DNA of 64,000 nt from an uncultured Bellilinea sp. (GTDB lineage Bacteria; Chloroflexota; Anaerolineae; Anaerolineales; Anaerolineaceae), in the NCBI GenBank assembly GCA_938040735.1, contig CALHYE010000007.1, positions 1-64,000 of the forward strand, read 5' to 3'. The notes under the pieces are model-generated. The model did not search any database. It saw only the letters and a list, made by a program, of their open reading frames with translations, and was not told where the DNA came from. The translations under genes were made by a program, and so were the position numbers. Of the stretch, positions 1 to 64,000 are shown one piece after another. The first letter of the stretch is position 1. Every line of letters begins with the position of its first letter.

Positions 1-258
1 CACAATCCAATCCGGTTGAAAGTCAAGCATGCGTTGGGCGCCGATTTTCACCGTTTCTAAATCCGGATCGGGCAAGACTTGATCGAATAGTTCGACCTGC
101 ATACCCGTGTTTTTCAACTGATCCACGACCTGTTTCACCAGTCCCAGACGATTCAGGGTCATATCCGAAACAATCATCACCCTTGAACCGGTCAGCGAAG
201 CAAGATGAGACAGGGCATCATCACCAAACACAATCAGGGGAGAAGAGAAATACCACAT
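1..258 (-). CDS. Iron-containing alcohol dehydrogenase, N-terminal part (cut by window edge)
   Basis: Not a complete gene: 86 codons run off the left edge. The protein begins MWYFSSPLIVFGDDAL, the typical opening of group III (Fe-dependent) alcohol dehydrogenases. It continues with a nucleotide-binding beta strand (SRVMIVSDMTL) and the usual V-K-Q-V-V-D-Q-L-K helix. Members reduce aldehydes or ketones with NAD(P)H in the cytoplasm. The metal-ligand region lies outside the window, so the exact substrate cannot be judged. The ATG at 256-258 is preceded on the minus strand by an AGAAGGGA ribosome-binding site. The next gene on the right is divergent. Confidence 0.85.
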   Translation of the reverse strand, partial: MWYFSSPLIVFGDDALSHLASLTGSRVMIVSDMTLNRLGLVKQVVDQLKNTGMQVELFDQVLPDPDLETVKIGAQRMLDFQPDWIV

Positions 259-360
259 AATAACCGATCCCTTCTTTTTTTCGAGAGATTTTTATTAATA
301 ATACTTACGAATGATTGGTTGTGCCAGATTATTTATAAGAAAGTTATAAAACAATAATTG

Positions 361-389
361 TTGATTATTTCGATGAAATTATGGATAAT
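361..389 (+). promoter_or_regulatory. Sigma-70-like promoter for the secreted protein gene
   Basis: TTGATT at 361-366 and GATAAT at 384-389 are separated by 17 bases. The expected start is near 396, giving a short leader that ends in the AAGGAGA ribosome-binding site at 424-430. Confidence 0.55.
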
Positions 390-434
390 AAACCTAGTGG
401 TGGAGTATTCAATTTAATTTAATAAGGAGAAACA

Positions 435-1595
435 ATGGTCAAAATTTGGAAATTTTTCACGGCCTCAATCCTGATTGCGTTGCTTGCGATCCTTTTATTG
501 CAATATCCAAACCGCTTTGCTCAGGCAAGCGAGGGCGGATCGCAATCGGGCATCGTACTGGTAAAAAAGTCCGCAGTTACCACTTTTGATCGGCAATGGA
601 ATTGGACCATCATCAAAATCGGTGATCAAACATCCCTGACATTAGCCCCAGGGCAGTTATTCCCAGTCAACTATGCCGTTACCGTTCAAGCGGTTGCGGT
701 TGATAGCAACTGGAAAGTCACTGGCCAAATTTCTTTTCAAAATACTTCTTCACAACCAGCCACAATAACTGCTGTGACGGACGTAATCAGTGGCGGTATC
801 ACTGCCGATGTAGATTGCGGTATCTCTTTCCCCTTCACGCTTCCAGCGGGGTTTACAAAAGTCTGCACCTATCAAGCTTCTTTGCCCGATGGAAGTAGCC
901 GCACCAACACCGCCACAGTCGAAACCGACGGAACGGTCCCCGGCGGCTCAACCACCATCCCATTTTCCTTTGGAAATCCCACGAGCGAGATGGATGAATG
1001 TGTTACTGTTGAAGATGACCAGTTTGGATCGTTGGGTACAATCTGCGCCGGAGATTCACCCAAGAAATTCAACTACTCCATGAATGTCGGCGGTGTTGAT
1101 CAATGCGGTACATACCAGTTCATTAATGTCGCTTCCTTCATTACCAATGACAGCGGCACAAAAGGCAGCGCAAAATATGTGGTCAACTTCGATATCCCTT
1201 GCGCTGGTGGCTGCACCCTCACCCCTGGCTATTGGAAAACACACTCAAAGTACGGCCCAGCCCCCTATGATTCAACCTGGGCTTTACTGGGAGAGGATAA
1301 TCTTTTCTTCTGGAGCGGTAAAACCAACTATCAAGTATTGTGGACTTCGCCTTCTGGCGGAAATGCCTATTACATTCTCGCGCATGCCTATCTCGCCGCA
1401 AAATTGAACATCCTTAACGGCGCTTCCACTACCTCCAGCGTTGATGCTGCATTATTCTACGCTGAATCCTTTTTCAACACATATACCCCTTCCTCTACTC
1501 TTAGCCGAACGGTTCGCAATGCAACCATCCAGCAGGCAGAAGTACTTGACAACTACAACAACGGCGTAATCGGACCGGGTCATTGCAGCCAATAA
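435..1595 (+). CDS. Secreted protein with C-terminal CTLTPGYWKTH domain
   Basis: 386 aa. Residues 1-32 form a signal peptide (basic start, long Leu/Ile/Ala core, AQA-S as likely cleavage site). Residues about 40-250 look like two beta-sandwich repeats rich in Thr, Val and Asn, each with paired cysteines, similar in style to DUF11/Ig-like surface domains. From about residue 255 a distinct module starts with CTLTPGYWKTHS. It is rich in aromatic residues and ends with a Cys four residues before the stop or closer. I recognise this module from secreted proteins of several phyla, but its function is not known to me. There is no sortase motif or C-terminal membrane anchor, so the protein is probably released or bound non-covalently. 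It has its own promoter and terminator and stands alone. Confidence 0.8.
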   Translation: MVKIWKFFTASILIALLAILLLQYPNRFAQASEGGSQSGIVLVKKSAVTTFDRQWNWTIIKIGDQTSLTLAPGQLFPVNYAVTVQAVAVDSNWKVTGQISFQNTSSQPATITAVTDVISGGITADVDCGISFPFTLPAGFTKVCTYQASLPDGSSRTNTATVETDGTVPGGSTTIPFSFGNPTSEMDECVTVEDDQFGSLGTICAGDSPKKFNYSMNVGGVDQCGTYQFINVASFITNDSGTKGSAKYVVNFDIPCAGGCTLTPGYWKTHSKYGPAPYDSTWALLGEDNLFFWSGKTNYQVLWTSPSGGNAYYILAHAYLAAKLNILNGASTTSSVDAALFYAESFFNTYTPSSTLSRTVRNATIQQAEVLDNYNNGVIGPGHCSQ

Positions 1596-1616
1596 AATCA
1601 AATTCTTTTCTTCAAC

Positions 1617-1657
1617 AAGAGGCTCTAGAATAGTTCTCCGGAGCCTCTTTGTTTTTA
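1617..1657 (+). terminator. Rho-independent terminator
   Basis: Nine-base perfect stem AAGAGGCTC (1617-1625) with GAGCCTCTT (1641-1649), followed by a T-rich tail on the plus strand. It ends the secreted-protein transcript. The minus-strand side has no clear T run. Confidence 0.75.
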
Positions 1658-2062
1658 TACAGGGAATTCTGTGGGTATCCGGGTGCAGGATTCCACCAAT
1701 TCTTTGGCTGCGCGCACATTTTTCATCACCATTGCCATATTTCCGGTTAGTTTTAATTGTCCCGTCATCATGGCCTGCATCGGATCGAGCTGCTTGGTCA
1801 TCACCTTCTTCCAGGTGGTTATCGGTCCTCTTAGTTGAAATGCCGGTTTGATTTCATCAACCTTATCTACCTTGAAGGCTTTTCTACACTCCCCGTGCCA
1901 CAAATCCATATAGAGGACAGCCGTTTCCGCATTTGTTCCATCCGGCTCAATGATGAAATAAAAATCCCCCTCCCAGTTTTTTGCTGCTTCTTTGTAGGAT
2001 TGGCTTTGATTTAAGTCTTCCATCATTGCCTTAATCCATTCATCCGTAGGAAAACGAATCAT
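1655..2062 (-). CDS. SCP2 sterol-binding domain protein
   Basis: 135 aa, a single SCP2-type domain covering almost the whole chain. Typical features are the D-Y-x-x-Y-like strand (GDFYFIIEPDG), the AFQLRGPITTWKKV segment, and the end pattern QAMMTGQLKLTGNMAMVMKN, which in this family closes the hydrophobic tunnel. Such small cytoplasmic proteins bind lipids or other hydrophobic ligands, and the ligand here is unknown. The ATG at 2062 follows a strong TTGGAGGTGAG ribosome-binding site. No functional link to its neighbours is visible. The 235-base gap on its 5' side holds a TATAAT-like -10 about 35 bases before the start and nothing else I can name. Confidence 0.85.
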   Translation of the reverse strand: MIRFPTDEWIKAMMEDLNQSQSYKEAAKNWEGDFYFIIEPDGTNAETAVLYMDLWHGECRKAFKVDKVDEIKPAFQLRGPITTWKKVMTKQLDPMQAMMTGQLKLTGNMAMVMKNVRAAKELVESCTRIPTEFPV

Positions 2063-2297
2063 ACACTCACCTCCAAAAAATAAAATTATTGGTAAAAATT
2101 ATAACTTCAAATGCCCGCACAGAAAATGTGGAGTAAAAATATCAATCAGCGCATTCCGCACCATTGCATGGGCTGATAATTTAAGAAACCTTCCTCTAGT
2201 GGATTAGCCCTGCCTTTTTCATCCTACCTTTATGCAACTTGCAAGGTTGCGCCAAAAATACTTAACACCCTTCAAAACAATATCTAAAAAAGATGAT

Positions 2298-3572
2298 TCA
2301 AACCCGGTGATTGATGCCATAAATTTCAGTTAACAAAGCCCGAAGATGCATTTCCAGTACCGAATAGGAATAATGCTTGCGCGCCACCCGATAATTGACC
2401 CGGCTTATCTCCTCAACAAATTCAGCGTCTTGCAAAGCGCGCTGCGCAAGACGGATGGACTGCTCGGTGATGAAACCATCAAACTCGATGACCTGAAAGC
2501 CTTTGGGTTTGATGTCAATTTCATAGATGGAATAGCGATTAACCACAATCGGGCGACCAAAGTAAATGGCTTCCAGAAACGCATTACCAAACCCTTCGAT
2601 TTCAGAAGGATAGGTAACCAAATCCGCGTGAGGATACACGTCATAAAGCGTATAAATTTTTCGCCCATCGGGTGTTTGACCACGTTTTTCTTGAATAATA
2701 TCCGAGACGAACAAAGTGTTGACTCCCATCCGCCTCGCATAATCTCTTACGCGATGCTCGTACTCTCTACCCTCATCTCCGGCAGCGTGTGAAATCACCA
2801 GACGAGCAGGTATTTCCAATCGCGAAACTAACTCAATGGCATGCTCAATCCCCTTGCGCTGAACTACTCGGGTTGGTTGGAGGATTAATTTTTCATTCTT
2901 TGCCAGGCCTAAATCTTCTTTTAAAGTTTGGGCATACTCATCCAGCGGCGGCGGAGGAGTTTCAAAATCCATCACATTCGGCACAATTCGACTGGAGACG
3001 CCCGTCCTTAAGCTCAATTGTTGCCCGGCAACCGAATTAATGACCACATGTTTTACACTGGGAAAAGCCGGCGGGAAAGCCATCGTCAGATAATCCCAGA
3101 CACAATTCACAAGGAAACGCTTGCGTTCCCAATACATATCGTGGTGATGGGCAATTACCGGAAATCCGGTTTCGGCTATGAATTCCGAAATTGCCATACC
3201 CAACGGAATGTTAACCGGAATCGAAAGCGCATTTTCTGATACTAACAAATCAATATCAAATTGTTTGACAAATTTTTGGAGGTGTTCTTTAAAATACGCT
3301 TTATATTCTTGAATTTGCCGGGTCAACCTTGGAGAGCGGATGGTTTGATTGAAGGCTTCCTCGTGTAAAGTTTCCATCTCTGGGTGATGGAAAAACAAAT
3401 TGGGAACCACATAACTTACCTCTGCTGGCCGGTCACACACGCCGGCAAAATAAAAACAGGTATGTCCCATTTTCTCAAAGACAGCAGCCCATTTTTCAGT
3501 CTCAAGGCTGACTCCATCCGTTCCGGCAAACCGCGTGGAAACAAAACCTATTTTCAAAGAAGAGTTTTTCAA
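2298..3572 (-). CDS. GT4 glycosyltransferase, candidate mannosylglucosylglycerate synthase
   Basis: 424 aa, GT-B fold. The N-terminal half opens IGFVSTRFAGTDGVSLETEKW and has the HHHDMYWER segment. The C-terminal half carries the donor-site pattern of GT4 enzymes (EGFGNAFLEAI, E-x7-E, near residue 335) and the VQRKGIEHAIEL loop. The DGVSLE-type start is, from memory, shared with enzymes that mannosylate glucosylglycerate, and position as last gene of a glucosylglycerate operon agrees. The exact acceptor is inference. Start is a TTG (3570-3572) with GGAG nine bases upstream, 16 bases after the stop of the phosphorylase gene. An alternative is a generic trehalose/sucrose-type GT4. Confidence 0.75.
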   Translation of the reverse strand: MKNSSLKIGFVSTRFAGTDGVSLETEKWAAVFEKMGHTCFYFAGVCDRPAEVSYVVPNLFFHHPEMETLHEEAFNQTIRSPRLTRQIQEYKAYFKEHLQKFVKQFDIDLLVSENALSIPVNIPLGMAISEFIAETGFPVIAHHHDMYWERKRFLVNCVWDYLTMAFPPAFPSVKHVVINSVAGQQLSLRTGVSSRIVPNVMDFETPPPPLDEYAQTLKEDLGLAKNEKLILQPTRVVQRKGIEHAIELVSRLEIPARLVISHAAGDEGREYEHRVRDYARRMGVNTLFVSDIIQEKRGQTPDGRKIYTLYDVYPHADLVTYPSEIEGFGNAFLEAIYFGRPIVVNRYSIYEIDIKPKGFQVIEFDGFITEQSIRLAQRALQDAEFVEEISRVNYRVARKHYSYSVLEMHLRALLTEIYGINHRV

Positions 3573-3588
3573 AGAGAGATACTCCTTC

Positions 3589-5325
3589 CTATCCAGTACT
3601 TTTAATCAGCCATCGGTGTTGATAGGGCGAAAGCCGGACAACCTGTTTGAACTCTTCCTCACTGGCGGAGAGCAAATCCTTCCACGGGTTCGCTGCATCC
3701 GGCAATTTAACCATCATCTTATCTTTGGAAAAATTATGCACGCAGAACACATCCCGTTTGAAGTGAGGGTCAAAGCGCAACAAGCCAAAAATTCGCTCAT
3801 CCTCAAAAATGACTTGTTGATCGGCAAGCGGATGAAACGCCGCTTCTTTCCGTCTGACAGCCAGCATTCGGTTTAAGCCGCTCCAGATTTTTGCCCGCCG
3901 GCTAGTTGGGTTCTGAATTTCATTGAGGACTTCCTCAGCGGCGAGTTTTTGTCGGTTGATGGTACGGTTTGCACCGGTCAGGTTAACTCCTTCCCTCCAA
4001 CCGCGAGAACCAATCATCGAATGCACATAAATCGCCGGTAAACCTTTTAGCGAGAACAGCACAGAATGAGCGGTGAGAAAACGGGCAACCATCTCCGCCT
4101 CGGTGAGCGGAAATTCAACAGAATTCATTGCATCATAATAATTCACATTCAATTCGTAGGGAGAACGGCTTCCATCCGGGTTTACTTTATAACTCACCAG
4201 CCCCCCGAATTGTTGAATGTTTGTAACCAGTTGATCAATCTCCCAATCGCTCAAGATTCCCCGAACCGGATTGACTCCAACGCCGTCGTGTGAAGCCAGA
4301 AAGTTAAGAAAGGCTGTTTGATTGGAGGGAGTTCGGAGTTCACTCGCCCAATGGTTGAGATGTCGGGTATTTTGGGTTTGAACGGTGTGGAGGATCAAGG
4401 GGGGTAGAGCAAAATTGTAAACAAGGTGGGCTTCATTCGTGCCATTGCCAAAGTACGAAATGTTCTCGTGATGGGGAACATTGGTTTCGGTAATCATCCG
4501 TACATAGGGGGCAACTTCATCCAAGAGACATCGCCAAAACTGGATGATCCAATGAGTTTGTGGCAGATGAATACAGGTAGTTCCAATTTCTTTCCACAAG
4601 TAAGCAATCGCATCCAGGCGGATAAACTGCGCCCCATAGCAGACATAATCCAAAAGCGCTTCGGTCATTTTTTGAAAGACCTTGGGGTTAGCATAATTCA
4701 AATCCGCCTGATCGGCGCTAAAGGTCGTCCAAACATGGACTTTGCCCTCTTTTGTTTGAAACTCCGTGAGGAGAGGTAAAGCCCGCGGGCGAACCACCCA
4801 TTTCAAACGTTCATCATTTGGATCGGCCGTAATGTAAAAGCCCTTAAATTGTGGATCTCCAGAGAGAAATCCCCGAAACCATTCATGGCTGACCGAAGTG
4901 TGATTGACCACCGCGTCAAACATCAGCCGAAAGTTTTTAGAAAGGGCTTTGATATCCTGCCAATCTCCAAAATCCCGGTGGACGGCTAAATAATCTGCAA
5001 CGGAAAAACCATCATCGGATGTGAATGGGAAAAACGGTAGAATATGAATGGTTGAGATGCCCGGGTAAAATAAACGCAGGGCTACCTCCCCCAAAGTTTG
5101 CAGCGGTTTTTCACCTTCGCGGCGGAATTGATCGGCGTAGGCGATCAAAACCACATCCGATTGATCGAGCGGTAAGGGCTGCGTTTGAGCCGCTAAAAAT
5201 TGCCGCGTATCTTCCCCTTTTTTGAGAATTTGCTCAAAACAATCCCAGTCTGTGTTTTCTTGATAGATTAATTGAAAGAGTTCTTTTAGTTTTGCCTGAG
5301 TTGTTTCAGTCAATGAGTTGATCAT
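3589..5325 (-). CDS. GH13_18 phosphorylase, likely glucosylglycerate phosphorylase
   Basis: 578 aa, complete GH13 (beta/alpha)8 barrel of the sucrose-phosphorylase subfamily. Visible: STIHILPFFPFTSDDGFSV (strand 2 region), DAVVNHTS (region I), the nucleophile strand FIRLDAIAYLWK with its Asp, the acid/base strand MITETNV with its Glu, and NFLASHDGVG with the transition-state Asp. The stretch SRGWREGVNLTGANRTINRQ is typical of the glucosylglycerate phosphorylase branch rather than true sucrose phosphorylases. The reaction would be glucosylglycerate + phosphate giving alpha-glucose-1-phosphate + glycerate. The start ATG overlaps the stop of the phosphatase gene (ATGA), so translation is probably coupled. 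Sucrose or glucosylglycerol as substrate cannot be excluded from sequence alone. Confidence 0.85.
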   Translation of the reverse strand: MINSLTETTQAKLKELFQLIYQENTDWDCFEQILKKGEDTRQFLAAQTQPLPLDQSDVVLIAYADQFRREGEKPLQTLGEVALRLFYPGISTIHILPFFPFTSDDGFSVADYLAVHRDFGDWQDIKALSKNFRLMFDAVVNHTSVSHEWFRGFLSGDPQFKGFYITADPNDERLKWVVRPRALPLLTEFQTKEGKVHVWTTFSADQADLNYANPKVFQKMTEALLDYVCYGAQFIRLDAIAYLWKEIGTTCIHLPQTHWIIQFWRCLLDEVAPYVRMITETNVPHHENISYFGNGTNEAHLVYNFALPPLILHTVQTQNTRHLNHWASELRTPSNQTAFLNFLASHDGVGVNPVRGILSDWEIDQLVTNIQQFGGLVSYKVNPDGSRSPYELNVNYYDAMNSVEFPLTEAEMVARFLTAHSVLFSLKGLPAIYVHSMIGSRGWREGVNLTGANRTINRQKLAAEEVLNEIQNPTSRRAKIWSGLNRMLAVRRKEAAFHPLADQQVIFEDERIFGLLRFDPHFKRDVFCVHNFSKDKMMVKLPDAANPWKDLLSASEEEFKQVVRLSPYQHRWLIKSTG

Positions 5326-5909
5326 TTTTCTCTTCCATTCAAATCGGGTGGCCAGATCACAATGGAAGGCTCGGCATTATCCGGAATCAGCTCGAACGCT
5401 TTTGAAAGCGATATTCCCCGGGATGCAGTAATGAGCGTTGCGATAGCCAAACCATGCGAAACAATCAACACCCGTTCGCCCGGATGGCGGGAAGTAATTT
5501 CATCCACGCAGGATTTTACCCTTTCGGCAACTTCCTTGAGACTTTCGCCGCCCGGCGGACGACTTTCGAGCGGGTTTTCCAACCGATTTTCAAAAAAATT
5601 TGCGTATCGCTGACGGATTACATCGAATAATTGTCCTTCCCATTCCCCTTGATTAATTTCCCGCAAGCGCGGATCAACTCTTACCTCCCTGTCTCCCGCC
5701 AAAATTTTGGCAGTAGATAAGGCCCGCTGCAAATCGCTCGAATAAACCGCAGCAAAGTTCACATTTCTTAATTTTTCCGCTAATTCATGGGCTTGTCTGA
5801 TGCCAAATTCGTTCAGGGGCATGTCAGCCTGACCCTGATAGCGTCCTTCTACATTCCAATCCGTTTGACCATGCCTCACCAACCATAATTCCGTTCTACC
5901 ATTTGACAT
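5322..5909 (-). CDS. Histidine phosphatase, likely glucosyl-3-phosphoglycerate phosphatase
   Basis: 195 aa, a phosphoglycerate-mutase-like fold. The RHG motif (LVRHGQTDWN, residues about 10-18) holds the catalytic His. Further hallmarks are the YSSDLQRALSTA arginine/serine motif, LREINQGEWEG with the proton-donor Glu, and VLIVSHG with the second His. Family members include the mycobacterial GpgP that removes the phosphate of glucosyl-3-phosphoglycerate. Position between a GpgS-type synthase (6 bases upstream) and the phosphorylase (4-base overlap) makes that role likely here. The family is broad, so the assignment depends on context. The ATG follows a GAGGTAAG ribosome-binding site. Confidence 0.85.
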   Translation of the reverse strand: MSNGRTELWLVRHGQTDWNVEGRYQGQADMPLNEFGIRQAHELAEKLRNVNFAAVYSSDLQRALSTAKILAGDREVRVDPRLREINQGEWEGQLFDVIRQRYANFFENRLENPLESRPPGGESLKEVAERVKSCVDEITSRHPGERVLIVSHGLAIATLITASRGISLSKAFELIPDNAEPSIVIWPPDLNGREK

Positions 5910-5915
5910 AAAACC

Positions 5916-7751
5916 TTACCTCGCTATTTCTGTTTCTTTTTTGGGGTAAAACCTGGCTCGATATTCAGGCAAGTTAATCATCGGTGGGCGATCCTGTTCG
6001 ATAATTTCCTTGACTTCCAAATAGTAATTGCCGCTTTCGTATTGGACAATTTTCATGGATCGGTTAATGTCTTCAAACAAGGGCTGCTTAAAGCGAGCCT
6101 CCAGTTTCTTCAATAACGCCTGAATAATCACAAACGACATTTTGCTCAATGCCGTCAGGCTTTGATTGTGATGAATCCGCTCCAGCAAATCTACTTGGGC
6201 AATTGCGGCTAAACCATATTTTTCAAATACGTCAATCAATAAACCGGTCTCTACGCCGTATCCGGTGAAAAAAGTCAGGTTTTCCAGTACCTTTCGCCTA
6301 CCACCGTATTCTCCAGAAAGCGGTTGTATCACACCCGAAAGTTCAGGATAAAACAAATTGATCAATGGTCTGGCAGTCAGTTCCGTTACCCTTCCCCCGC
6401 CAGTTGATTGAACTCTCCGGCCGGTTTTCAGCGGTCTTTGATAAAACCCTTTCACAAAATGAATGTTTTTATTCAATAACAATGGCCCAACTACCCCATA
6501 AACAAACCGCGGATGGATGTTCACGATGTCCGAATCGATCCAAATAACGATATCGCCGCTGGTCACATATAAACTCTTCCACAGAGCTTCCCCTTTTCCT
6601 TCTCTGGCTCCATATTGCGGCATGACCTGTTGATGAATGTAAACCGGTATTCCAAAGGACTCGGCAATTTCTCTGGTTCGGTCAGTGGAATTTGAGTCCA
6701 TCAGGATAATTTCATCTAGAAGGGGATGTTTTTCGACAAGCGCTTTCTGAATTGTGCCGATCACATTCCCCACCGTTTCTTCCTCATTCAAGGAAGGCAA
6801 TGCAAGACTGATGGTCATACCTTGTTCTTCTTTTAAGCGCACCAGATTGGCAATATCATCAAACTCGCTGGCGTGAAAGGTATTTTCAGCGAACCATTTG
6901 TCCACCAGAATGGAGATGGCTTTAGAACCAATGGTTTCTTTTTTCCAATCATCTTCGCGGCGCGGAATTTCCTGTTGCGACTTAACCACGACAACATCCC
7001 GCCCGGTCTCTTCCAGCAATTGATCGGCTACCTTTCCTAAACTTTCTTTGCGCTCGACACCCGCTTCGGCAATGCCCACAATGGTAATATCGGATTGACG
7101 GGAAAGTTCCAAAATGTCCTGATAAGGATCGGTGGATGCTTTTCGTTGATAATTAACCTCAGGCAAACTGGGTAAAATCCGTGAAATACCTAACAAAGGC
7201 GCTTCGACTGCTTCAGCGCTGGTTTCCGGTAAAAACAGATGGATGGCGTTCAGCTCCGATCGCTGCATAGCGAGGGCTAACCGGAGGGACAATTGCGCAT
7301 GCGGTCCGCCGCGCAGTGGAATGCCAATTTTGGGTTGTTGCTTTGTGAAGTTTCCATGAATAATGGCTACGTTGGCATTGATGCGTTTGATCCCGTCCGT
7401 CAAATTAGGCTGATCTCTGGGAAGCAATGACCAATCGAATATCACCAAATCCGTTCGATGATCTTGGAGATACGAGTTGATGCCATCCCAAAGATCATAG
7501 GCGACACTCACCGCAACCTGAGCATCAAGGTGGTGAGAGTGGAGATAGTCATACAGACATTTTCGCAATTTTCTTGCCCTTGCATTCCCCGCCGAAAGGG
7601 ACAGCGATGGATCAACATCAACAACACCCAAAAAAGTTAGTGTGGTTTCATTCAGCAAATTGCAGAAATTGATAATATTTTTGTGAATCGATTCTTTGAA
7701 AACCGGCACGACCAGTCGTCTAAATGGACGGAAAATTCTTTGAGAAAACAT
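5916..7751 (-). CDS. gpgS: Glucosyl-3-phosphoglycerate synthase fused to two UspA-like domains
   Basis: 611 aa, about twice the length of a stand-alone GpgS. Residues about 10-133 and 140-257 look like two universal-stress (alpha/beta) domains, recognised by the IGIPLRGGPHAQLSLRLA and DITIVGIAEAG patterns. A linker with WFAENTFHASEF leads into a GT81/GT2-like GT-A domain (about 280-590). That domain has LPSLNEEETVG, the metal-binding WIDSDI, GGGRVTELTARPL and QPLSGEYGGRR, all typical of GpgS. It should transfer glucose from an NDP-glucose to 3-phosphoglycerate. The UspA half may sense ATP or stress, which is inference. It sits 9 bases after the upstream GT4 gene and has a GAGGTGAG ribosome-binding site. 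Confidence 0.85.
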   Translation of the reverse strand: MFSQRIFRPFRRLVVPVFKESIHKNIINFCNLLNETTLTFLGVVDVDPSLSLSAGNARARKLRKCLYDYLHSHHLDAQVAVSVAYDLWDGINSYLQDHRTDLVIFDWSLLPRDQPNLTDGIKRINANVAIIHGNFTKQQPKIGIPLRGGPHAQLSLRLALAMQRSELNAIHLFLPETSAEAVEAPLLGISRILPSLPEVNYQRKASTDPYQDILELSRQSDITIVGIAEAGVERKESLGKVADQLLEETGRDVVVVKSQQEIPRREDDWKKETIGSKAISILVDKWFAENTFHASEFDDIANLVRLKEEQGMTISLALPSLNEEETVGNVIGTIQKALVEKHPLLDEIILMDSNSTDRTREIAESFGIPVYIHQQVMPQYGAREGKGEALWKSLYVTSGDIVIWIDSDIVNIHPRFVYGVVGPLLLNKNIHFVKGFYQRPLKTGRRVQSTGGGRVTELTARPLINLFYPELSGVIQPLSGEYGGRRKVLENLTFFTGYGVETGLLIDVFEKYGLAAIAQVDLLERIHHNQSLTALSKMSFVIIQALLKKLEARFKQPLFEDINRSMKIVQYESGNYYLEVKEIIEQDRPPMINLPEYRARFYPKKETEIAR

Positions 7752-7760
7752 GAACTCACC

Positions 7761-8999
7761 TCATTCATAATTTTCGAGAACGTCTCGGATCAAAGGCGCA
7801 ATTTTATGGGTATAAATTGCCTCCCAGGTAAATTCCTTTTTTACCTTAGCCCGGAAGGAATACAGCGGGTCATTGGTTATTTTTTCAATGATCTTTTCAG
7901 CCACAACTTCTGGGGAGTCTTTCAACGAAAACAAATTGGCATAACCATCCGCCAAAGCTCGCAACGGAGCAATATCGCTGCAAAACATCAACAATCGACT
8001 CAAACCGGCTTCCAACACGGGTATGCCAAACCCCTCTTCTTTGCTGGTCAACAACAAAACATCTGCCATGCGATAAAAAGAACCTATCCACTCTTCTGAA
8101 ATGCCTTTTGGGAAATATTCAGCCAGAAAGAACGCCTGATTCTCCAGATCAAGAATCCTTCTTAGCTCTATCAACTCCCTCAGGTACTGTTCATTGGTGG
8201 GATTATGGGCGCCAATCGGCCCGGTTACCACCAACTTCACACGGGGGAATTTGTGTTTAAGGTGCGCGATGATCCGCAGCGCCATTTCAAGGTTTTTTCT
8301 ACGCGTAACCCGAATCGGCATCAAGACAAACGGTTCGGCCGAAAGGAAATGATACTGATTAACAAATTGATACAAATCATCCGTCAATCCAATCAAGTTT
8401 TTCTGATTGATTCCCGCCGGAATGACGTAGACTTTCTCCTGTACAATACCGGTTAATCGCACCATTTCTTGTTTTCGGGCTTCAGAAACCACCACGTGGG
8501 TTACACCTTCCCAGGCAGTTTTGCACAAATTCCATGGGTAAGCCGAATACAACTCACCAGTATACTGGCTAGCCGTCCACGCAAAATCATGATGCCACAA
8601 AATAACCGAAAATTTTTCCTTTCGGGATAAAACCAAACGATAAAGAGCGGCTGTCAAAGCCAGATTTTTATGCTGAGAAGCAACATTGTGAGCGATCAAC
8701 AATCGCGTATCGGCAAGCGCCTTCTCCAACCAAATAAAAATTTGGTCAACCACCTCTTCAAAAAGTGAGGGGATCTGACCGCCGTCAAGGGTTCTTTTTA
8801 ATTCGAGAATTTGAGGATTTCGCGAATCCAGCAGAGGGAAAGTCTTCACATCAATGTGAGGATGCCACTGTTCTCCCCTGCCGCATAAGATTTCAACTTC
8901 GTAGCCAAAATTGGACAGACATTCAGCCTGGCTGGCCATCACATTTTCTACGCCACCTACCACCGGTGGAGCAGAATAATGTAAAAATGCAACTTTCAT
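7761..8999 (-). CDS. GT4 family glycosyltransferase, first gene of the solute operon
   Basis: 412 aa, GT-B fold. The N-terminus has the acceptor-domain glycine loop APPVVGGVENVM. The C-terminal half has VTRRKNLEMALR, the LLLTSKEEGFGIPVLEAG donor motif (E-x7-E), and GYANLFS near the end. It lacks a signal peptide and membrane helices, so it acts in the cytoplasm. As first gene of a five-gene minus-strand run it may add the mannose of mannosylglucosyl-3-phosphoglycerate or extend the solute further; the donor is not readable from sequence. Start ATG with GGGAGAAAGG just upstream. The divergent region 9000-9163 contains a minus-strand TACAAT about 50 bases before the start but no convincing -35. 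Confidence 0.75.
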   Translation of the reverse strand: MKVAFLHYSAPPVVGGVENVMASQAECLSNFGYEVEILCGRGEQWHPHIDVKTFPLLDSRNPQILELKRTLDGGQIPSLFEEVVDQIFIWLEKALADTRLLIAHNVASQHKNLALTAALYRLVLSRKEKFSVILWHHDFAWTASQYTGELYSAYPWNLCKTAWEGVTHVVVSEARKQEMVRLTGIVQEKVYVIPAGINQKNLIGLTDDLYQFVNQYHFLSAEPFVLMPIRVTRRKNLEMALRIIAHLKHKFPRVKLVVTGPIGAHNPTNEQYLRELIELRRILDLENQAFFLAEYFPKGISEEWIGSFYRMADVLLLTSKEEGFGIPVLEAGLSRLLMFCSDIAPLRALADGYANLFSLKDSPEVVAEKIIEKITNDPLYSFRAKVKKEFTWEAIYTHKIAPLIRDVLENYE

Positions 9000-9163
9000 C
9001 CCTTTCTCCCAAAATCGTAATGTCCTTTAACATGGATTGTTCTAAAGGATTGTAACACATGAAATTTTGGTTTTTTCTCGTAAATTATTAGACAAATCAA
9101 AGGAATTTTATGAGAGGGTGATGTACAATCAATTGTGGATATTTTTGATAAAAGAGGCGCAAA

Positions 9164-10318
9164 ATGAACTTTGAATGGACTCAGGAACAGGAAGACCTGT
9201 ATCACCAAGCAATTGAATTTGCTCAAAAAAGAATGAATCAAAACCTGATCGAAGAAGATCGCAATCAGGTTTTCTCCATGGAGAAATGGCAGGCCTGTGC
9301 CGATTTAGGATTATTGGGGATGATTATTCCGGAACAATACGGGGGATTGGGATTAGATACACTCACGGTAGCCCGGGTTCTGGAAGGCTTTGGCTATGGC
9401 AGCAAAGATACCAGCATCTTTCTCTCAATCGGCGCGCACATTTGGGCTGTTGAGATGCCCCTCCTTCTATTTGGCAGCGAAGAATTGAAGCAGAAATATC
9501 TGCCAAAACTAATTTCCGGAGAATGGGTTGGGGCTCATGCGATCTCCGAACCAGCAGCCGGCTCGGATGCAATGGCCATGTCCACCACTGCGGTTAAAGA
9601 TGGAGACAATTTCATCCTCAATGGCAGTAAAACTTTTGTCACTAACGCGCCGGTAGCGGATTTTTTCATCACATTCGCCACCATCAACAAAAAATATGGT
9701 TTTGCGGGGGTGACCTGCTTCGCTGTGGAAGGCGATACGCCCGGCGTTTCGGTTGAATCCCACATGGAAAAATTGGGTTCAAGAACTTCCCCCATGGCTG
9801 ATGTCATTTTTCGCGATGCCCATGTTCCCGCGGGTAATGTCATCGGAAGCCCCAGCAGCGGATCGAGAATTTTTTCTCGCATCATGTTTTGGGAACGGGC
9901 GCTTATTCTTGCGCCTTATTTAGGCGCCATGCAGCGCCAAATTGAAGACTGCGTGCGATATGCCAACGAGCGCGTCCAGTTTGGCAAGCCCATCTCCGCC
10001 TATCAGGCAATTTCGGGCAAAATTGTGGATATGCAGGTACGGCTCGAAGCGGCACGTCTGCTGATTTATAAAGCCGCCTGGGAACTGGAGCATGGCGATC
10101 CAACCATGCCCGCATCTATTGCCAAACTGGTCACCAGTGAAGCGGCCGTCCAAACCTTTTTGGACGCGATTCAGATCTTTGGTGGTTATGGCTATACGAC
10201 AGATTTTGAAATTGAACGACACCTGCGCGATGCAATCGGCACAAAGATTTACTCCGGCACCAGCGAGATGCAAAAAATGATCATCGCCACCTCGCTTGGT
10301 CTAAAAACACAAGGGTGA
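9164..10318 (+). CDS. Acyl-CoA dehydrogenase
   Basis: 384 aa, full-length FAD-dependent acyl-CoA dehydrogenase: N-terminal helical domain with EQYGGLGLD, mid beta domain with AISEPAAGSDAM (FAD/substrate signature), C-terminal helical domain with YANERVQFGKPI and FGGYGYTTDFEIER. The Tyr-Glu-Gly-Thr segment that carries the catalytic Glu in medium-chain enzymes reads YSGTSEMQ here. A Glu is present in FWERALILAPYLGAM, the position used by isovaleryl-CoA and long-chain dehydrogenases, so the enzyme is probably active with that geometry. Substrate is not readable, though a branched or long acyl-CoA would fit. No electron-transfer flavoprotein genes are nearby. ATG preceded by AAGAGG. Confidence 0.9.
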   Translation: MNFEWTQEQEDLYHQAIEFAQKRMNQNLIEEDRNQVFSMEKWQACADLGLLGMIIPEQYGGLGLDTLTVARVLEGFGYGSKDTSIFLSIGAHIWAVEMPLLLFGSEELKQKYLPKLISGEWVGAHAISEPAAGSDAMAMSTTAVKDGDNFILNGSKTFVTNAPVADFFITFATINKKYGFAGVTCFAVEGDTPGVSVESHMEKLGSRTSPMADVIFRDAHVPAGNVIGSPSSGSRIFSRIMFWERALILAPYLGAMQRQIEDCVRYANERVQFGKPISAYQAISGKIVDMQVRLEAARLLIYKAAWELEHGDPTMPASIAKLVTSEAAVQTFLDAIQIFGGYGYTTDFEIERHLRDAIGTKIYSGTSEMQKMIIATSLGLKTQG

Positions 10319-10381
10319 TAATATATCTGTCACCATTTCACCATTCAATTGTTATTGTCATCTCCAAACGGTGAGGTCATT

Positions 10382-10699
10382 GTGAGCCAAATCGAATTGC
10401 TCTACTTTGAAGATTGCCCCAACTGGCAACGGGGATTGGAACAATTTCAAAAAGCGCTTGACGAATTGAAAATCACTGAGGAAATTCACCTGGTTAAAGT
10501 TGAAAATGAAGAAGAAGCCCAAAGGCGAAAGTTTGCCGGTTCTCCCTCGTTTCTCATCAACGGACAAGACCTGTTTCCCACCGATCAAGAAAATTACTTT
10601 CTGGGCTGCCGCGTCTACCCCACCTCTAAGGGATTTCAGGGCGTTCCAGACTTTGAAGCGCTTCGTTCCGCCGTTCAGAAAGCTCTAAATTCAGGTTGA
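10382..10699 (+). CDS. Small thioredoxin-fold protein
   Basis: 105 aa from the chosen GTG start. It opens IELLYFEDCPNW, the first strand and D-C-P-x-W site of a thioredoxin-like family. It goes on with the cis-Pro strand F-A-G-S-P-S-F-L-I-N-G and a C-terminal helix. There is a single Cys at the usual redox site, so it is more like a binding or mono-thiol variant than a CxxC oxidoreductase. Relatives are often found beside mercury or arsenic genes, but no such genes are present. The GTG at 10382 has GGTGAGG five bases upstream, while an upstream in-frame TTG at 10349 has no such site. The last 9 bases overlap the convergent aminotransferase gene. Confidence 0.75.
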   Translation: MSQIELLYFEDCPNWQRGLEQFQKALDELKITEEIHLVKVENEEEAQRRKFAGSPSFLINGQDLFPTDQENYFLGCRVYPTSKGFQGVPDFEALRSAVQKALNSG

Positions 10700-11782
10700 A
10701 TGAACCACTTCCTTGATTACCGATAGCGCTTTTTCTACCAATTCCATTTTTGCCTGACTGCCCATGTGCCCGAGGCGAAAAATTTTACCGGCTAAAAGCC
10801 CATAAGACCCGCCTACCACAAGCCCTTTTTCACGCAAGCGACGGTCCAATTCCTTCCAATCAAATTTTTCTGGGATATAAACCGCTGTAACGGTAGGGGA
10901 CGGAATTGCCTCCTTTGCCGGGAATAATCGCAGCCCCATCGCTTGCAGTTCCCTCCGGCAGTAATCAGCAACCGTTTCATGCCGTTTGAATACCTCTTCT
11001 AGCCCTTCATCCAAAATTAACTTTACCGCCTGATAAATAGCCGAAACGCCATGCCAGTTTGGGGTGTATGGAAAATAAAATTTTTCTTGGGCGTCCCAAA
11101 AGGGTAACAAGGCGTCATATCCTACATATCCAACCTCTTTGATGATCCGCCATGCAGAATCGCTAACTGCAATAAACGCCGCCAAGGGGGGTGCGGAAAG
11201 CGCTTTTTGAGAACCGCCTAAACACAGGTCTATCGCCCATTCATCAGTTTTGACTGGAGCCCCACCCAGGCTGGCGACAGCATCTACGTAGAACAACGGA
11301 ATTTCGTACTGCTGTTTGAGAATGCCAATTTTCTCAAGCGGATTTAGCGTACCGGAGGGAGTCTCACAATGAACGGCGGTGATCATTTTTGGGCGAAAAG
11401 TTTCGATTATTCTTTCAACCGCATCCAAATCCTGAAAAGTCTGATCATACTCAACACCATACACTTTTACTTCTGCTCCAATTGCAGCGGCCATTTCCGC
11501 AATTCCATAGCCGAATACTCCGCTGGCCAGTGCAAGAACCCGATCTCCGGGCAGAAGGGTGCTTTTTAAAGCCCCCCACAAGGCGATCATACCTTCACCG
11601 GTATGGATAACCATCCGATTCTTGGTTTCGTACAAAACTTGCAATAATTTTTCGGTTTGATTGTATAAATCCAAAAACTCAATTTCCAAATCGGGAGACG
11701 GGTAGTCTCTGTTCATTGCATCGAGAATGACTTGCGGGACACTGGTGGGACCGGGCACCATTGGAATAGGATATTCAATCAT
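10691..11782 (-). CDS. Class V aminotransferase (serine/alanine-glyoxylate type)
   Basis: 363 aa, fold-type I PLP enzyme. It starts with PMVPGPTSVPQVILDAM, the family's usual opening. Other marks are THTGEG-like VIHTGEGMIALWG (PLP phosphate site), FYVDAVASLGG with the PLP-ring Asp (about 167), and GGSQKALSAPP with the Schiff-base Lys at about 193. The C-terminal domain has the substrate-binding Arg in KIFRLGHMG. Likely reactions are transamination between glyoxylate and Ser or Ala, or 2-aminoethylphosphonate-like substrates. The family is too even in sequence to choose. It is a single gene and convergent with the thioredoxin-like gene. Confidence 0.85.
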   Translation of the reverse strand: MIEYPIPMVPGPTSVPQVILDAMNRDYPSPDLEIEFLDLYNQTEKLLQVLYETKNRMVIHTGEGMIALWGALKSTLLPGDRVLALASGVFGYGIAEMAAAIGAEVKVYGVEYDQTFQDLDAVERIIETFRPKMITAVHCETPSGTLNPLEKIGILKQQYEIPLFYVDAVASLGGAPVKTDEWAIDLCLGGSQKALSAPPLAAFIAVSDSAWRIIKEVGYVGYDALLPFWDAQEKFYFPYTPNWHGVSAIYQAVKLILDEGLEEVFKRHETVADYCRRELQAMGLRLFPAKEAIPSPTVTAVYIPEKFDWKELDRRLREKGLVVGGSYGLLAGKIFRLGHMGSQAKMELVEKALSVIKEVVHST

Positions 11783-11898
11783 GCTTGAAACCCTCGTATA
11801 ACTATTTTTACCAAAGGATTAGATTTTTATTTCCGAGTTGCCATTATTATCCCACAAACTACAAAAAAACGATTTCCAATCATTAAACCTTATTGCGG

Positions 11899-11930
11899 TA
11901 TAATCAATCCAGACAACCCCCTCAGGAGAA
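11899..11930 (+). promoter_or_regulatory. -10 element and ribosome-binding site that set the pepT start
   Basis: TATAAT at 11899-11904 is a perfect -10, but no good -35 stands 17 bases before it. CAGGAGAA at 11923-11930 lies five bases before a TTG and decides that unusual start codon. Confidence 0.5.
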
Positions 11931-11935
11931 GTACA

Positions 11936-13159
11936 TTGAGAACCTCAGTTGTTGATCGTTTTATTCGCTATGCGAAAATTTACACCGAATCCGATCCGGC
12001 TTCAGACACCTTCCCCAGCACCAGCCGGCAGCTGGATCTGGCAAGATTATTAGTTGAAGAATTAAAGCAAATTGGGCTGCAGGATGTTTCGTTGGACGAA
12101 AACGGTTACGTCATGGCTACTTTGCCTGCCAATGTAGAAAATGCGCCGACGATCGGTTTCATTGCCCACATGGATACCAACCCGGACATGACCGGTGAAA
12201 ATGTCAATCCGCAAATCGTTCGGTATCAAGGCGGTGATATTATCCTCAACCCGGAGAAAAAGATTATTCTTTCCCCGCGGGACTTTCCAATTCTCAACAA
12301 CTATGTCGGTCAAACGCTCATCACAACCGATGGAAACACCTTGCTCGGTGCGGACGACAAAGCCGGCATCGCTGAGATTATGGCCGCCGTTGAATACCTC
12401 GCTCAGCATCCGGAAATCCCCCACGCTGCTATTCGAGTCGGTTTTACACCTGATGAGGAAATTGGTCGAGGAGCTGACCGCTTTGATATCCAAAAATTCA
12501 ACGCTGATTTCGCCTACACCATGGACGGTGGCGAAATTGGCGAACTGCAATATGAAAATTTCAACGCTGCTAATGCTAAGATAACCATTCAGGGTCGGAA
12601 TGTTCACCCCGGCACCGCCAAAAATCAGATGATCAATGCCTTGCAGATTGCAATCAATCTGCATCAGATGTTACCGCCCCACTTGAGACCTGAACACACC
12701 GATCACTATGAAGGTTTTTTCCACCTCACCCATATTCAAGGCACTGTAGACTCTGCTGAGATGCGCTATATTATCCGCGAACATGACCGCCAAAAATTCG
12801 AGGAAATGAAAGCCTTACTGCTCCGTGCAATTCAATACCAAAACGAACTTTACGGGTCAGATCGCATTCAACTTGATTTACGGGATAGTTACTACAATAT
12901 GAAAGAAAAAATTCTGCCGGTAATGCACATCATTGAACTGGCAAAACAAGCCATGCTGGATGTGGGAGTTACTCCCATCATCCGCCCGGTGCGCGGCGGT
13001 ACCGACGGAGCAAGATTATCCTACATGGGCTTACCTTGCCCGAATATCTTTAACGGCGGGCACAATTATCATGGCAGGTATGAGTTTGTTCCGGTTGAAT
13101 CGATGGAAAAGGCAGTTCAAGTGATTGCTCGTATCGCAGAACTCGCTGTCCAATCCTGA
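11936..13159 (+). CDS. pepT: Peptidase T (tripeptide aminopeptidase)
   Basis: 407 aa, the normal size of M20B peptidase T, a cytoplasmic di-zinc enzyme that removes the N-terminal residue of tripeptides. Zinc ligands and catalytic residues are visible: GFIAHMDTNPD (His, catalytic Asp), LLGADDKAG (bridging Asp), FTPDEEIGRGA (catalytic and ligand Glu), AYTMDGGEIGEL (Asp ligand) and NIFNGGHNYHGRYEF (His ligand). The dimerisation lid domain lies at about 205-310. The start is a TTG with a good ribosome-binding site. The gene ends base-to-base against the convergent amylosucrase gene, with no terminator between them. Confidence 0.93.
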   Translation: MRTSVVDRFIRYAKIYTESDPASDTFPSTSRQLDLARLLVEELKQIGLQDVSLDENGYVMATLPANVENAPTIGFIAHMDTNPDMTGENVNPQIVRYQGGDIILNPEKKIILSPRDFPILNNYVGQTLITTDGNTLLGADDKAGIAEIMAAVEYLAQHPEIPHAAIRVGFTPDEEIGRGADRFDIQKFNADFAYTMDGGEIGELQYENFNAANAKITIQGRNVHPGTAKNQMINALQIAINLHQMLPPHLRPEHTDHYEGFFHLTHIQGTVDSAEMRYIIREHDRQKFEEMKALLLRAIQYQNELYGSDRIQLDLRDSYYNMKEKILPVMHIIELAKQAMLDVGVTPIIRPVRGGTDGARLSYMGLPCPNIFNGGHNYHGRYEFVPVESMEKAVQVIARIAELAVQS

Positions 13160-15103
13160 TCAGGAAATGACTTTTAACCAAACGAACTGATAAGGTTCCA
13201 ACATCAACGCGTTGATGGTTGAGTAGGGCTGATCGCTGACCAAATCCACAAAGTGATAACCCAGTCCATGCAGGCGAACTTCATTCCCGTCAATTATTTG
13301 GGGCTGTTCGCTGAAATTGCAAATGGCTAACACTCGTTCGTTCTGCATCTGCCGCACATAAGAAAACAGGCGTTTCGACCGCAAACTCAGGATTTCAGTT
13401 TCAGCCCCACCAAAAGCGGGAATTGTTTTTCGCAGTTCAATCAATTTCCTTAATCGGGTGTATATCTTCCCTTCCAGGGTAGTTTCATCGAACCGCCGCC
13501 TGTATTTCTCCCAATCGGCATATGGACGGTGGACCCAACGCGAGTCGTGGACTTTTGCCGGATCGTCGCGATAGCCGTAATCGTTCAATGTTGCAATTTC
13601 ATCCCCAAGATAAATCAATGGAATGCCGCCGATAGACAAGATCACGCTGTGGATGAGGATGATCCGCCGCAAAGCCAGTTCTACCTCCCTTCCGGTTTCC
13701 TCATAGGTCGCCTTTTCTAAACCCGCTAACGAAGCGCAGGTACCCGAAATCCTTGCGTCACCGGTACGAGGGTTTTCCTGAAAAGGCAGCCCGCGGGCAA
13801 AACTTCCCGGAAACTTGCCCGTGAAGAACTCATTTAAGAATCGGCGATGATCAAAGCCGTTGATGCCCAGTTGAGCCGCGTCCTCATCTGAAAAAGTCCA
13901 TCCAATATCGTCATGACAACGCACATAATTCACCCACGCACAATGCGGGTGAATTTTGAAGCGCTCTTGCATTGAAAATGTGAGCAAGTCAGTTTGACGG
14001 GTTGCCAGCGTATTCCATAACAACGCCATCAGCAAAGGATTGTAAGAAATCTGACATTCTTTCGGGTGAATATAACGCACCACTTCATCCGGATGAACAA
14101 TCGCTTCAGACTTAAAAATCAAGGCTGGAGCGGAGATCCGCGCAATCGAATTAAAGGCTTGAATGAGAAGGTGGGCTTCTGGCAGATTTTCACAATTTGT
14201 CCCCAATTGTTTCCAGAGAAAAGCGACTGCATCCAAACGCAGCACTTCAACTCCGGCGTTGGCAAGGAAAAGCATTTCCTCCGCCATACGGTTGAAAACC
14301 ACCGGATTGGCATAATTTAAGTCCCATTGGTTGGAATGAAAGGTCGTCCAAACCCACTTACCCACATCCGGGAAATAGGTAAATGCGCCCGGATGTTCTT
14401 CGGGGAATATTTCTCGCAAGGTTTTTTCATATGCGTCCGGCATCGTTCGGTCGTCAAACATGTAGTAGTACGCCTGATAATCCGGATCTCCTGCCCGCGC
14501 CTTAAGCGCCCATTCATGTTCGTTTGAAGTGTGGTTGAAAACAAAATCCAACACTAAACTGATTCCCTGTTCACGCAATTGTTGAGCCAGTTCGGATAAC
14601 TGTTGCATTGTCCCAAATGCGGGGTTGACTTCGCGGTAGCTGGAAATTGCATAACCGCCGTCATTTTCCCCTTCCGGGCAGCGGAACAATGGCATCAGAT
14701 GCAAGTAAGTCAATCCTAACTCTTTGAAATATGGAATTTTTTGCTGGATACTCGTCAAGTTTCCCGCAAATAAATCTACATAACACACCCCGCCAAGCAT
14801 CTGGTTCGATTGAAACCAATCCGGCTTATTTTCCCGTTCGGCATCCAGGGATTTTAATTCAGGGCTTCGTTGAATCCAATAAGCGGCAAGCACTTCCAGC
14901 AATTCTTCAACGTGAAAAAAGAAATCGTAATGCATTCCGTAAAGATGATGAAGAATTCGGAAGAGGTCTTCAAAATGCTGGCTGAGACGCCGTTCAAACG
15001 CTTGCCACTCTGGTGGATGGTTGGCGATGTAATCGGTAAACCGCGTCTCAAGACGCGGTTGAAGCCGATCCAGAGTCCGTTTTGCCTCTCTGGAAAGATC
15101 CAT
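13160..15103 (-). CDS. Amylosucrase-type GH13_4 enzyme
   Basis: 647 aa, close to the usual amylosucrase length. An all-helical N-terminal domain (about 1-100) precedes a GH13 barrel with [13 protein letters not shown], region [17 protein letters not shown], the nucleophile strand [15 protein letters not shown], the acid/base strand IFKSEAIV, and [12 protein letters not shown] with the third carboxylate. A beta-sandwich C-terminal domain follows. The GH13_4 family splits sucrose and either builds alpha-1,4-glucan or hydrolyses it. There is no signal peptide, so it works on sucrose already imported. It is the last gene of the minus-strand operon below the sugar importer, 20 bases after the permease gene, which supports a sucrose or alpha-glucoside role. 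Confidence 0.87.
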
Positions 15104-15123
15104 GAACCCGATACCTTTCTTTC

Positions 15124-16233
15124 TTACCCTTTGACGGAACCCGCCATCAAACCACGCACAAAGTAGCGTTGGAGGGCAAAGAACACCGTCAACGGTAGAA
15201 TCATGCTAACAAAAGCGCCAGATGTGAGCAAATGCCAATCTTGTCCTTTTTCGCCTACCATTGCCGCCAGCGCGCTGGTGACAACCCGATTTTGATCGCC
15301 AAGGAAGACCAAAGCCACCAGATAGTCATTCCAAACCCACAAGAATTGGAAAATGGCAAAAGATGCCAGCGCGGGGATGGACAACGGCAGAATCAAGCGG
15401 GTAAAGATGGTAAAGTGTGACGCTCCATCAATAAAGGCCGACTCAAGGATATCGCGCGGAAGCGAACCGATATAGTTGAATAAGAGGTACACAGCCAGCG
15501 GCAACCCGAAACCGGTATGCGCCAGCCACATGGCAAGATAGGTTCCGTTCAAATTCAATTGAGTATAATCTCTAAGGATTGGCACGAGAGCAATTTGTAA
15601 CGGCACAACCAGCAAGGCAACCACTAAGGTAAATAACAATTTTCGGCCGGGGAAATTAAGCCAGGCAAAGCCATAAGCTGCAAAAGCCGCAATCAAGATC
15701 GGTATAATTGTGGAAGGAACGGCGACTGCTATTGAATTTAGAAAAGCGCCACCCAGATTATTCCCTTTTCGGGTAATTTCATTACCGGAAGCGTCTCGAA
15801 AGCGAATCTCTTTACCGCTCAAGGTGTCGCGGTAGTTATCCAGAGTCAACCGCGCCGAAAATCCAACCCAGCGTTTTTCTTCCACAATCACCAAACGGGA
15901 GCGTTTATTGCCGATCCAGGTGATTTTTCGACCATCCGGCGTCACAACCCCTTGACGCAGCGTGGCAAAGTCGCCGGTAACTCCGGCAACCTCAAAGGGT
16001 TGATCCACATCCACCGATTCGGGAACACGGATTTCCTCGACCTTCACCCAGCCCCGATGCGGAAAGACCGTCCACCAACCGCTGCTGTAAATATCTTCAC
16101 TATTTCGAAAAGAGGTGATGAACACCCCGATGGTCGGTATTAGCCAAACAAGGCAGATCAAAACCAAAACACCATTAACGAAAAGGCTGCCCAACCGCTT
16201 TTGACCCTTTTGACTGGTTTTTGCGCCGCTCAT
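15124..16233 (-). CDS. Sugar ABC importer permease, MalG-like, with extra external segment
   Basis: 369 aa, about 90 longer than usual MalG-type permeases. TM1 is at about 18-40. Then comes an unusual polar insertion (about 50-150) containing [22 protein letters not shown], which looks beta-rich and should face outside. The remaining five helices include the EAA loop [20 protein letters not shown], which docks on the ATPase. No ATPase gene is present in this operon, so a shared MsmK/MalK-like ATPase encoded elsewhere must serve it. ATG preceded by AAAGGAGGG. The start overlaps the stop of the partner permease gene (TGATG). Confidence 0.87.
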
Positions 16234-17351
16234 CAGAAGGCCCTCCTTTCGCGGAACTGGCGGAGATTGTAGATCATCACCGGGATAACCGCAATCAACA
16301 GCACTATAGCAATCGCCGACGCCCTACCGGAATGGTTATAGGTGAACTGTTGGAGATAAAATTCATTTGCAATGACATTCGTTCCGTAATTGCCCCCGGT
16401 CATGACCCTGACAATATCAAACAGCTTCAGGCTAAAAATCACAATAGTTGTCGTAACCGTCAATATCGTACTTTGAATAGTGGGTACCATAATTTGGAAG
16501 AAAACTTGAAATTCGTTGGCTCCATCCACGCGGGCAGCCTCTAAAAGTTCGGAGGGAATCCCCTTAATTGCAGAGGATAAGATCACCATCGCATACCCGG
16601 TTTGCAGCCACACCATAATCACGATCAGGAAGAGATTATTTATTGGAGGAAGCAGCAACCACGGTTGAGACTTGCCTCCCAATCCAATGACAATCGCATT
16701 CAGCAGTCCAATCTCTTGAATACCAATCCCTTCACCGCGGTAAGCATATACAAATTTCCAAATCACACCGGCCCCGACAAAGGAAATTGCCATCGGCATA
16801 AAGATGATGGCTTTGTAGACCTTCTCCAAAGGGGTACGGTCAGCCAGTACAGCAATCAACAATCCCAAACTAACACTGAAACCGGTGCCCAGAATCATCC
16901 ACAGTAAATTGTTCCGGAATGCCTCCTGCATGACGCGGTCAGTGAAGGCGAAAAGATAATTTTCAAACCCAACAAAATTTCTTCCCAAACCATCCTGAAA
17001 ACTCAAAACCAGCGTACGGATAGTGGGCAAGAAAAGATACCAGAACAAAATCGCAATTGCTGGACCGATGAAAATAAAGGGTTGAAGCCGGCGAACCCAC
17101 TCACCGGAAAGTTTTTCCACCAGCCAGTTGGAAACCCCATAAAGGAGCGCTACCCCCCCCACTCCCCATATGATGGCAACCACAACAATGAGAAATTGTG
17201 GGGCATTGCTATCTCGTAGAAAGATGAAACCACGCCATAGCACCAGAAAAGTGACCACGGGAACAAAAACAGATACCAGTAATCTCCCCACCCCGGTGGT
17301 TAACCAATTGATGATTTGGTCTCCCGCACTTAATCTTGGCTGGTTTTGCAT
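16233..17351 (-). CDS. Sugar ABC importer permease, MalF-like
   Basis: 372 aa. Two N-terminal helices (about 20-70) precede the standard six-helix permease. The EAA loop reads ELLEAARVDGANEFQVFFQIMVPTI near residue 275. YLFLPTIRTLVLSFQDG marks the start of the core domain and is typical of CUT1 sugar importers. It pairs with the following MalG-like protein to form the membrane channel for the sugar delivered by the upstream binding protein. A strong AAAGGAGC site precedes the ATG. The operon order is binding protein, this permease, second permease, amylosucrase. Confidence 0.88.
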   Translation of the reverse strand: MQNQPRLSAGDQIINWLTTGVGRLLVSVFVPVVTFLVLWRGFIFLRDSNAPQFLIVVVAIIWGVGGVALLYGVSNWLVEKLSGEWVRRLQPFIFIGPAIAILFWYLFLPTIRTLVLSFQDGLGRNFVGFENYLFAFTDRVMQEAFRNNLLWMILGTGFSVSLGLLIAVLADRTPLEKVYKAIIFMPMAISFVGAGVIWKFVYAYRGEGIGIQEIGLLNAIVIGLGGKSQPWLLLPPINNLFLIVIMVWLQTGYAMVILSSAIKGIPSELLEAARVDGANEFQVFFQIMVPTIQSTILTVTTTIVIFSLKLFDIVRVMTGGNYGTNVIANEFYLQQFTYNHSGRASAIAIVLLIAVIPVMIYNLRQFRERRAF

Positions 17352-17410
17352 TTTGCGCTCCTTTCTCCAAAAAGGAATCCCCTTAAGATTATATATTTTT
17401 CTGGGGGGAA

Positions 17411-17449
17411 GAGGGGCAGGTTATTTTTATCCGTATTACCCTGCCCCTC
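17411..17449 (-). repeat. Stem-loop between binding-protein and permease genes
   Basis: Perfect 10-base arms GAGGGGCAGG (17411-17420) and CCTGCCCCTC (17440-17449) with a 19-base AT-rich loop. No T run follows on the minus strand, so it resembles an mRNA-end-protecting or partial stop structure, not a full terminator. Confidence 0.65.
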
Positions 17450-17497
17450 CAACTTACATAGGCTGTTGGCCCCTTTCAGATTGACATAACAATGGGG

Positions 17498-18841
17498 TTA
17501 TTTCGGCCAGGAAGCGTCAATGTCTTTCAAAGCGGTATCCAGATCAATAGCGCCGGATACGTAAGAAGTCATGCTCTTCCAGAAGGAACCAGCGCCCACT
17601 GCACCGGGCATCAAATCGGAGCCGTCGAACCGCACCGAAGTCGCGTTGAGGATGATCTCAGCAACGCCGCGGTCAACCTCATTGGAATACCAGTCGAGGC
17701 TGGAATCCAGATGGGGCGAAATCGCGCCGCCAGCACGCACCCAACCTTCTACCGAAGCGCCCGTAGTGAAGTATTCCATGACAGCCCGAACTTCGGGGCG
17801 GTCGTTGAACATGGCGTAAATATCGCCGGCAACCAGGACAGGCTTCCCATAGGCGGGATCAATCGGCGGGAAGTAGAAGAAATCATAATCCACGCCGGCG
17901 GTCAAACCTTCGGGGAAGAAGGTGGTAATGAAGTTACCCTGTTTGTGTAACCAGCACTTGGGGGGATTGTCAAACATGGGTTTGGGGGCATCCCCAAAGA
18001 AGGTAGTTGCAATTGCCTGCCGGCCGCCGTAGACATACCCATCGGTGAACCAAATCTCGGTGACCCGTTCAATGGCTCGACGCACTTCAGGCGAATCGAA
18101 CTTCAATTCACCTTTCACCCACTTGTCATAGTTTTCAAGCGAGGTGGTGCGCAGCATGGTTTCCTCAATCCAGTCGGTCATCGGCCAACCGGTCGCAGCC
18201 CCGGATTCGATACCAACACACCACGGGGAATCGCCATCATTCTTGATTTCTTCGCTCAATGCCAGCAGTTCATCCCAGGTGGTCGGAATCTTATATCCGG
18301 CTTCTTCAAAGGCTTTCTTGGGATACCACACCAGTGACTTGCCGTTTACACGACCCCACACCCCGGCCATGATCTTGCCGTTGGGGCTGTCCATCATCGC
18401 CATATCCAGCCAGGATTGATTGTAATTCTTCTTCAACTTTTCCATGTCAAGGAAAGTGCTCACATCAATGGCTTTTCCTTTGGCAGCAAAGGTCGCCAGC
18501 AAACCCGGCTGGGGGAAGTCTACGATATCCGGGGGATTGCCGCCATCAATACGAATGGAGATGGATGCTTCAAATTCCTTTGAACCTTCGTATTGAATAT
18601 CAATGCCGGTTCGATCCTCAAAATTCTTGACGGATTGTTCAAATTTGACCGCATCGTTGTCGGTGAAAGGACCGGCCATCGTAACGACCGTACCCTTGAA
18701 TTCACCCGCAAACGCGCGGTCAAGGTAAGAACCACCCGCAGCCGGCGGCTGCGTTGGTGCAGCTGTCGGTTGAGCGCAGGCAGCCAGCACCAGCGCAGCA
18801 ACCATCAAAATTGCCATAACTTGCCAGAAACGGTTTTTCAT
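17498..18841 (-). CDS. Sugar ABC importer solute-binding lipoprotein
   Basis: 447 aa from the chosen ATG. The signal peptide ends in a lipobox LAAC at about residues 18-21, followed by a Pro/Ala/Thr linker. The mature part is a type I/CUT1 binding protein: VVTMAGPFTDNDAVKFEQSVKNFE at the start, PDIVDFPQPGLLA, and VWYPKKAFEEAGYKIPTTWDELLAL, which is typical of alpha-glucoside (AglE-like) binding proteins. It should capture a sugar, plausibly sucrose or another alpha-glucoside, and hand it to the two permeases. The ATG at 18839-18841 with GGAGGAGAA upstream is preferred to an in-frame TTG at 18880. Confidence 0.9.
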   Translation of the reverse strand: MKNRFWQVMAILMVAALVLAACAQPTAAPTQPPAAGGSYLDRAFAGEFKGTVVTMAGPFTDNDAVKFEQSVKNFEDRTGIDIQYEGSKEFEASISIRIDGGNPPDIVDFPQPGLLATFAAKGKAIDVSTFLDMEKLKKNYNQSWLDMAMMDSPNGKIMAGVWGRVNGKSLVWYPKKAFEEAGYKIPTTWDELLALSEEIKNDGDSPWCVGIESGAATGWPMTDWIEETMLRTTSLENYDKWVKGELKFDSPEVRRAIERVTEIWFTDGYVYGGRQAIATTFFGDAPKPMFDNPPKCWLHKQGNFITTFFPEGLTAGVDYDFFYFPPIDPAYGKPVLVAGDIYAMFNDRPEVRAVMEYFTTGASVEGWVRAGGAISPHLDSSLDWYSNEVDRGVAEIILNATSVRFDGSDLMPGAVGAGSFWKSMTSYVSGAIDLDTALKDIDASWPK

Positions 18842-18930
18842 TTTCTCCTCCAAAAACTCAAAATTTGGACAGAACAGCATGCCAATTTGGCTATTGTCAC
18901 ATTACCGAACCACTTATCTTTGGGATTCAT
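18838..18930 (-). other. Possible 30-codon leader ORF overlapping the binding-protein start
   Basis: An ORF starting at ATG 18928-18930 ends with TGA that overlaps the binding-protein ATG (ATGA arrangement). It directly follows AAAGGAGGTG at 18931-18940, but the spacing to the ATG is shorter than normal. The peptide begins MNPKDKWFGNV and resembles nothing I know. It may be chance, with the SD-like block acting on its own. Confidence 0.3.
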
Positions 18931-18941
18931 CACCTCCTTTC
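18929..18941 (-). promoter_or_regulatory. Full-length anti-SD complement far upstream of the binding-protein gene
   Basis: GAAAGGAGGTGAT is a 13-base match to the complement of the conserved 16S rRNA 3' end. It lies about 90 bases before the binding-protein start, which has its own ribosome-binding site. It could be a ribosome standby site or serve the small ORF. Confidence 0.4.
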
Positions 18942-18961
18942 AGAGATTTTGCCAATCCAAA

Positions 18962-19969
18962 TTAAGTTGTCCCACGTTCAATTAAAGACAACGGTAAACG
19001 AATGTGTTGAATCGGACGGGTTGTGTCGAGCATGCGTGAAAACAGCAATTCGGCAGCTACCCGCCCGGATTCATCAAGAGGCTGACGGACAGTGGACAGT
19101 TCCATATAATCCGCTATATCCAAATCATCAAAGCCCAAAACGGCTACATCATCGGGAATGCGCAACCCCATTTGTTTGACGGCTTTAATCACTCCAATTG
19201 CTTGAAGATCGGTTGCCGAGAAGATAGCAAGCGGCGTTTTTGCCGTTTTCAGCCTTTCCAAGGCAACAAATCGGGTCGCATCCACATGATAGGGGGTTTC
19301 CCAAATATGATCTTCTGTAAACTCAACATTGGATTCGGATAAAACCCACTGAAAGCCCTTCAACCGGGAACTAATCGGATTAATTCCATATTTCGGAAAA
19401 TTGGTTTCGCCCACAAAAGCAAAACTGGAATACCCCTTTCCTAAGAGGTAACGGGCAGCCATTTTTCCCCCCTCTTCATCATCAATTTCAACACTACTGA
19501 ACACACTCAGGGGATATTCAATCAAAACGGTTTCTAGTTTATGTTGAATAATCCGCTCGGCTGTCTTTTCATCCACCCTAACAGAGATCAGAATTAACCC
19601 ATCCAGATTATGAGTTAATGGAATGGTATCCAGATAATGCTGTAGTCGTTCGAGAGTATCTACCGTAAAAATTACCAATTCATAGTTGGATTCCGTAAGT
19701 ACAGACGCCACTCCTCTCAGTCGTTGAACGAAAGACGGGGCGGTAAAAAAGGGAGTTATGACTCCCACTCGACCAGCCGAACGCAATGCCCTGGCTCTTG
19801 CTTCTGCTTTTGGAATAAAACCCAGTTCATCAATAGTGGCCAAAACATGCAAGCGGGTCGCTTCGTTGACTCTTTCCGGATTGTTCAAAACCCGTGAAAC
19901 CGTAGAAATACTTACACCCGCCGAACGGGCAACATCGTAAATCGTGGGAGGGTTTTTACGGGAAAGCAT
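18962..19969 (-). CDS. LacI-family transcriptional regulator of the sugar operon
   Basis: 335 aa, full LacI/GalR architecture. The N-terminal helix-turn-helix reads IYDVARSAGVSISTVSRVLNN, followed by the hinge helix and a periplasmic-binding-protein-like sensor domain (about 60-335) with GVITPFFTAPSF and VAVLGFDDLDIADYM. It likely binds a sugar or sugar phosphate and releases DNA. The gene lies 120 bases upstream of the binding-protein gene on the same strand, so it may be co-transcribed with the importer and control the whole unit from its own promoter. Two near-palindromic operators overlie its start site. Confidence 0.92.
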   Translation of the reverse strand: MLSRKNPPTIYDVARSAGVSISTVSRVLNNPERVNEATRLHVLATIDELGFIPKAEARARALRSAGRVGVITPFFTAPSFVQRLRGVASVLTESNYELVIFTVDTLERLQHYLDTIPLTHNLDGLILISVRVDEKTAERIIQHKLETVLIEYPLSVFSSVEIDDEEGGKMAARYLLGKGYSSFAFVGETNFPKYGINPISSRLKGFQWVLSESNVEFTEDHIWETPYHVDATRFVALERLKTAKTPLAIFSATDLQAIGVIKAVKQMGLRIPDDVAVLGFDDLDIADYMELSTVRQPLDESGRVAAELLFSRMLDTTRPIQHIRLPLSLIERGTT

Positions 19970-19995
19970 TTTAATTGGGGGTGAATCAAAAAAAC

Positions 19996-20023
19996 TGAAA
20001 GTACTTTTATGAAAGCACTTTCA
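19996..20023 (-). promoter_or_regulatory. Tandem LacI-type operators
   Basis: Two adjacent 14-base near-palindromes, TGAAAGTACTTTTA (19996-20009) and TGAAAGCACTTTCA (20010-20023), lie directly downstream of the -10 element of the lacI promoter. Each has GAAAG and CTTT half sites around a two-base centre, as in LacI-family operators. They would block transcription start of lacI and any genes co-transcribed with it. Confidence 0.7.
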
Positions 20024-20052
20024 GTATAGCAAAAACCAAATCCCCTTGTCAA
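20023..20052 (-). promoter_or_regulatory. lacI promoter
   Basis: On the minus strand a perfect TTGACA (20047-20052) and TATACT (20023-20028) are 18 bases apart. The expected start is near 20016, inside the operator pair. Confidence 0.7.
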
Positions 20053-20062
20053 TACAAGGGGA
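20031..20062 (-). terminator. Terminator of the feo operon overlapping the lacI -35
   Basis: Nine-base stem TCCCCTTGT (20041-20049) with ACAAGGGGA (20054-20062) and a four-base loop. It is followed on the minus strand by a T-rich run. The TTGACA of the lacI promoter lies partly in the loop and arm. The plus side also has a T run, so it may work in both directions. Confidence 0.65.
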
Positions 20063-20095
20063 GATTTTTTAAGATTTCTTAAGTTGTTATTTTTT

Positions 20096-20380
20096 TCAGT
20101 CGTTCACCGGTTCAACCAGGATTCCCTCTGCAACACTTTTTTCAAAAGCCAATTCCATTTGCTCCACCTGGATGACCGTAATTGGCTCCTGGGTGATCAC
20201 CCGGACACACCGCCCCGGAAGCAATCCATAGGCTTGCAAATGCCCGCGAAAAGGAGGATGCAGCCTTTCCATTTCTCGAATTTTTACTTCACGCCCCGGC
20301 GCTACCTGACAGAGCGCCAGACAGTGGTTATTAGCCTCAAAGCCACGCGCACAGCGTTGTCTTCTTCTATGATGAAACAC
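20096..20380 (-). CDS. feoA: FeoA-domain protein
   Basis: 94 aa. An SH3-like FeoA domain covers about residues 20-90: LCQVAPGREVKIREM, then LQAYGLLPGRCVRVI, the L-x-x-x-G-x-x-P-G pattern of the family. FeoA binds FeoB on the cytoplasmic side and supports ferrous iron uptake. The first 18 residues (MFHHRRRQRCARG) are basic and not part of the domain. Start is GTG at 20378-20380 with GGAGGCGACC upstream, overlapping the end of the zinc-ribbon gene by 14 bases. It is the last gene of the operon and is followed by a terminator. Confidence 0.85.
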   Translation of the reverse strand: MFHHRRRQRCARGFEANNHCLALCQVAPGREVKIREMERLHPPFRGHLQAYGLLPGRCVRVITQEPITVIQVEQMELAFEKSVAEGILVEPVND

Positions 20381-20606
20381 GGTCGCCTCCGTAAAACAGT
20401 TTTTTTACAAAACCAACAATCTGAGAATCATGAATGTTGATATTCGAAGTCCCGCATCGCGGGCAGCAGGTCAGGGTACACCCTCGATGAAGCGGGCATG
20501 CGCTGCATGCGGGATTTTCCACAGGATCATATTCCAGCCCGCACATCGAGCATTTAATCAAGCCCTTTGAAGATGATACGCGCGGCTCTTTCTTTTTTTG
20601 CGTCAT
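20367..20606 (-). CDS. Small zinc-ribbon protein in the feo operon
   Basis: 79 aa, nine cysteines. Two CxxC pairs that can hold zinc or iron are visible: KCSMCGLEYDP and CCPRCGTSNIN. Between them lies CSACPLHRGC. The chain has a basic start (TQKKKEPRV) and no membrane segment. The ATG lies 2 bases after the feoB stop and the 3' end overlaps feoA, so it is surely part of the operon. It is not FeoC, which has a winged helix. I do not recognise a named family. A metal-sensing or FeoB-assisting role is inference from position only. Confidence 0.75.
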   Translation of the reverse strand: MTQKKKEPRVSSSKGLIKCSMCGLEYDPVENPACSACPLHRGCTLTCCPRCGTSNINIHDSQIVGFVKKLFYGGDRVSS

Positions 20607-20607
20607 G

Positions 20608-22581
20608 TTACGAACCCCAACCCAAACTACTCAACAATCTCATCAGCAATCCGCCGACCAATATTGAGAAAGGCAAAATAAACGCCACCATCCCCAGCCC
20701 AATTTTCCAACCTCGCTCTTTGACCATCATGAATACCGAGGCGATGCAGGGGATAAAAAGGGTTATCGTAGTAATGGAAACCAGCGCTTGCAAATCACTC
20801 AGGTGACCTTGCGATTGCATCACAAAAAAGCCGGTGGCAGCAAAATCGCGTCTCAAAAAGCCCATCAACAAGGCGGAAGCCGCTTCGGCAGGTAACCCAA
20901 GCCAACCGGTTACAACCGGTTTGAGGGTTTCAATTAGCGCCGGTAACAGGTGCACCGTATCCAGCACAAACAAAATGATCGTTCCCAACAAGAACAATGG
21001 CACAGCCTCTTTGATATACCACTCCAATCTGGCGAGGGTCTTGAAGATTACATTCGTGAAGACCGGCATTCTCAAGGGCGGCAACTCCACAATCAAGGGC
21101 GTCCTTTCACCGGGTAAAACTTTCGAAGCCAGCCAACCTACCAGCATCAAAACCAGAAAGATCACCCCCACCCAAATCAAAGCCGCGCTGAAGGAGATGG
21201 CTGCCAGCATCCCCAGAACAACCCCCAATTGCGCCGAACAAGGAATAGCCAGCGCTAGCAGTAAGGTGACCAGAATGCGATCCCTCGGACGATTTAATAT
21301 CCGGGTGGTCATGGTTGCCATCGTCACGCAACCGAGTCCCAGCACCATCGGTAAAACTGCCTGACCATTCAGCCCAATGGTCGAAAATAAACGGTTGCTC
21401 AAAACCGCCACCCGCGGCAAATAGCCCGAATCCTCCAATATCCCAAACGCAATGAAGAATGTCAAAACAATTGGCAGAAGAAGAGCCAGCGCGTAGGTTA
21501 CCCCCATTGTCCATAAACCATATTCGCCGACCAGGAAATTGCGTACGATTTCCCACGGAATGGCTTTTTCACTCAGGGCAATCAACCACGGGTTTATCAA
21601 TTCGCCAAACAATTTCTCTTCCAGCAAACCGACCAGCGTGCCTGCCCCAAAGACTCCCACAAACCAGTACATGGCGTATAACACCGCTAACAGAATGGGA
21701 ATCCCCCACACGGGATGAATGGTTAAGTGACCTAACCGAGTCGCATTCGAGATAGAACTTTTGGCTTGCCGCAACGAATCATGAACCAACTTTTCAATAA
21801 AATTTTCTCGGCTTGCTTGAAGGATTAGATCCACCCCTTCAGGGTACTTCTCAATCAGGTCTTGGCGAACTTTGATGAGTTCATCGCGAATGCTTTTCGG
21901 CGTATTTTCTTCCACCCATTTTTGGCAAACGGGATCCTGCCCAAACCACAATAACGAGAATGCCCGTTTGGATACAGGCGAGTCAAACTCCATCTGCTCA
22001 ATTTTTTGTATGGCTTGCTCAATGGCAGCTGGATATTGAATTTCAAGTTTCACCGGCTTGGCAGCTTGAATAGCGCGTTCAACCTCTGCAATTCCGCTAC
22101 CCCTAGTTGCAACCGTTTGAATGATGGGAATCCCAAAGACCCGCTCCATGACCTCCGTTCGAATCTCCAAACCCCGCATTCGGGCTTCATCCATCATGTT
22201 CAAAGCCAGGATCAGCGGCAGTCCCATCTCTGCCAGCTGAATGGTGAGATGCAGGGTTCGGCGCAGATTTTTCGCATCTCCAACCTGAATCACCGTGCGA
22301 AGATCATGGTTAAACAAGACTCGCTCGGTCACTTGCTCGTCTTCGCTGCGAGAAGGGAACCCGATTACTCCCGGGGTATCAATCAGGGTTACCCCTTCCA
22401 ATTTTCGTAATTTACCTTGAGAAACCTCAACGGTTGTTCCCGGATAATTCGAAACCATTACATATTGACCGGTGAGGCGGTGAAATAATACCGACTTACC
22501 GACATTCGGATTTCCGACTAAAGCAACGGTTTTACCGCCAGGATATGGATTGGGTTGTTGCACTACATGACAGGCAGCCAT
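20608..22581 (-). CDS. feoB: Ferrous iron transporter B
   Basis: 657 aa. The N-terminal G domain has G1 GNPNVGKS, G3 DTPGVIG and G4 NMMDEA. A helical insertion/GDI segment follows to about residue 270. The membrane part contains two Gate-type repeats, with LPMVLGLGCVTMATM and LLMGFLRRDFAATGFFV as core motifs. It imports Fe2+ across the inner membrane, gated by GTP. The chosen ATG (22579-22581) has GAGGT five bases upstream; a longer in-frame reading would overlap fur and has no site. The order fur, feoB, zinc ribbon, feoA is unusual, since feoA usually comes first. Confidence 0.93.
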   Translation of the reverse strand: MAACHVVQQPNPYPGGKTVALVGNPNVGKSVLFHRLTGQYVMVSNYPGTTVEVSQGKLRKLEGVTLIDTPGVIGFPSRSEDEQVTERVLFNHDLRTVIQVGDAKNLRRTLHLTIQLAEMGLPLILALNMMDEARMRGLEIRTEVMERVFGIPIIQTVATRGSGIAEVERAIQAAKPVKLEIQYPAAIEQAIQKIEQMEFDSPVSKRAFSLLWFGQDPVCQKWVEENTPKSIRDELIKVRQDLIEKYPEGVDLILQASRENFIEKLVHDSLRQAKSSISNATRLGHLTIHPVWGIPILLAVLYAMYWFVGVFGAGTLVGLLEEKLFGELINPWLIALSEKAIPWEIVRNFLVGEYGLWTMGVTYALALLLPIVLTFFIAFGILEDSGYLPRVAVLSNRLFSTIGLNGQAVLPMVLGLGCVTMATMTTRILNRPRDRILVTLLLALAIPCSAQLGVVLGMLAAISFSAALIWVGVIFLVLMLVGWLASKVLPGERTPLIVELPPLRMPVFTNVIFKTLARLEWYIKEAVPLFLLGTIILFVLDTVHLLPALIETLKPVVTGWLGLPAEAASALLMGFLRRDFAATGFFVMQSQGHLSDLQALVSITTITLFIPCIASVFMMVKERGWKIGLGMVAFILPFSILVGGLLMRLLSSLGWGS

Positions 22582-22598
22582 AAATACCTCAAACCGGG

Positions 22599-23045
22599 TT
22601 AAGTAGTTTTTGCACACTCCGAACACAAACCGTAAAAAACCAGTGTGGCATTTTCGACCTCTCCGCCGAAACAATCCACAAACTGCGCTTTCACAACCTT
22701 GATGAGCGGAGCGTCAAATTCAGTGATTTGATTACACTTTCTGCACCGAAAATGAAAGTGATCTTCCCCCTGCTCAATTACCGGGTCAAACCGCTCTAAC
22801 CGGGGATCATCGTCGAAACGGCGGGCATTTACCAGCCCATGCTGCTCCAGCCAGCGCAAAGTTCGATACACGGTAGAAAGGTTTAGGCTCGGATTTTTCT
22901 CTCTAACCTTTTGGAAAATTTCCTCTGCTGTTGGATGATCGGCGCTTTCAATGAGAGCCTGTAAAATCACCCTCCGCTGAGTGGTCATCCTGCCACCCAG
23001 CGAATGAATCTGTAATTCCGCCGCATTAACCAAATCAAATTCCAT
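22599..23045 (-). CDS. Fur-family metal-dependent repressor
   Basis: 148 aa. An N-terminal winged helix (MTTQRRVILQAL, then SLNLSTVYRTLRWLEQHG as recognition helix) is followed by the dimerisation/metal domain with HFHFRCRKCNQITEFD (His ligands and CxxC). A second CxxC (CSEC) lies at the C-terminus, so a structural zinc site is likely. It heads the feo operon, 17 bases before feoB, and presumably represses it when iron is sufficient. The operator in front of it resembles the Nur box, so nickel or another metal should be kept open. Start ATG after an AAGGAAAA site. Confidence 0.9.
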   Translation of the reverse strand: MEFDLVNAAELQIHSLGGRMTTQRRVILQALIESADHPTAEEIFQKVREKNPSLNLSTVYRTLRWLEQHGLVNARRFDDDPRLERFDPVIEQGEDHFHFRCRKCNQITEFDAPLIKVVKAQFVDCFGGEVENATLVFYGLCSECAKTT

Positions 23046-23065
23046 TCGATTTTCCTTGCCGTCTT

Positions 23066-23088
23066 TTATTGCAAATTACTTGCAATAA
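23066..23088 (-). promoter_or_regulatory. Fur-family operator in front of fur-feoB
   Basis: A perfect inverted repeat, TTATTGCAA (23066-23074) and TTGCAATAA (23080-23088) with a 5-base spacer. It lies just downstream of a minus-strand TACAAT (23098-23103). The core TTGCAA-N5-TTGCAA equals the consensus of the Streptomyces Nur box, not the classic GATAAT Fur box. Confidence 0.7.
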
Positions 23089-23173
23089 CCATGATGTATT
23101 GTATCGAAACCGCCTGCCTTTGGTTAGTGTTATAAATCACGAACCCAAGGGTTATTTGTCATGCGTTTGAAAC

Positions 23174-23641
23174 TCAATCCAATAATATACTTTTTTCTAA
23201 CTTCAACAAGAATAACTTTTTGTCAATCCCACCCCCATAGCCGACTAACTGACCATTTGACCCAATAACTCGGTGACACGGCACAATAATTGGGATTGGG
23301 TTTTGCCCATTAGCTCTGCCCACCGCCCGAATTGATTTTCCCTCTCCAATTCGTTCAGCCAGCTGTTTGTAGGATAGAGTCATTCCATACGGGATTTTGA
23401 GCAATTCCTGCCAAACCCTTAATTGAAACGGGCTGCCTTCGAGGTGAATCGGTAAATCGAAAGATTTTAATTCGCCGGCAAAGTAGGCCGCCAGTTGCTG
23501 CTGGGTTTCTTTGAAAATGGGTAAATCATTATTGCATTCAGGTGGCAATTCAAACGGGGAAAAGCACAACCCCCTCAAGAATTCCCCATCCGAGGATATC
23601 AACACTTCCCCTATCGGGCTTTCGATCACCGAAAAATACAT
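23174..23641 (-). CDS. ogt: Methylated-DNA--protein-cysteine methyltransferase
   Basis: 155 aa. The active-site PCHRVIG has the acceptor Cys at residue 122. The helix-turn-helix reads MTLSYKQLAERIGEGKSIRAVG with the arginine finger, and the short N-terminal domain opens MYFSVIESPIGEVLISS. It repairs O6-alkylguanine by moving the alkyl group to its Cys, used once per protein. The ATG at 23639-23641 marks the family's normal N-terminus; a longer in-frame reading to 23824 overlaps the next gene and is not supported. It may be co-transcribed with the sortase-like gene 46 bases upstream. Confidence 0.93.
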   Translation of the reverse strand: MYFSVIESPIGEVLISSDGEFLRGLCFSPFELPPECNNDLPIFKETQQQLAAYFAGELKSFDLPIHLEGSPFQLRVWQELLKIPYGMTLSYKQLAERIGEGKSIRAVGRANGQNPIPIIVPCHRVIGSNGQLVGYGGGIDKKLFLLKLEKSILLD

Positions 23642-23687
23642 AGAGTTAGCTCCGGTAAGCAGTAACGGAATATCTCTAAGTATATAT

Positions 23688-24350
23688 TCAATTTTCCGGG
23701 ACGGCATAAATGAACAGCCGTCCCCAAGCCGGATCACCATCCCGCGAAATACAAGTCTGAAGGGTGAGATGCGCTTCTCCCATGTAAAATTTTGCAAATA
23801 ACTGCACCGTGTCAATCTCTTCACCCGTGGTGAGATCCTGGTATCTTAATCCTCCATCAACTTTGATCGCCTGATATGAATTGACCTCAACCACCTGATA
23901 TTTCATCGTCTTGCCATTTCCATCAATCAGAAAGACACCACTCCCCTTACTAATCTCGAAAAACAGCTTACCCGCCAGGTGATTATGAGCCAACAAGCCA
24001 AAAACCTCCGGAGTGGTCAACATAAATTGAGTAATTACATTTGGATCGTTAGATATATACTCATAATTCCCTTGCGGTTGTTGAATAACCGGTTTTGCCA
24101 GTAATTTTTCAACATACAATCCCGCAATTTGATTCCCGCCATTCTTAATCGTGTCCGCAAATTGGGTCAGCGAAGGAAAACTAATTTCCGGTTCAGAACT
24201 TGAAGAATTTGAGTTTCCATTGGTTAGGAGAGGCAGGAATACTTGATAGGTGCTGGCATCCGCCGATACAGGTTGAGGTTGAGAAAAACTCGCCAGCCCA
24301 ATTAACCAAAAACTCGTTAAGAATAGAGCAAAAATAACCGAGCGCCTCAT
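23688..24350 (-). CDS. Secreted sortase-fold protein under c-di-GMP riboswitch
   Basis: 220 aa. A signal peptide (1-30) is followed by TYQVFLPLL and a Ser/Asn linker. The rest looks like a small sortase domain: GLLAHNHLAG with the catalytic His (122 or 124), HLTLQTC with Cys200 in the TLxTC motif, and Arg211 in WGRLFIY. That is the full His-Cys-Arg set. No C-terminal anchor is seen, so it is released or held by an uncleaved signal. Known sortases cut sorting motifs or build pilins; a substrate with a sorting signal is not in this window. The ATG at 24348-24350 has AAAGGG upstream. A c-di-GMP-I riboswitch lies 108 bases before it. Confidence 0.75.
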   Translation of the reverse strand: MRRSVIFALFLTSFWLIGLASFSQPQPVSADASTYQVFLPLLTNGNSNSSSSEPEISFPSLTQFADTIKNGGNQIAGLYVEKLLAKPVIQQPQGNYEYISNDPNVITQFMLTTPEVFGLLAHNHLAGKLFFEISKGSGVFLIDGNGKTMKYQVVEVNSYQAIKVDGGLRYQDLTTGEEIDTVQLFAKFYMGEAHLTLQTCISRDGDPAWGRLFIYAVPEN

Positions 24351-24458
24351 GTCCAACCCTTTCTGACAAAGGCGCCCGGTAAAAACCGATCACAACCAAT
24401 TTAAATAAATACAGCAGGATTCCCCTGCCGGTAATTGGATGCATGGAATCGCGTTTTC

Positions 24459-24534
24459 GGCGGCCTGGCAGTCATAGGCTTTTAGCCCTTAGACCCATAG
24501 CTTTGCGTCGCCGGCTTTCGCCGGGTTTGCCTTT
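24459..24534 (-). promoter_or_regulatory. Cyclic di-GMP-I (GEMM) riboswitch
   Basis: The minus strand reads GGCAAACC, a stem closed by a GAAA tetraloop, then GACGCAAAGC, GGGTCTAA, a hairpin, and TATGACTGCCAGG. This matches the GEMM-I aptamer block by block: P2 with its GNRA loop, the conserved GACGCAAAGC junction that holds the ligand, and the tetraloop receptor in P3. The P1 arms are GGC and GCC at the ends. The 108-base stretch to the sortase-like start is the expression platform; small hairpins such as GCAGG/CCTGC (24414-24428) are present but no clear terminator. The rest of the non-coding stretch 24351-24695 (345 bases) shows nothing else. Confidence 0.93.
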
Positions 24535-24695
24535 GTCGTTACGGATTTAAATACGGTTCAAGATGGTTACCTGAATTGATAAGCCTGAAACCGCTTCTAT
24601 CCTAATCCAGGTGCTCTATATTATTTATAGGTCAAATTTATTAAAACTTTATAGACAAAACCTTTCAAACAACTTACAAACCAATCCCAACCGAT

Positions 24696-26591
24696 TTATT
24701 CCTCCACCGCCCGCAAGGTAAACCAAAAACGACTTCCCTCACCGGGTCTGCCGCGGCTGTCTACCCCAACTCTGCCGCCCATTTTTTCAACAATGCGGGC
24801 AACAATGGATAAACCCAACCCATGTCCTTCGGCGCGCCCGCGGTCAACCCGGCTGAAATCCAGGAACAATTTTCCCTGGTCCTCCGGGCTGATCCCATCC
24901 CCATTGTCTTGTATCCAAAAACGGACAAAGCCATCGCCCTCGACAATCGCCCCCAATTGCACCCGTGGCGGCAATCCTCCGTACTTAATGGCATTGGTCA
25001 GGTAATTTGCCCATACTTCTTCAACCCAAGGGGCGTGACCCAGAGCAACCGGCCAGTGATTGGGGATACTGATCTGTGCATGGTGATCCTCGATCACAAA
25101 ATTCAATCGGGTCAGAACCTCGTGAATCACTTTTTCCATATCCAAGGGGACTAATACAATTTCCTGACTGCGCAAACTTGCCAGAGTTAACAATTCTTGA
25201 ATAATTTCGGCTTGTTTCTGGACAATTCGCTGTAACTGGCTGTTAAGTTGTAAAATTTCTTCCGGGGCATTGATTGCCTTGAGTTTTAATTCCAGGATAT
25301 GCGTCAGTATTGCCTGATTTTGGAGAGGGGTCTTAAGGTCATGGGCAACCATCCGGGCAAAGGCATTCAGGTCACCAATCAGCTGCTCACGAATAGCAAT
25401 CTCTTTTTGTAGTTGTTCGTTAGCAGATTGCAAAGCCCGCTGTGCCTGAATACGTTCCTGAATTTCTTGTTCCAGGGCAATGTTTTTTAATTGCTCTCTT
25501 TCAGCCTCTCTTCTGGCTTCTTCAACCTGATAGACCACTTCCAGGTTCTTTAACTTCGTTTCCGATTCATCGTTGAAGACCTGTTCTTTGATTTCATGAA
25601 ATCGCTCATAGTGAGCCAGCGCTCGCTGAAATTGAACAGCCTGCCGGTAGACTGAAGATAGCAACTGGTGACATTCTACCTGCTGACCTCGCGATTGAAT
25701 CTTCTCGCTAACTTGTAAGGCTTCGTGGAGCGGCTCCAGCGCCTGACCGGGTAGTTCTTGTTCCGCATATACCCGTCCAATTCGGATTAGGGACACCGCG
25801 CTTTCATAAGGTGAGGATATTTGTCGGGTGATTTTGAGCGCATCTTCATAACATTCCAGCGCTTTTTGATAATCTTTCATTATCTGATAAGTTCGCCCCA
25901 GGGAATTGAGTGTTCTGGCTTCTCCCCACTTTTCTTTGAGATCTACGAATAAATTAAGGCTCTTGATCCCGGCGCTTAAAGCCATCCCTGCATTTCCAAG
26001 ACCGCTGTAAACCAGACAGGATTTTTCTAAAGCCTCTGCTTGAATGTACAAATCCTGACTAATCTCGGCGTCTTTTGAAGCGCGAAGAATATAAGGGAGC
26101 GCTCGCGTAAATTCCTCTCTCTGAAGATATACACTACCTAAATTGATCAATAACTGTCCTTCAACCGCTCGATCGCCAATTTCCTGAGCCAGTTCCAGGC
26201 CGCTTAAAGTATATTGAAGTGCATTTACAAAACTGGATAAATGCAGATACACCTGACCCAGCAAAGCATAAACCCAGGCCAATTCTTTTTTCTGCTCAAC
26301 TTTTTCATAAATGGACTGTGCCTGCTGCAAAACAAGGATCGCCCGATCAAAATGCCCCATCTGAAAATAAAGTTTTCCCAGCCCTTGCTGAAAATCCCCG
26401 ATTCGTTTGAGATCATCCTCCGTTGCAGCCGGAAAGTTCTCAAATTGCTGATTCGTGATTTCAAGAATTTCAAGCGCTTGTAGCGGATTTTGATAGCGCA
26501 ATGCAAAAGCCCGTTGCAATGCCGAAGAGGTCATCTCCTCTACATGGCCCGGTTCACGAAGCAGAGTATCTCGATCCACAGAGTCGGACAT
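24696..26591 (-). CDS. Cytoplasmic TPR sensor histidine kinase
   Basis: About 631 aa. Residues about 20-350 form a run of tetratricopeptide repeats (for example AWVYALLGQVYLHLSSFVNALQ, then several W/L-G-Y-A type helices). A coiled coil rich in Glu, Arg and Gln (about 355-405) follows. The kinase has H-box ARMVAHDLKTPLQ (phospho-His), N-box EVWANYLTNAIKYG, G1 QDNGDGIS and G2 GHGLGLSIV. No membrane helices or signal peptide, so it senses an internal signal or a partner bound by the repeats. No response regulator gene is adjacent. Start is uncertain: the ATG at 26589-26591 lacks a good ribosome-binding site, and a TTG at 26609 is possible. Confidence 0.87.
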   Translation of the reverse strand: MSDSVDRDTLLREPGHVEEMTSSALQRAFALRYQNPLQALEILEITNQQFENFPAATEDDLKRIGDFQQGLGKLYFQMGHFDRAILVLQQAQSIYEKVEQKKELAWVYALLGQVYLHLSSFVNALQYTLSGLELAQEIGDRAVEGQLLINLGSVYLQREEFTRALPYILRASKDAEISQDLYIQAEALEKSCLVYSGLGNAGMALSAGIKSLNLFVDLKEKWGEARTLNSLGRTYQIMKDYQKALECYEDALKITRQISSPYESAVSLIRIGRVYAEQELPGQALEPLHEALQVSEKIQSRGQQVECHQLLSSVYRQAVQFQRALAHYERFHEIKEQVFNDESETKLKNLEVVYQVEEARREAEREQLKNIALEQEIQERIQAQRALQSANEQLQKEIAIREQLIGDLNAFARMVAHDLKTPLQNQAILTHILELKLKAINAPEEILQLNSQLQRIVQKQAEIIQELLTLASLRSQEIVLVPLDMEKVIHEVLTRLNFVIEDHHAQISIPNHWPVALGHAPWVEEVWANYLTNAIKYGGLPPRVQLGAIVEGDGFVRFWIQDNGDGISPEDQGKLFLDFSRVDRGRAEGHGLGLSIVARIVEKMGGRVGVDSRGRPGEGSRFWFTLRAVEE

Positions 26592-26736
26592 GATCGAATT
26601 CACAGCCAAATGTACTCTTGATTACAATGTTAGCACAGAAAATTATTACCATAAATGCAATGAGTAGTCCATTAATTTTTGAACCCCACAATTGATGTGC
26701 AGGATTCAAGCCATATCCATCTGCAAGGTTTCTGCG

Positions 26737-28629
26737 CTAGTTTTCAGCTAATACTATGATTTTATCGTTTTCGGTGAAAACCACTTCTTCGCGTTTATCA
26801 GGATTGATCACCACGCCAAACGACCTTTTAGCATCTTCAGCAAGAGATGACAATCGGTAACCAATGGCCGTTTCTCCCTTTCGGGCAGCCGATTCCAGAA
26901 TCGTGTAAAAGTTAACCCCCACTCCCGTTTTTACGTACTGACAGGCGGGTTTCAAGTATATTTCTGATCCTTGTGGGTTGAATAAATCTTCATAAACCGC
27001 ATTTCTACGGCGATCGGCAACAATTTGTGCCATCATCAGGCTAATTAACCGGTCGCTCACGATAAAATCGTCCGCCTTTGCAACCTCAGCAAGCCGGCTG
27101 TTTCGGCTATCGATGATTTCCGTTGCTATTGAAAGTTTTGCCTGAGTTTTTTCCGCTATGTTGCGCACATGCAATAAGGTAAACAAAGTGTTGGAGTCGA
27201 TTTGCTGAATGCTCAAAGTGTGATCATCATTACTCAATAAAATAACGTGATCGTACTTCTGTAATTTAAGCATCTCCAGCTCATTCCGATCAAGGATGGA
27301 TTTTCTTTCAAAACTGAGTCTTAAGTTTTTCAGATCGGCTTCGATTTCTTCCAACTCCCTTCGTAAATCAAACTTATCGGTAACGATGCAAACCTTTGAC
27401 TTGGCGGGAAAATAGTGATTCAATTCCCAAAGTAATTCGTTCCCTCGCTCGCTCCAGCCCAAAATAAGGACACTTTCACTGCCTCGGAGCGGGGATTTAT
27501 CCGCCACAATCCACTCATCCCGTATTGCTGATCGTTCACCGCGTTTTACCCCCCCTTCATCGCTGGCAATCACCACAATTTGATCGCCCGGTCGAATAAC
27601 CGAATCCATCGCCGGGTTTAAGGTGACATTCATACCCTTCTGCAATCCAATAACTAGCCCTTTTTGAAAAGTACTCAAGGCTTCGCGGTAAGTTCTGCCA
27701 ATTAAGTCTGGATCTTCAATAAAGTAAATTTCATCCCCCGTAAAATCTAGCAATTCCGAATAGACAACCGAAAGTCCCGGCTGATTACAACTTTGAGCCA
27801 GCAATCGAGCAATCACCTGACCGGAAAAAATCCATTCAACCTCCCCCTCCCCAACAATCTTAGCCAACTCACGGTTTTGTTTTTCTTTTAAAGTGGCGAT
27901 TATTTTATAAGGATGAATCTTCCTTTTTTGATTTTTGGTTATGGCAAGCACCGTTTTAACCACCTCCGCATCAGGATTGTCACCTTCAGGCGTGAGGATC
28001 AAAATGCCGCTTGCTTCATTGAGATTGGTTAATTCAAGGTCACTTAATTCAATCGGGCTGCCGCTCCGACAAACTACCTTTCGAAGCGCTTCCGCTCCAA
28101 TTCGATTTCGGATTTGGTCTTCCATTTCAACTTTATCTTGATCGCCCAGTAAAACAATTTTCCCACTTTTCTTACCATTTTGAGCATTCATTAACTGTGG
28201 GATGATTGTAAAAACTTGTTCAGACCACCCCAATACCACAATATGATCGCTTTCGATAACAGAAGACTTTCCACGCCGTAGATTTTCAATTTTTTGAGTA
28301 ATTGCATTTGAGATGATACCGATCAGGTTTGAAACGATAAAGATACTCGCCAGCGTTAATCCTAATGTTATAAAACGGAATGTCCAAACCGACTCTCTTC
28401 CGGCTACCGAGCCTTCGCCCAAATTACCCAGAAAAGTGAACCACAGCCCTTCAATCAAATCAAACGGCGGCTCACCCCCCGGCGATAACCGACTTACTAC
28501 CAGTATCAACGCGGTTATCACAGAAAGGGCTACGGTAAATAAAGCTAATGCGGCAATTAATACACCAGGGCCAAGAGAGAACAAATAATCGAAATAATAC
28601 CGAAGTCTATTACCCCAACTTTTTTTCAT
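26737..28629 (-). CDS. CASTOR/POLLUX-like ion channel with RCK/TrkA-N domains
   Basis: 630 aa. TM helices at about 20-42 and 75-100 frame a pore-like loop (EGLWFTFLGNLGEGS). Then come two NAD-binding RCK domains: HIVVLGWSEQVFTIIPQL and SVLILGWSERGNELLWEL, both with the G-W-S-E signature of the CASTOR/POLLUX (DMI1) group, each followed by a small TrkA-C-like domain. Plant relatives pass Ca2+ or K+ in the nuclear envelope; bacterial relatives are poorly studied. The lack of a TVGYG filter speaks against a standard K+ channel. ATG with GGAGAAG upstream. Divergent from the osmolyte importer, which may point to a shared role in osmotic control. Confidence 0.82.
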   Translation of the reverse strand: MKKSWGNRLRYYFDYLFSLGPGVLIAALALFTVALSVITALILVVSRLSPGGEPPFDLIEGLWFTFLGNLGEGSVAGRESVWTFRFITLGLTLASIFIVSNLIGIISNAITQKIENLRRGKSSVIESDHIVVLGWSEQVFTIIPQLMNAQNGKKSGKIVLLGDQDKVEMEDQIRNRIGAEALRKVVCRSGSPIELSDLELTNLNEASGILILTPEGDNPDAEVVKTVLAITKNQKRKIHPYKIIATLKEKQNRELAKIVGEGEVEWIFSGQVIARLLAQSCNQPGLSVVYSELLDFTGDEIYFIEDPDLIGRTYREALSTFQKGLVIGLQKGMNVTLNPAMDSVIRPGDQIVVIASDEGGVKRGERSAIRDEWIVADKSPLRGSESVLILGWSERGNELLWELNHYFPAKSKVCIVTDKFDLRRELEEIEADLKNLRLSFERKSILDRNELEMLKLQKYDHVILLSNDDHTLSIQQIDSNTLFTLLHVRNIAEKTQAKLSIATEIIDSRNSRLAEVAKADDFIVSDRLISLMMAQIVADRRRNAVYEDLFNPQGSEIYLKPACQYVKTGVGVNFYTILESAARKGETAIGYRLSSLAEDAKRSFGVVINPDKREEVVFTENDKIIVLAEN

Positions 28630-28661
28630 ATTTCTTCTCCGAATTAGTACTATTTTTATAT

Positions 28662-28689
28662 ATATTACTATATAACCAAATTTTATCAA
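28662..28689 (-). promoter_or_regulatory. Promoter of the channel gene
   Basis: Minus-strand TTGATA (28684-28689) and TAATAT (28662-28667) are 16 bases apart, 33 bases before the ATG. The region is AT-rich, so chance matches are possible. Confidence 0.45.
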
Positions 28690-28730
28690 CATGCAAGATT
28701 GGGTAAGTTATAATTTTCTTATACAACAGT

Positions 28731-28758
28731 TTGACAAGAGATTTTTCGGTCATAAAAT
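28731..28758 (+). promoter_or_regulatory. Promoter of the DUF427-opuC operon
   Basis: A perfect TTGACA (28731-28736) and TAAAAT (28753-28758) are 16 bases apart. The expected start is near 28765, giving a leader of about 20 bases. Confidence 0.6.
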
Positions 28759-28785
28759 TAAGACATAGAGAAGAGAAATTTGAAT

Positions 28786-29277
28786 ATGAGCGAAAAAAAT
28801 CATTCTACACTTAAGTCAGAATCGGTATGGGATTATCCACGTCCGCCGTTGGTAGAACCAACCAATCTCTTTCTACAGGTTTACTTTGATGGAATAAAGT
28901 TAGCCGAAACCAAAAGAGCCTACCGAGTTTTGGAAACAAGCCATCCGCCGGTATATTACTTTCCGCCGGAAGATGTTTTGATGGAATATCTGATACCCAC
29001 TAGTCGTCGTTCGTATTGTGAATGGAAAGGTCAAGCATCCTATTACACAATAAAAACCCCCGCAAAGATAGTCCATAACGCAGCCTGGTACTATCCCAAT
29101 CCTACTCCACCTTATTCCTGTATTGCAAACCACATTGCCTTTTATCCACAATACATGGATCAATGTTATGTTGAAGGGGAACTGGTCAAACCGCAGCCCG
29201 GAAATTTTTATGGCGGTTGGATCACCTCGAACCTGATTGGCCCCTTCAAAGGCGAGGCAGGCAGCGAAAATTGGTAG
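28786..29277 (+). CDS. DUF427 domain protein
   Basis: 163 aa. One DUF427 domain: NLFLQVYFDGIKLAETKRAYRVLETSHPPVYYFPPEDV, CEWKGQASYYT and NAAWYYPNP are the family's usual segments. The fold is a small beta-tent, and its biochemical function is unknown. The last bases overlap the first permease start (TTGGTAG), so it belongs to the same transcript as the osmolyte importer. The ATG at 28786 follows AGAAGAG. Whether it has a link to betaine uptake is open; the pairing could be chance. Confidence 0.87.
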   Translation: MSEKNHSTLKSESVWDYPRPPLVEPTNLFLQVYFDGIKLAETKRAYRVLETSHPPVYYFPPEDVLMEYLIPTSRRSYCEWKGQASYYTIKTPAKIVHNAAWYYPNPTPPYSCIANHIAFYPQYMDQCYVEGELVKPQPGNFYGGWITSNLIGPFKGEAGSENW

Positions 29278-29927
29278 AAGCCCTCATCCAAACCTTAACA
29301 CAAAGCTATCTTTATTATCTCAACCGACAATCCGAATTTTGGGGTGCGGTTGTAGATCACCTGATTCTTGCCGGAATTGCCATTGGGATCGCGGTTCTGG
29401 TTTGCGTTCCTCTTGGAATTTGGACAGCCAGATCGCGGTTTGCCTCGCTTACTTTGATGAATCTGGTCAACGGCTTACGCGTAATCCCCAGTCTGGCAGT
29501 GTTGTTCCTGATCATCCCCTATCTCGGATTAACCTCCACATCCGCAATCGTTGCCTTAACAATACTGGCTATGCCGCCGGTGTTGATCAACACCGATGCT
29601 GCTTTCCGCACCCTTGAACCAGCCATTCTGGAAGCAGCCCGTGGTATGGGGATGTCGGCTTTCCAGAGAATGATCAGAGTTGAATTTCCCCTTGCAGTTC
29701 CGGTAATTCTAACCGGCATTCGCATTTCGGCGGTGGATGTGATTGCCAGCGCCACTTTGGCAGCCTTTGTGGGCAGCGGGGGTTTGGGCATCTACATCAC
29801 TCGCGGCTTTGCCCTGTACGATTACAGCATCTTGTTTGTGGGAGCAATTCCGGTAGCCTTGATCACTCTGGCAGTAGAGGGATTGCTTTCCCTGCTTCAA
29901 AAAACGCTCCAACCCCTCAAAATTTAA
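29271..29927 (+). CDS. Osmolyte ABC importer permease (OpuCB-like)
   Basis: 218 aa from a TTG start, about the normal size. Six helices; the core LVNGLRVIPSLAVLFLIIPYLGL and the EAA loop LEAARGMGMSAFQRMIRVEFP are characteristic of glycine betaine/carnitine/choline permeases. The C-terminal FVGSGGLGIYITRGF is also typical. The true start is uncertain: TTG at 29271 overlaps the stop of the DUF427 gene and suits translation coupling, while an upstream in-frame TTG at 29217 would add 18 residues of no known homology. Confidence 0.88.
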   Translation: MVEALIQTLTQSYLYYLNRQSEFWGAVVDHLILAGIAIGIAVLVCVPLGIWTARSRFASLTLMNLVNGLRVIPSLAVLFLIIPYLGLTSTSAIVALTILAMPPVLINTDAAFRTLEPAILEAARGMGMSAFQRMIRVEFPLAVPVILTGIRISAVDVIASATLAAFVGSGGLGIYITRGFALYDYSILFVGAIPVALITLAVEGLLSLLQKTLQPLKI

Positions 29928-29951
29928 AAGGAAATGAAAAGGAGATTTAAG

Positions 29952-30860
29952 ATGAATAAACCAAATTTCTTAAGAACCATAATTGGTGTGTTGCTGATAA
30001 TGGTGGCGCTTGCCTCTTGCTCGCCTGCCGCAAACACCCCCTCGCAAACGGTCATCCGCGTTGCTTCAAAGGATTTTACCGAACAGTTTATCTTGGGCGA
30101 AATGTATGCCCAACTACTGGAATCGAACGGCTTTAAGGTTGAACGGAAGTTGAACCTTGGTGGAACGCCCATTGCCCAGAAAGCATTGGAATCCAACGAA
30201 ATTGATCTTTACCCGGAATACACCGGCACAGGGTTGTTGACGGTTCTTAAACTTCCCGTCAATACCGATCCTACCGCAGTTTACAACACCGTCAAAAACG
30301 AATATGCCAGCCGCTTCAATCTGGTTTGGTTAGATCCAGCCCCAATGAACAACACTCAGGCCGTTGCAATGAAACGCACAAAAGCCCAAGAACTGGGCAT
30401 TGAAACCATATCCGATTTAGTGGCCCAGGCTTCAAACCTGATCATGGTTGGACCGCCTGAATTCCAAGAACGCGAAGACGGCTTACCCGGAATGCGTCAG
30501 GTATACGGTGATTTTAATTTCAAGGAATACAAATCAGTTGACCCCGGACTTCGCTATCAGGCTATCAACGAAGGTCAGGCAGATGTAACGGTTGCCTTTG
30601 GAACCGACGGAGAAATCGCCGCCTTTGATTTGGTTATCCTTCGGGATGACAGAGGGCTCTGGCCTCCCTATCAGGTAGCGCCGGTCATCCGGAAAGAAGT
30701 TTTGGATGCCAACCCGAAAATTGCTGAAATCTTGAACGGATTAGCGCCTCTTTTAACAGATGAGGCGATGCAGCGATTGAATTTTGAGGTGTCCGGTAAG
30801 CAGCGTGAGCCAGCGGATGTTGCCAGAGAATTCTTACAACAAAAGGGGTTGATTAAATAA
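29952..30860 (+). CDS. Osmolyte ABC importer binding lipoprotein (OpuCC-like)
   Basis: 302 aa. The signal peptide ends in the lipobox LASC at about residue 23. The mature part shows the OpuAC pattern: VIRVASKDFTEQFILGEMYAQLLE, then GGTPIAQKAL and DLYPEYTGTGLL, with the aromatic and acidic residues that bind quaternary amines. It should bind betaine, choline or a similar solute outside the membrane. The ATG at 29952 is preferred over one at 29934 because AAGGAG is correctly spaced only for the former. The next gene starts 6 bases after the stop. Confidence 0.9.
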   Translation: MNKPNFLRTIIGVLLIMVALASCSPAANTPSQTVIRVASKDFTEQFILGEMYAQLLESNGFKVERKLNLGGTPIAQKALESNEIDLYPEYTGTGLLTVLKLPVNTDPTAVYNTVKNEYASRFNLVWLDPAPMNNTQAVAMKRTKAQELGIETISDLVAQASNLIMVGPPEFQEREDGLPGMRQVYGDFNFKEYKSVDPGLRYQAINEGQADVTVAFGTDGEIAAFDLVILRDDRGLWPPYQVAPVIRKEVLDANPKIAEILNGLAPLLTDEAMQRLNFEVSGKQREPADVAREFLQQKGLIK

Positions 30861-30866
30861 ACAGAA

Positions 30867-31823
30867 ATGTCAACCATTCAATTTGTCAATGTCAGCAAAC
30901 AATACCCCGGCGCTTCCGCACCTGCCGTTGACAATATCACTTTACAAGTCCCGGAAGGATCCATCGCCGTGTTGTTGGGTCCTTCCGGCTGCGGGAAAAC
31001 CACCCTGCTTAAGATGGTCAACCGGCTGCACCAACCCACCAGCGGACAAATTTTTTTGGATGGAGTAGATATCCAGTCCATTCCGGTTAATCAATTGCGC
31101 CGCAATATCGGCTATGTGATTCAACAGGTGGGGCTCTTCCCTCATCTGACCATTGCCAAAAATATTGCTGTCGTTCCAGAACTTTTGGGTTGGGACAGGC
31201 AGCGCATCCGTAACCGGGTGGATGAGCTGCTCGACCTTGTTCACCTTCCGCTGGATTTCCGCAATCGCTACCCGGCACAACTTTCTGGCGGACAGCAACA
31301 GCGGGTAGGGCTGGCGCGCGCCCTTGCCGCCGATCCAAAAGTAATGCTCATGGACGAGCCTTTTGGCGCTATTGATGCCATAACCCGCGAAAGTTTGCAG
31401 GATCAACTCCTAGAACTGCAGCGCCGCTTGAGAAAAACGATTCTGTTTGTAACCCACGATGTAGAGGAAGCCCTGAAACTAGCCGATGAAATCATTGTTC
31501 TGGACAAAGGCAGATTGGTTCAGAAAGACACACCCTGCAATTTGCTGGCTAATCCTGCCAGCGATTTCGTCCGTCAGCTACTCAATACCGATGACCGCAT
31601 CCGCCAATTATCTTTAGTGCGGGTTGAAATGGTCATGAAGCCCCTTCACCCTGCGATCCAACTCAGTCCATTACCGCAAGTGCCGGTCGGTACAGACCTG
31701 AAACGAGTTCTTTCGTTAATGCTGTCTCCCGCTGCAGATACCGTGCTGGTTACCCATGAGGGCAAGCCCATTGGCTGTATTACCTTTGAAGAATTAAGAA
31801 AAGTCGGCTGCCTTTCGAATTAG
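30867..31823 (+). CDS. Osmolyte ABC importer ATPase (OpuCA-like)
   Basis: 318 aa. Walker A GPSGCGKTT, signature LSGGQQQRVGLARAL, Walker B VMLMDEPFGAID and switch His in FVTHDVEEAL are all present. The C-terminal part (about 250-318) holds one CBS-like unit (TVLVTHEGKPIGCITFEEL) in place of the usual two-CBS pair of OpuCA, so osmosensing through a CBS pair may be altered. It powers the importer from the cytoplasm. Between the binding-protein stop and this ATG there is only a weak ribosome-binding site. Confidence 0.9.
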   Translation: MSTIQFVNVSKQYPGASAPAVDNITLQVPEGSIAVLLGPSGCGKTTLLKMVNRLHQPTSGQIFLDGVDIQSIPVNQLRRNIGYVIQQVGLFPHLTIAKNIAVVPELLGWDRQRIRNRVDELLDLVHLPLDFRNRYPAQLSGGQQQRVGLARALAADPKVMLMDEPFGAIDAITRESLQDQLLELQRRLRKTILFVTHDVEEALKLADEIIVLDKGRLVQKDTPCNLLANPASDFVRQLLNTDDRIRQLSLVRVEMVMKPLHPAIQLSPLPQVPVGTDLKRVLSLMLSPAADTVLVTHEGKPIGCITFEELRKVGCLSN

Positions 31824-31826
31824 GCT

Positions 31827-32465
31827 ATGAATTATCTGCTTAACAACCTCGATTACATCCTGCAACTGACATTCCGACACTTTCAGTTGGCTATCCTTCC
31901 AGTGGGTATAGCCTTTCTAATCGCCTTGCCTTTAGGTTGGCTAATCAACCGGTTTCCCCGCTTATCCAGCGTTTTGATACCGCTCAACAACATTCTTTAC
32001 ACCATTCCCAGCATCGCCATGATGATTTTTCTGATCCCGTTTTTCGGGTTGAATGCCCGGTCGGTGATGGCTGCTTTGGTTATTTACAGTCAGATTATTC
32101 TTCTCAGAAATATCCTTGCCGGCTTTAAGAGTATAGATCCCTCAATAATAGAGGCGGCTCGGGGGATGGGCATGAACCGCCTCCAAATCGCTCTGAAAAT
32201 CCAAATTCCCATTGCCTTACCGGTTATATTAGCCGGAGTACGTCTGGCAAGCGTAATTTCGGTAGCCATCGCCACCATTGGCGCAAAGTTCGGAGCAGGA
32301 GGATTGGGTGTTTTATTGTTCGAGGGTATCGCTCAAGCCGGCAGGATGGATAAAATTTGGATTGGGGCGATTTTTGTCGGTTTGCTGGCCCTTTTATTCA
32401 ATCGGGGGATTTTAGAAATTGAAAAGTTGATCTCCGGACGTTGGATGCAGGCTCGGCAATCCTGA
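31827..32465 (+). CDS. Osmolyte ABC importer permease (OpuCD-like)
   Basis: 212 aa, six helices. LNNILYTIPSIAMMIFLIPFFGL and the EAA loop IEAARGMGMNRLQIALKIQIP match the partner permease, as expected for a heterodimer. FGAGGLGVLLFEGI corresponds to the C-terminal GxGGLG motif. The ATG lies 3 bases after the ATPase stop. The order permease, binding protein, ATPase, permease is a known variant of opuC operons. Confidence 0.9.
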   Translation: MNYLLNNLDYILQLTFRHFQLAILPVGIAFLIALPLGWLINRFPRLSSVLIPLNNILYTIPSIAMMIFLIPFFGLNARSVMAALVIYSQIILLRNILAGFKSIDPSIIEAARGMGMNRLQIALKIQIPIALPVILAGVRLASVISVAIATIGAKFGAGGLGVLLFEGIAQAGRMDKIWIGAIFVGLLALLFNRGILEIEKLISGRWMQARQS

Positions 32466-32500
32466 CCGAACCATTGAAACACCCTCCAACCTAGTCCCTA

Positions 32501-32767
32501 CTACAATAAATAGATTACCCGATCCTGTCCGCTCAGGTGGGCATAGATGGCATCCAACTGTTCGCGCGACTCGGCCACAAAGGATACCTTAACGGCTAGA
32601 TACTTGCCGCCATTGCTCGGCCTTGCTTCAATGGCATCCTCCGTCAAATCAGGCACATGCTTACGCACCTCTACCATGACAAAAGTGGCAAAATCATCCA
32701 CGTTTGCGCCAATGACTCTTAACCGAAAAATGGTTGGAAAATCCATGTGGGGTCTTTCGTATTCCAT
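32501..32767 (-). CDS. YbeD/DUF493 family protein
   Basis: 88 aa from the preferred ATG. It matches the YbeD (DUF493) alpha-beta sandwich: FPTIFRLRVIGANVDDFATFVMVEVRKHVP, then ARPSNGGKYLAVKVSFVAESREQLDAIYAHL and a short end DRVIYLL. The family resembles ACT domains and may be allosteric, but has no settled function. Alternative starts exist at 32785 and 32746; none has a strong ribosome-binding site. It is convergent with the osmolyte operon. Confidence 0.8.
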   Translation of the reverse strand: MEYERPHMDFPTIFRLRVIGANVDDFATFVMVEVRKHVPDLTEDAIEARPSNGGKYLAVKVSFVAESREQLDAIYAHLSGQDRVIYLL

Positions 32768-32858
32768 ACCGTGATTATAACCCATCCAAAACCTCATACA
32801 AGGACTGGCAACAATTCTTAATTGGCTTTAAAGTTAGGAAAGATACTTATCCATAACT

Positions 32859-33524
32859 ATGCGTGAACTTTGCTTATTTCCTTTACACACGGTTTTATTT
32901 CCGGGCATGCCGTTACCGCTTCATATCTTTGAAGCAAGGTACCGCCTGATGATTCAACGCTGCATTTCCGAAAACCAGCCATTCGGGGTAGTCCTAATCA
33001 GACAGGGATTGGAAGCCCTTGGACCGTTGGCCAAACCTTACACCATCGGATGTACAGCGAACATCATTCAAGCCGAAAGACTGGAAGACGGACGGATGAA
33101 TATCCTTACAATTGGCGAGGAGCGTTTCAAAATTCATTCCCTGAACTACGATCTTCCCTATCTGACTGGCACGGTGGAGATTTTCCCCATGGAAGAGCCT
33201 CATACGATTGCGGTTGCAAAGGGGGTTCGAGCCTTTCAACCGTGGATCTTCCGTTATTTGCAAACGCTCAATTCACTTTCAGATGAAGAATTGCATGTTG
33301 AAATTAATCATCTTGACCTTCCTGAAGACCCGCTCGTCAAACTTTATATGGCCGCTTCCCTGCTTCAAATTCCCTTACATGAAAAGCAAGATTTACTCGA
33401 ATCCGAGACAACGGCTCATTTGCTCTACAAACTTACCCGCCTTTATCGGCGGGAAATTTCTGTCCTTAAGCATCTCATGAAATCCACCCCAAATCAAGCC
33501 AACACTTCAGCCTGGTTGAATTAA
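32859..33524 (+). CDS. LON-substrate-binding-domain protein
   Basis: 221 aa. Residues 1-200 are the N-terminal (PUA-like plus helical) domain of Lon protease without ATPase or protease parts. Key stretches: ELCLFPLHTVLFPGMPLPLHIFEARYRLM, PFGVVLIRQG, the VGCTA-like IGCTANIIQAERLEDGRMNIL, and GEERFKI. Stand-alone proteins of this type are common and probably act in substrate recognition or protein quality control, but have no proven reaction. ATG at 32859 without a strong ribosome-binding site. Confidence 0.88.
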   Translation: MRELCLFPLHTVLFPGMPLPLHIFEARYRLMIQRCISENQPFGVVLIRQGLEALGPLAKPYTIGCTANIIQAERLEDGRMNILTIGEERFKIHSLNYDLPYLTGTVEIFPMEEPHTIAVAKGVRAFQPWIFRYLQTLNSLSDEELHVEINHLDLPEDPLVKLYMAASLLQIPLHEKQDLLESETTAHLLYKLTRLYRREISVLKHLMKSTPNQANTSAWLN

Positions 33525-33553
33525 GAAATCACTCGGATATCATCCAAAAATCA

Positions 33554-33587
33554 CCACCCGAGCGCCGGCATTGGTTTTCTCGGGTGG
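33554..33587. repeat. Inverted repeat before the L-2-hydroxyglutarate oxidase gene
   Basis: Perfect 9-base arms CCACCCGAG (33554-33562) and CTCGGGTGG (33579-33587) with a 16-base spacer, ending two bases before a TATAAT (33590-33595). No T run follows. It could be a terminator relic for the LON-domain gene or an operator at the oxidase promoter. Confidence 0.5.
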
Positions 33588-33651
33588 AGTATAATGAATT
33601 TATAAAGTCTATCTTTATTGCCCAAAATTCCATTTTGTGTGAGGCAGATGC

Positions 33652-34893
33652 ATGAATGACAGAACCTTTGACATTACAATCATTGGCGGTGGAATTGTCG
33701 GTATGGCGACCGCGTTAGCCCTTTCAAAGCAAACTTCAGCCAGAATTGCGGTGCTGGAAGCGGAAAAGAAGCTGGCTGCCCATCAAACCGGCAATAATAG
33801 CGGTGTCATTCACTCTGGCATTTATTACAAGCCGGGATCGCTCAAAGCCCGAAACTGCGTTGAAGGAAGACAAGCCTTATATCAATTCTGTCAGGAACAT
33901 AATATCCGCCATGAAAACTGCGGTAAAGTGATTGTAGCCACCACACCGGATGAACTGCCTCGTCTAGATGCCCTGCTTGAACGCGGTCAGGCAAATGGGT
34001 TAACCGGTTTGCGCCGCCTTGAATCGGAAGAAATCAAAGAATATGAACCCCATGCAACCGGATTAGCCGGGATTTACGTACCGCAAACTGGCATTGTGGA
34101 TTATGTGCAGGTTGTGGAAAAATACGCTGAGATTTTTCAATCCCAAGGCGGCAAAATTTTCACCAACAGCGCTTTTCAATCGCTAACCCGCAAAGGGGAT
34201 GAATTAATTCTCACTACGACAAGCGGTGAGTTAAAGAGCCGGTATTTGATCAATTGCGGCGGGTTATACTCCGACCGGATTGCCAAAAAGTGCGGGGTCA
34301 ATCCGGGCCTGCAAATTATCCCCTTCCGGGGCGAATACTACGATATCATTCCCGAAAAGCATTATCTGGTCAAGAACTTGATTTATCCCGTTCCCGATCC
34401 TCGTTTTCCCTTCTTAGGGGTGCATTTCACCCGCCGGGTGACCGGCGGTATTGAAGCTGGTCCGAACGCCGTGCTGGCTTTCAAACGGGAAGGTTACAAA
34501 ATGAGCGATATTTCAATTCCGGATGTCTTAACCTATGCGGCTTTCATCGGATTTTGGCGGATGGGGTTGAAATACTGGCGGATGGGATTTGACGAATTCT
34601 ATCGTTCTCTCTCCAAACGGGCTTTTGTGTCCGCTTTGCAGAGATTGATTCCAGATTTAGATATGGAAGATGTTCATCGCAGCGGGGCGGGAGTGCGCGC
34701 CCAAGCGCTCGAACCCACCGGCGCGCTGGTGGATGACTTTCGGATCGTTGAAGCCGCCGGAATGATTCACGTTCTAAACGCCCCATCGCCGGCTGCGACG
34801 GCTTCGCTCAGCATTGGTAAGACCATCGCCTCAATGGCTATTCGCAATTTCAATCTAACAGAGAAGCAGGCGGCAATTCAGACCGGCGGGTGA
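33652..34893 (+). CDS. lhgO: L-2-hydroxyglutarate oxidase
   Basis: 413 aa, DAO-type flavoenzyme. Rossmann motif ITIIGGGIVGMATALAL, then the LhgO-specific QTGNNSGVIHSGIYYKPGS and LINCGGLYSDRIA, and a C-terminal FAD loop SPAATASLSIG. It oxidises L-2-hydroxyglutarate, a side product of several dehydrogenases, to 2-oxoglutarate at the membrane, passing electrons to quinone or oxygen. It ends 16 bases inside the convergent acyltransferase gene. An inverted repeat lies at its promoter. Confidence 0.92.
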   Translation: MNDRTFDITIIGGGIVGMATALALSKQTSARIAVLEAEKKLAAHQTGNNSGVIHSGIYYKPGSLKARNCVEGRQALYQFCQEHNIRHENCGKVIVATTPDELPRLDALLERGQANGLTGLRRLESEEIKEYEPHATGLAGIYVPQTGIVDYVQVVEKYAEIFQSQGGKIFTNSAFQSLTRKGDELILTTTSGELKSRYLINCGGLYSDRIAKKCGVNPGLQIIPFRGEYYDIIPEKHYLVKNLIYPVPDPRFPFLGVHFTRRVTGGIEAGPNAVLAFKREGYKMSDISIPDVLTYAAFIGFWRMGLKYWRMGFDEFYRSLSKRAFVSALQRLIPDLDMEDVHRSGAGVRAQALEPTGALVDDFRIVEAAGMIHVLNAPSPAATASLSIGKTIASMAIRNFNLTEKQAAIQTGG

Positions 34894-35966
34894 AGAGAAT
34901 CTCTTCCTCGAAGCCGAATTAAGTTACCGTTTTCGGAATATTCATAGATTGGCACAATCAGGATGTGATCCTCAGTGCATTCTTCGGTCTTTAATTTGAG
35001 AATTTCCAGGGCATTCCGGATGTCAATCCCCCGTTCCACCCCAAAACGATAGTTAAAGAAACCCGGATTATCCCGTTCCAGGTAACCGAGAATTGAGGTC
35101 ACGGCTGCAGCAGCCTCTTGACTCGGTATGGGAACGCCGACCTTCTGCAGACATTCCACAGGCAGGCCTAAATTTCTTTTGAAGGTGTCTAGCAGAACCG
35201 GGTAGTGAAATAAAATTCCCAGCCCAAGCCTGGTTTGGCGGTCTAATATTAATTTTGCTTGTGTAAGATCGCCATTTTTGCGTACAAAAACCTCTATATC
35301 AAAATTTTCATAGTCTTTTCGAGATAATTTTTGTTCTTTTTCCGGCAATAATTCCACAATTCGTTTCATCACCAACGATGAAAACTGCTCAAGATCATCT
35401 TTAGAAACGACTTTTTCTTTCTCTTTTTGAGACATCTGAAGTGGTTGGCCTACCCGCATGGTTAATCTAGGGCGCGTGAAGCGTACTATCTTATCCAAAG
35501 CGCCTCGCAACCCTCCAAAACCAATCGGGTATACCGGCGCGCCAGACAGATAGCTCAGGACCGCCACCCCCGTTCGTCCGTTCTTCATATCAGCCCCCCA
35601 AATACCCCCTTGCGGGAAAATGCCGATTACGCCGCCAGCCTTCAGGACTTCCAAAGCCGTATAGATTGCGGTTCGATCCACGTTGCCCCGCTTAACTGGA
35701 ATAAATTGATACAAATTAGCCAGCCAGGCAAACCTCGGATCAATCGGCACATCGCCTGTACCGACAAACTCTACTATAGCCGGTGAAGTAACTGCCATCA
35801 AAATCACTTCGACGATATTCTCATGATTGCCTGCCAGAATGGCCGGCCCGGTTTTTGGCAAAATATCCAAACCGCTGGTTTCAACTTTTGCGAGAATTGG
35901 CAGAATTAATCGGCCAATAGCGGTTAGCGTCTTTCGCAGGAGAATGTTTCGCGGGTATTGCGCCAT
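34878..35966 (-). CDS. PlsC-like acyltransferase with altered motif and C-terminal extension
   Basis: 362 aa. Residues about 25-215 form the 1-acyl-glycerol-3-phosphate acyltransferase fold: ILAGNHENIVEV, FIPVKRGNVDR, VIGIFPQGGIWG and VYPIGFGG. The catalytic H-x4-D block reads H-E-N-I-V-E, and the glycerol-phosphate FPEGT block reads FPQGG. Family catalysis needs the His-Asp pair, so activity may be changed. Residues about 220-362 are an extra domain of unknown type, with DYENFDIEVFVRKNGDL. A hydrophobic N-terminus suggests membrane association. No lipid genes are adjacent. Confidence 0.78.
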   Translation of the reverse strand: MAQYPRNILLRKTLTAIGRLILPILAKVETSGLDILPKTGPAILAGNHENIVEVILMAVTSPAIVEFVGTGDVPIDPRFAWLANLYQFIPVKRGNVDRTAIYTALEVLKAGGVIGIFPQGGIWGADMKNGRTGVAVLSYLSGAPVYPIGFGGLRGALDKIVRFTRPRLTMRVGQPLQMSQKEKEKVVSKDDLEQFSSLVMKRIVELLPEKEQKLSRKDYENFDIEVFVRKNGDLTQAKLILDRQTRLGLGILFHYPVLLDTFKRNLGLPVECLQKVGVPIPSQEAAAAVTSILGYLERDNPGFFNYRFGVERGIDIRNALEILKLKTEECTEDHILIVPIYEYSENGNLIRLRGRDSLHPPV

Positions 35967-35973
35967 ATTTATC

Positions 35974-36012
35974 CAACAAAAAGGAGCAGAGCCAGTCAGA
36001 CTGGCTCTGCTC
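35974..36012 (-). terminator. Rho-independent terminator of the cyclase operon
   Basis: A 13-base perfect stem, GAGCAGAGCCAGT (35984-35996) with ACTGGCTCTGCTC (36000-36012) and a 3-base loop, is followed on the minus strand by a CTTTTTGTT tail. It closes the two-gene cyclase unit. Confidence 0.85.
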
Positions 36013-36028
36013 TCCTGATGCCATATCC

Positions 36029-36754
36029 CTATACCAAAACTTCGTCAGGTACTCGCATTACCTCATTGGCTTTGATGACTTCATCCGGCACATCAAACAC
36101 CAAATCCGTACCGGTCATCTGACGAACATAGTCCTTGACCACCTTATCCCAATATTTCTTGGTAACGTAATACACCCGAGCTCCGCCTAATTCATGCTGA
36201 TATTCCGGCCATGGGTAACTCGGCTGCGCCATACCAATCCCCCAGCGCATCCAACCGTTGTAACTTTCGTAAGTCGCCCACCACTCTTTGTTGCCCAAAA
36301 TTTCAAAACCATAATAGGCTTTGGCGTAATACATCACGGCGCCAATACGGCCGCCGCGGACCAGCGCCATGGTGTGCAGGCTGATGTTAATATCCTCGTT
36401 CAAAAGACGCCCATTAGCGAATCCAGCCCATAAACCATCAATCAAACCAACCAACGTGTAGGGATCCTTAAGACGTTTGCGGTACCAGCCCAAAATTTCA
36501 GCGTATACGCGAGCGCCGACAATGTCATAGAAGTCATGATCCACTTCCATGACCTTTTTCATGTATTCCAACATCATCGGGGCTTCTTCCAGCTTGGCTT
36601 CGCGGATGTACATGACCCGCCCATCCTTCAGGGTCACCATTGCGCCCGGCCAGGGTTTCAAATCCATCGGCGGGGCTTGCAAAATGGGTTCGATCTCTTC
36701 AACATCGAAGGTGATCTTTTGTTCACTGACTTTTTCGGGGGTTGGTAATCTCAT
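36029..36754 (-). CDS. Unknown protein paired with cyclase; N-terminal part resembles GNAT
   Basis: 241 aa. I do not recognise a named family. The stretch VMYIREAKLEEAPMMLEYMKKVM (about 49-71) has the look of the first strand and helix of a GNAT acetyltransferase, but the acetyl-CoA-binding loop is not obvious. The middle is rich in Trp and Tyr (KEWWATYESYNGWMRWGIGMAQPSYPWPEY). No signal peptide or membrane helix. It follows the cyclase gene by 32 bases with a GGAGGAATA ribosome-binding site and precedes the operon's terminator, so the two proteins probably serve one pathway. Confidence 0.75.
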   Translation of the reverse strand: MRLPTPEKVSEQKITFDVEEIEPILQAPPMDLKPWPGAMVTLKDGRVMYIREAKLEEAPMMLEYMKKVMEVDHDFYDIVGARVYAEILGWYRKRLKDPYTLVGLIDGLWAGFANGRLLNEDINISLHTMALVRGGRIGAVMYYAKAYYGFEILGNKEWWATYESYNGWMRWGIGMAQPSYPWPEYQHELGGARVYYVTKKYWDKVVKDYVRQMTGTDLVFDVPDEVIKANEVMRVPDEVLV

Positions 36755-36786
36755 CGTATTCCTCCAGAATTAGAATTGAAGTGAAA

Positions 36787-37668
36787 TTAAGATAAATTGG
36801 CTTTGGAAATCGCGTTGATGCTTTCAATATGGGCCGGATTGTAAGCATCACCGAATTTCGTCTTGGGAAGTTCCGCTTTCTTCTTCATCAATTCTTCGTA
36901 TTCATCATCACCGACCATCGCCACACAACGCCCAATGCTGGCCTCTCCATCCACAAATCGCCACGGGAAGAAACCAACCGTAACCCGGCGATTCAGCAGC
37001 AGGTCAATGTCGCCGCCGATACATTCGGCATGGATGATTCCGTATGGGAACATTTCAAGATGCATCAGCTGGTACTTGCTGTCATCAAAAAATTCAGCCA
37101 GCCCCATGCCGTATTTCTTGCGAAACACTTTTTCGGCCTGTCGCGCCTGGCGCGGCATCCAATCGCGGATGATGGTATTCATCGGGTGGTCAGCGCTGCC
37201 GCAGTCCACGCCGATCCAACGCAGTTTTTTGGCTTTTGCCCAATCCGCAAATTCACGGTCTGGACCGGGGTGCATCACCATGTAACGCACCTCGTTCGCA
37301 TGGGGTTGATCCCAGCCAAAATGATGATAGCCGGTATGGATGATCAGGATATCGCCTTCTTTAACCTCCACCCGCTCTTCTACCATCTTACTGGTATATA
37401 CATCATAATCCCCGCAAACATCCGAAAGATCAACAATTGCCGCCTCGTGCACCAAAAAATCCATATCCAGTGAAGCCATGTCTTTGCCGGGAGTGTGGAA
37501 ATGGATTTCGCCGTCCAAATGAGTGCCGAGGTGATTTGAATGGGTCAGCACCTGACCGTTAGCGCCGTTCGGGGCAAGCCGTTTGAAGTACTTAACCTGC
37601 AAAGGTTCGTAGGTCGGCCAAGGAGGGGTACTAATACCGAGCGGAATAGTTAAGTCTATCAATTTCAT
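36787..37668 (-). CDS. Cyclase/arylformamidase-family metal hydrolase
   Basis: 293 aa. The metal-binding signature H-x-G-T-H-x-D is present in HSNHLGTHLDGEIHF (about 45-57), with the later EVRYMVMHPG and WIGVDCGSADHPMN segments typical of the family. Members (KynB-type formamidases, isatin hydrolases, polyketide cyclases) open or close small rings or amide bonds with Mn2+ or Zn2+. At 293 aa it is longer than KynB (about 210), which points to another substrate. The ATG follows AAAAAGGAGAA. A 265-base leader with an internal terminator and an operator-like palindrome lie upstream. Confidence 0.85.
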   Translation of the reverse strand: MKLIDLTIPLGISTPPWPTYEPLQVKYFKRLAPNGANGQVLTHSNHLGTHLDGEIHFHTPGKDMASLDMDFLVHEAAIVDLSDVCGDYDVYTSKMVEERVEVKEGDILIIHTGYHHFGWDQPHANEVRYMVMHPGPDREFADWAKAKKLRWIGVDCGSADHPMNTIIRDWMPRQARQAEKVFRKKYGMGLAEFFDDSKYQLMHLEMFPYGIIHAECIGGDIDLLLNRRVTVGFFPWRFVDGEASIGRCVAMVGDDEYEELMKKKAELPKTKFGDAYNPAHIESINAISKANLS

Positions 37669-37732
37669 AATTTTTTTCTCCTTTTTCAGGTGTTTTCAAG
37701 AAGCAGTTTGTTGAACTCTATGACTTTCGGGA

Positions 37733-37768
37733 AACAAAAATCTCCCTGAAAGGATCCTCAGAGAGATT
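37733..37768 (-). terminator. Attenuator-like terminator in the cyclase leader
   Basis: On the minus strand a 10-pair hairpin with one mismatch (arms 37739-37749 and 37758-37768) is followed by a run of five Ts. It lies between the promoter (37941-37969) and the cyclase ATG (37668), so the operon's transcript must pass it. The stop codon of the small leader ORF sits at its edge. Confidence 0.65.
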
Positions 37769-37865
37769 ATTTAGACATGGATGAGGGCATAAAAATCCCT
37801 TGGTAATTCATTTGCCAGTCTTCTAACCTGCGCATTCCGCTGAAGCAGAAATCAAACATTGTCAT
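37767..37865 (-). other. Possible leader peptide ORF in the cyclase 5' leader
   Basis: A 32-codon ORF from ATG 37863-37865 (MTMFDFCFSGMRR...) ends at the terminator hairpin. Its ribosome-binding site is weak. A longer in-frame reading to 37976 starts upstream of the predicted transcript start and so is not a gene. The rest of the 348-base non-coding stretch 37669-38016 holds the promoter, the terminator and the operator. Alternatively the leader is a stand-alone small RNA. Confidence 0.3.
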
Positions 37866-37940
37866 AATGACTTTCTTAATACCCTGTAATTTGAAGATTG
37901 AGGTTAAAATTCGCTGGAAAACACAGGAACAACTATCAAA

Positions 37941-37969
37941 ATTATCATATAAAACTATCTTCATGTCAA
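37941..37969 (-). promoter_or_regulatory. Promoter of the cyclase operon
   Basis: A perfect TTGACA (37964-37969) and GATAAT (37941-37946) on the minus strand are exactly 17 bases apart. The expected start is near 37934, about 265 bases before the cyclase ATG. Confidence 0.7.
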
Positions 37970-37998
37970 CTGACATTCCTCATAAAATTGTCTGACAT
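37963..37998. promoter_or_regulatory. Palindromic operator between the cyclase operon and the DUF2877 gene
   Basis: ATGTCA-AC-TGACAT (37963-37976) is a palindrome over the -35 of the cyclase promoter. A further TGACAT copy lies at 37993-37998, two helical turns away, close to the DUF2877 start. The shape suits a GntR- or similar dimeric regulator, but no regulator gene is nearby. Confidence 0.5.
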
Positions 37999-38016
37999 CC
38001 TTGCAAAGGTAGCCTA

Positions 38017-38901
38017 GTGAACTTGTATTCAGCCAATCAAATCGGGCTTTGTGCATCCGAAAGTCTTGCAAAGAATCGCTCTGGCGAAGTGATTGGAATA
38101 ACTTCAAAAGGCATTTTCCTCAAACTTGCCGATGAATCGATCATCTTCCTTTCAACCAGCCATTTTGGGAATCCCCTCACCATAAATCTCAATCCAAATC
38201 AAAACGTTCCGATTGTAAATCCCGGTGAACCGATCAACCTTGCCCAACAAGCAATTCATTTTGAGCAATCCTCGATTATTGTCCAAACCGGCGCAGCGTC
38301 AATTTATTCATCTATGAGGTTATCCAAGCCCTTTTCGGTTACACCCCATCCAAAACAAGTATCATCTTTCTTAGTAACGCTTCGCTCCCGCATGGATCAT
38401 TCGGTAGCCTTGTTGGACGAAGCCCTGGCGCTGATTGACCATTCTATGGCAATCCGATCATCCGATATGGAAACTCGTTCAGCGCTTGAATTGCTGGTTC
38501 ATGACGCAGTCTCCTCACCTTTGGAGTGTGTTCACCCCATTCGTTTTTTTGCCGGCCGCGGGCGGGGGCTTACGCCGTCGGGGGACGATTTATTGATGGG
38601 CTGGATTTATACTTTAGTTCGTTGGGGGGGTACACAAGCGCTAAAACTGGATCAACTCCGTCAGGCCCTTTTTCAGGCAATCGAAAACCGCACCACATCC
38701 ATCAGTTTGAATTTAATTAAAGCAGCCGCTGGGGGCGAAATTGACGAAAGATTACTGCGCGCTTTTGAGATGATGATCAGTCTTCGACCTTTTGAGGATC
38801 GTGCAATTCAGGATATTCTTGAATGGGGAAGTTCATCGGGAATCGAAGTCTGCGCCGGCATGGGACTGGGAATTTTCACCCTGTACCGCCTTGCTTTTTA
38901 G
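38017..38901 (+). CDS. DUF2877 protein (AllH-like)
   Basis: 294 aa. The family's hallmark GRGRGLTPSGDDLLMGWIY lies near residue 185-205. The N-terminal half is a beta-rich domain with GEVIGITSKGIFLKLAD. In E. coli the related AllH works with AllF and AllG in oxamate carbamoyltransferase, the last step of anaerobic allantoin use. No partners are present here, so this role is not supported beyond family. Start is GTG (38017) after AAAGGT. It is divergent from the cyclase operon and may share the operator between them, which hints at a linked amide or ureide pathway. Confidence 0.8.
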   Translation: MNLYSANQIGLCASESLAKNRSGEVIGITSKGIFLKLADESIIFLSTSHFGNPLTINLNPNQNVPIVNPGEPINLAQQAIHFEQSSIIVQTGAASIYSSMRLSKPFSVTPHPKQVSSFLVTLRSRMDHSVALLDEALALIDHSMAIRSSDMETRSALELLVHDAVSSPLECVHPIRFFAGRGRGLTPSGDDLLMGWIYTLVRWGGTQALKLDQLRQALFQAIENRTTSISLNLIKAAAGGEIDERLLRAFEMMISLRPFEDRAIQDILEWGSSSGIEVCAGMGLGIFTLYRLAF

Positions 38902-38904
38902 CTT

Positions 38905-40413
38905 TCAGGGTTGAGACCCAAAATATGGTTTGAATTTTTCCCTAATCTCGGATTCGGTCAGGTTGAATGCAGTATAAAAATCGTTTGGGACGGCAATTTT
39001 TCCATTATTATCCACGTAGTAACGCGCCAATCCCTCAAAAAATGGTACCTCTCCAAGATCTCTTCTCAGTTCTTCCAGAAATAAAGCGCCGCGCAAATAG
39101 ACTGCGTCTCGATAAGCCAGGTAACCGGCATAATCATAAACCGTTAAATCAATCACCCCTTGTGGCTGATAAAAATTTACCCGGTAAAACCACCACCAAT
39201 CCATTAGATCCGGTAAAAACCGTTCGTAATACAACCGTTCGGCATAAGTGCAAAGGGCTTCATCCAGCCATGGGTGTTGGGCTTGATCATTGGCAACCGC
39301 AGCATACCACCATTGGTGGGCTGTTTCATGCACGGTGATTAGAGTTAAGTATCCTTTGTCCGTTCCATCGTAAAGGTCATAAAAACCCTTGCTCAGAAAA
39401 AACAAACCATCAAACTCCATACCGTCCAAAAAATCGGCCTGCACCACACTGATAGATTGACGCGGCAGTTCGCCGAACAATTCGGAATACAGGCGGTAAG
39501 CCTGAATGGTGTGGTTAAGCACGACTTCCCCCTGCCGCCGATACAACGGGAAGAAATAATGGCTGATTTTTACCCCGTCCGCCTCAAACTCACTCACCTC
39601 AAATTCGGCGCTGAGGGAAATCGCAAAGTTTCTGGCATGGTTGAAGCGATATTCCCAGCGGCTTTGATTTTCTTCAACCGGGTTTGAACTGGCTGCAACC
39701 TTCAACGGCCTTGGGGAATTGACCGCCTCAAAGTAAACCTCAAAATCCGCCAGAGGGTAAACCGTATATTCCCCGAAAAAAGAAGGCGGATGAACGACCC
39801 AGCCTGTCTCATCATTAAAGGGCGGCAGCCACAAATACCAATCCACCAGATTGGTTTGACGCTGAGTATAACCATAAATTTGGGGTTTGCTCGTTTCAGA
39901 AGGCGGCGGAATTTCCGGTAACTGCAGGTTGTATTCCGCAACAATCGAAATAGATTGCCGATAGGATAATGGCTCATCCAGCCCTATCTTCATCCAGTTT
40001 CGTTGTAATTCCCAACTCAATCTCAGCCCGGTATTTTGGTCTTCCAGACGGTTCAGCACAAACCCATTGGGGAAACGATTTGGTTCAACCATCAGCACAA
40101 TTTCACGAATCGGCTGAGTGGAAAGATGAGTGTACTGAATTGCCTGATTGACGGTAACTTTCTTTTGAGCAGCATCGTACACTGCGTGAATGGTATAGGC
40201 AGGTAAAGTCGGCTGGGCGGGAGCGGGTTGAGGCGGGTCTGATGTAGGGGTAGACAAAACCACGGTGGGTGTTTCCGTAACCGGAAAAGGGGTTGTTCCT
40301 TCCATCGTTGGAATATCTACCGCTGGCGGGGCAGCTGGACTGGCGCAACTAACCAGCGCCGCACAAATCCATAAGAACCACAACCACCCCAACCGAAGAT
40401 TACCCGACCTCAT
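38905..40413 (-). CDS. M1-type metallopeptidase lipoprotein
   Basis: 502 aa. A signal peptide with lipobox LVSC (Cys at about 23) is followed by a Pro/Thr linker (25-72). Then comes an M1 aminopeptidase-like part: beta saddle domain (about 75-280), GMEFD (331-335) in place of G-x-M-E-N, and zinc site HETAHQWW with His362, His366 and Glu385 at the correct H-E-x2-H-x18-E spacing. The catalytic Glu363 is intact. It is bound to the outer face of the membrane and should trim peptides. It overlaps the end of typA by 14 bases and is probably co-transcribed with it. Confidence 0.88.
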
Positions 40414-42259
40414 ACAATTCTTTGGCTCTCTTTGTCTGCTTTCCGCGTTCTTCGGTATTCAGAATCTTTTTGCGGATGCGAAAACTTTTTGGGGTCACTT
40501 CCAGCAGCTCATCCTCGGCGAGGTACTCGATTGCCTCGTCCAGACTCATAGTACGGGGGGTGGTCAAACGCACCTCGATATCCTTATTCGATGAACGCAT
40601 ATTGGTCAGGTGTTTCTTCTTACAAACATTGACCACCAGATCGCTTGAGCGCAGCGTTTCGCCAACCACCATACCTTCGTAAACTTCAACCCCTGGCCCA
40701 TAGAACAAGATGCCGCGTTCTTCAGCATTTTTGAGACCGTAATTGGTTGTTGTTCCCGCTTCCCAGGCCACAATTGAGCTGCTGTTGCGGGTTGGAATTG
40801 GGCCGGCAAAGGGAGCGTAGCCGTGAAACAAGGTATGCATCACACCCATCCCCCGTGTGGCGGTCAGGAACTGATAGCGAAATCCCAGCAGCCCACGGGT
40901 TGGAACCACATAAACCAGCGTAACCGTGTTATCCGGGTTATTCACGAGATTGATCATCTGACCTTTTCGGGCGCCCAGCATTTCCACTACCGCTCCCACC
41001 GTATCCGCGCTGGTTTCAATATGCACTTCCTCGTATGGTTCTAAAACTTCACCGCCTTCCCCCTCCTTGAAGATCGCTTCAGGTCTCGAAACCTGAAACT
41101 CATATCCTTCACGGCGCATCGTTTCAATCAGAATGGCTAAATGCAACTCCCCTCGCCCGGAAACCAGAAAAGTATCCGCGTTTTCGGTTTCTTCAACCCT
41201 TAAGGCAACATTATTGCGCAACTCGGCAAATAACCGTTCGCGTAATTTACGCGATGTGCTCCATTTGCCTTCTTTACCGGCAAAAGGCGAGGTATTCACC
41301 CCGAAAGTCATCCGGACAGTTGGCTCCTCCACCCGTATCGGCGGTAAAGCCACCGGACATTCTGGGTCGGCCAAAGTCTCGCCGATTTCCACACCCTCCA
41401 GCCCGGCAATCACGCCAATATCGCCCGCCAGAACTTCGTCCACTTCAACTTTTTCAAGTCCCTGAAAGACGAAAAGATATCTGGCTTTCTCTGGGAGAAC
41501 TTCTCCTTGCAGGGTAATCCGCGCAATCGCCTGGCCGTTGAGCGCCTTTCCAGCGCTCACTCGTCCAATTGCGGTCACGCCGCGATATTCATCATAACCG
41601 AGGTTAGTGACCAACATTTGGAAAGGTGCGTCCAAATCCACCTCAGGACAGGGGATATGCCGCAGGATTGCGTCAAACAAGGGCTGCAAATCGGGGGACA
41701 ATGCCGGCGTCAGTCCGGCTTGCTGGGTGATGGCATTCGTATAAACCACCGGGAAGTTCGCCTGACTTTCGCTGGCGCCTAACTCGATAAACAAATCAAA
41801 GGTATCATTCAAAACTCGATCAGGTTCAGCATCACGGCGGTCCATTTTATTGATCACAACAATCGCTTGATGACCCATCTCCAAGGCTTTCTTGAGAACA
41901 AAGCGGGTCTGAGGCATCGGCCCCTCAGCGGCATCCACCAATAACAACACCCCATCCACCATATTCATCACCCGTTCCACCTCGCCTCCAAAATCGGCGT
42001 GGCCGGGCGTATCTACAATGTTGATTTTGACCATTTCGCCCGTTTGCGGGTCTGGAATGAGAACGGCGGTATTTTTCGCCAGAATGGTAATGCCGCGCTC
42101 CCGTTCCAGGTCATTCGAGTCCATTACCCGTTCTTGCACTTGTTGATTTTCTCGAAAAACTCTCGCCTGACGAAGCAGACCATCTACCAGCGTTGTCTTA
42201 CCATGATCAACATGAGCAATTATTGCCACATTGCGAATATTCTTTCTTTGGACTTTCAT
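40400..42259 (-). CDS. typA: Translational GTPase TypA/BipA
   Basis: 619 aa, the full family length. GTP motifs: [14 protein letters not shown], switch [23 protein letters not shown] and NKMDRRDA. Domain III/V and the BipA-specific C-terminal domain follow, with [20 protein letters not shown] and [13 protein letters not shown]. It binds the ribosome and helps 50S assembly and stress or cold growth. The stop lies inside the 5' end of the metallopeptidase gene. ATG at 42259, with an AAAGG-rich stretch upstream. Confidence 0.95.
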
Positions 42260-42386
42260 TTACAAACAACCTTTCAAACCTTTAAGATCAACCGACCATC
42301 TATCTTATCAAACATTAGAAGGATTGAACAGGCATAAAAATTTGCCGAGAAATTAAAGTTTATCCTATCAGAAAGGGATAGGGAGA

Positions 42387-43235
42387 TTAATGATGAATTC
42401 CTTTTCTCAGCAACAGAAGGTATAACCCAAAAATAATCAACCCAATTGAGCCCGTATTCGCAATAAAAGAGGGAGCGTTACCCGGGTCACCCCCTATGTA
42501 CAATCCCCACCCTACAACGGCCATCACCCCGCCAGGAATTAATGGCCACCAGATAAATTTAGTAGTTACTACCCGCGAGAAAAGGATGATTAACCCCCAG
42601 CCCAGCGCAAAGATAGCGATCATCATCCCCGTTTTAGAGAGGGCATTAATGGCCAGATCAGTACCCCAGGCAAAATAAATTCCCGGTCCGATGGTAACCA
42701 GCAAGCTGCCCGGAATAATCAGCCCAAAAATTCGCCAAAATACCCCCCATGTCAACAATACAATTCCAACTCCCCCTACTCCAAACAGGACAAAGTCAAC
42801 TAGCCGTAAAGGCGTGATCAGGAAACACAAGCCAATAAAAAACAAAATTCCGCCCGGAATCATCGGCCACCAAATTCGATGGGGTTTGACCCATACTGAA
42901 CCGGCGGTTATTAGAGCCCAACCGACTGAAAAGGCAAGGATCATCCAGCCAATCCGCCGCTCCAAGCTAAACGGCAGGGAGGAACTGAAATATAACAATC
43001 CTCCAACCCCTAATCCGAAAACCAGGCCGCCCGAAATCAACAAGCCCAATTTTTTCGTTCGAGTTGCCTCCACCAAAAAGATTGCTCCGCTGATTGGCGG
43101 AATGACCAGAACCAGCCAACCGGTTTTCAAGTATTGTTCTAAAAATATGGCTAAACCCACCGAAATAAATCCTATTCCTAATACATAAGGAAATTCCCTA
43201 CGAGGATTTGTCCGAACTGGCGGCATCTCGCTCAT
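42387..43235 (-). CDS. Multi-pass membrane protein of unknown function
   Basis: 282 aa with about ten hydrophobic helices in pairs; short glycine- and proline-rich loops such as VIPPISGAIFLV, WWPMIPGGILFFIG and WWPLIPGGVMAVVG repeat three times. This W-W-P-x-I-P-G-G pattern suggests internal duplication of a two-helix unit. I do not recognise a named family; no charged residues within helices suggest a transporter mechanism. The ATG at 43233-43235 has a GGAGGAAATT site. It lies downstream of the two-component genes on the same strand but 90 bases from them. Confidence 0.75.
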   Translation of the reverse strand: MSEMPPVRTNPRREFPYVLGIGFISVGLAIFLEQYLKTGWLVLVIPPISGAIFLVEATRTKKLGLLISGGLVFGLGVGGLLYFSSSLPFSLERRIGWMILAFSVGWALITAGSVWVKPHRIWWPMIPGGILFFIGLCFLITPLRLVDFVLFGVGGVGIVLLTWGVFWRIFGLIIPGSLLVTIGPGIYFAWGTDLAINALSKTGMMIAIFALGWGLIILFSRVVTTKFIWWPLIPGGVMAVVGWGLYIGGDPGNAPSFIANTGSIGLIIFGLYLLLLRKGIHH

Positions 43236-43324
43236 AATTTCCTCCTGCACTGATCAAATCATACCTTCATTTGATGTGGGTTATATGCAGCAAAGGTCAC
43301 ATTTGCAGTCACAACCCAGACCCA

Positions 43325-43981
43325 TTAAATCAAACCCAATTCACGGGCTTTTAGTACCGCCTGCATTCGATCCCGCGCCTCGAGTTTTGCAAGAATATTG
43401 GTCAGGTGATTCTTGACGGTTCCTTCTGCAATCACCAAGGTATCCGCAATCTCTTTGTTGCTGGCGCCTTGGGCAACCAATCGTAAGACCTCCAATTCTC
43501 TTGAGGATAACTTAACACCAATCTCATCGAGAGGAGTCCTGACCGGCCTGGCTATCCGAGAAAATTCAGCCATGACCTTTGCAGTGATGGAGGGCAGTAA
43601 AAAATATTCTCCACGAGCAGCCGAACGAATCGCCTCATATAATTTCTCCGATGAGACATCTTTCAACAAATAGCCCACTGCTCCTGCACGCAATCCTTCA
43701 AACACATCTTCATCGTCGTCAAAAGTTGTCAGAACGATTACTTTGCACTGTGGCAAACTGTCTTTTAGCCTTCTTGTGGCGGTCACGCCATCCATGACCG
43801 GCATTCTTAAATCCATCAAAATCACGTGAGGGTTGAGGTTGACCGCCATTCGCAACGCTTCTTCCCCTTGTGATGCCTCTCCTACGACCTCAAAATCAGG
43901 CTGCAAATCTAACAGCGTTCTTAGCCCTTCTCTAAAGAGCGCTTGATCGTCCACAAGCAATATCTTAATCTTTGGGTTCAT
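43325..43981 (-). CDS. NarL/FixJ-family response regulator
   Basis: 218 aa. Receiver domain with acidic pocket LLVDDQALFR, phospho-acceptor Asp in VILMDLRMPVMDG, and the conserved Thr and Lys (VLTTFDD, YLLKDV). The LuxR-type helix-turn-helix (about 155-215) reads LSSRELEVLRLVAQGASNKEIADTLVIAEGTVKNHLTNIL. The start ATG overlaps the kinase stop by 4 bases (ATGA), so the pair is translated together. Target genes are unknown. Confidence 0.93.
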   Translation of the reverse strand: MNPKIKILLVDDQALFREGLRTLLDLQPDFEVVGEASQGEEALRMAVNLNPHVILMDLRMPVMDGVTATRRLKDSLPQCKVIVLTTFDDDEDVFEGLRAGAVGYLLKDVSSEKLYEAIRSAARGEYFLLPSITAKVMAEFSRIARPVRTPLDEIGVKLSSRELEVLRLVAQGASNKEIADTLVIAEGTVKNHLTNILAKLEARDRMQAVLKARELGLI

Positions 43982-45162
43982 GCTGGCACCTTGATTTTGA
44001 AACCAAATCCTCTCAAGGGGTGTTCCAATAGTTGAAATTCTCCCCCCACAATCTGAACTCGTTCACGCAAACCCATCAAACCAAATCCTTCTTTCAGATC
44101 ATTCACTCCTACCCCGTCATCTTGAAGGGTTAAAACCACCCAATCGGGGGAAGAATAATCCAAACAAATGGATAAATGTCGGGCTTTGGAATGTTTACAG
44201 GCATTGGAAATACCCTCCTGGATAGCCCGGTAAAGAGTCCAATAAGTTGTGGCGCTCAATTCGCGACTTACGCCAACAACCAGAAGTTCGGGTTCAATTC
44301 CAAAGGATTTGGCGCTTTCAAATAATTGGGGGATCACTTTTTCGAGGGGAATATCTTGATTGGGTTGGCTTCTCAGCGTTCCAACCGATTGCCGGACATC
44401 CGTAAGGGCTTCCTGAGTAAGAGAAATAGCCTTTTGCAAATGTTCGGCCGATTTTTGAGAGTCATTTTTGAGCAGCGCACTGGCCGCTTTGATTTGCATA
44501 TGAATGCTGGTCAGATAATGGCCCAAACCATCATGAATTTCCCTCGCCAACCGATTGCGCTCTTTGATAGTCGCTAAATCCTCGATTTGAGCGGCATAAT
44601 CGCGTAGTTGCTGGTTTGCTTGAGTCAGTTCCCCCACTAAACGTTCTACTTCGCGACGGGAAGCCTCTTCATTCAGCGCCATCTGGGTAAAAACCACAAT
44701 AAAAACCAAACCGGCAAAGAAGATGGGTAATCCTTCCCAGACCGCTTGTAAATTTTTCGAAAAGGCATATACAGCGCCCACATAGGCTAACAAAATCGAA
44801 AATTGGGCAAAATAACTGGTTCTTCGCGGAAGCAAAATAACCGCATGACCGGCCAGGGGCAGCAACACCATCGCGTTAAAACCTGCACCACGTCCAAGGT
44901 ACACAATCCAGGCGCCTAATAAGATTTGAACCAGAAAATAACCAATGCTTAACATTAAATGTTGTCTTTTCGCGCAAAATGCAAAACCGTAAATCCCAAC
45001 CGTCAAATAACTCGTTCCCAGTACAATCATTAAGATAATTTCCAGGGGGGTGGCAGTCTTCATTGAGCTGAAAGTTGTGAAGAAGGACGCCAAGACAACC
45101 ACCGCAAAGGCTAGATCAGCATCACTGCTGGTTCGGATTTGAGAGTCCTTCGATTGGTTCAC
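43978..45162 (-). CDS. Membrane histidine kinase (HisKA_3, NarX/DesK type)
   Basis: 394 aa. Six predicted helices (residues about 15-185) precede a coiled coil and the HisKA_3 box RNRLAREIHDGLGHYLTSIHMQI with the phospho-His. The HATPase_c domain ends with LQDDGVGV and GFGLMGLRERV. No periplasmic sensor domain, so the helices probably sense membrane state or a partner. The start is likely GTG at 45160-45162. A TATAAT lies 7 bases before it, so the mRNA may be leaderless. A longer reading would cross a strong terminator. The helices recall DesK. Confidence 0.87.
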   Translation of the reverse strand: MNQSKDSQIRTSSDADLAFAVVVLASFFTTFSSMKTATPLEIILMIVLGTSYLTVGIYGFAFCAKRQHLMLSIGYFLVQILLGAWIVYLGRGAGFNAMVLLPLAGHAVILLPRRTSYFAQFSILLAYVGAVYAFSKNLQAVWEGLPIFFAGLVFIVVFTQMALNEEASRREVERLVGELTQANQQLRDYAAQIEDLATIKERNRLAREIHDGLGHYLTSIHMQIKAASALLKNDSQKSAEHLQKAISLTQEALTDVRQSVGTLRSQPNQDIPLEKVIPQLFESAKSFGIEPELLVVGVSRELSATTYWTLYRAIQEGISNACKHSKARHLSICLDYSSPDWVVLTLQDDGVGVNDLKEGFGLMGLRERVQIVGGEFQLLEHPLRGFGFKIKVPA

Positions 45163-45169
45163 AATCCAG

Positions 45170-45175
45170 ATTATA
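45170..45175 (-). promoter_or_regulatory. -10 element directly before the kinase start
   Basis: Minus-strand TATAAT, seven bases before the GTG. The -35 region is only T-rich. If used, the mRNA would start at or next to the start codon. Confidence 0.4.
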
Positions 45176-45192
45176 ACCTCGCTTCGCAAAAT

Positions 45193-45225
45193 AAAAAAAG
45201 ACGCCGGCTTTTGCCGGCGTCTTTT
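45193..45225 (-). terminator. Rho-independent terminator of the phn operon
   Basis: A stem of at least 9 GC-rich pairs, GACGCCGGC (45200-45208) with GCCGGCGTC (45213-45221), extended by A-T pairs on both sides and a four-base loop. Minus strand continues in TTTTTTTAT. It separates the phnDCE-type operon from the kinase gene. Confidence 0.88.
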
Positions 45226-45243
45226 CGGATTGGTTGGAAGCAT

Positions 45244-47067
45244 TCAAACAAACTTTTCTCGCATTTTCGAGGAAAGGTAATCCATTGCGGCTACAACAAT
45301 AGCGATCGCCAGCATTTGAGCGCTGGCAGCGCGATAATTCAGCAGGTTAATATTCTGATACAGCAAAAATCCAATTCCTCCGCCGCCCGCAAAACCAATG
45401 ATGGTGGACATTCTCACGTTGATATCCCAGCGATACATCGTAAAAGAAATATAAGGAGGAATAATTTGAGGTATCACCGCATATACGATCGTCTGTAACC
45501 GGTTTGCCCCCGTGGCGGTAATGGCCTCCAGCGGCCCGGGCATAATACTTTCTACTTGTTCAGAATACAATTTTGTCAATGCGGCAATGGTATGCAACGA
45601 AAGCGCCAGCACCCCGGCAAAAGGTCCAATACCAACCCACACCACAAAGACAATTACCCAAACTAAGGCCTCAATCGAGCGTAAACCATTCCATATCGTT
45701 CGAGAAACATAATAAATCACAATTCCAACCGGCAAATCATCCTTTGGGGCAAGCTTTATGGAAGTGGCAAGTCCCAATAATGCGCCAATCCCTCCAGGAT
45801 ACCAATACAACACTACCGGGTTATTTAATTGATAAAACCAATTGATACCTGCCATGATCAAAATCAACAAAGAGGCAAAGGCAGTCGTTGTGATCACCAT
45901 GGTTATGACTTTGGCTGGTATAACCGGCAGTTTATAAGCAATCTTTTTACCAATCCGATCAGCAATATTGCTGAAAATCCCCGCTATTGCGGCGGCAACC
46001 AACACCACCAATAACATCCCCAGAATATCCCCTAGATCGCGGACAAATTTACCGATGAAACTCCACCCCCCTAATCGTGGCATTAGAAAATCTCCTGCGC
46101 GAATGGTTAAGTTGCTCAAGAATTTTAGACTTGTTACAAGCAAAGTAGAACTTAGCAGAAGAGAAGCTACCCGAGCCACCCGTAATCCCAAGGTCGGCGA
46201 TTGATCTTCAACAGCGGGTACCGCCCAACGGAACACAAGGACAAATAACAAAGGACCTAGAATAAAACCAACCAGCTCACCCCATCCAGAGAAAACAAAG
46301 CGTGTGGTTAAGTCGTTGATCACCTTTGTAATATTAATGCCTATTAAAATCGCAACAGGAATACTAAGAATATTTAACGCAATACTGATCAGCGGACTTT
46401 TCACATCTCTCATGATGTTTTTAGCCGCAAAGAAACTGAGAGGCACCCCTAATATCGTTCCAATCGTGGTTGCTAACAACGCAAGAAAAATCGTTTCAAC
46501 GATTTTTTCCCAGGTATCTAAAGCGGTTTTTGTAAGTTTTGGCGGACCTACATTTTCCCGTGTTGTGGCTCGAATATATTGAACAACCTCTTCCGACCGT
46601 TTGGGCAGTTTAACTTCAACCCGAAATTGCCCATTGGCATCCACTTCCATCGTGCCAAGTTGTAAGGTAACCTCGCTGGGTGGAATAAAGGCAATCGGAC
46701 CGCGCGTATTGGGTTCAAAATTAAAACCAGAAATGGTCACTGTTTCTCCCGGCGCCGCACAAGAAGGTTCAACGACTAAGTAGGGTTCATCGGGATCAAC
46801 TGATGGAGGAACAAAACCCTCCGCCGGGCATGGCACCATAATCGGCTGCTCTACCCGGACTTCGATCTTGTCGTACGTAAAAATATCCGGTCTTGCCAAC
46901 GCCCTTAGAATTCGTACCAGCTGCTCCTGTCTTCTAGGAGAGCGAGTTTCTTCTAAATTGACTTTCGTCACTTGAAAACCATAAGCATATACAACCAACG
47001 CAAATAAAACCGCCAGACCCACACCGATGGAACGAAGAATAGCCCGGTATTTTTTATTTGTGAACAT
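45244..47067 (-). CDS. phnE: PhnE-type ABC permease with extra Ig-like and inserted segments
   Basis: 607 aa, over twice the usual PhnE length (about 260-280). TM1 is at 12-32. An external segment at about 40-180 has a Cys pair and APGETVTISGFNFEPN, which looks like an IPT/TIG-type Ig fold. The PhnE core begins at about 190 with ETIFLALLATTIGTILGVPLSFFAAKN. A long extra hydrophobic part (about 245-400) follows, and the core resumes with WNGLRSIEALVWVIVFVVWVGIGPFAG and the EAA loop ITATGANRLQTIVYAVIPQI (about 515). It forms the channel with PhnC and PhnD. The extra parts may add a docking site for the binding protein. It ends the operon before a strong terminator. Confidence 0.82.
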   Translation of the reverse strand: MFTNKKYRAILRSIGVGLAVLFALVVYAYGFQVTKVNLEETRSPRRQEQLVRILRALARPDIFTYDKIEVRVEQPIMVPCPAEGFVPPSVDPDEPYLVVEPSCAAPGETVTISGFNFEPNTRGPIAFIPPSEVTLQLGTMEVDANGQFRVEVKLPKRSEEVVQYIRATTRENVGPPKLTKTALDTWEKIVETIFLALLATTIGTILGVPLSFFAAKNIMRDVKSPLISIALNILSIPVAILIGINITKVINDLTTRFVFSGWGELVGFILGPLLFVLVFRWAVPAVEDQSPTLGLRVARVASLLLSSTLLVTSLKFLSNLTIRAGDFLMPRLGGWSFIGKFVRDLGDILGMLLVVLVAAAIAGIFSNIADRIGKKIAYKLPVIPAKVITMVITTTAFASLLILIMAGINWFYQLNNPVVLYWYPGGIGALLGLATSIKLAPKDDLPVGIVIYYVSRTIWNGLRSIEALVWVIVFVVWVGIGPFAGVLALSLHTIAALTKLYSEQVESIMPGPLEAITATGANRLQTIVYAVIPQIIPPYISFTMYRWDINVRMSTIIGFAGGGGIGFLLYQNINLLNYRAASAQMLAIAIVVAAMDYLSSKMREKFV

Positions 47068-47069
47068 GG

Positions 47070-47822
47070 TTATCCCACCCGTTCTGCATCTTTACCATAA
47101 ATCTCTTTGAATTTTTGATCATTTATCTCTTCCGGTAACCCATCAAAAACCAACCGGCCCTCATTGAGCGCAATCACCCGATCGGCATACCGATGAACCA
47201 AGTCCAAAAAATGCAAACTGCATAATACTGTCACCCCGTCTTCTTTGTTGATGTTTTCCAGATATTGCATGATGCTATGCGCCAGAACGGGGTCCAAACT
47301 GGCTACCGGCTCATCGGCTAAAATCATCTCTGGTTGCTGCATCATAGCTCTGGCAATACCAACCCGTTGCTGCTGTCCACCGCTCAATTCATCTGCGCGG
47401 TGATTGGCTTTATCAGCAATACCCACCCTTTCCAGCTGCTTCATTGCCATCTGAATATCTTCTTTAGAGAAACGATTGATCAAACTCCAGGCCGGATTAA
47501 CATACCCTAACCTTCCGGCCAAGACATTCGTAATCACTTTTGAGCGCAGCACAAGGTTAAAATGCTGAAACACCATGCCAATTTTTCTTCGAATATAGCG
47601 CATTTCATCCTGGGTTGCCGCCGTAATATCAACGCCATCCCAAATAATCTTGCCCGCAGTCGGCTCAATCAAGCGATTGATACAGCGTAAGAGGGTTGAC
47701 TTTCCCGACCCACTTAACCCAATGACGGCTAAAAATTGACCCTTTGGAACTTCAAAACTAACATCATATAAAGCCTGAACGCCCCCCTCATAAATCTTGG
47801 ACAGATTCTTGACAATCAACAT
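47070..47822 (-). CDS. phnC: PhnC-type ABC importer ATPase
   Basis: 250 aa. Walker A GLSGSGKST, signature LSGGQQQRVGIARAM, Walker B MILADEPVASLDP and the switch His in CSLHFLDLV are present. PhnC-specific features are KIGMVFQHFNLVLRSKVITNVLAGRLG and SLHFLDLVHRYADRVIALNEGR. It should drive phosphonate or phosphite uptake. The stop is 3 bases before the permease ATG. A stem-loop lies between the binding-protein gene and this one. Confidence 0.9.
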   Translation of the reverse strand: MLIVKNLSKIYEGGVQALYDVSFEVPKGQFLAVIGLSGSGKSTLLRCINRLIEPTAGKIIWDGVDITAATQDEMRYIRRKIGMVFQHFNLVLRSKVITNVLAGRLGYVNPAWSLINRFSKEDIQMAMKQLERVGIADKANHRADELSGGQQQRVGIARAMMQQPEMILADEPVASLDPVLAHSIMQYLENINKEDGVTVLCSLHFLDLVHRYADRVIALNEGRLVFDGLPEEINDQKFKEIYGKDAERVG

Positions 47823-47857
47823 CCTCGATTTTTTCCTTTTTTAGATGAGTGTAACGG

Positions 47858-47894
47858 TATCGCCAGGGATTTTTCATCTTCCCCTGGCGATACC
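47858..47894 (-). repeat. Stem-loop between phnD and phnC
   Basis: Perfect 12-base arms GTATCGCCAGGG (47858-47869) and CCCTGGCGATAC (47883-47894) with a 13-base loop. On the minus strand it is followed by CGTTAC rather than a T run, so it is more likely an mRNA-protecting or partial stop structure. Confidence 0.7.
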
Positions 47895-47926
47895 CATTCA
47901 TTTACCTTTATGCGCTTTGGATGGGT

Positions 47927-49057
47927 TTAACGGCCAAGACCTTCCAGTGTAATGCCAGCCGCTTCAACCATTTTACGGACAAAGTCATATTCTTTGTCTT
48001 CGGCAGGGCTTAATCCGCTCCATCCGTAGAAATCACGACTGCCAATCGAGTTCTTCCACTCTTCGGTTTTTGAAAACTCCACCAAAGCCTGTTCGATTTG
48101 AGCGCGCAAGTCTCCGGGAAAGTCCGGGCCGAACGACAGCGTATCATTGGGAATAGGTGGACTAATCGTCAGAATGCGCAGTTTCTGCACGACATCCGGC
48201 GCTTCCGTTCGCAGGTTGCGTCGGGCATCTAACACAATCCAACCGCCGCAATCAATGTTGTTACCGTCTTCCGTGACCTTGCACTCATCAATCAAATCCT
48301 CCGGAATATCGGGATTATCCCCCGGTTTCCAAGGTTCCATCCCTTCCGGTTTTAAGGGTGGGGAATAGAAGGTCGTCGCAAAGTCCACTTCTCCGTTATA
48401 AAGCGCTTTGGCTGCCTGAGGATGGCCGCCGGTTTCAACCGATTCGGAGGGCGTCACGCCCGCATCCCGGAACATAACCAACGGCACCATGTAAGAGGAT
48501 GTGGAACCGGCATCGCCATATCCCCATTTCTTGCCATTCAAATCCTTGATAGACTGGATGTCGCTATCCCGCCGGACAAGAATTTGGGCGTAATAAACGT
48601 CCAATTTATTACGAATTGCCTTAAAAGATACATCCACGCCGCATAATTGATTGGCAAGCACATACCCCAAACCGGGGATAAAACCAATCGTATCTTCGGG
48701 CGAGGCGCACATTTCCTCAATGGTAGCCGCATAAGAGGTCGGCACGCTCACAACAAATTCAAGACCGGTGGCTTTTTTGAGAGCCTCAGCCATGATTTGC
48801 CCACCGCTGACGATCACCTGGGTATCTACTGACGGCACAAATAAAACTTTAATGGGTCGTTCAGCCGTTCCAATCTTAGGCGGCTCAGGAGTAGGGGTTG
48901 GGGGCACTTCGGTTGGAGGCGGGGGCTGGGTTGGCGCAGTCGTGGCAGGGGGTGAAGTGGGCTCAGGCGTTGGGGTCGCTGCCGGTTGACAGGCAGACAA
49001 AATGAACGCTGCCAGCAACAACAACGAAACAACTTTAAGTAATTTTTGGCGTTTCAT
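47927..49057 (-). CDS. phnD: PhnD-type solute-binding lipoprotein
   Basis: 376 aa. The signal peptide ends in lipobox LSAC at about residue 22, followed by a long Pro/Thr linker (to about 55). The mature domain has VLFVPSVDTQVIVSGGQIMAEALKKATGLEF, YAQILVRRDSDIQSIKDLNGKKWGYGDAGSTSSYMVP and a GGHPQAAKALYNGEVDFATTF hinge, all typical of PhnD. It should bind a phosphonate, phosphite or similar oxyanion outside the membrane. No C-P lyase or phosphonatase genes are here. The mature part is large because of insertions, such as residues around EPWKPGDNPDIPEDL. Confidence 0.9.
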   Translation of the reverse strand: MKRQKLLKVVSLLLLAAFILSACQPAATPTPEPTSPPATTAPTQPPPPTEVPPTPTPEPPKIGTAERPIKVLFVPSVDTQVIVSGGQIMAEALKKATGLEFVVSVPTSYAATIEEMCASPEDTIGFIPGLGYVLANQLCGVDVSFKAIRNKLDVYYAQILVRRDSDIQSIKDLNGKKWGYGDAGSTSSYMVPLVMFRDAGVTPSESVETGGHPQAAKALYNGEVDFATTFYSPPLKPEGMEPWKPGDNPDIPEDLIDECKVTEDGNNIDCGGWIVLDARRNLRTEAPDVVQKLRILTISPPIPNDTLSFGPDFPGDLRAQIEQALVEFSKTEEWKNSIGSRDFYGWSGLSPAEDKEYDFVRKMVEAAGITLEGLGR

Positions 49058-49231
49058 TATCTTCTCCTTTTCTTAGAATAGAGGTCAATTCGCATGACCA
49101 TACTTTACAACTATATACCGAAATATGCCAACGAACAATAAGTTTATCTTAAAAATTTTTTATCATTATATTAACGCCGCAAAGACGCTATAAATTCCAG
49201 TTTGGCGCACGGTGGTAATTCTTCCAATTCC

Positions 49232-49260
49232 TTGAAGTCCAAAAATGTTGAGATTATAAT
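49232..49260 (+). promoter_or_regulatory. Promoter of acnA
   Basis: TTGAAG (49232-49237) and a perfect TATAAT (49255-49260) are 17 bases apart. The expected start is near 49267. The 240-base gap to the divergent phnD holds nothing else I can name. Confidence 0.6.
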
Positions 49261-49298
49261 CCCATATTATCCGATTAATTCGCCAAGAGAGGGCAGCC

Positions 49299-52010
<2,712 letters not shown>

Positions 52011-52013
52011 TCA

Positions 52014-52042
52014 TTGACAAAATTCGAAAACCTGCGTATCAT
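52014..52042 (+). promoter_or_regulatory. Promoter of the argG leader
   Basis: A perfect TTGACA (52014-52019) and TATCAT (52037-52042) are exactly 17 bases apart, right behind the acnA stop. The expected start is near 52049. Confidence 0.65.
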
Positions 52043-52067
52043 CATGCACAACTTCAGGTTACTTGAA

Positions 52068-52160
52068 ATGATCCATCCCTCATCCCAACTCCGCTTCCGT
52101 CGTTCGCTGACTAACCCGTATTTCCACGGGGTGGTTGGCGTATTTGGAGTTACACAGTAA
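52068..52160 (+). other. Possible Arg-containing leader peptide of argGH
   Basis: A 30-codon ORF (ATG at 52068, TAA at 52158-52160) encodes a peptide with three Arg in four residues (LRFRRS, codons 9-12). It lies between the promoter and a terminator just before argG. A ribosome stalled at those codons when charged tRNA-Arg is low could prevent the terminator, as in classic attenuation. The ribosome-binding site (CAGG) is weak. Confidence 0.4.
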
Positions 52161-52192
52161 GAGATCGAACCAAATCCTCTATTATGTAATCC

Positions 52193-52224
52193 AATGCCCT
52201 CCTAACCGTGGAGGGCATTTTTTA
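52193..52224 (+). terminator. Attenuator-like terminator in the argG leader
   Basis: Ten-pair stem AATGCCCTCC (52193-52202) with GGAGGGCATT (52210-52219) and a seven-base loop, followed by a T run. It ends 30 bases before the argG ATG, with no room for another promoter, so argG transcription must read through it. It could also end acnA transcripts. Confidence 0.75.
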
Positions 52225-52253
52225 TTCCCAAATAACCCAAAGGAGAAAGTATC

Positions 52254-53525
52254 ATGAAAAAGAACGGAAAAATGAAGATTAAAAAAGTGGTGTTGGCGTA
52301 TTCAGGCGGGTTAGATACCTCAGTGATTGTCCCATGGCTAATTGAGCACTATGGTTGTGAGGTTATCTGTTATACCGCTGATATTGGGCAGGGTGAAGAG
52401 CTTTCCGGATTACCTGCAAAAGCCAAAGCCAGCGGGGCAAGCAAAATCTATATTGAGGACTTAAAAGAAGAATTTGCCCGTGACTATTTGATGCCTCTTT
52501 TAAAATCCGGCGCAATTTACGAACGGAAGTACCTGTTAGGGACTTCTATTGCCCGCCCGCTGATCGCCTATCATCTGGTAAAAACAGCCCATCGAGAAGG
52601 GGCTGACGCCATCGCACACGGCTGCACCGGCAAAGGCAATGATCAGGTGCGCTTCGAACTGACCGCTATGGCGCTTGACCCCCGTTTGAAAGTGATAGCG
52701 CCGTGGCGCGAGTGGGATATTCGATCGCGAGAAGACGCGCTGGCTTATGCACAAGCCCATAACATCCCGGTTTCTTCCACGCTCAAATCCATCTACAGCC
52801 GCGATAAAAATTTGTGGCACTTATCCCATGAAGGCGGATTACTGGAAGACCCTTGGAACGAACCGGAAGAAAGCATGTACCAGATGAGCAATTCCCCTCT
52901 GAACGCCCCGGATCAACCCGAAATGATCACGCTTGATTTTGAAAAGGGAATCCCCACCAAGTTGAATGGTAACCCCATGCCGGCATACGAATTGATTGCT
53001 GCTCTCAACGAAATTGGCGGCAAACACGCGATTGGGAGAGTGGACCTGGTAGAAAATCGGCTGGTCGGCATGAAATCTCACGGAGTTTACGAAACCCCTG
53101 GCGGCACCATCCTTCTGGCAGCCCATCAGGAACTGGAAGCCCTGTGCCTCGATCGGGATACGCTTCATTTCAAGGAAGTTATTGCGCACCGCTATGCAGA
53201 ACTGGTCTATAACGGGCAATGGTTTACACCCTTACGCGAGGCGCTGGATCAATTCATCAACAAAACCCAGGAAACCGTCACCGGCACGGTAAAACTCAAA
53301 CTGTACAAGGGCAACATCATCATTGCCGGTCGAACCAGCCCAGAAAGTTTGTACCGCGAAGATTTTGCTACCTTTGGTCAGGATGATGTTTATAATCAAA
53401 AAGATGCCCAGGGATTCATTACTCTGTTTGGCCTTCCCATGAAAGTTCAGGCGTTGCGCAAGATTCACAAAAAACAGCCTGTCCAGTATGACCAGCCCGA
53501 TTACACCAAATTCAAACGAGATTAA
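52254..53525 (+). CDS. argG: Argininosuccinate synthase
   Basis: 423 aa. PP-loop [15 protein letters not shown] binds ATP. Other marks are [16 protein letters not shown], citrulline/aspartate-binding [17 protein letters not shown], and [12 protein letters not shown]. It joins citrulline and aspartate at the cost of ATP to AMP, the seventh step of arginine synthesis. ATG follows AAAGGAGAAAG. argH starts 15 bases after the stop, so they form an operon. Confidence 0.96.
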
Positions 53526-53540
53526 CTCAGGAGTTTGACC

Positions 53541-54920
53541 GTGACCAAATTGTGGGGAGGACGCTTCACTTCTCAAACCGATTCGCTTGCCGCCCAGTTG
53601 AACGCATCCATTGCGTTCGACTGGCGGCTTGCCCCCTATGATGTGGCAGCATCCTGCGTCTGGGTCGAAGAACTGGCAGAAATCGGCCTGCTAAGCGTCG
53701 AAGAGCGTCAGCAGATTCAAACCGGTTTACAGCAAATCCTGGCCGAAATCCAGAACCAGACTTTTCAAATTAAACCGGATGACGAGGATGTACACACGGC
53801 TATTGAACGCCGATTATTTGAATTGATTGGCGAGCCGGCGGGCAAGATTCATACCGGGCGCAGCCGCAACGATCAGGTAATGACCGACTTTCTGCTCTGG
53901 CTGCGCGAGGCCGGCCAACAGGTGGACGCGGCTGTTGTAGAGGTGCAAAAAGCGCTGGTTGAACGGGCCGCCTCTGATCAAGGAGTGATAATTTCTGGCT
54001 ATACGCACTTACAGCGCGCCCAGCCGATATTGCTCTCCCACTGGTGGCTTTCTCACTTTTATCCGCTCCAGCGCGACCGTCAGTATCTCGCCTTTCTTTT
54101 ACAACAGGCCAACCTTTGCCCGTTGGGGTCTTCCGCCTTAGCCGGTTGTCCCTACCCCATTAATCGCACTCGCCTGGCTCAAAAATTGGGATTTGATGCG
54201 CCTTCTCCCAACAGCATTGATGCCGTTTCCAACCGGGATGCCGCCGCTTCATTTCTTTTCTTTGCATCCCTCCTGTCCGTTCACCTTTCCCGCCTTGCCG
54301 AAGCGCTCATTTTATTTTCCACAAGCGAATTCGGTTTTCTGGAGTTGCCGGATGCCTTCACTACCGGCTCATCCATTATGCCCCAAAAGAAAAATCCCGA
54401 CATGCTGGAACTGACCCGCGCCAAAGCCGGCACAACCATCGGACAGTTAACCGGTTTCTTGAGCGTACTCAAAAACCTGCCTTCCGCTTACGATAAAGAT
54501 TTGCAGGAAGATAAACCGGCTGTTTTCACGGCGTTCGATACTCTTAGCCTGACTTTACCGGTGATGTACGGTATTCTTCAAAACCTGTCCATCCATCCAG
54601 AAAAAATTTCTGCCAGTATTGATCCAACCTTGTTGGCGACGGAGATTGCCGATTTTCTGGTCATGCAGGGCATCCCCTTCCGAAAAGCGCACCGCCTCGT
54701 AGGAGAATTGATCAAGGACTGCATGAATCGGGGAATCGCCTTGATACAGGTTCCTGCAGAACGACTTGCCAAAATCCACGAAAGCCTCCCGCAACAATGG
54801 GTAAAAATACTTGATCCGCATTATGCCGTTGAACGACGATCACAGTTTGGAGGAACATCCTCCGATTCGGTCAAAAACCAGATTCTACAAGCCCGTGAAA
54901 TTTTGCAAAAATTGCCTTGA
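53541..54920 (+). CDS. argH: Argininosuccinate lyase
   Basis: 459 aa. The fumarase-superfamily signature GSSIMPQKKNPDMLEL with the catalytic Ser loop lies near residue 275. Further blocks are KIHTGRSRNDQVMTDF and GYTHLQRAQPI with the catalytic His. It splits argininosuccinate into arginine and fumarate. Start is GTG (53541) with CAGGAG eight bases upstream; an in-frame TTG two codons before is less well placed. Confidence 0.96.
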   Translation: MTKLWGGRFTSQTDSLAAQLNASIAFDWRLAPYDVAASCVWVEELAEIGLLSVEERQQIQTGLQQILAEIQNQTFQIKPDDEDVHTAIERRLFELIGEPAGKIHTGRSRNDQVMTDFLLWLREAGQQVDAAVVEVQKALVERAASDQGVIISGYTHLQRAQPILLSHWWLSHFYPLQRDRQYLAFLLQQANLCPLGSSALAGCPYPINRTRLAQKLGFDAPSPNSIDAVSNRDAAASFLFFASLLSVHLSRLAEALILFSTSEFGFLELPDAFTTGSSIMPQKKNPDMLELTRAKAGTTIGQLTGFLSVLKNLPSAYDKDLQEDKPAVFTAFDTLSLTLPVMYGILQNLSIHPEKISASIDPTLLATEIADFLVMQGIPFRKAHRLVGELIKDCMNRGIALIQVPAERLAKIHESLPQQWVKILDPHYAVERRSQFGGTSSDSVKNQILQAREILQKLP

Positions 54921-54929
54921 GTACGATCC

Positions 54930-54958
54930 TTGACTCCTGTCTTCAAGGCTGTTAGGAT
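54930..54958 (+). promoter_or_regulatory. Promoter of the 47-aa gene
   Basis: TTGACT (54930-54935) and TAGGAT (54953-54958) are 17 bases apart, right after the argH stop. The expected start is near 54965. Confidence 0.5.
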
Positions 54959-54988
54959 GATTAACAATTCCTTATGCGAGGTAGATTG

Positions 54989-55132
54989 ATGAACCCGGCT
55001 GAAGACAAAGAAATTAGACCTGTTGAAGATGTCGCTCTAACCCAACCTGCGCCCGTCCTTCCGATTGTGTTAGACCTGGACGAGGAAACCATTCAAATTC
55101 TGCTGGATGATCAGATAGCCACCGGCGGATAA
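54989..55132 (+). CDS. Small acidic protein, 47 aa, unknown
   Basis: It begins MNPAEDKEIRPVEDVAL and ends with ILLDDQIATGG. No Cys, His, Trp or Tyr; ten or more Asp and Glu, so strongly acidic. A GAGGT site lies seven bases before the ATG, a promoter-like pair is upstream, and a strong terminator is 32 bases after the stop, so it looks like a complete unit on its own. I do not recognise a family. A peptide precursor, a regulator-binding peptide, or an anti-factor are all possible but unsupported. No maturation enzyme is nearby. Confidence 0.55.
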   Translation: MNPAEDKEIRPVEDVALTQPAPVLPIVLDLDEETIQILLDDQIATGG

Positions 55133-55163
55133 TCCCTCTTCTCGTCCTAATTCGCTTCGACGG

Positions 55164-55203
55164 GCGCGGAGTAAACCATTACGTTACTTCGCGCTTATTA
55201 ATT
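55164..55203 (+). terminator. Rho-independent terminator after the 47-aa gene
   Basis: Eleven-pair stem GCGCGGAGTAA (55164-55174) with TTACTTCGCGC (55184-55194), one G-T pair, nine-base loop, followed by TTATTAATT. Confidence 0.75.
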
Positions 55204-55244
55204 AATCAGATTAATCAACCCAACTCCAAATTCAATCAGTCGCG

Positions 55245-56063
55245 ATGCATTCCAAATTATCTCAAATTTCCTGCTTGTTTCCCACCATCCTGATTTTTCT
55301 GACAGGCTGCGCAAACCCAGCCCTGCAAACCCCAACCACTTCATTGAAAACAGGCTACCCAAGCCCATCTCCAGTAATTTCAACCAGTACTTCCGTTCCC
55401 CTCCCAACCCCAAGCCTTACCAATACGCCACTCCCTTTCATAACTCCTGATCAGGCAAATTTTCCCGAACCGGCAGGCTGCCAGAAACCGGAGGAAGATT
55501 ACACCATCCTTAGAGTCAACGGTGTATTGCTGAACCAACGCACCTACGCCATGCTTAGGCACGCTGCAGAGTTATACGAAGGTGAAATTGATATTCTTGG
55601 CTACGCTATCACCCAGGGGTCCTATACCCGGCAAGTGGACGCCAGTTTTGGAACCCACGCGGGCGGCGGCGCGGTAGATTTATCGGTTATGCGTAAAGAT
55701 ACCTACACCATCCTCTGGGATGATATTCCACTTCTGATTCATGCTTTACGGCTTGCTGGATTCGCCGCCTGGTTGAGAGATTTAGATGAGCTTTACCCTG
55801 GTTCTCCCATCCATATTCATGCAATTGCCATCGGAGATCGGGAATTATCCAATGCAGCCCTTGAACAATTAACTGGCAAGTATGGCTATTTCAGAGGTTA
55901 TTCTGGTTTACCGCCGGGGTATGGAGGACCGAGCCCGGACCGCCATGGCGGCCCAATTTTATGCGGTTGGATGATTGAAGCAGGTTACCGTGATCTACGG
56001 CCAACCCCTACTCCCGATCCAATCGGGGATCGGTTAGATTGTCATAAATGTCAGGTTAAATAG
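55245..56063 (+). CDS. M15-like peptidase lipoprotein
   Basis: 272 aa. A signal peptide ends in lipobox LTGC at Cys22, and a Pro/Ser/Thr linker runs to about 75. The core (about 85-265) has the Zn site of D-Ala-D-Ala carboxypeptidase/hedgehog-type folds: GTHAGGGAVDLS (His138, Asp145) and PIHIHAIAIGD (His190/His192). Such enzymes cut peptidoglycan stem or cross-link peptides, and it is placed at the outer face of the membrane. Substrate is inference. No ribosome-binding site is obvious. It is convergent with the GH63-like gene and overlaps it by 8 bases. Confidence 0.75.
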   Translation: MHSKLSQISCLFPTILIFLTGCANPALQTPTTSLKTGYPSPSPVISTSTSVPLPTPSLTNTPLPFITPDQANFPEPAGCQKPEEDYTILRVNGVLLNQRTYAMLRHAAELYEGEIDILGYAITQGSYTRQVDASFGTHAGGGAVDLSVMRKDTYTILWDDIPLLIHALRLAGFAAWLRDLDELYPGSPIHIHAIAIGDRELSNAALEQLTGKYGYFRGYSGLPPGYGGPSPDRHGGPILCGWMIEAGYRDLRPTPTPDPIGDRLDCHKCQVK

Positions 56064-57801
56064 CTTTAATCGCATCAACCTGGGCAGCCCGAACTGCCAG
56101 TTCGATATATAACGCTGCCGCCCACCCATAAATCGGTGCATGCGACCCTTTTTGTTCATTCCCAAAACGGTTGTTGAGCCGATCGAGTAACTGTCGGCAA
56201 AGATGATTCGCAATCTCGCTCAAATTGCTTCGATCCAAACCTTCTAAAAGCAGGTAAAATACGCTCAACCATTCCGGACTTTGCCACAATCTCTGGTTTT
56301 CCACATCATCATTTTCGATGAGAATTGTCGGCAGGGGAAAGTTTTTCCAAACGCCGTCCTCGTCGGACAGGTGAGCTACCATTTTTTGGGTTGCATCTGC
56401 CTCGCAATCCCCGCATAACAACCCAATCAAACTGAGCGGGGTTGGTACGCATACCGGCCTTCCCTGTTGTTGAATCCAGAAAAGGCCGCCTTTTCCGGCT
56501 TCTTCATCGCTTTGAACCTGAGAAAGTATCCGCTGAGCCTGGTGACTCCAATCTTTGGAATCTTCATACTCACCGACCGCATGGGATATTTTTGCCATAT
56601 AATCCAGTTGCAGGTACAAAAAAACGCTCATTTCCGGTGAAATGTTGCCCGGCATTTCTTCCAGAATAACTGGATCATCCATATCCTCGGCAAACAAAGA
56701 ATGATTCGTTGAGTAGGTAAGACTTAAGCCATGGTCGTATAAATCGAGCCACCATTTCAACCAACGAGACAGGCCATCATAAATTTCATTCAGGAATTCG
56801 ACATCCCCATCCCGTTCAAAGAGTTTCCAAATAGTCCAGGCCAATAAGGGCGGACGCGACCAGTCAGCTTCGGAAGATTGCTCCCGTTTAATGATCACGC
56901 CGCTTTCATAAATACCATCCGGAATCATCCCACTGGGCGCTTGATGATCGAAAAAGATCCTCAATTGATCTTGGGCTAATTTGCGATCAATATGGCGGTA
57001 CGCCATTGCGTAAAAACAGGCATCCCATTGCCAAATTGTCGTTGAATGCTTTTTGGAAGAAACCAGAACCTCCCGGCTTAAGTAGAATCGGGTTGAAACC
57101 AGACCCGACCGTAGTAACCACCAGGCAATTTTATATGGATGATCTGGCAAGGCAATTTTGGGTACTCGCGAAAACCAATCCTGCCAGATTTGGGCAGCGC
57201 GGTTGAGAACCACCCTGGGATCATTGACATATCTGGCCAGACCAAGCCGGGTTGAAATATGCAGCAAAATACCCCCGCCGTTTCCGCCAGCCACAATCAA
57301 CTTGAATTTCCAACCATTCCCCGGCATTTTTTCTACATGATGATTAAGAATTTTTCGATTGGTTGAATAAACCAGCCGGGAGCGATCTTCTCCCTGAGCA
57401 ACAGCAATCCCGCCCCGTCGGTCGGTGATCATTTCGTTCAGGTTGATTCTTCCGCCAAGCCCGCACGGTTGAGCAGGGGGGGCAATCAGGATGTTTTCGC
57501 CATCTTCGAAGGTCAGGTAAAACTTTCCGATTTTTGTTTCAAAAATCAGGCAATGCGGATAGGTTTGAATAGAATATTCGAGAATATTTCCTTCTCCATC
57601 TAAAAAATTGATTTCCTCAATCAGTGCTGGCAGGTTTTGCCCGATTCTCGAAGCAATATCTTGAGAGCGTAGCCGGTCGGTCAACCGCAGGCAAATCCCC
57701 TTTCCCTCAACAACTACGCTCAACCTTGACCCACGAGAAGTAAAAGGAATGATGCGAATATCAAGAAAATTTTGAAAATCACTCAAAACCGGGAAATCCA
57801 T
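56056..57801 (-). CDS. GH63-like (alpha/alpha)6 glycoside hydrolase
   Basis: 581 aa. An N-terminal beta-sandwich (to about 230) is followed by a six-hairpin barrel. The latter has TTIWQWDACFYAMAYRHIDRKLAQDQLRIFFDHQAPSGMIPDGI, the W-D-x-x-F block with the catalytic Asp of GH63, then SRPPLLAWTIWKLFE and a C-terminal YGWAAALYIELAV. Bacterial relatives hydrolyse mannosylglycerate or glucosylglycerate; others act on alpha-glucosides or as debranching enzymes. A link to the solute operon at 2298-8999 is inference. The ATG at 57801 with AAGGA upstream is preferred; longer readings overlap the ferredoxin gene. Confidence 0.7.
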   Translation of the reverse strand: MDFPVLSDFQNFLDIRIIPFTSRGSRLSVVVEGKGICLRLTDRLRSQDIASRIGQNLPALIEEINFLDGEGNILEYSIQTYPHCLIFETKIGKFYLTFEDGENILIAPPAQPCGLGGRINLNEMITDRRGGIAVAQGEDRSRLVYSTNRKILNHHVEKMPGNGWKFKLIVAGGNGGGILLHISTRLGLARYVNDPRVVLNRAAQIWQDWFSRVPKIALPDHPYKIAWWLLRSGLVSTRFYLSREVLVSSKKHSTTIWQWDACFYAMAYRHIDRKLAQDQLRIFFDHQAPSGMIPDGIYESGVIIKREQSSEADWSRPPLLAWTIWKLFERDGDVEFLNEIYDGLSRWLKWWLDLYDHGLSLTYSTNHSLFAEDMDDPVILEEMPGNISPEMSVFLYLQLDYMAKISHAVGEYEDSKDWSHQAQRILSQVQSDEEAGKGGLFWIQQQGRPVCVPTPLSLIGLLCGDCEADATQKMVAHLSDEDGVWKNFPLPTILIENDDVENQRLWQSPEWLSVFYLLLEGLDRSNLSEIANHLCRQLLDRLNNRFGNEQKGSHAPIYGWAAALYIELAVRAAQVDAIKAI

Positions 57802-57853
57802 GTCAAATCCTTGAGTAATCATTACAACGATTTTAACACCTTTTGTAACCAAG

Positions 57854-58258
57854 TCATGGTAAAAGAGGATGAATCGCCATGGTCTCACAGCGCCTCATGC
57901 AAAACTGACAGCCAATGCACAACCCCGGGCGTGACAGAACAGGACGGCTCTGCCTGCTTTCGTCCACCATTATCATCCCAATACACTTCATTGGGCAAAC
58001 CTCAACACATTCACCGCAGCCATTGCATCGAGAATAATCCCATGCAGGCTTATACCACTCCTTCAGTGGAATTCTTGCGGCAGGTTTTCCTTCGTCATCC
58101 ACAACCGCCCCAAAACCACAAACCCGGCCACACACTCCGCACGAGACACATCTTGCTACAATGATGTGCCGCTTTTTCTTGCGGCCTTGAATTGCCCCAA
58201 CCGGACACCATAACCTGCATACCCCGCACCCTGCACATCGCTCAGTAATTTGATACAA
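57854..58258 (-). CDS. Ferredoxin with four CxxCxxCxxxC motifs
   Basis: 134 aa from a TTG start. Four cysteine blocks: CAGCGVCRLWCP, CVSCGVCGRVC, CNGCGECVEVCP and CIGCQFCMRRC, enough for four [4Fe-4S] clusters, two in each half. No other domain, so it is an electron-transfer protein or a subunit of an unseen oxidoreductase. The TTG at 58258 follows GTGGAGGG with a short gap; longer frames have no site. It sits divergently with dus and 53 bases before the hydrolase gene. The partner enzyme is not in the window. Confidence 0.85.
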   Translation of the reverse strand: MYQITERCAGCGVCRLWCPVGAIQGRKKKRHIIVARCVSCGVCGRVCGFGAVVDDEGKPAARIPLKEWYKPAWDYSRCNGCGECVEVCPMKCIGMIMVDESRQSRPVLSRPGLCIGCQFCMRRCETMAIHPLLP

Positions 58259-58319
58259 TGAACCCTCCACGGACAATCTTACAACAAATGATAAAAAAAT
58301 TCTCTGTTTTGGTAAAACT

Positions 58320-59291
58320 GTGAACCCCCAGGCAACATTCTTTGTCGGAAAAATAGCGGTTTTTGGCAGCCTCATCCTTTCACCCATGGATGGTCTATCA
58401 GAACGGCCCTTTCGCTCGCTGGTTCGAAAAATGGGGTCAGCCATGTCCTACACAGAGTTTATCAATGCGATAGATGTGATGATAAGCATCCAACGGGTTC
58501 AAAAGAAAATTGCCTACCACGAATTTGAACGTCCGGTTACCTTTCAGATCTTTGACGATGACCCCGATCGTATTCTCCATGCCGCCCGCCAATTAATCCC
58601 CTTTCACCCCGACATCATTGATCTCAACCTGGGTTGTTCGGCCCGTCATGTCGCCAGCCGAGGGGCAGGAGCGGGTTTATTACCGCATCCGCATAAAGTT
58701 GCCGAAATTCTTCGTAATCTGGTTAAGAACTTAACGGTTCCGGTTACTGCAAAAATCAGGCTGGGCTGGGACGATCACAACCGCAACTATCTGGATATTG
58801 CTCGAATCGTTGAAGATTGTGGCGCTCAATTGATTGCTGTTCATGGTCGCACAAAGGCTCAAGGGTACACCGGTCAGGCAGATTGGGATGCCATTGCCAA
58901 AATCAAATCCATGCTGCACATCCCAGTGATTGCCAATGGAGATGTGCAAACCGTTGCTGATATCCATCGCATTCAAAACCACACGGGTTGTGACGGGGTC
59001 ATGATTGGACGGGCTGCTTTATTCAACCCGTGGATTTTTAGTTATAGAGATCGCTGGGAGGTGTCTCAAACGGAGGTAAAAAGTTGGATAGATGCTCATC
59101 TCAACGAAATGATTGCGTTCCACGGGATTGAAGAGGGATTGATCTTATTCCGTAAGTACCTCAAGCGTCTGCTAGCGCCTTACCAGATTGAAAGCAAAGA
59201 CTTACTGCCATTACTAACCGTATCAGAATTGGATATTTTCAAGAACCACCTTGACCTTCTATTCAAAACCGCTCTCACACAAAAATCTTAA
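58320..59291 (+). CDS. dus: tRNA-dihydrouridine synthase
   Basis: 323 aa. FMN-binding TIM barrel with LILSPMDGLSERPFR, DLNLGCSARHVASRGAGAGL with the catalytic Cys, VPVTAKIRLGWDD, IAVHGRTKAQGYTG and VIANGDVQT. It reduces uridine in tRNA D-loops with NADPH. The cysteine block reads NLGCSAR rather than the common N-x-G-C-P, a small variation. Start GTG at 58320 with no strong ribosome-binding site. It is divergent from the ferredoxin gene. Confidence 0.92.
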   Translation: MNPQATFFVGKIAVFGSLILSPMDGLSERPFRSLVRKMGSAMSYTEFINAIDVMISIQRVQKKIAYHEFERPVTFQIFDDDPDRILHAARQLIPFHPDIIDLNLGCSARHVASRGAGAGLLPHPHKVAEILRNLVKNLTVPVTAKIRLGWDDHNRNYLDIARIVEDCGAQLIAVHGRTKAQGYTGQADWDAIAKIKSMLHIPVIANGDVQTVADIHRIQNHTGCDGVMIGRAALFNPWIFSYRDRWEVSQTEVKSWIDAHLNEMIAFHGIEEGLILFRKYLKRLLAPYQIESKDLLPLLTVSELDIFKNHLDLLFKTALTQKS

Positions 59292-59416
59292 AAATTCAAA
59301 ATTCATGACAAATGCGAATTGGAATTGAGGCCATTTTTTGCTATACTGATTTCCAATAAAACTTGTATGACATCTCTCCACCTCTAACCCGCCCTCAGGA
59401 AAGGGTTAATTCCTCA

Positions 59417-60496
59417 ATGCCTGCTAAAACTGAATATACTCGACTACTCAATCGTACCATCGAGGCGCTCCTCCCCCTTTTGGCTGTTCCGGTTGCCCTT
59501 CTTATCGGCGCAGGAATGATTTATGCGTTAGGAGTTAATCCCTTTCAAGCGTATGGAACTTTATTCCAAGGCGCCTTTGGCAATGTTTCTGGTTTTACCC
59601 AATCACTGGTAAAGGCAACCCCTCTGCTTCTGGTTGGATTGGGGGTTACCATTGCCTTCCGTGGCGGAGTAATCAATATCGGCGGCGAAGGGCAGTTGAT
59701 TGTTGGGGCGCTGGCAGCGACTGCCTTTTCGATTGGATTCTCGGATTTGCCGCGCATTATTTTATTACCGCTCACTCTACTGATTGCCGCCCTCAGCGGC
59801 GCGGTATGGGGCGGTGTACCGGGGGTTCTCAAAGCCCGTCTGGGGGTCAATGAAATCTTGAGCACGGTGATGATGAACGCAATTGCGTTACAACTCTCCA
59901 ACTATCTTCTGCGAGGCCCGATGATTGACCCCGCAGAAATCGAGCGCGGTACCCAAATTGCCCAATCGGATTTACTCCCTCAGGCGGCGTGGCTTAGCCG
60001 GCTTATGCCGCGCACTTTGCTGCACGGCGGCGCTATTCTGGCAGTAATCATGGCGGTTTTGGTTTATATCTTCCTCTGGCGCACCACAATCGGTTACCGC
60101 ATCCGGGCAGTCGGCTTAAACCCGGATGCGGCTCGTTATGCCGGCATCCCCGTTCAATTTTATCAGGCGCTTTCTTTGATCCTTGGCGGCGCATTTGCCG
60201 GCTTGGCCGGTGGGGTGGAGGTCAGCGGGGTGCACCACCGGATGATTGAAGGGCTTTCCGGGGGGTATGGTTTTTCGGGTATTGTGGCGGCCCTCTTTGG
60301 TAAATTACATCCGCTCGGAGCCATACCCGCCTCGGTTCTTTTTGGTGGTCTTCTGGTCGGCGCCGACCGGATGCAGCGAGCCACTCAGGTACCTTCGGCG
60401 CTGATTACGGTTATTTTGGGTTTGGTCGTCCTTTTTGTGGTCAGCAGTGAAATCTGGGCTCGACGCCGCGCTCGCAGGAGGGAAACTCGTGGCTGA
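59417..60496 (+). CDS. BMP-type ABC importer permease (NupP/YufP-like)
   Basis: 359 aa. Eight to ten helices of the branched-chain/ribose-permease superfamily: GVNPFQAYGTLFQGAFGNVSGFTQSLVKATPLLLVGLGVTIAFRGGVINIGGEGQ and VNEILSTVMMNAIALQLSNYLLRGPM are characteristic of nucleoside importer permeases. It pairs with the next permease. The ATG at 59417 is chosen; a ribosome-binding site AGGAAAGGG lies about 12 bases upstream. The next gene starts inside its last codons. Confidence 0.9.
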   Translation: MPAKTEYTRLLNRTIEALLPLLAVPVALLIGAGMIYALGVNPFQAYGTLFQGAFGNVSGFTQSLVKATPLLLVGLGVTIAFRGGVINIGGEGQLIVGALAATAFSIGFSDLPRIILLPLTLLIAALSGAVWGGVPGVLKARLGVNEILSTVMMNAIALQLSNYLLRGPMIDPAEIERGTQIAQSDLLPQAAWLSRLMPRTLLHGGAILAVIMAVLVYIFLWRTTIGYRIRAVGLNPDAARYAGIPVQFYQALSLILGGAFAGLAGGVEVSGVHHRMIEGLSGGYGFSGIVAALFGKLHPLGAIPASVLFGGLLVGADRMQRATQVPSALITVILGLVVLFVVSSEIWARRRARRRETRG

Positions 60497-61421
60497 ACTG
60501 TTCACCCTGCCCGTCCTTTTAGGCATTATCTATTCCGGCATCCGCCTGGCAACGCCGTATCTGTACGCCGCTATCGGCGAGACCTTCGCCCAACGCTCCG
60601 GCGTTCTTAATCTGGGAGTGGACGGGATCATGCTGATGGGGGCTTATACAGGCTTTTACGTTGCCATGAAAACTGGAAACCTGTTTTTAGGACTACTGGG
60701 CGCAGCGACAGCCGGTTTATTGATGGGTTTGCTCATGTCGGTGGTCAGTGTTTCTTTACAGGCGGAACAAGGTATTAGCGGCATCGGTCTTAATTTATTT
60801 GGGCTGGGTCTTTCTACGCTGCTCTTCAAAGTTACCCTTGGGGGGGTTGAGTCGATTCGTGGTTTTCAACCCATTCGTGTTCCTTTATTAGGCCAAATTC
60901 CATATCTCGGGGAAATTTTCTTCAACCACAACTTATTGGTTTATGGCGCATTCCTGCTTGTGCCTTTGGCAAACTATGTATTGAACAACACTACCTTCGG
61001 GTTAAAAGTCCGGGCCGTCGGTCAAAATCCTCAAGCAGCCGACACCTTGGGGGTTAATGTTACCCTCATCCGCTACACCACCGTCTGTCTGGGGGGAATC
61101 CTGGCCGGGATTGCCGGGGCTTCGCTTTCTCTTGCTCTGATTAACCTCTTTCAGGAAAACATGACCAGCGGCATGGGCTTTATCGCGGTTGCGTTGGTGT
61201 ATTTTGGCGGGTGGCGCCCGTGGGGTGTGTTGGGCGGAGCCTTGTTGTTTAGTTTTGTAAATGCTCTGCAGTTATGGGTTCAGGTGAAGGGTATTAATAT
61301 TCCGTCGGATATTGCAGTGATGATGCCGTATATTCTCACCATTATTGCCTTAACCTTATCAGGCAGGCGTGCCCGCCAGCCGCAAGCATTAACCAAACCC
61401 TTTGAGCGCGGTGAGAATTAG
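60489..61421 (+). CDS. BMP-type ABC importer permease, second subunit
   Basis: 310 aa. ATPYLYAAIGETFAQRSGVLNLGVDGIMLMGAYTGF, GLNLFGLGLSTLLFK and FGLKVRAVGQNPQAADTLGVNV are hallmarks of the second permease in nucleoside/simple-sugar importers. GTG start (60489-60491) with AGGAGGGA upstream, overlapping the first permease stop by 8 bases. Confidence 0.9.
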   Translation: MAELFTLPVLLGIIYSGIRLATPYLYAAIGETFAQRSGVLNLGVDGIMLMGAYTGFYVAMKTGNLFLGLLGAATAGLLMGLLMSVVSVSLQAEQGISGIGLNLFGLGLSTLLFKVTLGGVESIRGFQPIRVPLLGQIPYLGEIFFNHNLLVYGAFLLVPLANYVLNNTTFGLKVRAVGQNPQAADTLGVNVTLIRYTTVCLGGILAGIAGASLSLALINLFQENMTSGMGFIAVALVYFGGWRPWGVLGGALLFSFVNALQLWVQVKGINIPSDIAVMMPYILTIIALTLSGRRARQPQALTKPFERGEN

Positions 61422-61450
61422 CCATTTGAGCAGATTTTCGAGTTCAAAAA

Positions 61451-61463
61451 GAGGAGGTGATCC
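61451..61463 (+). promoter_or_regulatory. Orphan anti-SD complement before the BMP gene
   Basis: GAGGAGGTGATCC matches the complement of the 16S rRNA 3' end over 11 contiguous bases (GGAGGTGATCC) and lies 79 bases before the binding-protein ATG, which has its own GGAGGAG site. No start codon with fitting spacing follows it. Confidence 0.4.
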
Positions 61464-61541
61464 GGAAATACAATTCTATCAACCCAAGGCCGCTGTTCAG
61501 TTGATCTTTCACCCAATTCCCTATTTTTGGAGGAGTAGAAA

Positions 61542-62570
61542 ATGAAAAAGATGTTTGTTCGGATCGCTCTGCTGGTTGCTGTGGTGTCCTTGCTGTTGAG
61601 CGCCTGCGCTCAACCGGCTGCGCCAACTCAACCGGCTCAGGAAGAAAAGCCCTTCCGCGTGGCTGTGGTCATGCCCAGCACGATCACCGACCTTGCCTTC
61701 AGCCAATCCTTCTTCGAGGCTTTGAAGAAGGTTCAAGAAGAGGAAGGTGGACCTTCCAAATTTGAAATTGCCTACTCAGAGGGCATGTTCAACGTCCCCG
61801 ATGCTGCCGCTGCCATTCGAGACTACGCTGCCCAGGGATACGACCTTGTGATTGCCCACGGCTCCCAATACGGCACATCCCTTTCTCAAATTGCACCAGA
61901 TTTCCCGGAAACAGCCTTTGCATGGGGCACCTCGCTGGATACCTTCCAGGCTCAGGGCATCAACAATGTTTATGCCTACCAGGCTGAATCTCAGGAAGGC
62001 GGTTATGTTCTTGGCACAATCGCAGCCCTAATGAGTAAATCCGGCGTGTTGGGAGTTTGCGGGCCGGTCAATGCCGGCGATGCCAAACTCTTTGTAGATG
62101 GTTTCGTAGCCGGAGCGAAAAACGCAAAGCCGGATATTCAGGTCAATGTCACTTTCACCGGTTCATTCTCGGATGTGTCATTGATGGCCTCCGCCGCCGA
62201 AACTCATATCGCTGCCGGCGCAGATATGCTGACAGGTTCTTCGCAATCGGTGGTTGGGGCTATCGGGGTTGCCAAGGATAGAGGCGCCTACTGGTTCGGC
62301 ACTCAGTGGGAGCAAACACCGGTTGGGCCGGAAACTGTGGTTGCCACTCAGGTCTTTGATTGGACAATTGTCATTCGTGATATGGTCAAATCCGCTCGGG
62401 CGGGTGTGTTGGGCGGCAAAGCCTACACCCTGACCTTCAAAAACGGCGGGTTGAAACTGGTTTACAACGACAAAGTCCCTGTGCCGGATGACATCAAGGC
62501 CAAAGCGCAGGAAACCATTAATGGCATCATGAACGGAACAATTGATCCGCTCAGCGGGCCAAAGCAATAG
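61542..62570 (+). CDS. BMP-family solute-binding lipoprotein
   Basis: 342 aa. Signal peptide with lipobox LSAC (Cys about 22). The BMP (PnrA-like) domain shows VAVVMPSTITDLAFSQSFFEAL, YDLVIAHGSQYGTSLSQIAPDFPET, GVCGPVNAGDAKLFVDGFVAGAKNAKP and DMLTGSSQSVVGAIGVAKDRGAYWFGTQWEQ. Family members bind purine or pyrimidine nucleosides, some bind other small ligands. Its position after both permeases is less usual; the ATPase gene follows after a strong stem-loop. Confidence 0.92.
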   Translation: MKKMFVRIALLVAVVSLLLSACAQPAAPTQPAQEEKPFRVAVVMPSTITDLAFSQSFFEALKKVQEEEGGPSKFEIAYSEGMFNVPDAAAAIRDYAAQGYDLVIAHGSQYGTSLSQIAPDFPETAFAWGTSLDTFQAQGINNVYAYQAESQEGGYVLGTIAALMSKSGVLGVCGPVNAGDAKLFVDGFVAGAKNAKPDIQVNVTFTGSFSDVSLMASAAETHIAAGADMLTGSSQSVVGAIGVAKDRGAYWFGTQWEQTPVGPETVVATQVFDWTIVIRDMVKSARAGVLGGKAYTLTFKNGGLKLVYNDKVPVPDDIKAKAQETINGIMNGTIDPLSGPKQ

Positions 62571-62584
62571 AACCTGAATCAAGC

Positions 62585-62614
62585 GGGGTGGCTTGATACC
62601 CTTCAAGCCACCCC
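62585..62614 (+). repeat. Stem-loop between BMP gene and ATPase gene
   Basis: Perfect 12-base arms GGGGTGGCTTGA (62585-62596) and TCAAGCCACCCC (62603-62614) with a six-base loop; followed by ATTAACC, not a T run. It lies 19 bases before the ATPase ATG. Confidence 0.75.
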
Positions 62615-62632
62615 ATTAACCGGATGTGAACT

Positions 62633-64000
62633 ATGAGCGATTTGCTGCCGACCGGTCATAAGAAGATTGAAGAAATGCGCATGGAGGGAATCGTAAAGCG
62701 TTTCCCGGGTGTATTGGCAAACGATCATGTAAATTTTGATGTTAAAGCGGGCGAAATCCATGCGTTGCTTGGAGAAAACGGCGCCGGTAAAAGTACGTTG
62801 GTTCGCCAATTGTACGGTTTGTACCGGCCGGATGAGGGCAAAATTTTTATCAACGGCGAGGAAGTTGTTTTTCACTCCCCCAAAGATTCCATTGCGGCCG
62901 GAGTCGGCATGATTCATCAACATTTCATGCTGGTACCAGATTTGACGGTTGTTGAAAATGTTGCGCTTGGATTACCCTCCTCCCGCGGCGTGATCTTAGA
63001 CCTTGACCGTGTCCGCAAACGGATTGAATTGCTTTGCCAGCAATATAATCTCAAAGTTGATCCATACGCCTATATCTGGCAGCTTTCGGTTGGCGAACAG
63101 CAAAGGGTGGAAATACTCAAAGCGCTTTATCGCGGCGCCGCCTTGCTCGTCCTGGACGAACCCACTGCAGTACTAACCCCACAGGAAGTAGACGACCTGT
63201 TTATCACCTTGCGCCGCATGGCTGATGAAGGCCATGCCCTCATTTTTATCTCACACAAATTACACGAGGTGCTTGCCATCAGTCAACGGGTCACCGTCTT
63301 ACGGGACGGGAGAGTGGTCGGAACACGCCCAACCGCTGGCGCTACAAAAACCGAACTTGCCCAGATGATGGTTGGACGACCGGTTATTCTTCAGTACGAA
63401 AAGTCACCCTTAAAAATGGGGGACATCTTGCTAAAAGTTGAAAATCTGGTTGTCCGCGGTGACCGGGGCACCGACGCGCTCAAAGGCGTCTCTTTAGAAG
63501 TCCACAGCGGAGAAATTTTAGGCCTTGCAGGCGTTTCGGGCAACGGTCAACGAGAACTGGCAGAAGCGTTAGCGGGTTTGCGGCCGGTCAAATCCGGGCG
63601 GATTATTCTCAACGGGGTGGACGTTACTCATGCGTCACCGTCTGTTCGGATTGCCACCGGTCAATCCTACATACCGGAAGAACGAATGAAGGATGGGGCA
63701 ATCAAAGATTTCAGCGTTGCCGACAATTTTATCCTCGAAGATCACGCCAAACCCCCGTTTTCTTCGCGCACATTTCTCAATTTTCGCAGCATCCGGCAGG
63801 TATCCGAACGGCTCGTTCAGGAATTTAATGTAAAAACGCCTACCATAGATACCCCCATCAAAAATCTTTCTGGAGGAAACATCCAGAAAATGATTCTTGC
63901 CCGCGAACTTTCTCGAAAACCCAAAGTGCTCATCGCCTCCCAACCAACCCGCGGGGTGGATATTGGCGCTTCGGAGTATATCCATCAGCGGTTGCTTGAA
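62633..64000 (+). CDS. BMP-type ABC importer ATPase, two nucleotide-binding domains (cut by window edge)
   Basis: 456 codons up to the right edge; a complete protein should be about 510 aa. First domain: Walker A GENGAGKST, signature LSVGEQQRVEIL, Walker B LLVLDEPTAVL and switch His in ISHKLHEV. Second domain: GLAGVSGNGQRELAEALAG (degenerate Walker A typical for this class) and LSGGNIQKMILAREL. This is the YufO/NupO or RbsA-like duplicated ATPase that powers nucleoside or sugar import with the preceding genes. ATG at 62633 with a weak upstream site. Confidence 0.93.
   Translation, partial: MSDLLPTGHKKIEEMRMEGIVKRFPGVLANDHVNFDVKAGEIHALLGENGAGKSTLVRQLYGLYRPDEGKIFINGEEVVFHSPKDSIAAGVGMIHQHFMLVPDLTVVENVALGLPSSRGVILDLDRVRKRIELLCQQYNLKVDPYAYIWQLSVGEQQRVEILKALYRGAALLVLDEPTAVLTPQEVDDLFITLRRMADEGHALIFISHKLHEVLAISQRVTVLRDGRVVGTRPTAGATKTELAQMMVGRPVILQYEKSPLKMGDILLKVENLVVRGDRGTDALKGVSLEVHSGEILGLAGVSGNGQRELAEALAGLRPVKSGRIILNGVDVTHASPSVRIATGQSYIPEERMKDGAIKDFSVADNFILEDHAKPPFSSRTFLNFRSIRQVSERLVQEFNVKTPTIDTPIKNLSGGNIQKMILARELSRKPKVLIASQPTRGVDIGASEYIHQRLLE

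Follow-up and report, generated by a model that had tools for sequence, protein, structure and literature searches.

In Bellilinea-type Anaerolineaceae, a class I c-di-GMP riboswitch in the 5' leader probably controls the translation of a secreted sortase of the sortase_YLP family. The locus lies in a stretch of 64,000 nucleotides, hereafter the window, and was compared with a sample of 151 genomes (the window's own and 150 relatives) and with 14 control genomes; statements about whole genomes rest on searches of these genomes. The aptamer, the gene, the conservation of their pairing within the order and a covarying alternative helix are established at the level of sequence. Filamentous Anaerolineales are abundant in wastewater reactors and are found in hot-spring mats, and the riboswitch-sortase unit offers a testable handle on surface assembly in these organisms. 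It also ties the YLP box, a motif that curators have named but not explained, to a regulated enzyme.

The aptamer and the gene that it precedes

A first-pass annotation of this DNA had claimed a match to GEMM-I on the minus strand, and a covariance-model scan with RF01051 confirms it at full length:

24456..24541, minus strand: c-di-GMP-I (GEMM-I, RF01051) riboswitch aptamer (cmscan, 81.8 bits, E 1.5e-14)

The match runs end to end (1-87 of 87) and its score compares with a gathering score of 35 bits for RF01051; over the whole 64 kb window, cmscan placed no other Rfam family above its gathering score. The annotation had correctly located the aptamer on the minus strand before the gene, but the start that it gave (24534) falls short of the true one, which is 7 nt further upstream at 24541. 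Among 104 distinct related aptamers the helices covary, with 97.7% of cells paired and two-sided changes at 13 of the 19 pairs, a count reached by none of 500 shuffles in an alignment that was fitted to the structure and therefore leans towards it.

The features of the gene are as follows:

23688..24350, minus strand: secreted sortase, 220 aa, NCBIfam sortase_YLP (NF053836.1, 179.8 bits)
24357..24362, minus strand: Shine-Dalgarno AAAGGG, 6 nt before the ATG at 24350 (read from the sequence)
24261..24350, minus strand: putative signal peptide, residues 1-30 (inferred from the sequence; helix over residues 3-21 in the structural model)
24225..24248, minus strand: the sortase's own YLP box YQVFLPLL, residues 35-42, after the signal peptide (low-confidence and undocked in the model)
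23985..23987, minus strand: catalytic His122 (invariant, aligned with canonical sortases)
23751..23753, minus strand: catalytic Cys200, in TLQTC (invariant, aligned with canonical sortases)
23718..23720, minus strand: catalytic Arg211, in WGRLF (invariant, aligned with canonical sortases)

The reading frame opens at the ATG at 24350 and closes with the stop codon at 23688-23690. Its product is a sortase-fold member of the sortase_YLP family: NF053836 matches residues 35-219, well above the cut-off of 125 bits, and the complete His-Cys-Arg set of a secreted sortase, as previously proposed, is unchanged in two alignments of relatives, one of 24 and one of 56 sequences. The same three residues align with the His, Cys and Arg of two ordinary PF04203 sortases from the same genome. 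Structure prediction, which the annotation had suggested as a check on the sortase region, returned a sortase fold over residues 61-220 (AlphaFold, 56 sequences, pLDDT about 96). Foldseek matches this model to class C, E and A sortases (best E 1.3e-7), and VIA-align gives Z 13.3 to the SrtC structure 3re9 and Z 12.5 to Thermobifida fusca SrtE. With the family alignment as query, a profile search of PDB sequences found no match at E 0.1, whereas the fold search did. The Pfam sortase model PF04203 scores 22.8 bits, below its cut-off of 26.6; this sub-threshold score comes from a single library and is outweighed, because the fold, the catalytic residues and the NCBIfam model agree.

Upstream of the sortase lie trk-like and histidine kinase (HK) genes, and downstream lie ogt, fur, feoB and feoA. 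The ogt-type methyltransferase gene (23174-23640, minus strand) has the orientation of the sortase gene and begins about 50 nt past its stop codon; the two could share a transcript, and with it the riboswitch. Elsewhere in the genome, at C10:8379-9314 (L358), a canonical PF04203 sortase gene is convergent with a second sortase_YLP gene, which is of the IPITG type and has no riboswitch.

Conservation of the pairing of aptamer and sortase

The closest named relatives of the sortase are those of Bellilinea caldifistulae (72% identity) and of a Bellilinea metagenome-assembled genome (71%), and the whole neighbourhood is kept in both. In these relatives feoA, feoB, fur, HK, TrkA and opu stand at 80-91% identity as against 71-72% for the sortase, and ogt is lower still, at 42-50%. 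More widely, sortase_YLP is present in 73 of the 151 genomes and in none of the 14 controls, and one or two aptamers lie directly upstream of 26 of the 105 distinct sortase_YLP genes found in the 151. In the GTDB genome set, the 80 loci that best match the query include 57 in which an aptamer precedes the sortase, and 43 of those carry tandem pairs; the 57 of 80 is not a population rate, since a choice by best match favours close relatives. Mapped on a maximum-likelihood tree, the presence of the riboswitch requires 6 changes as against 23.4 with shuffled labels, and is thus clustered.

Seen from the side of the aptamer, sortases are the commonest class of target: of the 91 genes that come first after the RF01051 matches listed, 24 encode sortases. 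The remaining first genes, 62 of 67 of which were scanned, include 9 EAL proteins, 9 subtilases, 4 beta-helix proteins and 3 TadE-like proteins. The window's genome itself has a second aptamer (C16:5009-5087, plus strand, L002/L062; 65.7 bits), which precedes the gene of a secreted S8 subtilase that has PA and Fn3-like domains. B. caldifistulae (G002 C9) shares this pairing of aptamer and subtilase, and two further genomes (G013 and G148) seem from their sequences to share it too.

As far as the sequences indicate, then, the arrangement of aptamer and sortase is kept across the Anaerolineales, and its recurrence in the order suggests that c-di-GMP directly adjusts sortase production.

An alternative helix beside the Shine-Dalgarno sequence

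The leader between aptamer and gene offers a candidate route by which the ligand could act:

24529..24537, minus strand: aptamer 5' strand GACAAAGGC, which also pairs in an alternative (anti-aptamer) helix (leader pairing analysis)
24365..24373, minus strand: anti-aptamer site GCCTTTGTC, immediately upstream of the Shine-Dalgarno sequence (9 continuous base pairs with 24529-24537)
24412..24430, minus strand: GC-rich hairpin followed by TATTTATTTA, terminator-like (pattern scan, 2 matches as against 0.6 expected)

GCCTTTGTC (24373-24365) is the perfect complement of GACAAAGGC (24537-24529). In 23 of 58 loci the aptamer 5' strand can form 9 or more of 10 pairs with the leader, as against 1.05 loci expected by shuffling, and in nearly all of these 23 a gap of 8-16 nt separates the end of the site from the start codon. 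Two-sided changes occur at three pairs of the helix (C-G/U-A, A-U/G-C and G-C/A-U), and the strands of each locus fit one another better than swapped strands do: none of 20000 permutations did as well, and one of 20000 when only the 13 unique combinations were used. Being built from aptamer nucleotides, the helix cannot coexist with the ligand-bound fold. A covarying alternative helix thus explains how the ligand could reach the Shine-Dalgarno sequence and, since it lies beside that sequence, makes translational control of the sortase likely, whether on or off.

We picture the switch as follows. In the ligand-free RNA, GACAAAGGC would pair with GCCTTTGTC beside the Shine-Dalgarno sequence; c-di-GMP would hold the GACAAAGGC strand in the aptamer, so that the pyrimidine-rich GCCTTTGTC site is released, and this release would change the access of the ribosome, turning the gene on or off. 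Folding energies point both ways on the direction: forcing the aptamer to form leaves the Shine-Dalgarno sequence unpaired more often, whereas the stretch from that sequence to the AUG is costlier to open when the aptamer is formed, which is of opposite sign.

The helix is not universal, and a version of the model that would require it everywhere was rejected, as 35 of the 58 leaders lack it. Among these, 23 share CTGGATGCTC or a near form of it before the Shine-Dalgarno sequence. They come mostly from tandem-riboswitch loci (e.g., L282, L306 and L260) and carry GAGC directly after the aptamer. CTGGATGCTC together with GAGC is perhaps a second type of expression platform; these leaders say nothing on covariation, because the GAGC/GCTC pairing is nearly invariant.

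Other readings of the RNA concern the level at which the switch acts and the ligand to which it responds. Control could be transcriptional: the CGGCAGGGGAATCCTGCTG-TATTTATTTA hairpin (24430-24412) would act as an intrinsic terminator under the command of the aptamer, and the helix at the Shine-Dalgarno sequence would be secondary. The hairpin is a terminator-like match on the right strand of the leader and is identical or nearly so in three Bellilinea leaders, but its T-run is interrupted, it is not conserved outside the genus and was not seen in most other loci, and the anti-aptamer site that adjoins the Shine-Dalgarno sequence is conserved and covaries over several genera; we therefore regard a terminator as unlikely and retain translational control. 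Still less probable, in our estimation, is that in part of the riboswitch family the ligand is another cyclic dinucleotide such as 3',3'-cGAMP. This would accord with the A in 19 and the C in 12 of 105 sortase-locus aptamers at the position that we presume to be position 20 of Vc2, and with the several sortase-locus aptamers that score best as RF03167, the Rfam variant c-di-GMP-I-GGC. The window aptamer, however, scores as RF01051 and has G at the column that presumably corresponds to G20 of Vc2, and the window's genome encodes five GGDEF proteins. Since the window aptamer combines this G with an invariant 3' C, c-di-GMP fits as its ligand. Most of the 105 sortase-locus aptamers, 74 in all, likewise have G at this position (alignment column 12), and, given the A and C of the others and the matches to RF03167, a change of ligand within tandem pairs is possible.

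The YLP box and candidate substrates

What the sortase acts on is the less certain part of the model. The first-pass annotation had noted the absence of substrate or pilin genes, and this is correct for the neighbourhood, with its trk-like/HK, ogt, fur, feoB and feoA genes, but not for the genome. The search for proteins with sorting signals and for other riboswitches that it had recommended yielded, besides the one second aptamer, two secreted proteins that end in a YLP box, with 0 residues after the match. Both were recognized by NF050076 (sort_motif_YLP), an 11-residue NCBIfam model described as a "YLP-box putative sorting motif" with a cut-off of 15 bits. The one, of 415 aa (C19), ends in ...VRQVYLPMVRR (16.5 bits) and appears CAP-like on a reading of its sequence; the other, of 359 aa (C26), ends in ...SKIFLPLVRR (15.4 bits). 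The annotation's main proposal, that c-di-GMP directly sets the sortase, accordingly keeps its footing in a true GEMM-I aptamer in cis, kept across the order and joined to a covarying helix, and loses its image of an enzyme without candidate substrates; the role in attachment or biofilm that the annotation drew from it would be speculative.

Proteins of relatives carry the box in one of two positions: at their extreme C-terminus, as ...YLPLVRR and typically 2 residues short of the end, or towards the N-terminus, where it seems to follow directly on a signal peptide. One genome (G150) encodes a YLP-tailed protein of 1450 aa that has its own riboswitch and is convergent with the riboswitch-sortase, a similar facing riboswitch is found in SKYB29 (G116), and in Thermanaerothrix (G037) a large YLP-box protein adjoins the riboswitch-sortase and is convergent with it. 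YLP boxes number 2.9-7.4 per Mb where the sortase has an N-terminal YLP box, as against a median of 0.77 (p = 2.5e-5, uncorrected for kinship). The NF050076 model is noisy and exceeds its cut-off in 2 of the 14 control genomes too. A strict one-to-one pairing of box and enzyme was rejected, as either is found without the other: many genomes have YLP boxes and no sortase_YLP (including G095, G096, G103, G121 and G147), and others have sortase_YLP and no YLP box (G098, G111, G123, G135 and G146).

Further signals were seen in these proteins. Nearly half of the sortase_YLP family (e.g., L110, L017, L036 and L113) carries after the signal peptide an LPxTG-like pentapeptide, mostly IPVTG, in the place of the window protein's YLP box. 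We set aside the idea that such an N-terminal YLP or IPVTG stretch docks in the sortase's own active site as a pseudosubstrate: in the AlphaFold model the stretch is undocked, at pLDDT about 50, and since other secreted proteins have YLP boxes in the corresponding position, a general tag is the more probable reading. Some riboswitch-preceded secreted proteins (L159, L076 and L154, in G150 C4/C8 and G116 C63) end in a membrane segment and a basic tail (e.g., RRRRK). This ending is a C-terminal sorting signal of another kind than the YLP box, and in two of these proteins it follows FGPTAxxLK.

The sortase may alternatively be an ordinary one with LPxTG-like substrates, the YLP box being an unrelated tag for surface retention or secretion that the sortase also carries. 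To this reading, which bears on the substrate step alone and does not conflict with control by the riboswitch, we give somewhat less than an even chance. It draws on the IPVTG-like motif that replaces YLP in nearly half of the family, on the abundance of YLP boxes in genomes without sortase_YLP, and on the YLP tails themselves, which have neither the transmembrane segment nor the basic end of classical sorting signals. Yet the NCBIfam curators link sortase_YLP and the YLP box by name, YLP-box proteins stand beside the sortase in Thermanaerothrix and G150, YLP-tailed proteins are under riboswitch control in G150 and G116, and the box is denser where the sortase has one. Should the YLP box be a substrate signal after all, the sortase might cleave or transfer secreted YLP-box proteins, such as the two C-terminally tagged ones of this genome, and by way of their processing c-di-GMP would tune the make-up of the cell surface. 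In its broadest form, which we put forward tentatively and consider rather doubtful as a whole, the model would have c-di-GMP gate an entire sorting pathway of the Anaerolineales at the RNA level. Tandem or single class I riboswitches would act on the sorting enzyme, partly via the anti-aptamer helix beside the Shine-Dalgarno sequence, and in some lineages also on YLP-tailed substrates. The YLP box would represent a novel kind of sortase signal, one that forms the end of the protein, lacks a membrane segment and is also borne by the sortase.

Comparison with known systems

Taken singly, both components are already known, the aptamer as a typical RF01051 riboswitch and the enzyme through a family that curators have defined. 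In open-licence PMC papers we found no report that joins sortase with YLP, none that joins Anaerolineae with c-di-GMP and riboswitch, and none of the c-di-GMP-riboswitch-sortase unit, its tandem form or its covarying anti-aptamer platform; a paper on tandem riboswitches (PMC12452182) names neither sortase nor Anaerolineae. In NCBIfam (release 20, 2026) the window protein is a member of NF053836 sortase_YLP and both its own YLP box and the tailed proteins resemble the NF050076 sort_motif_YLP family; the scan output gives family names and no regulation, and the coupling to a riboswitch was found here. With the class C and E sortases (3re9, Streptococcus suis SrtC1; 9m6n, T. fusca SrtE) the window sortase shares its fold over about 118 residues and the conserved His/Cys/Arg set, but it is only 18% identical and differs in its N-terminus.

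As to regulation, the c-di-GMP riboswitch Bc2 of Bacillus thuringiensis precedes a collagen adhesin (PMC4933901), and so lies, like the window aptamer, in the leader of a surface gene, though its target is an adhesin and the target here a sorting enzyme. Closer still is Clostridioides difficile, in which, according to PMC6200980 (and Peltier 2015, which it cites), class II c-di-GMP riboswitches control the sortase-dependent adhesins CD2831 and CD3246 and a class I riboswitch controls the protease ZmpI/PPEP-1. There as here, c-di-GMP riboswitches would bear on which sortase-dependent proteins stand at the surface; the system described here belongs to another phylum and often has tandem class I aptamers. 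Whereas the known links between c-di-GMP and sortases, as described for C. difficile, act either on the substrates or on a substrate-cleaving protease, in the Anaerolineales it is the gene for the sorting enzyme itself that appears to be the target of the riboswitch.
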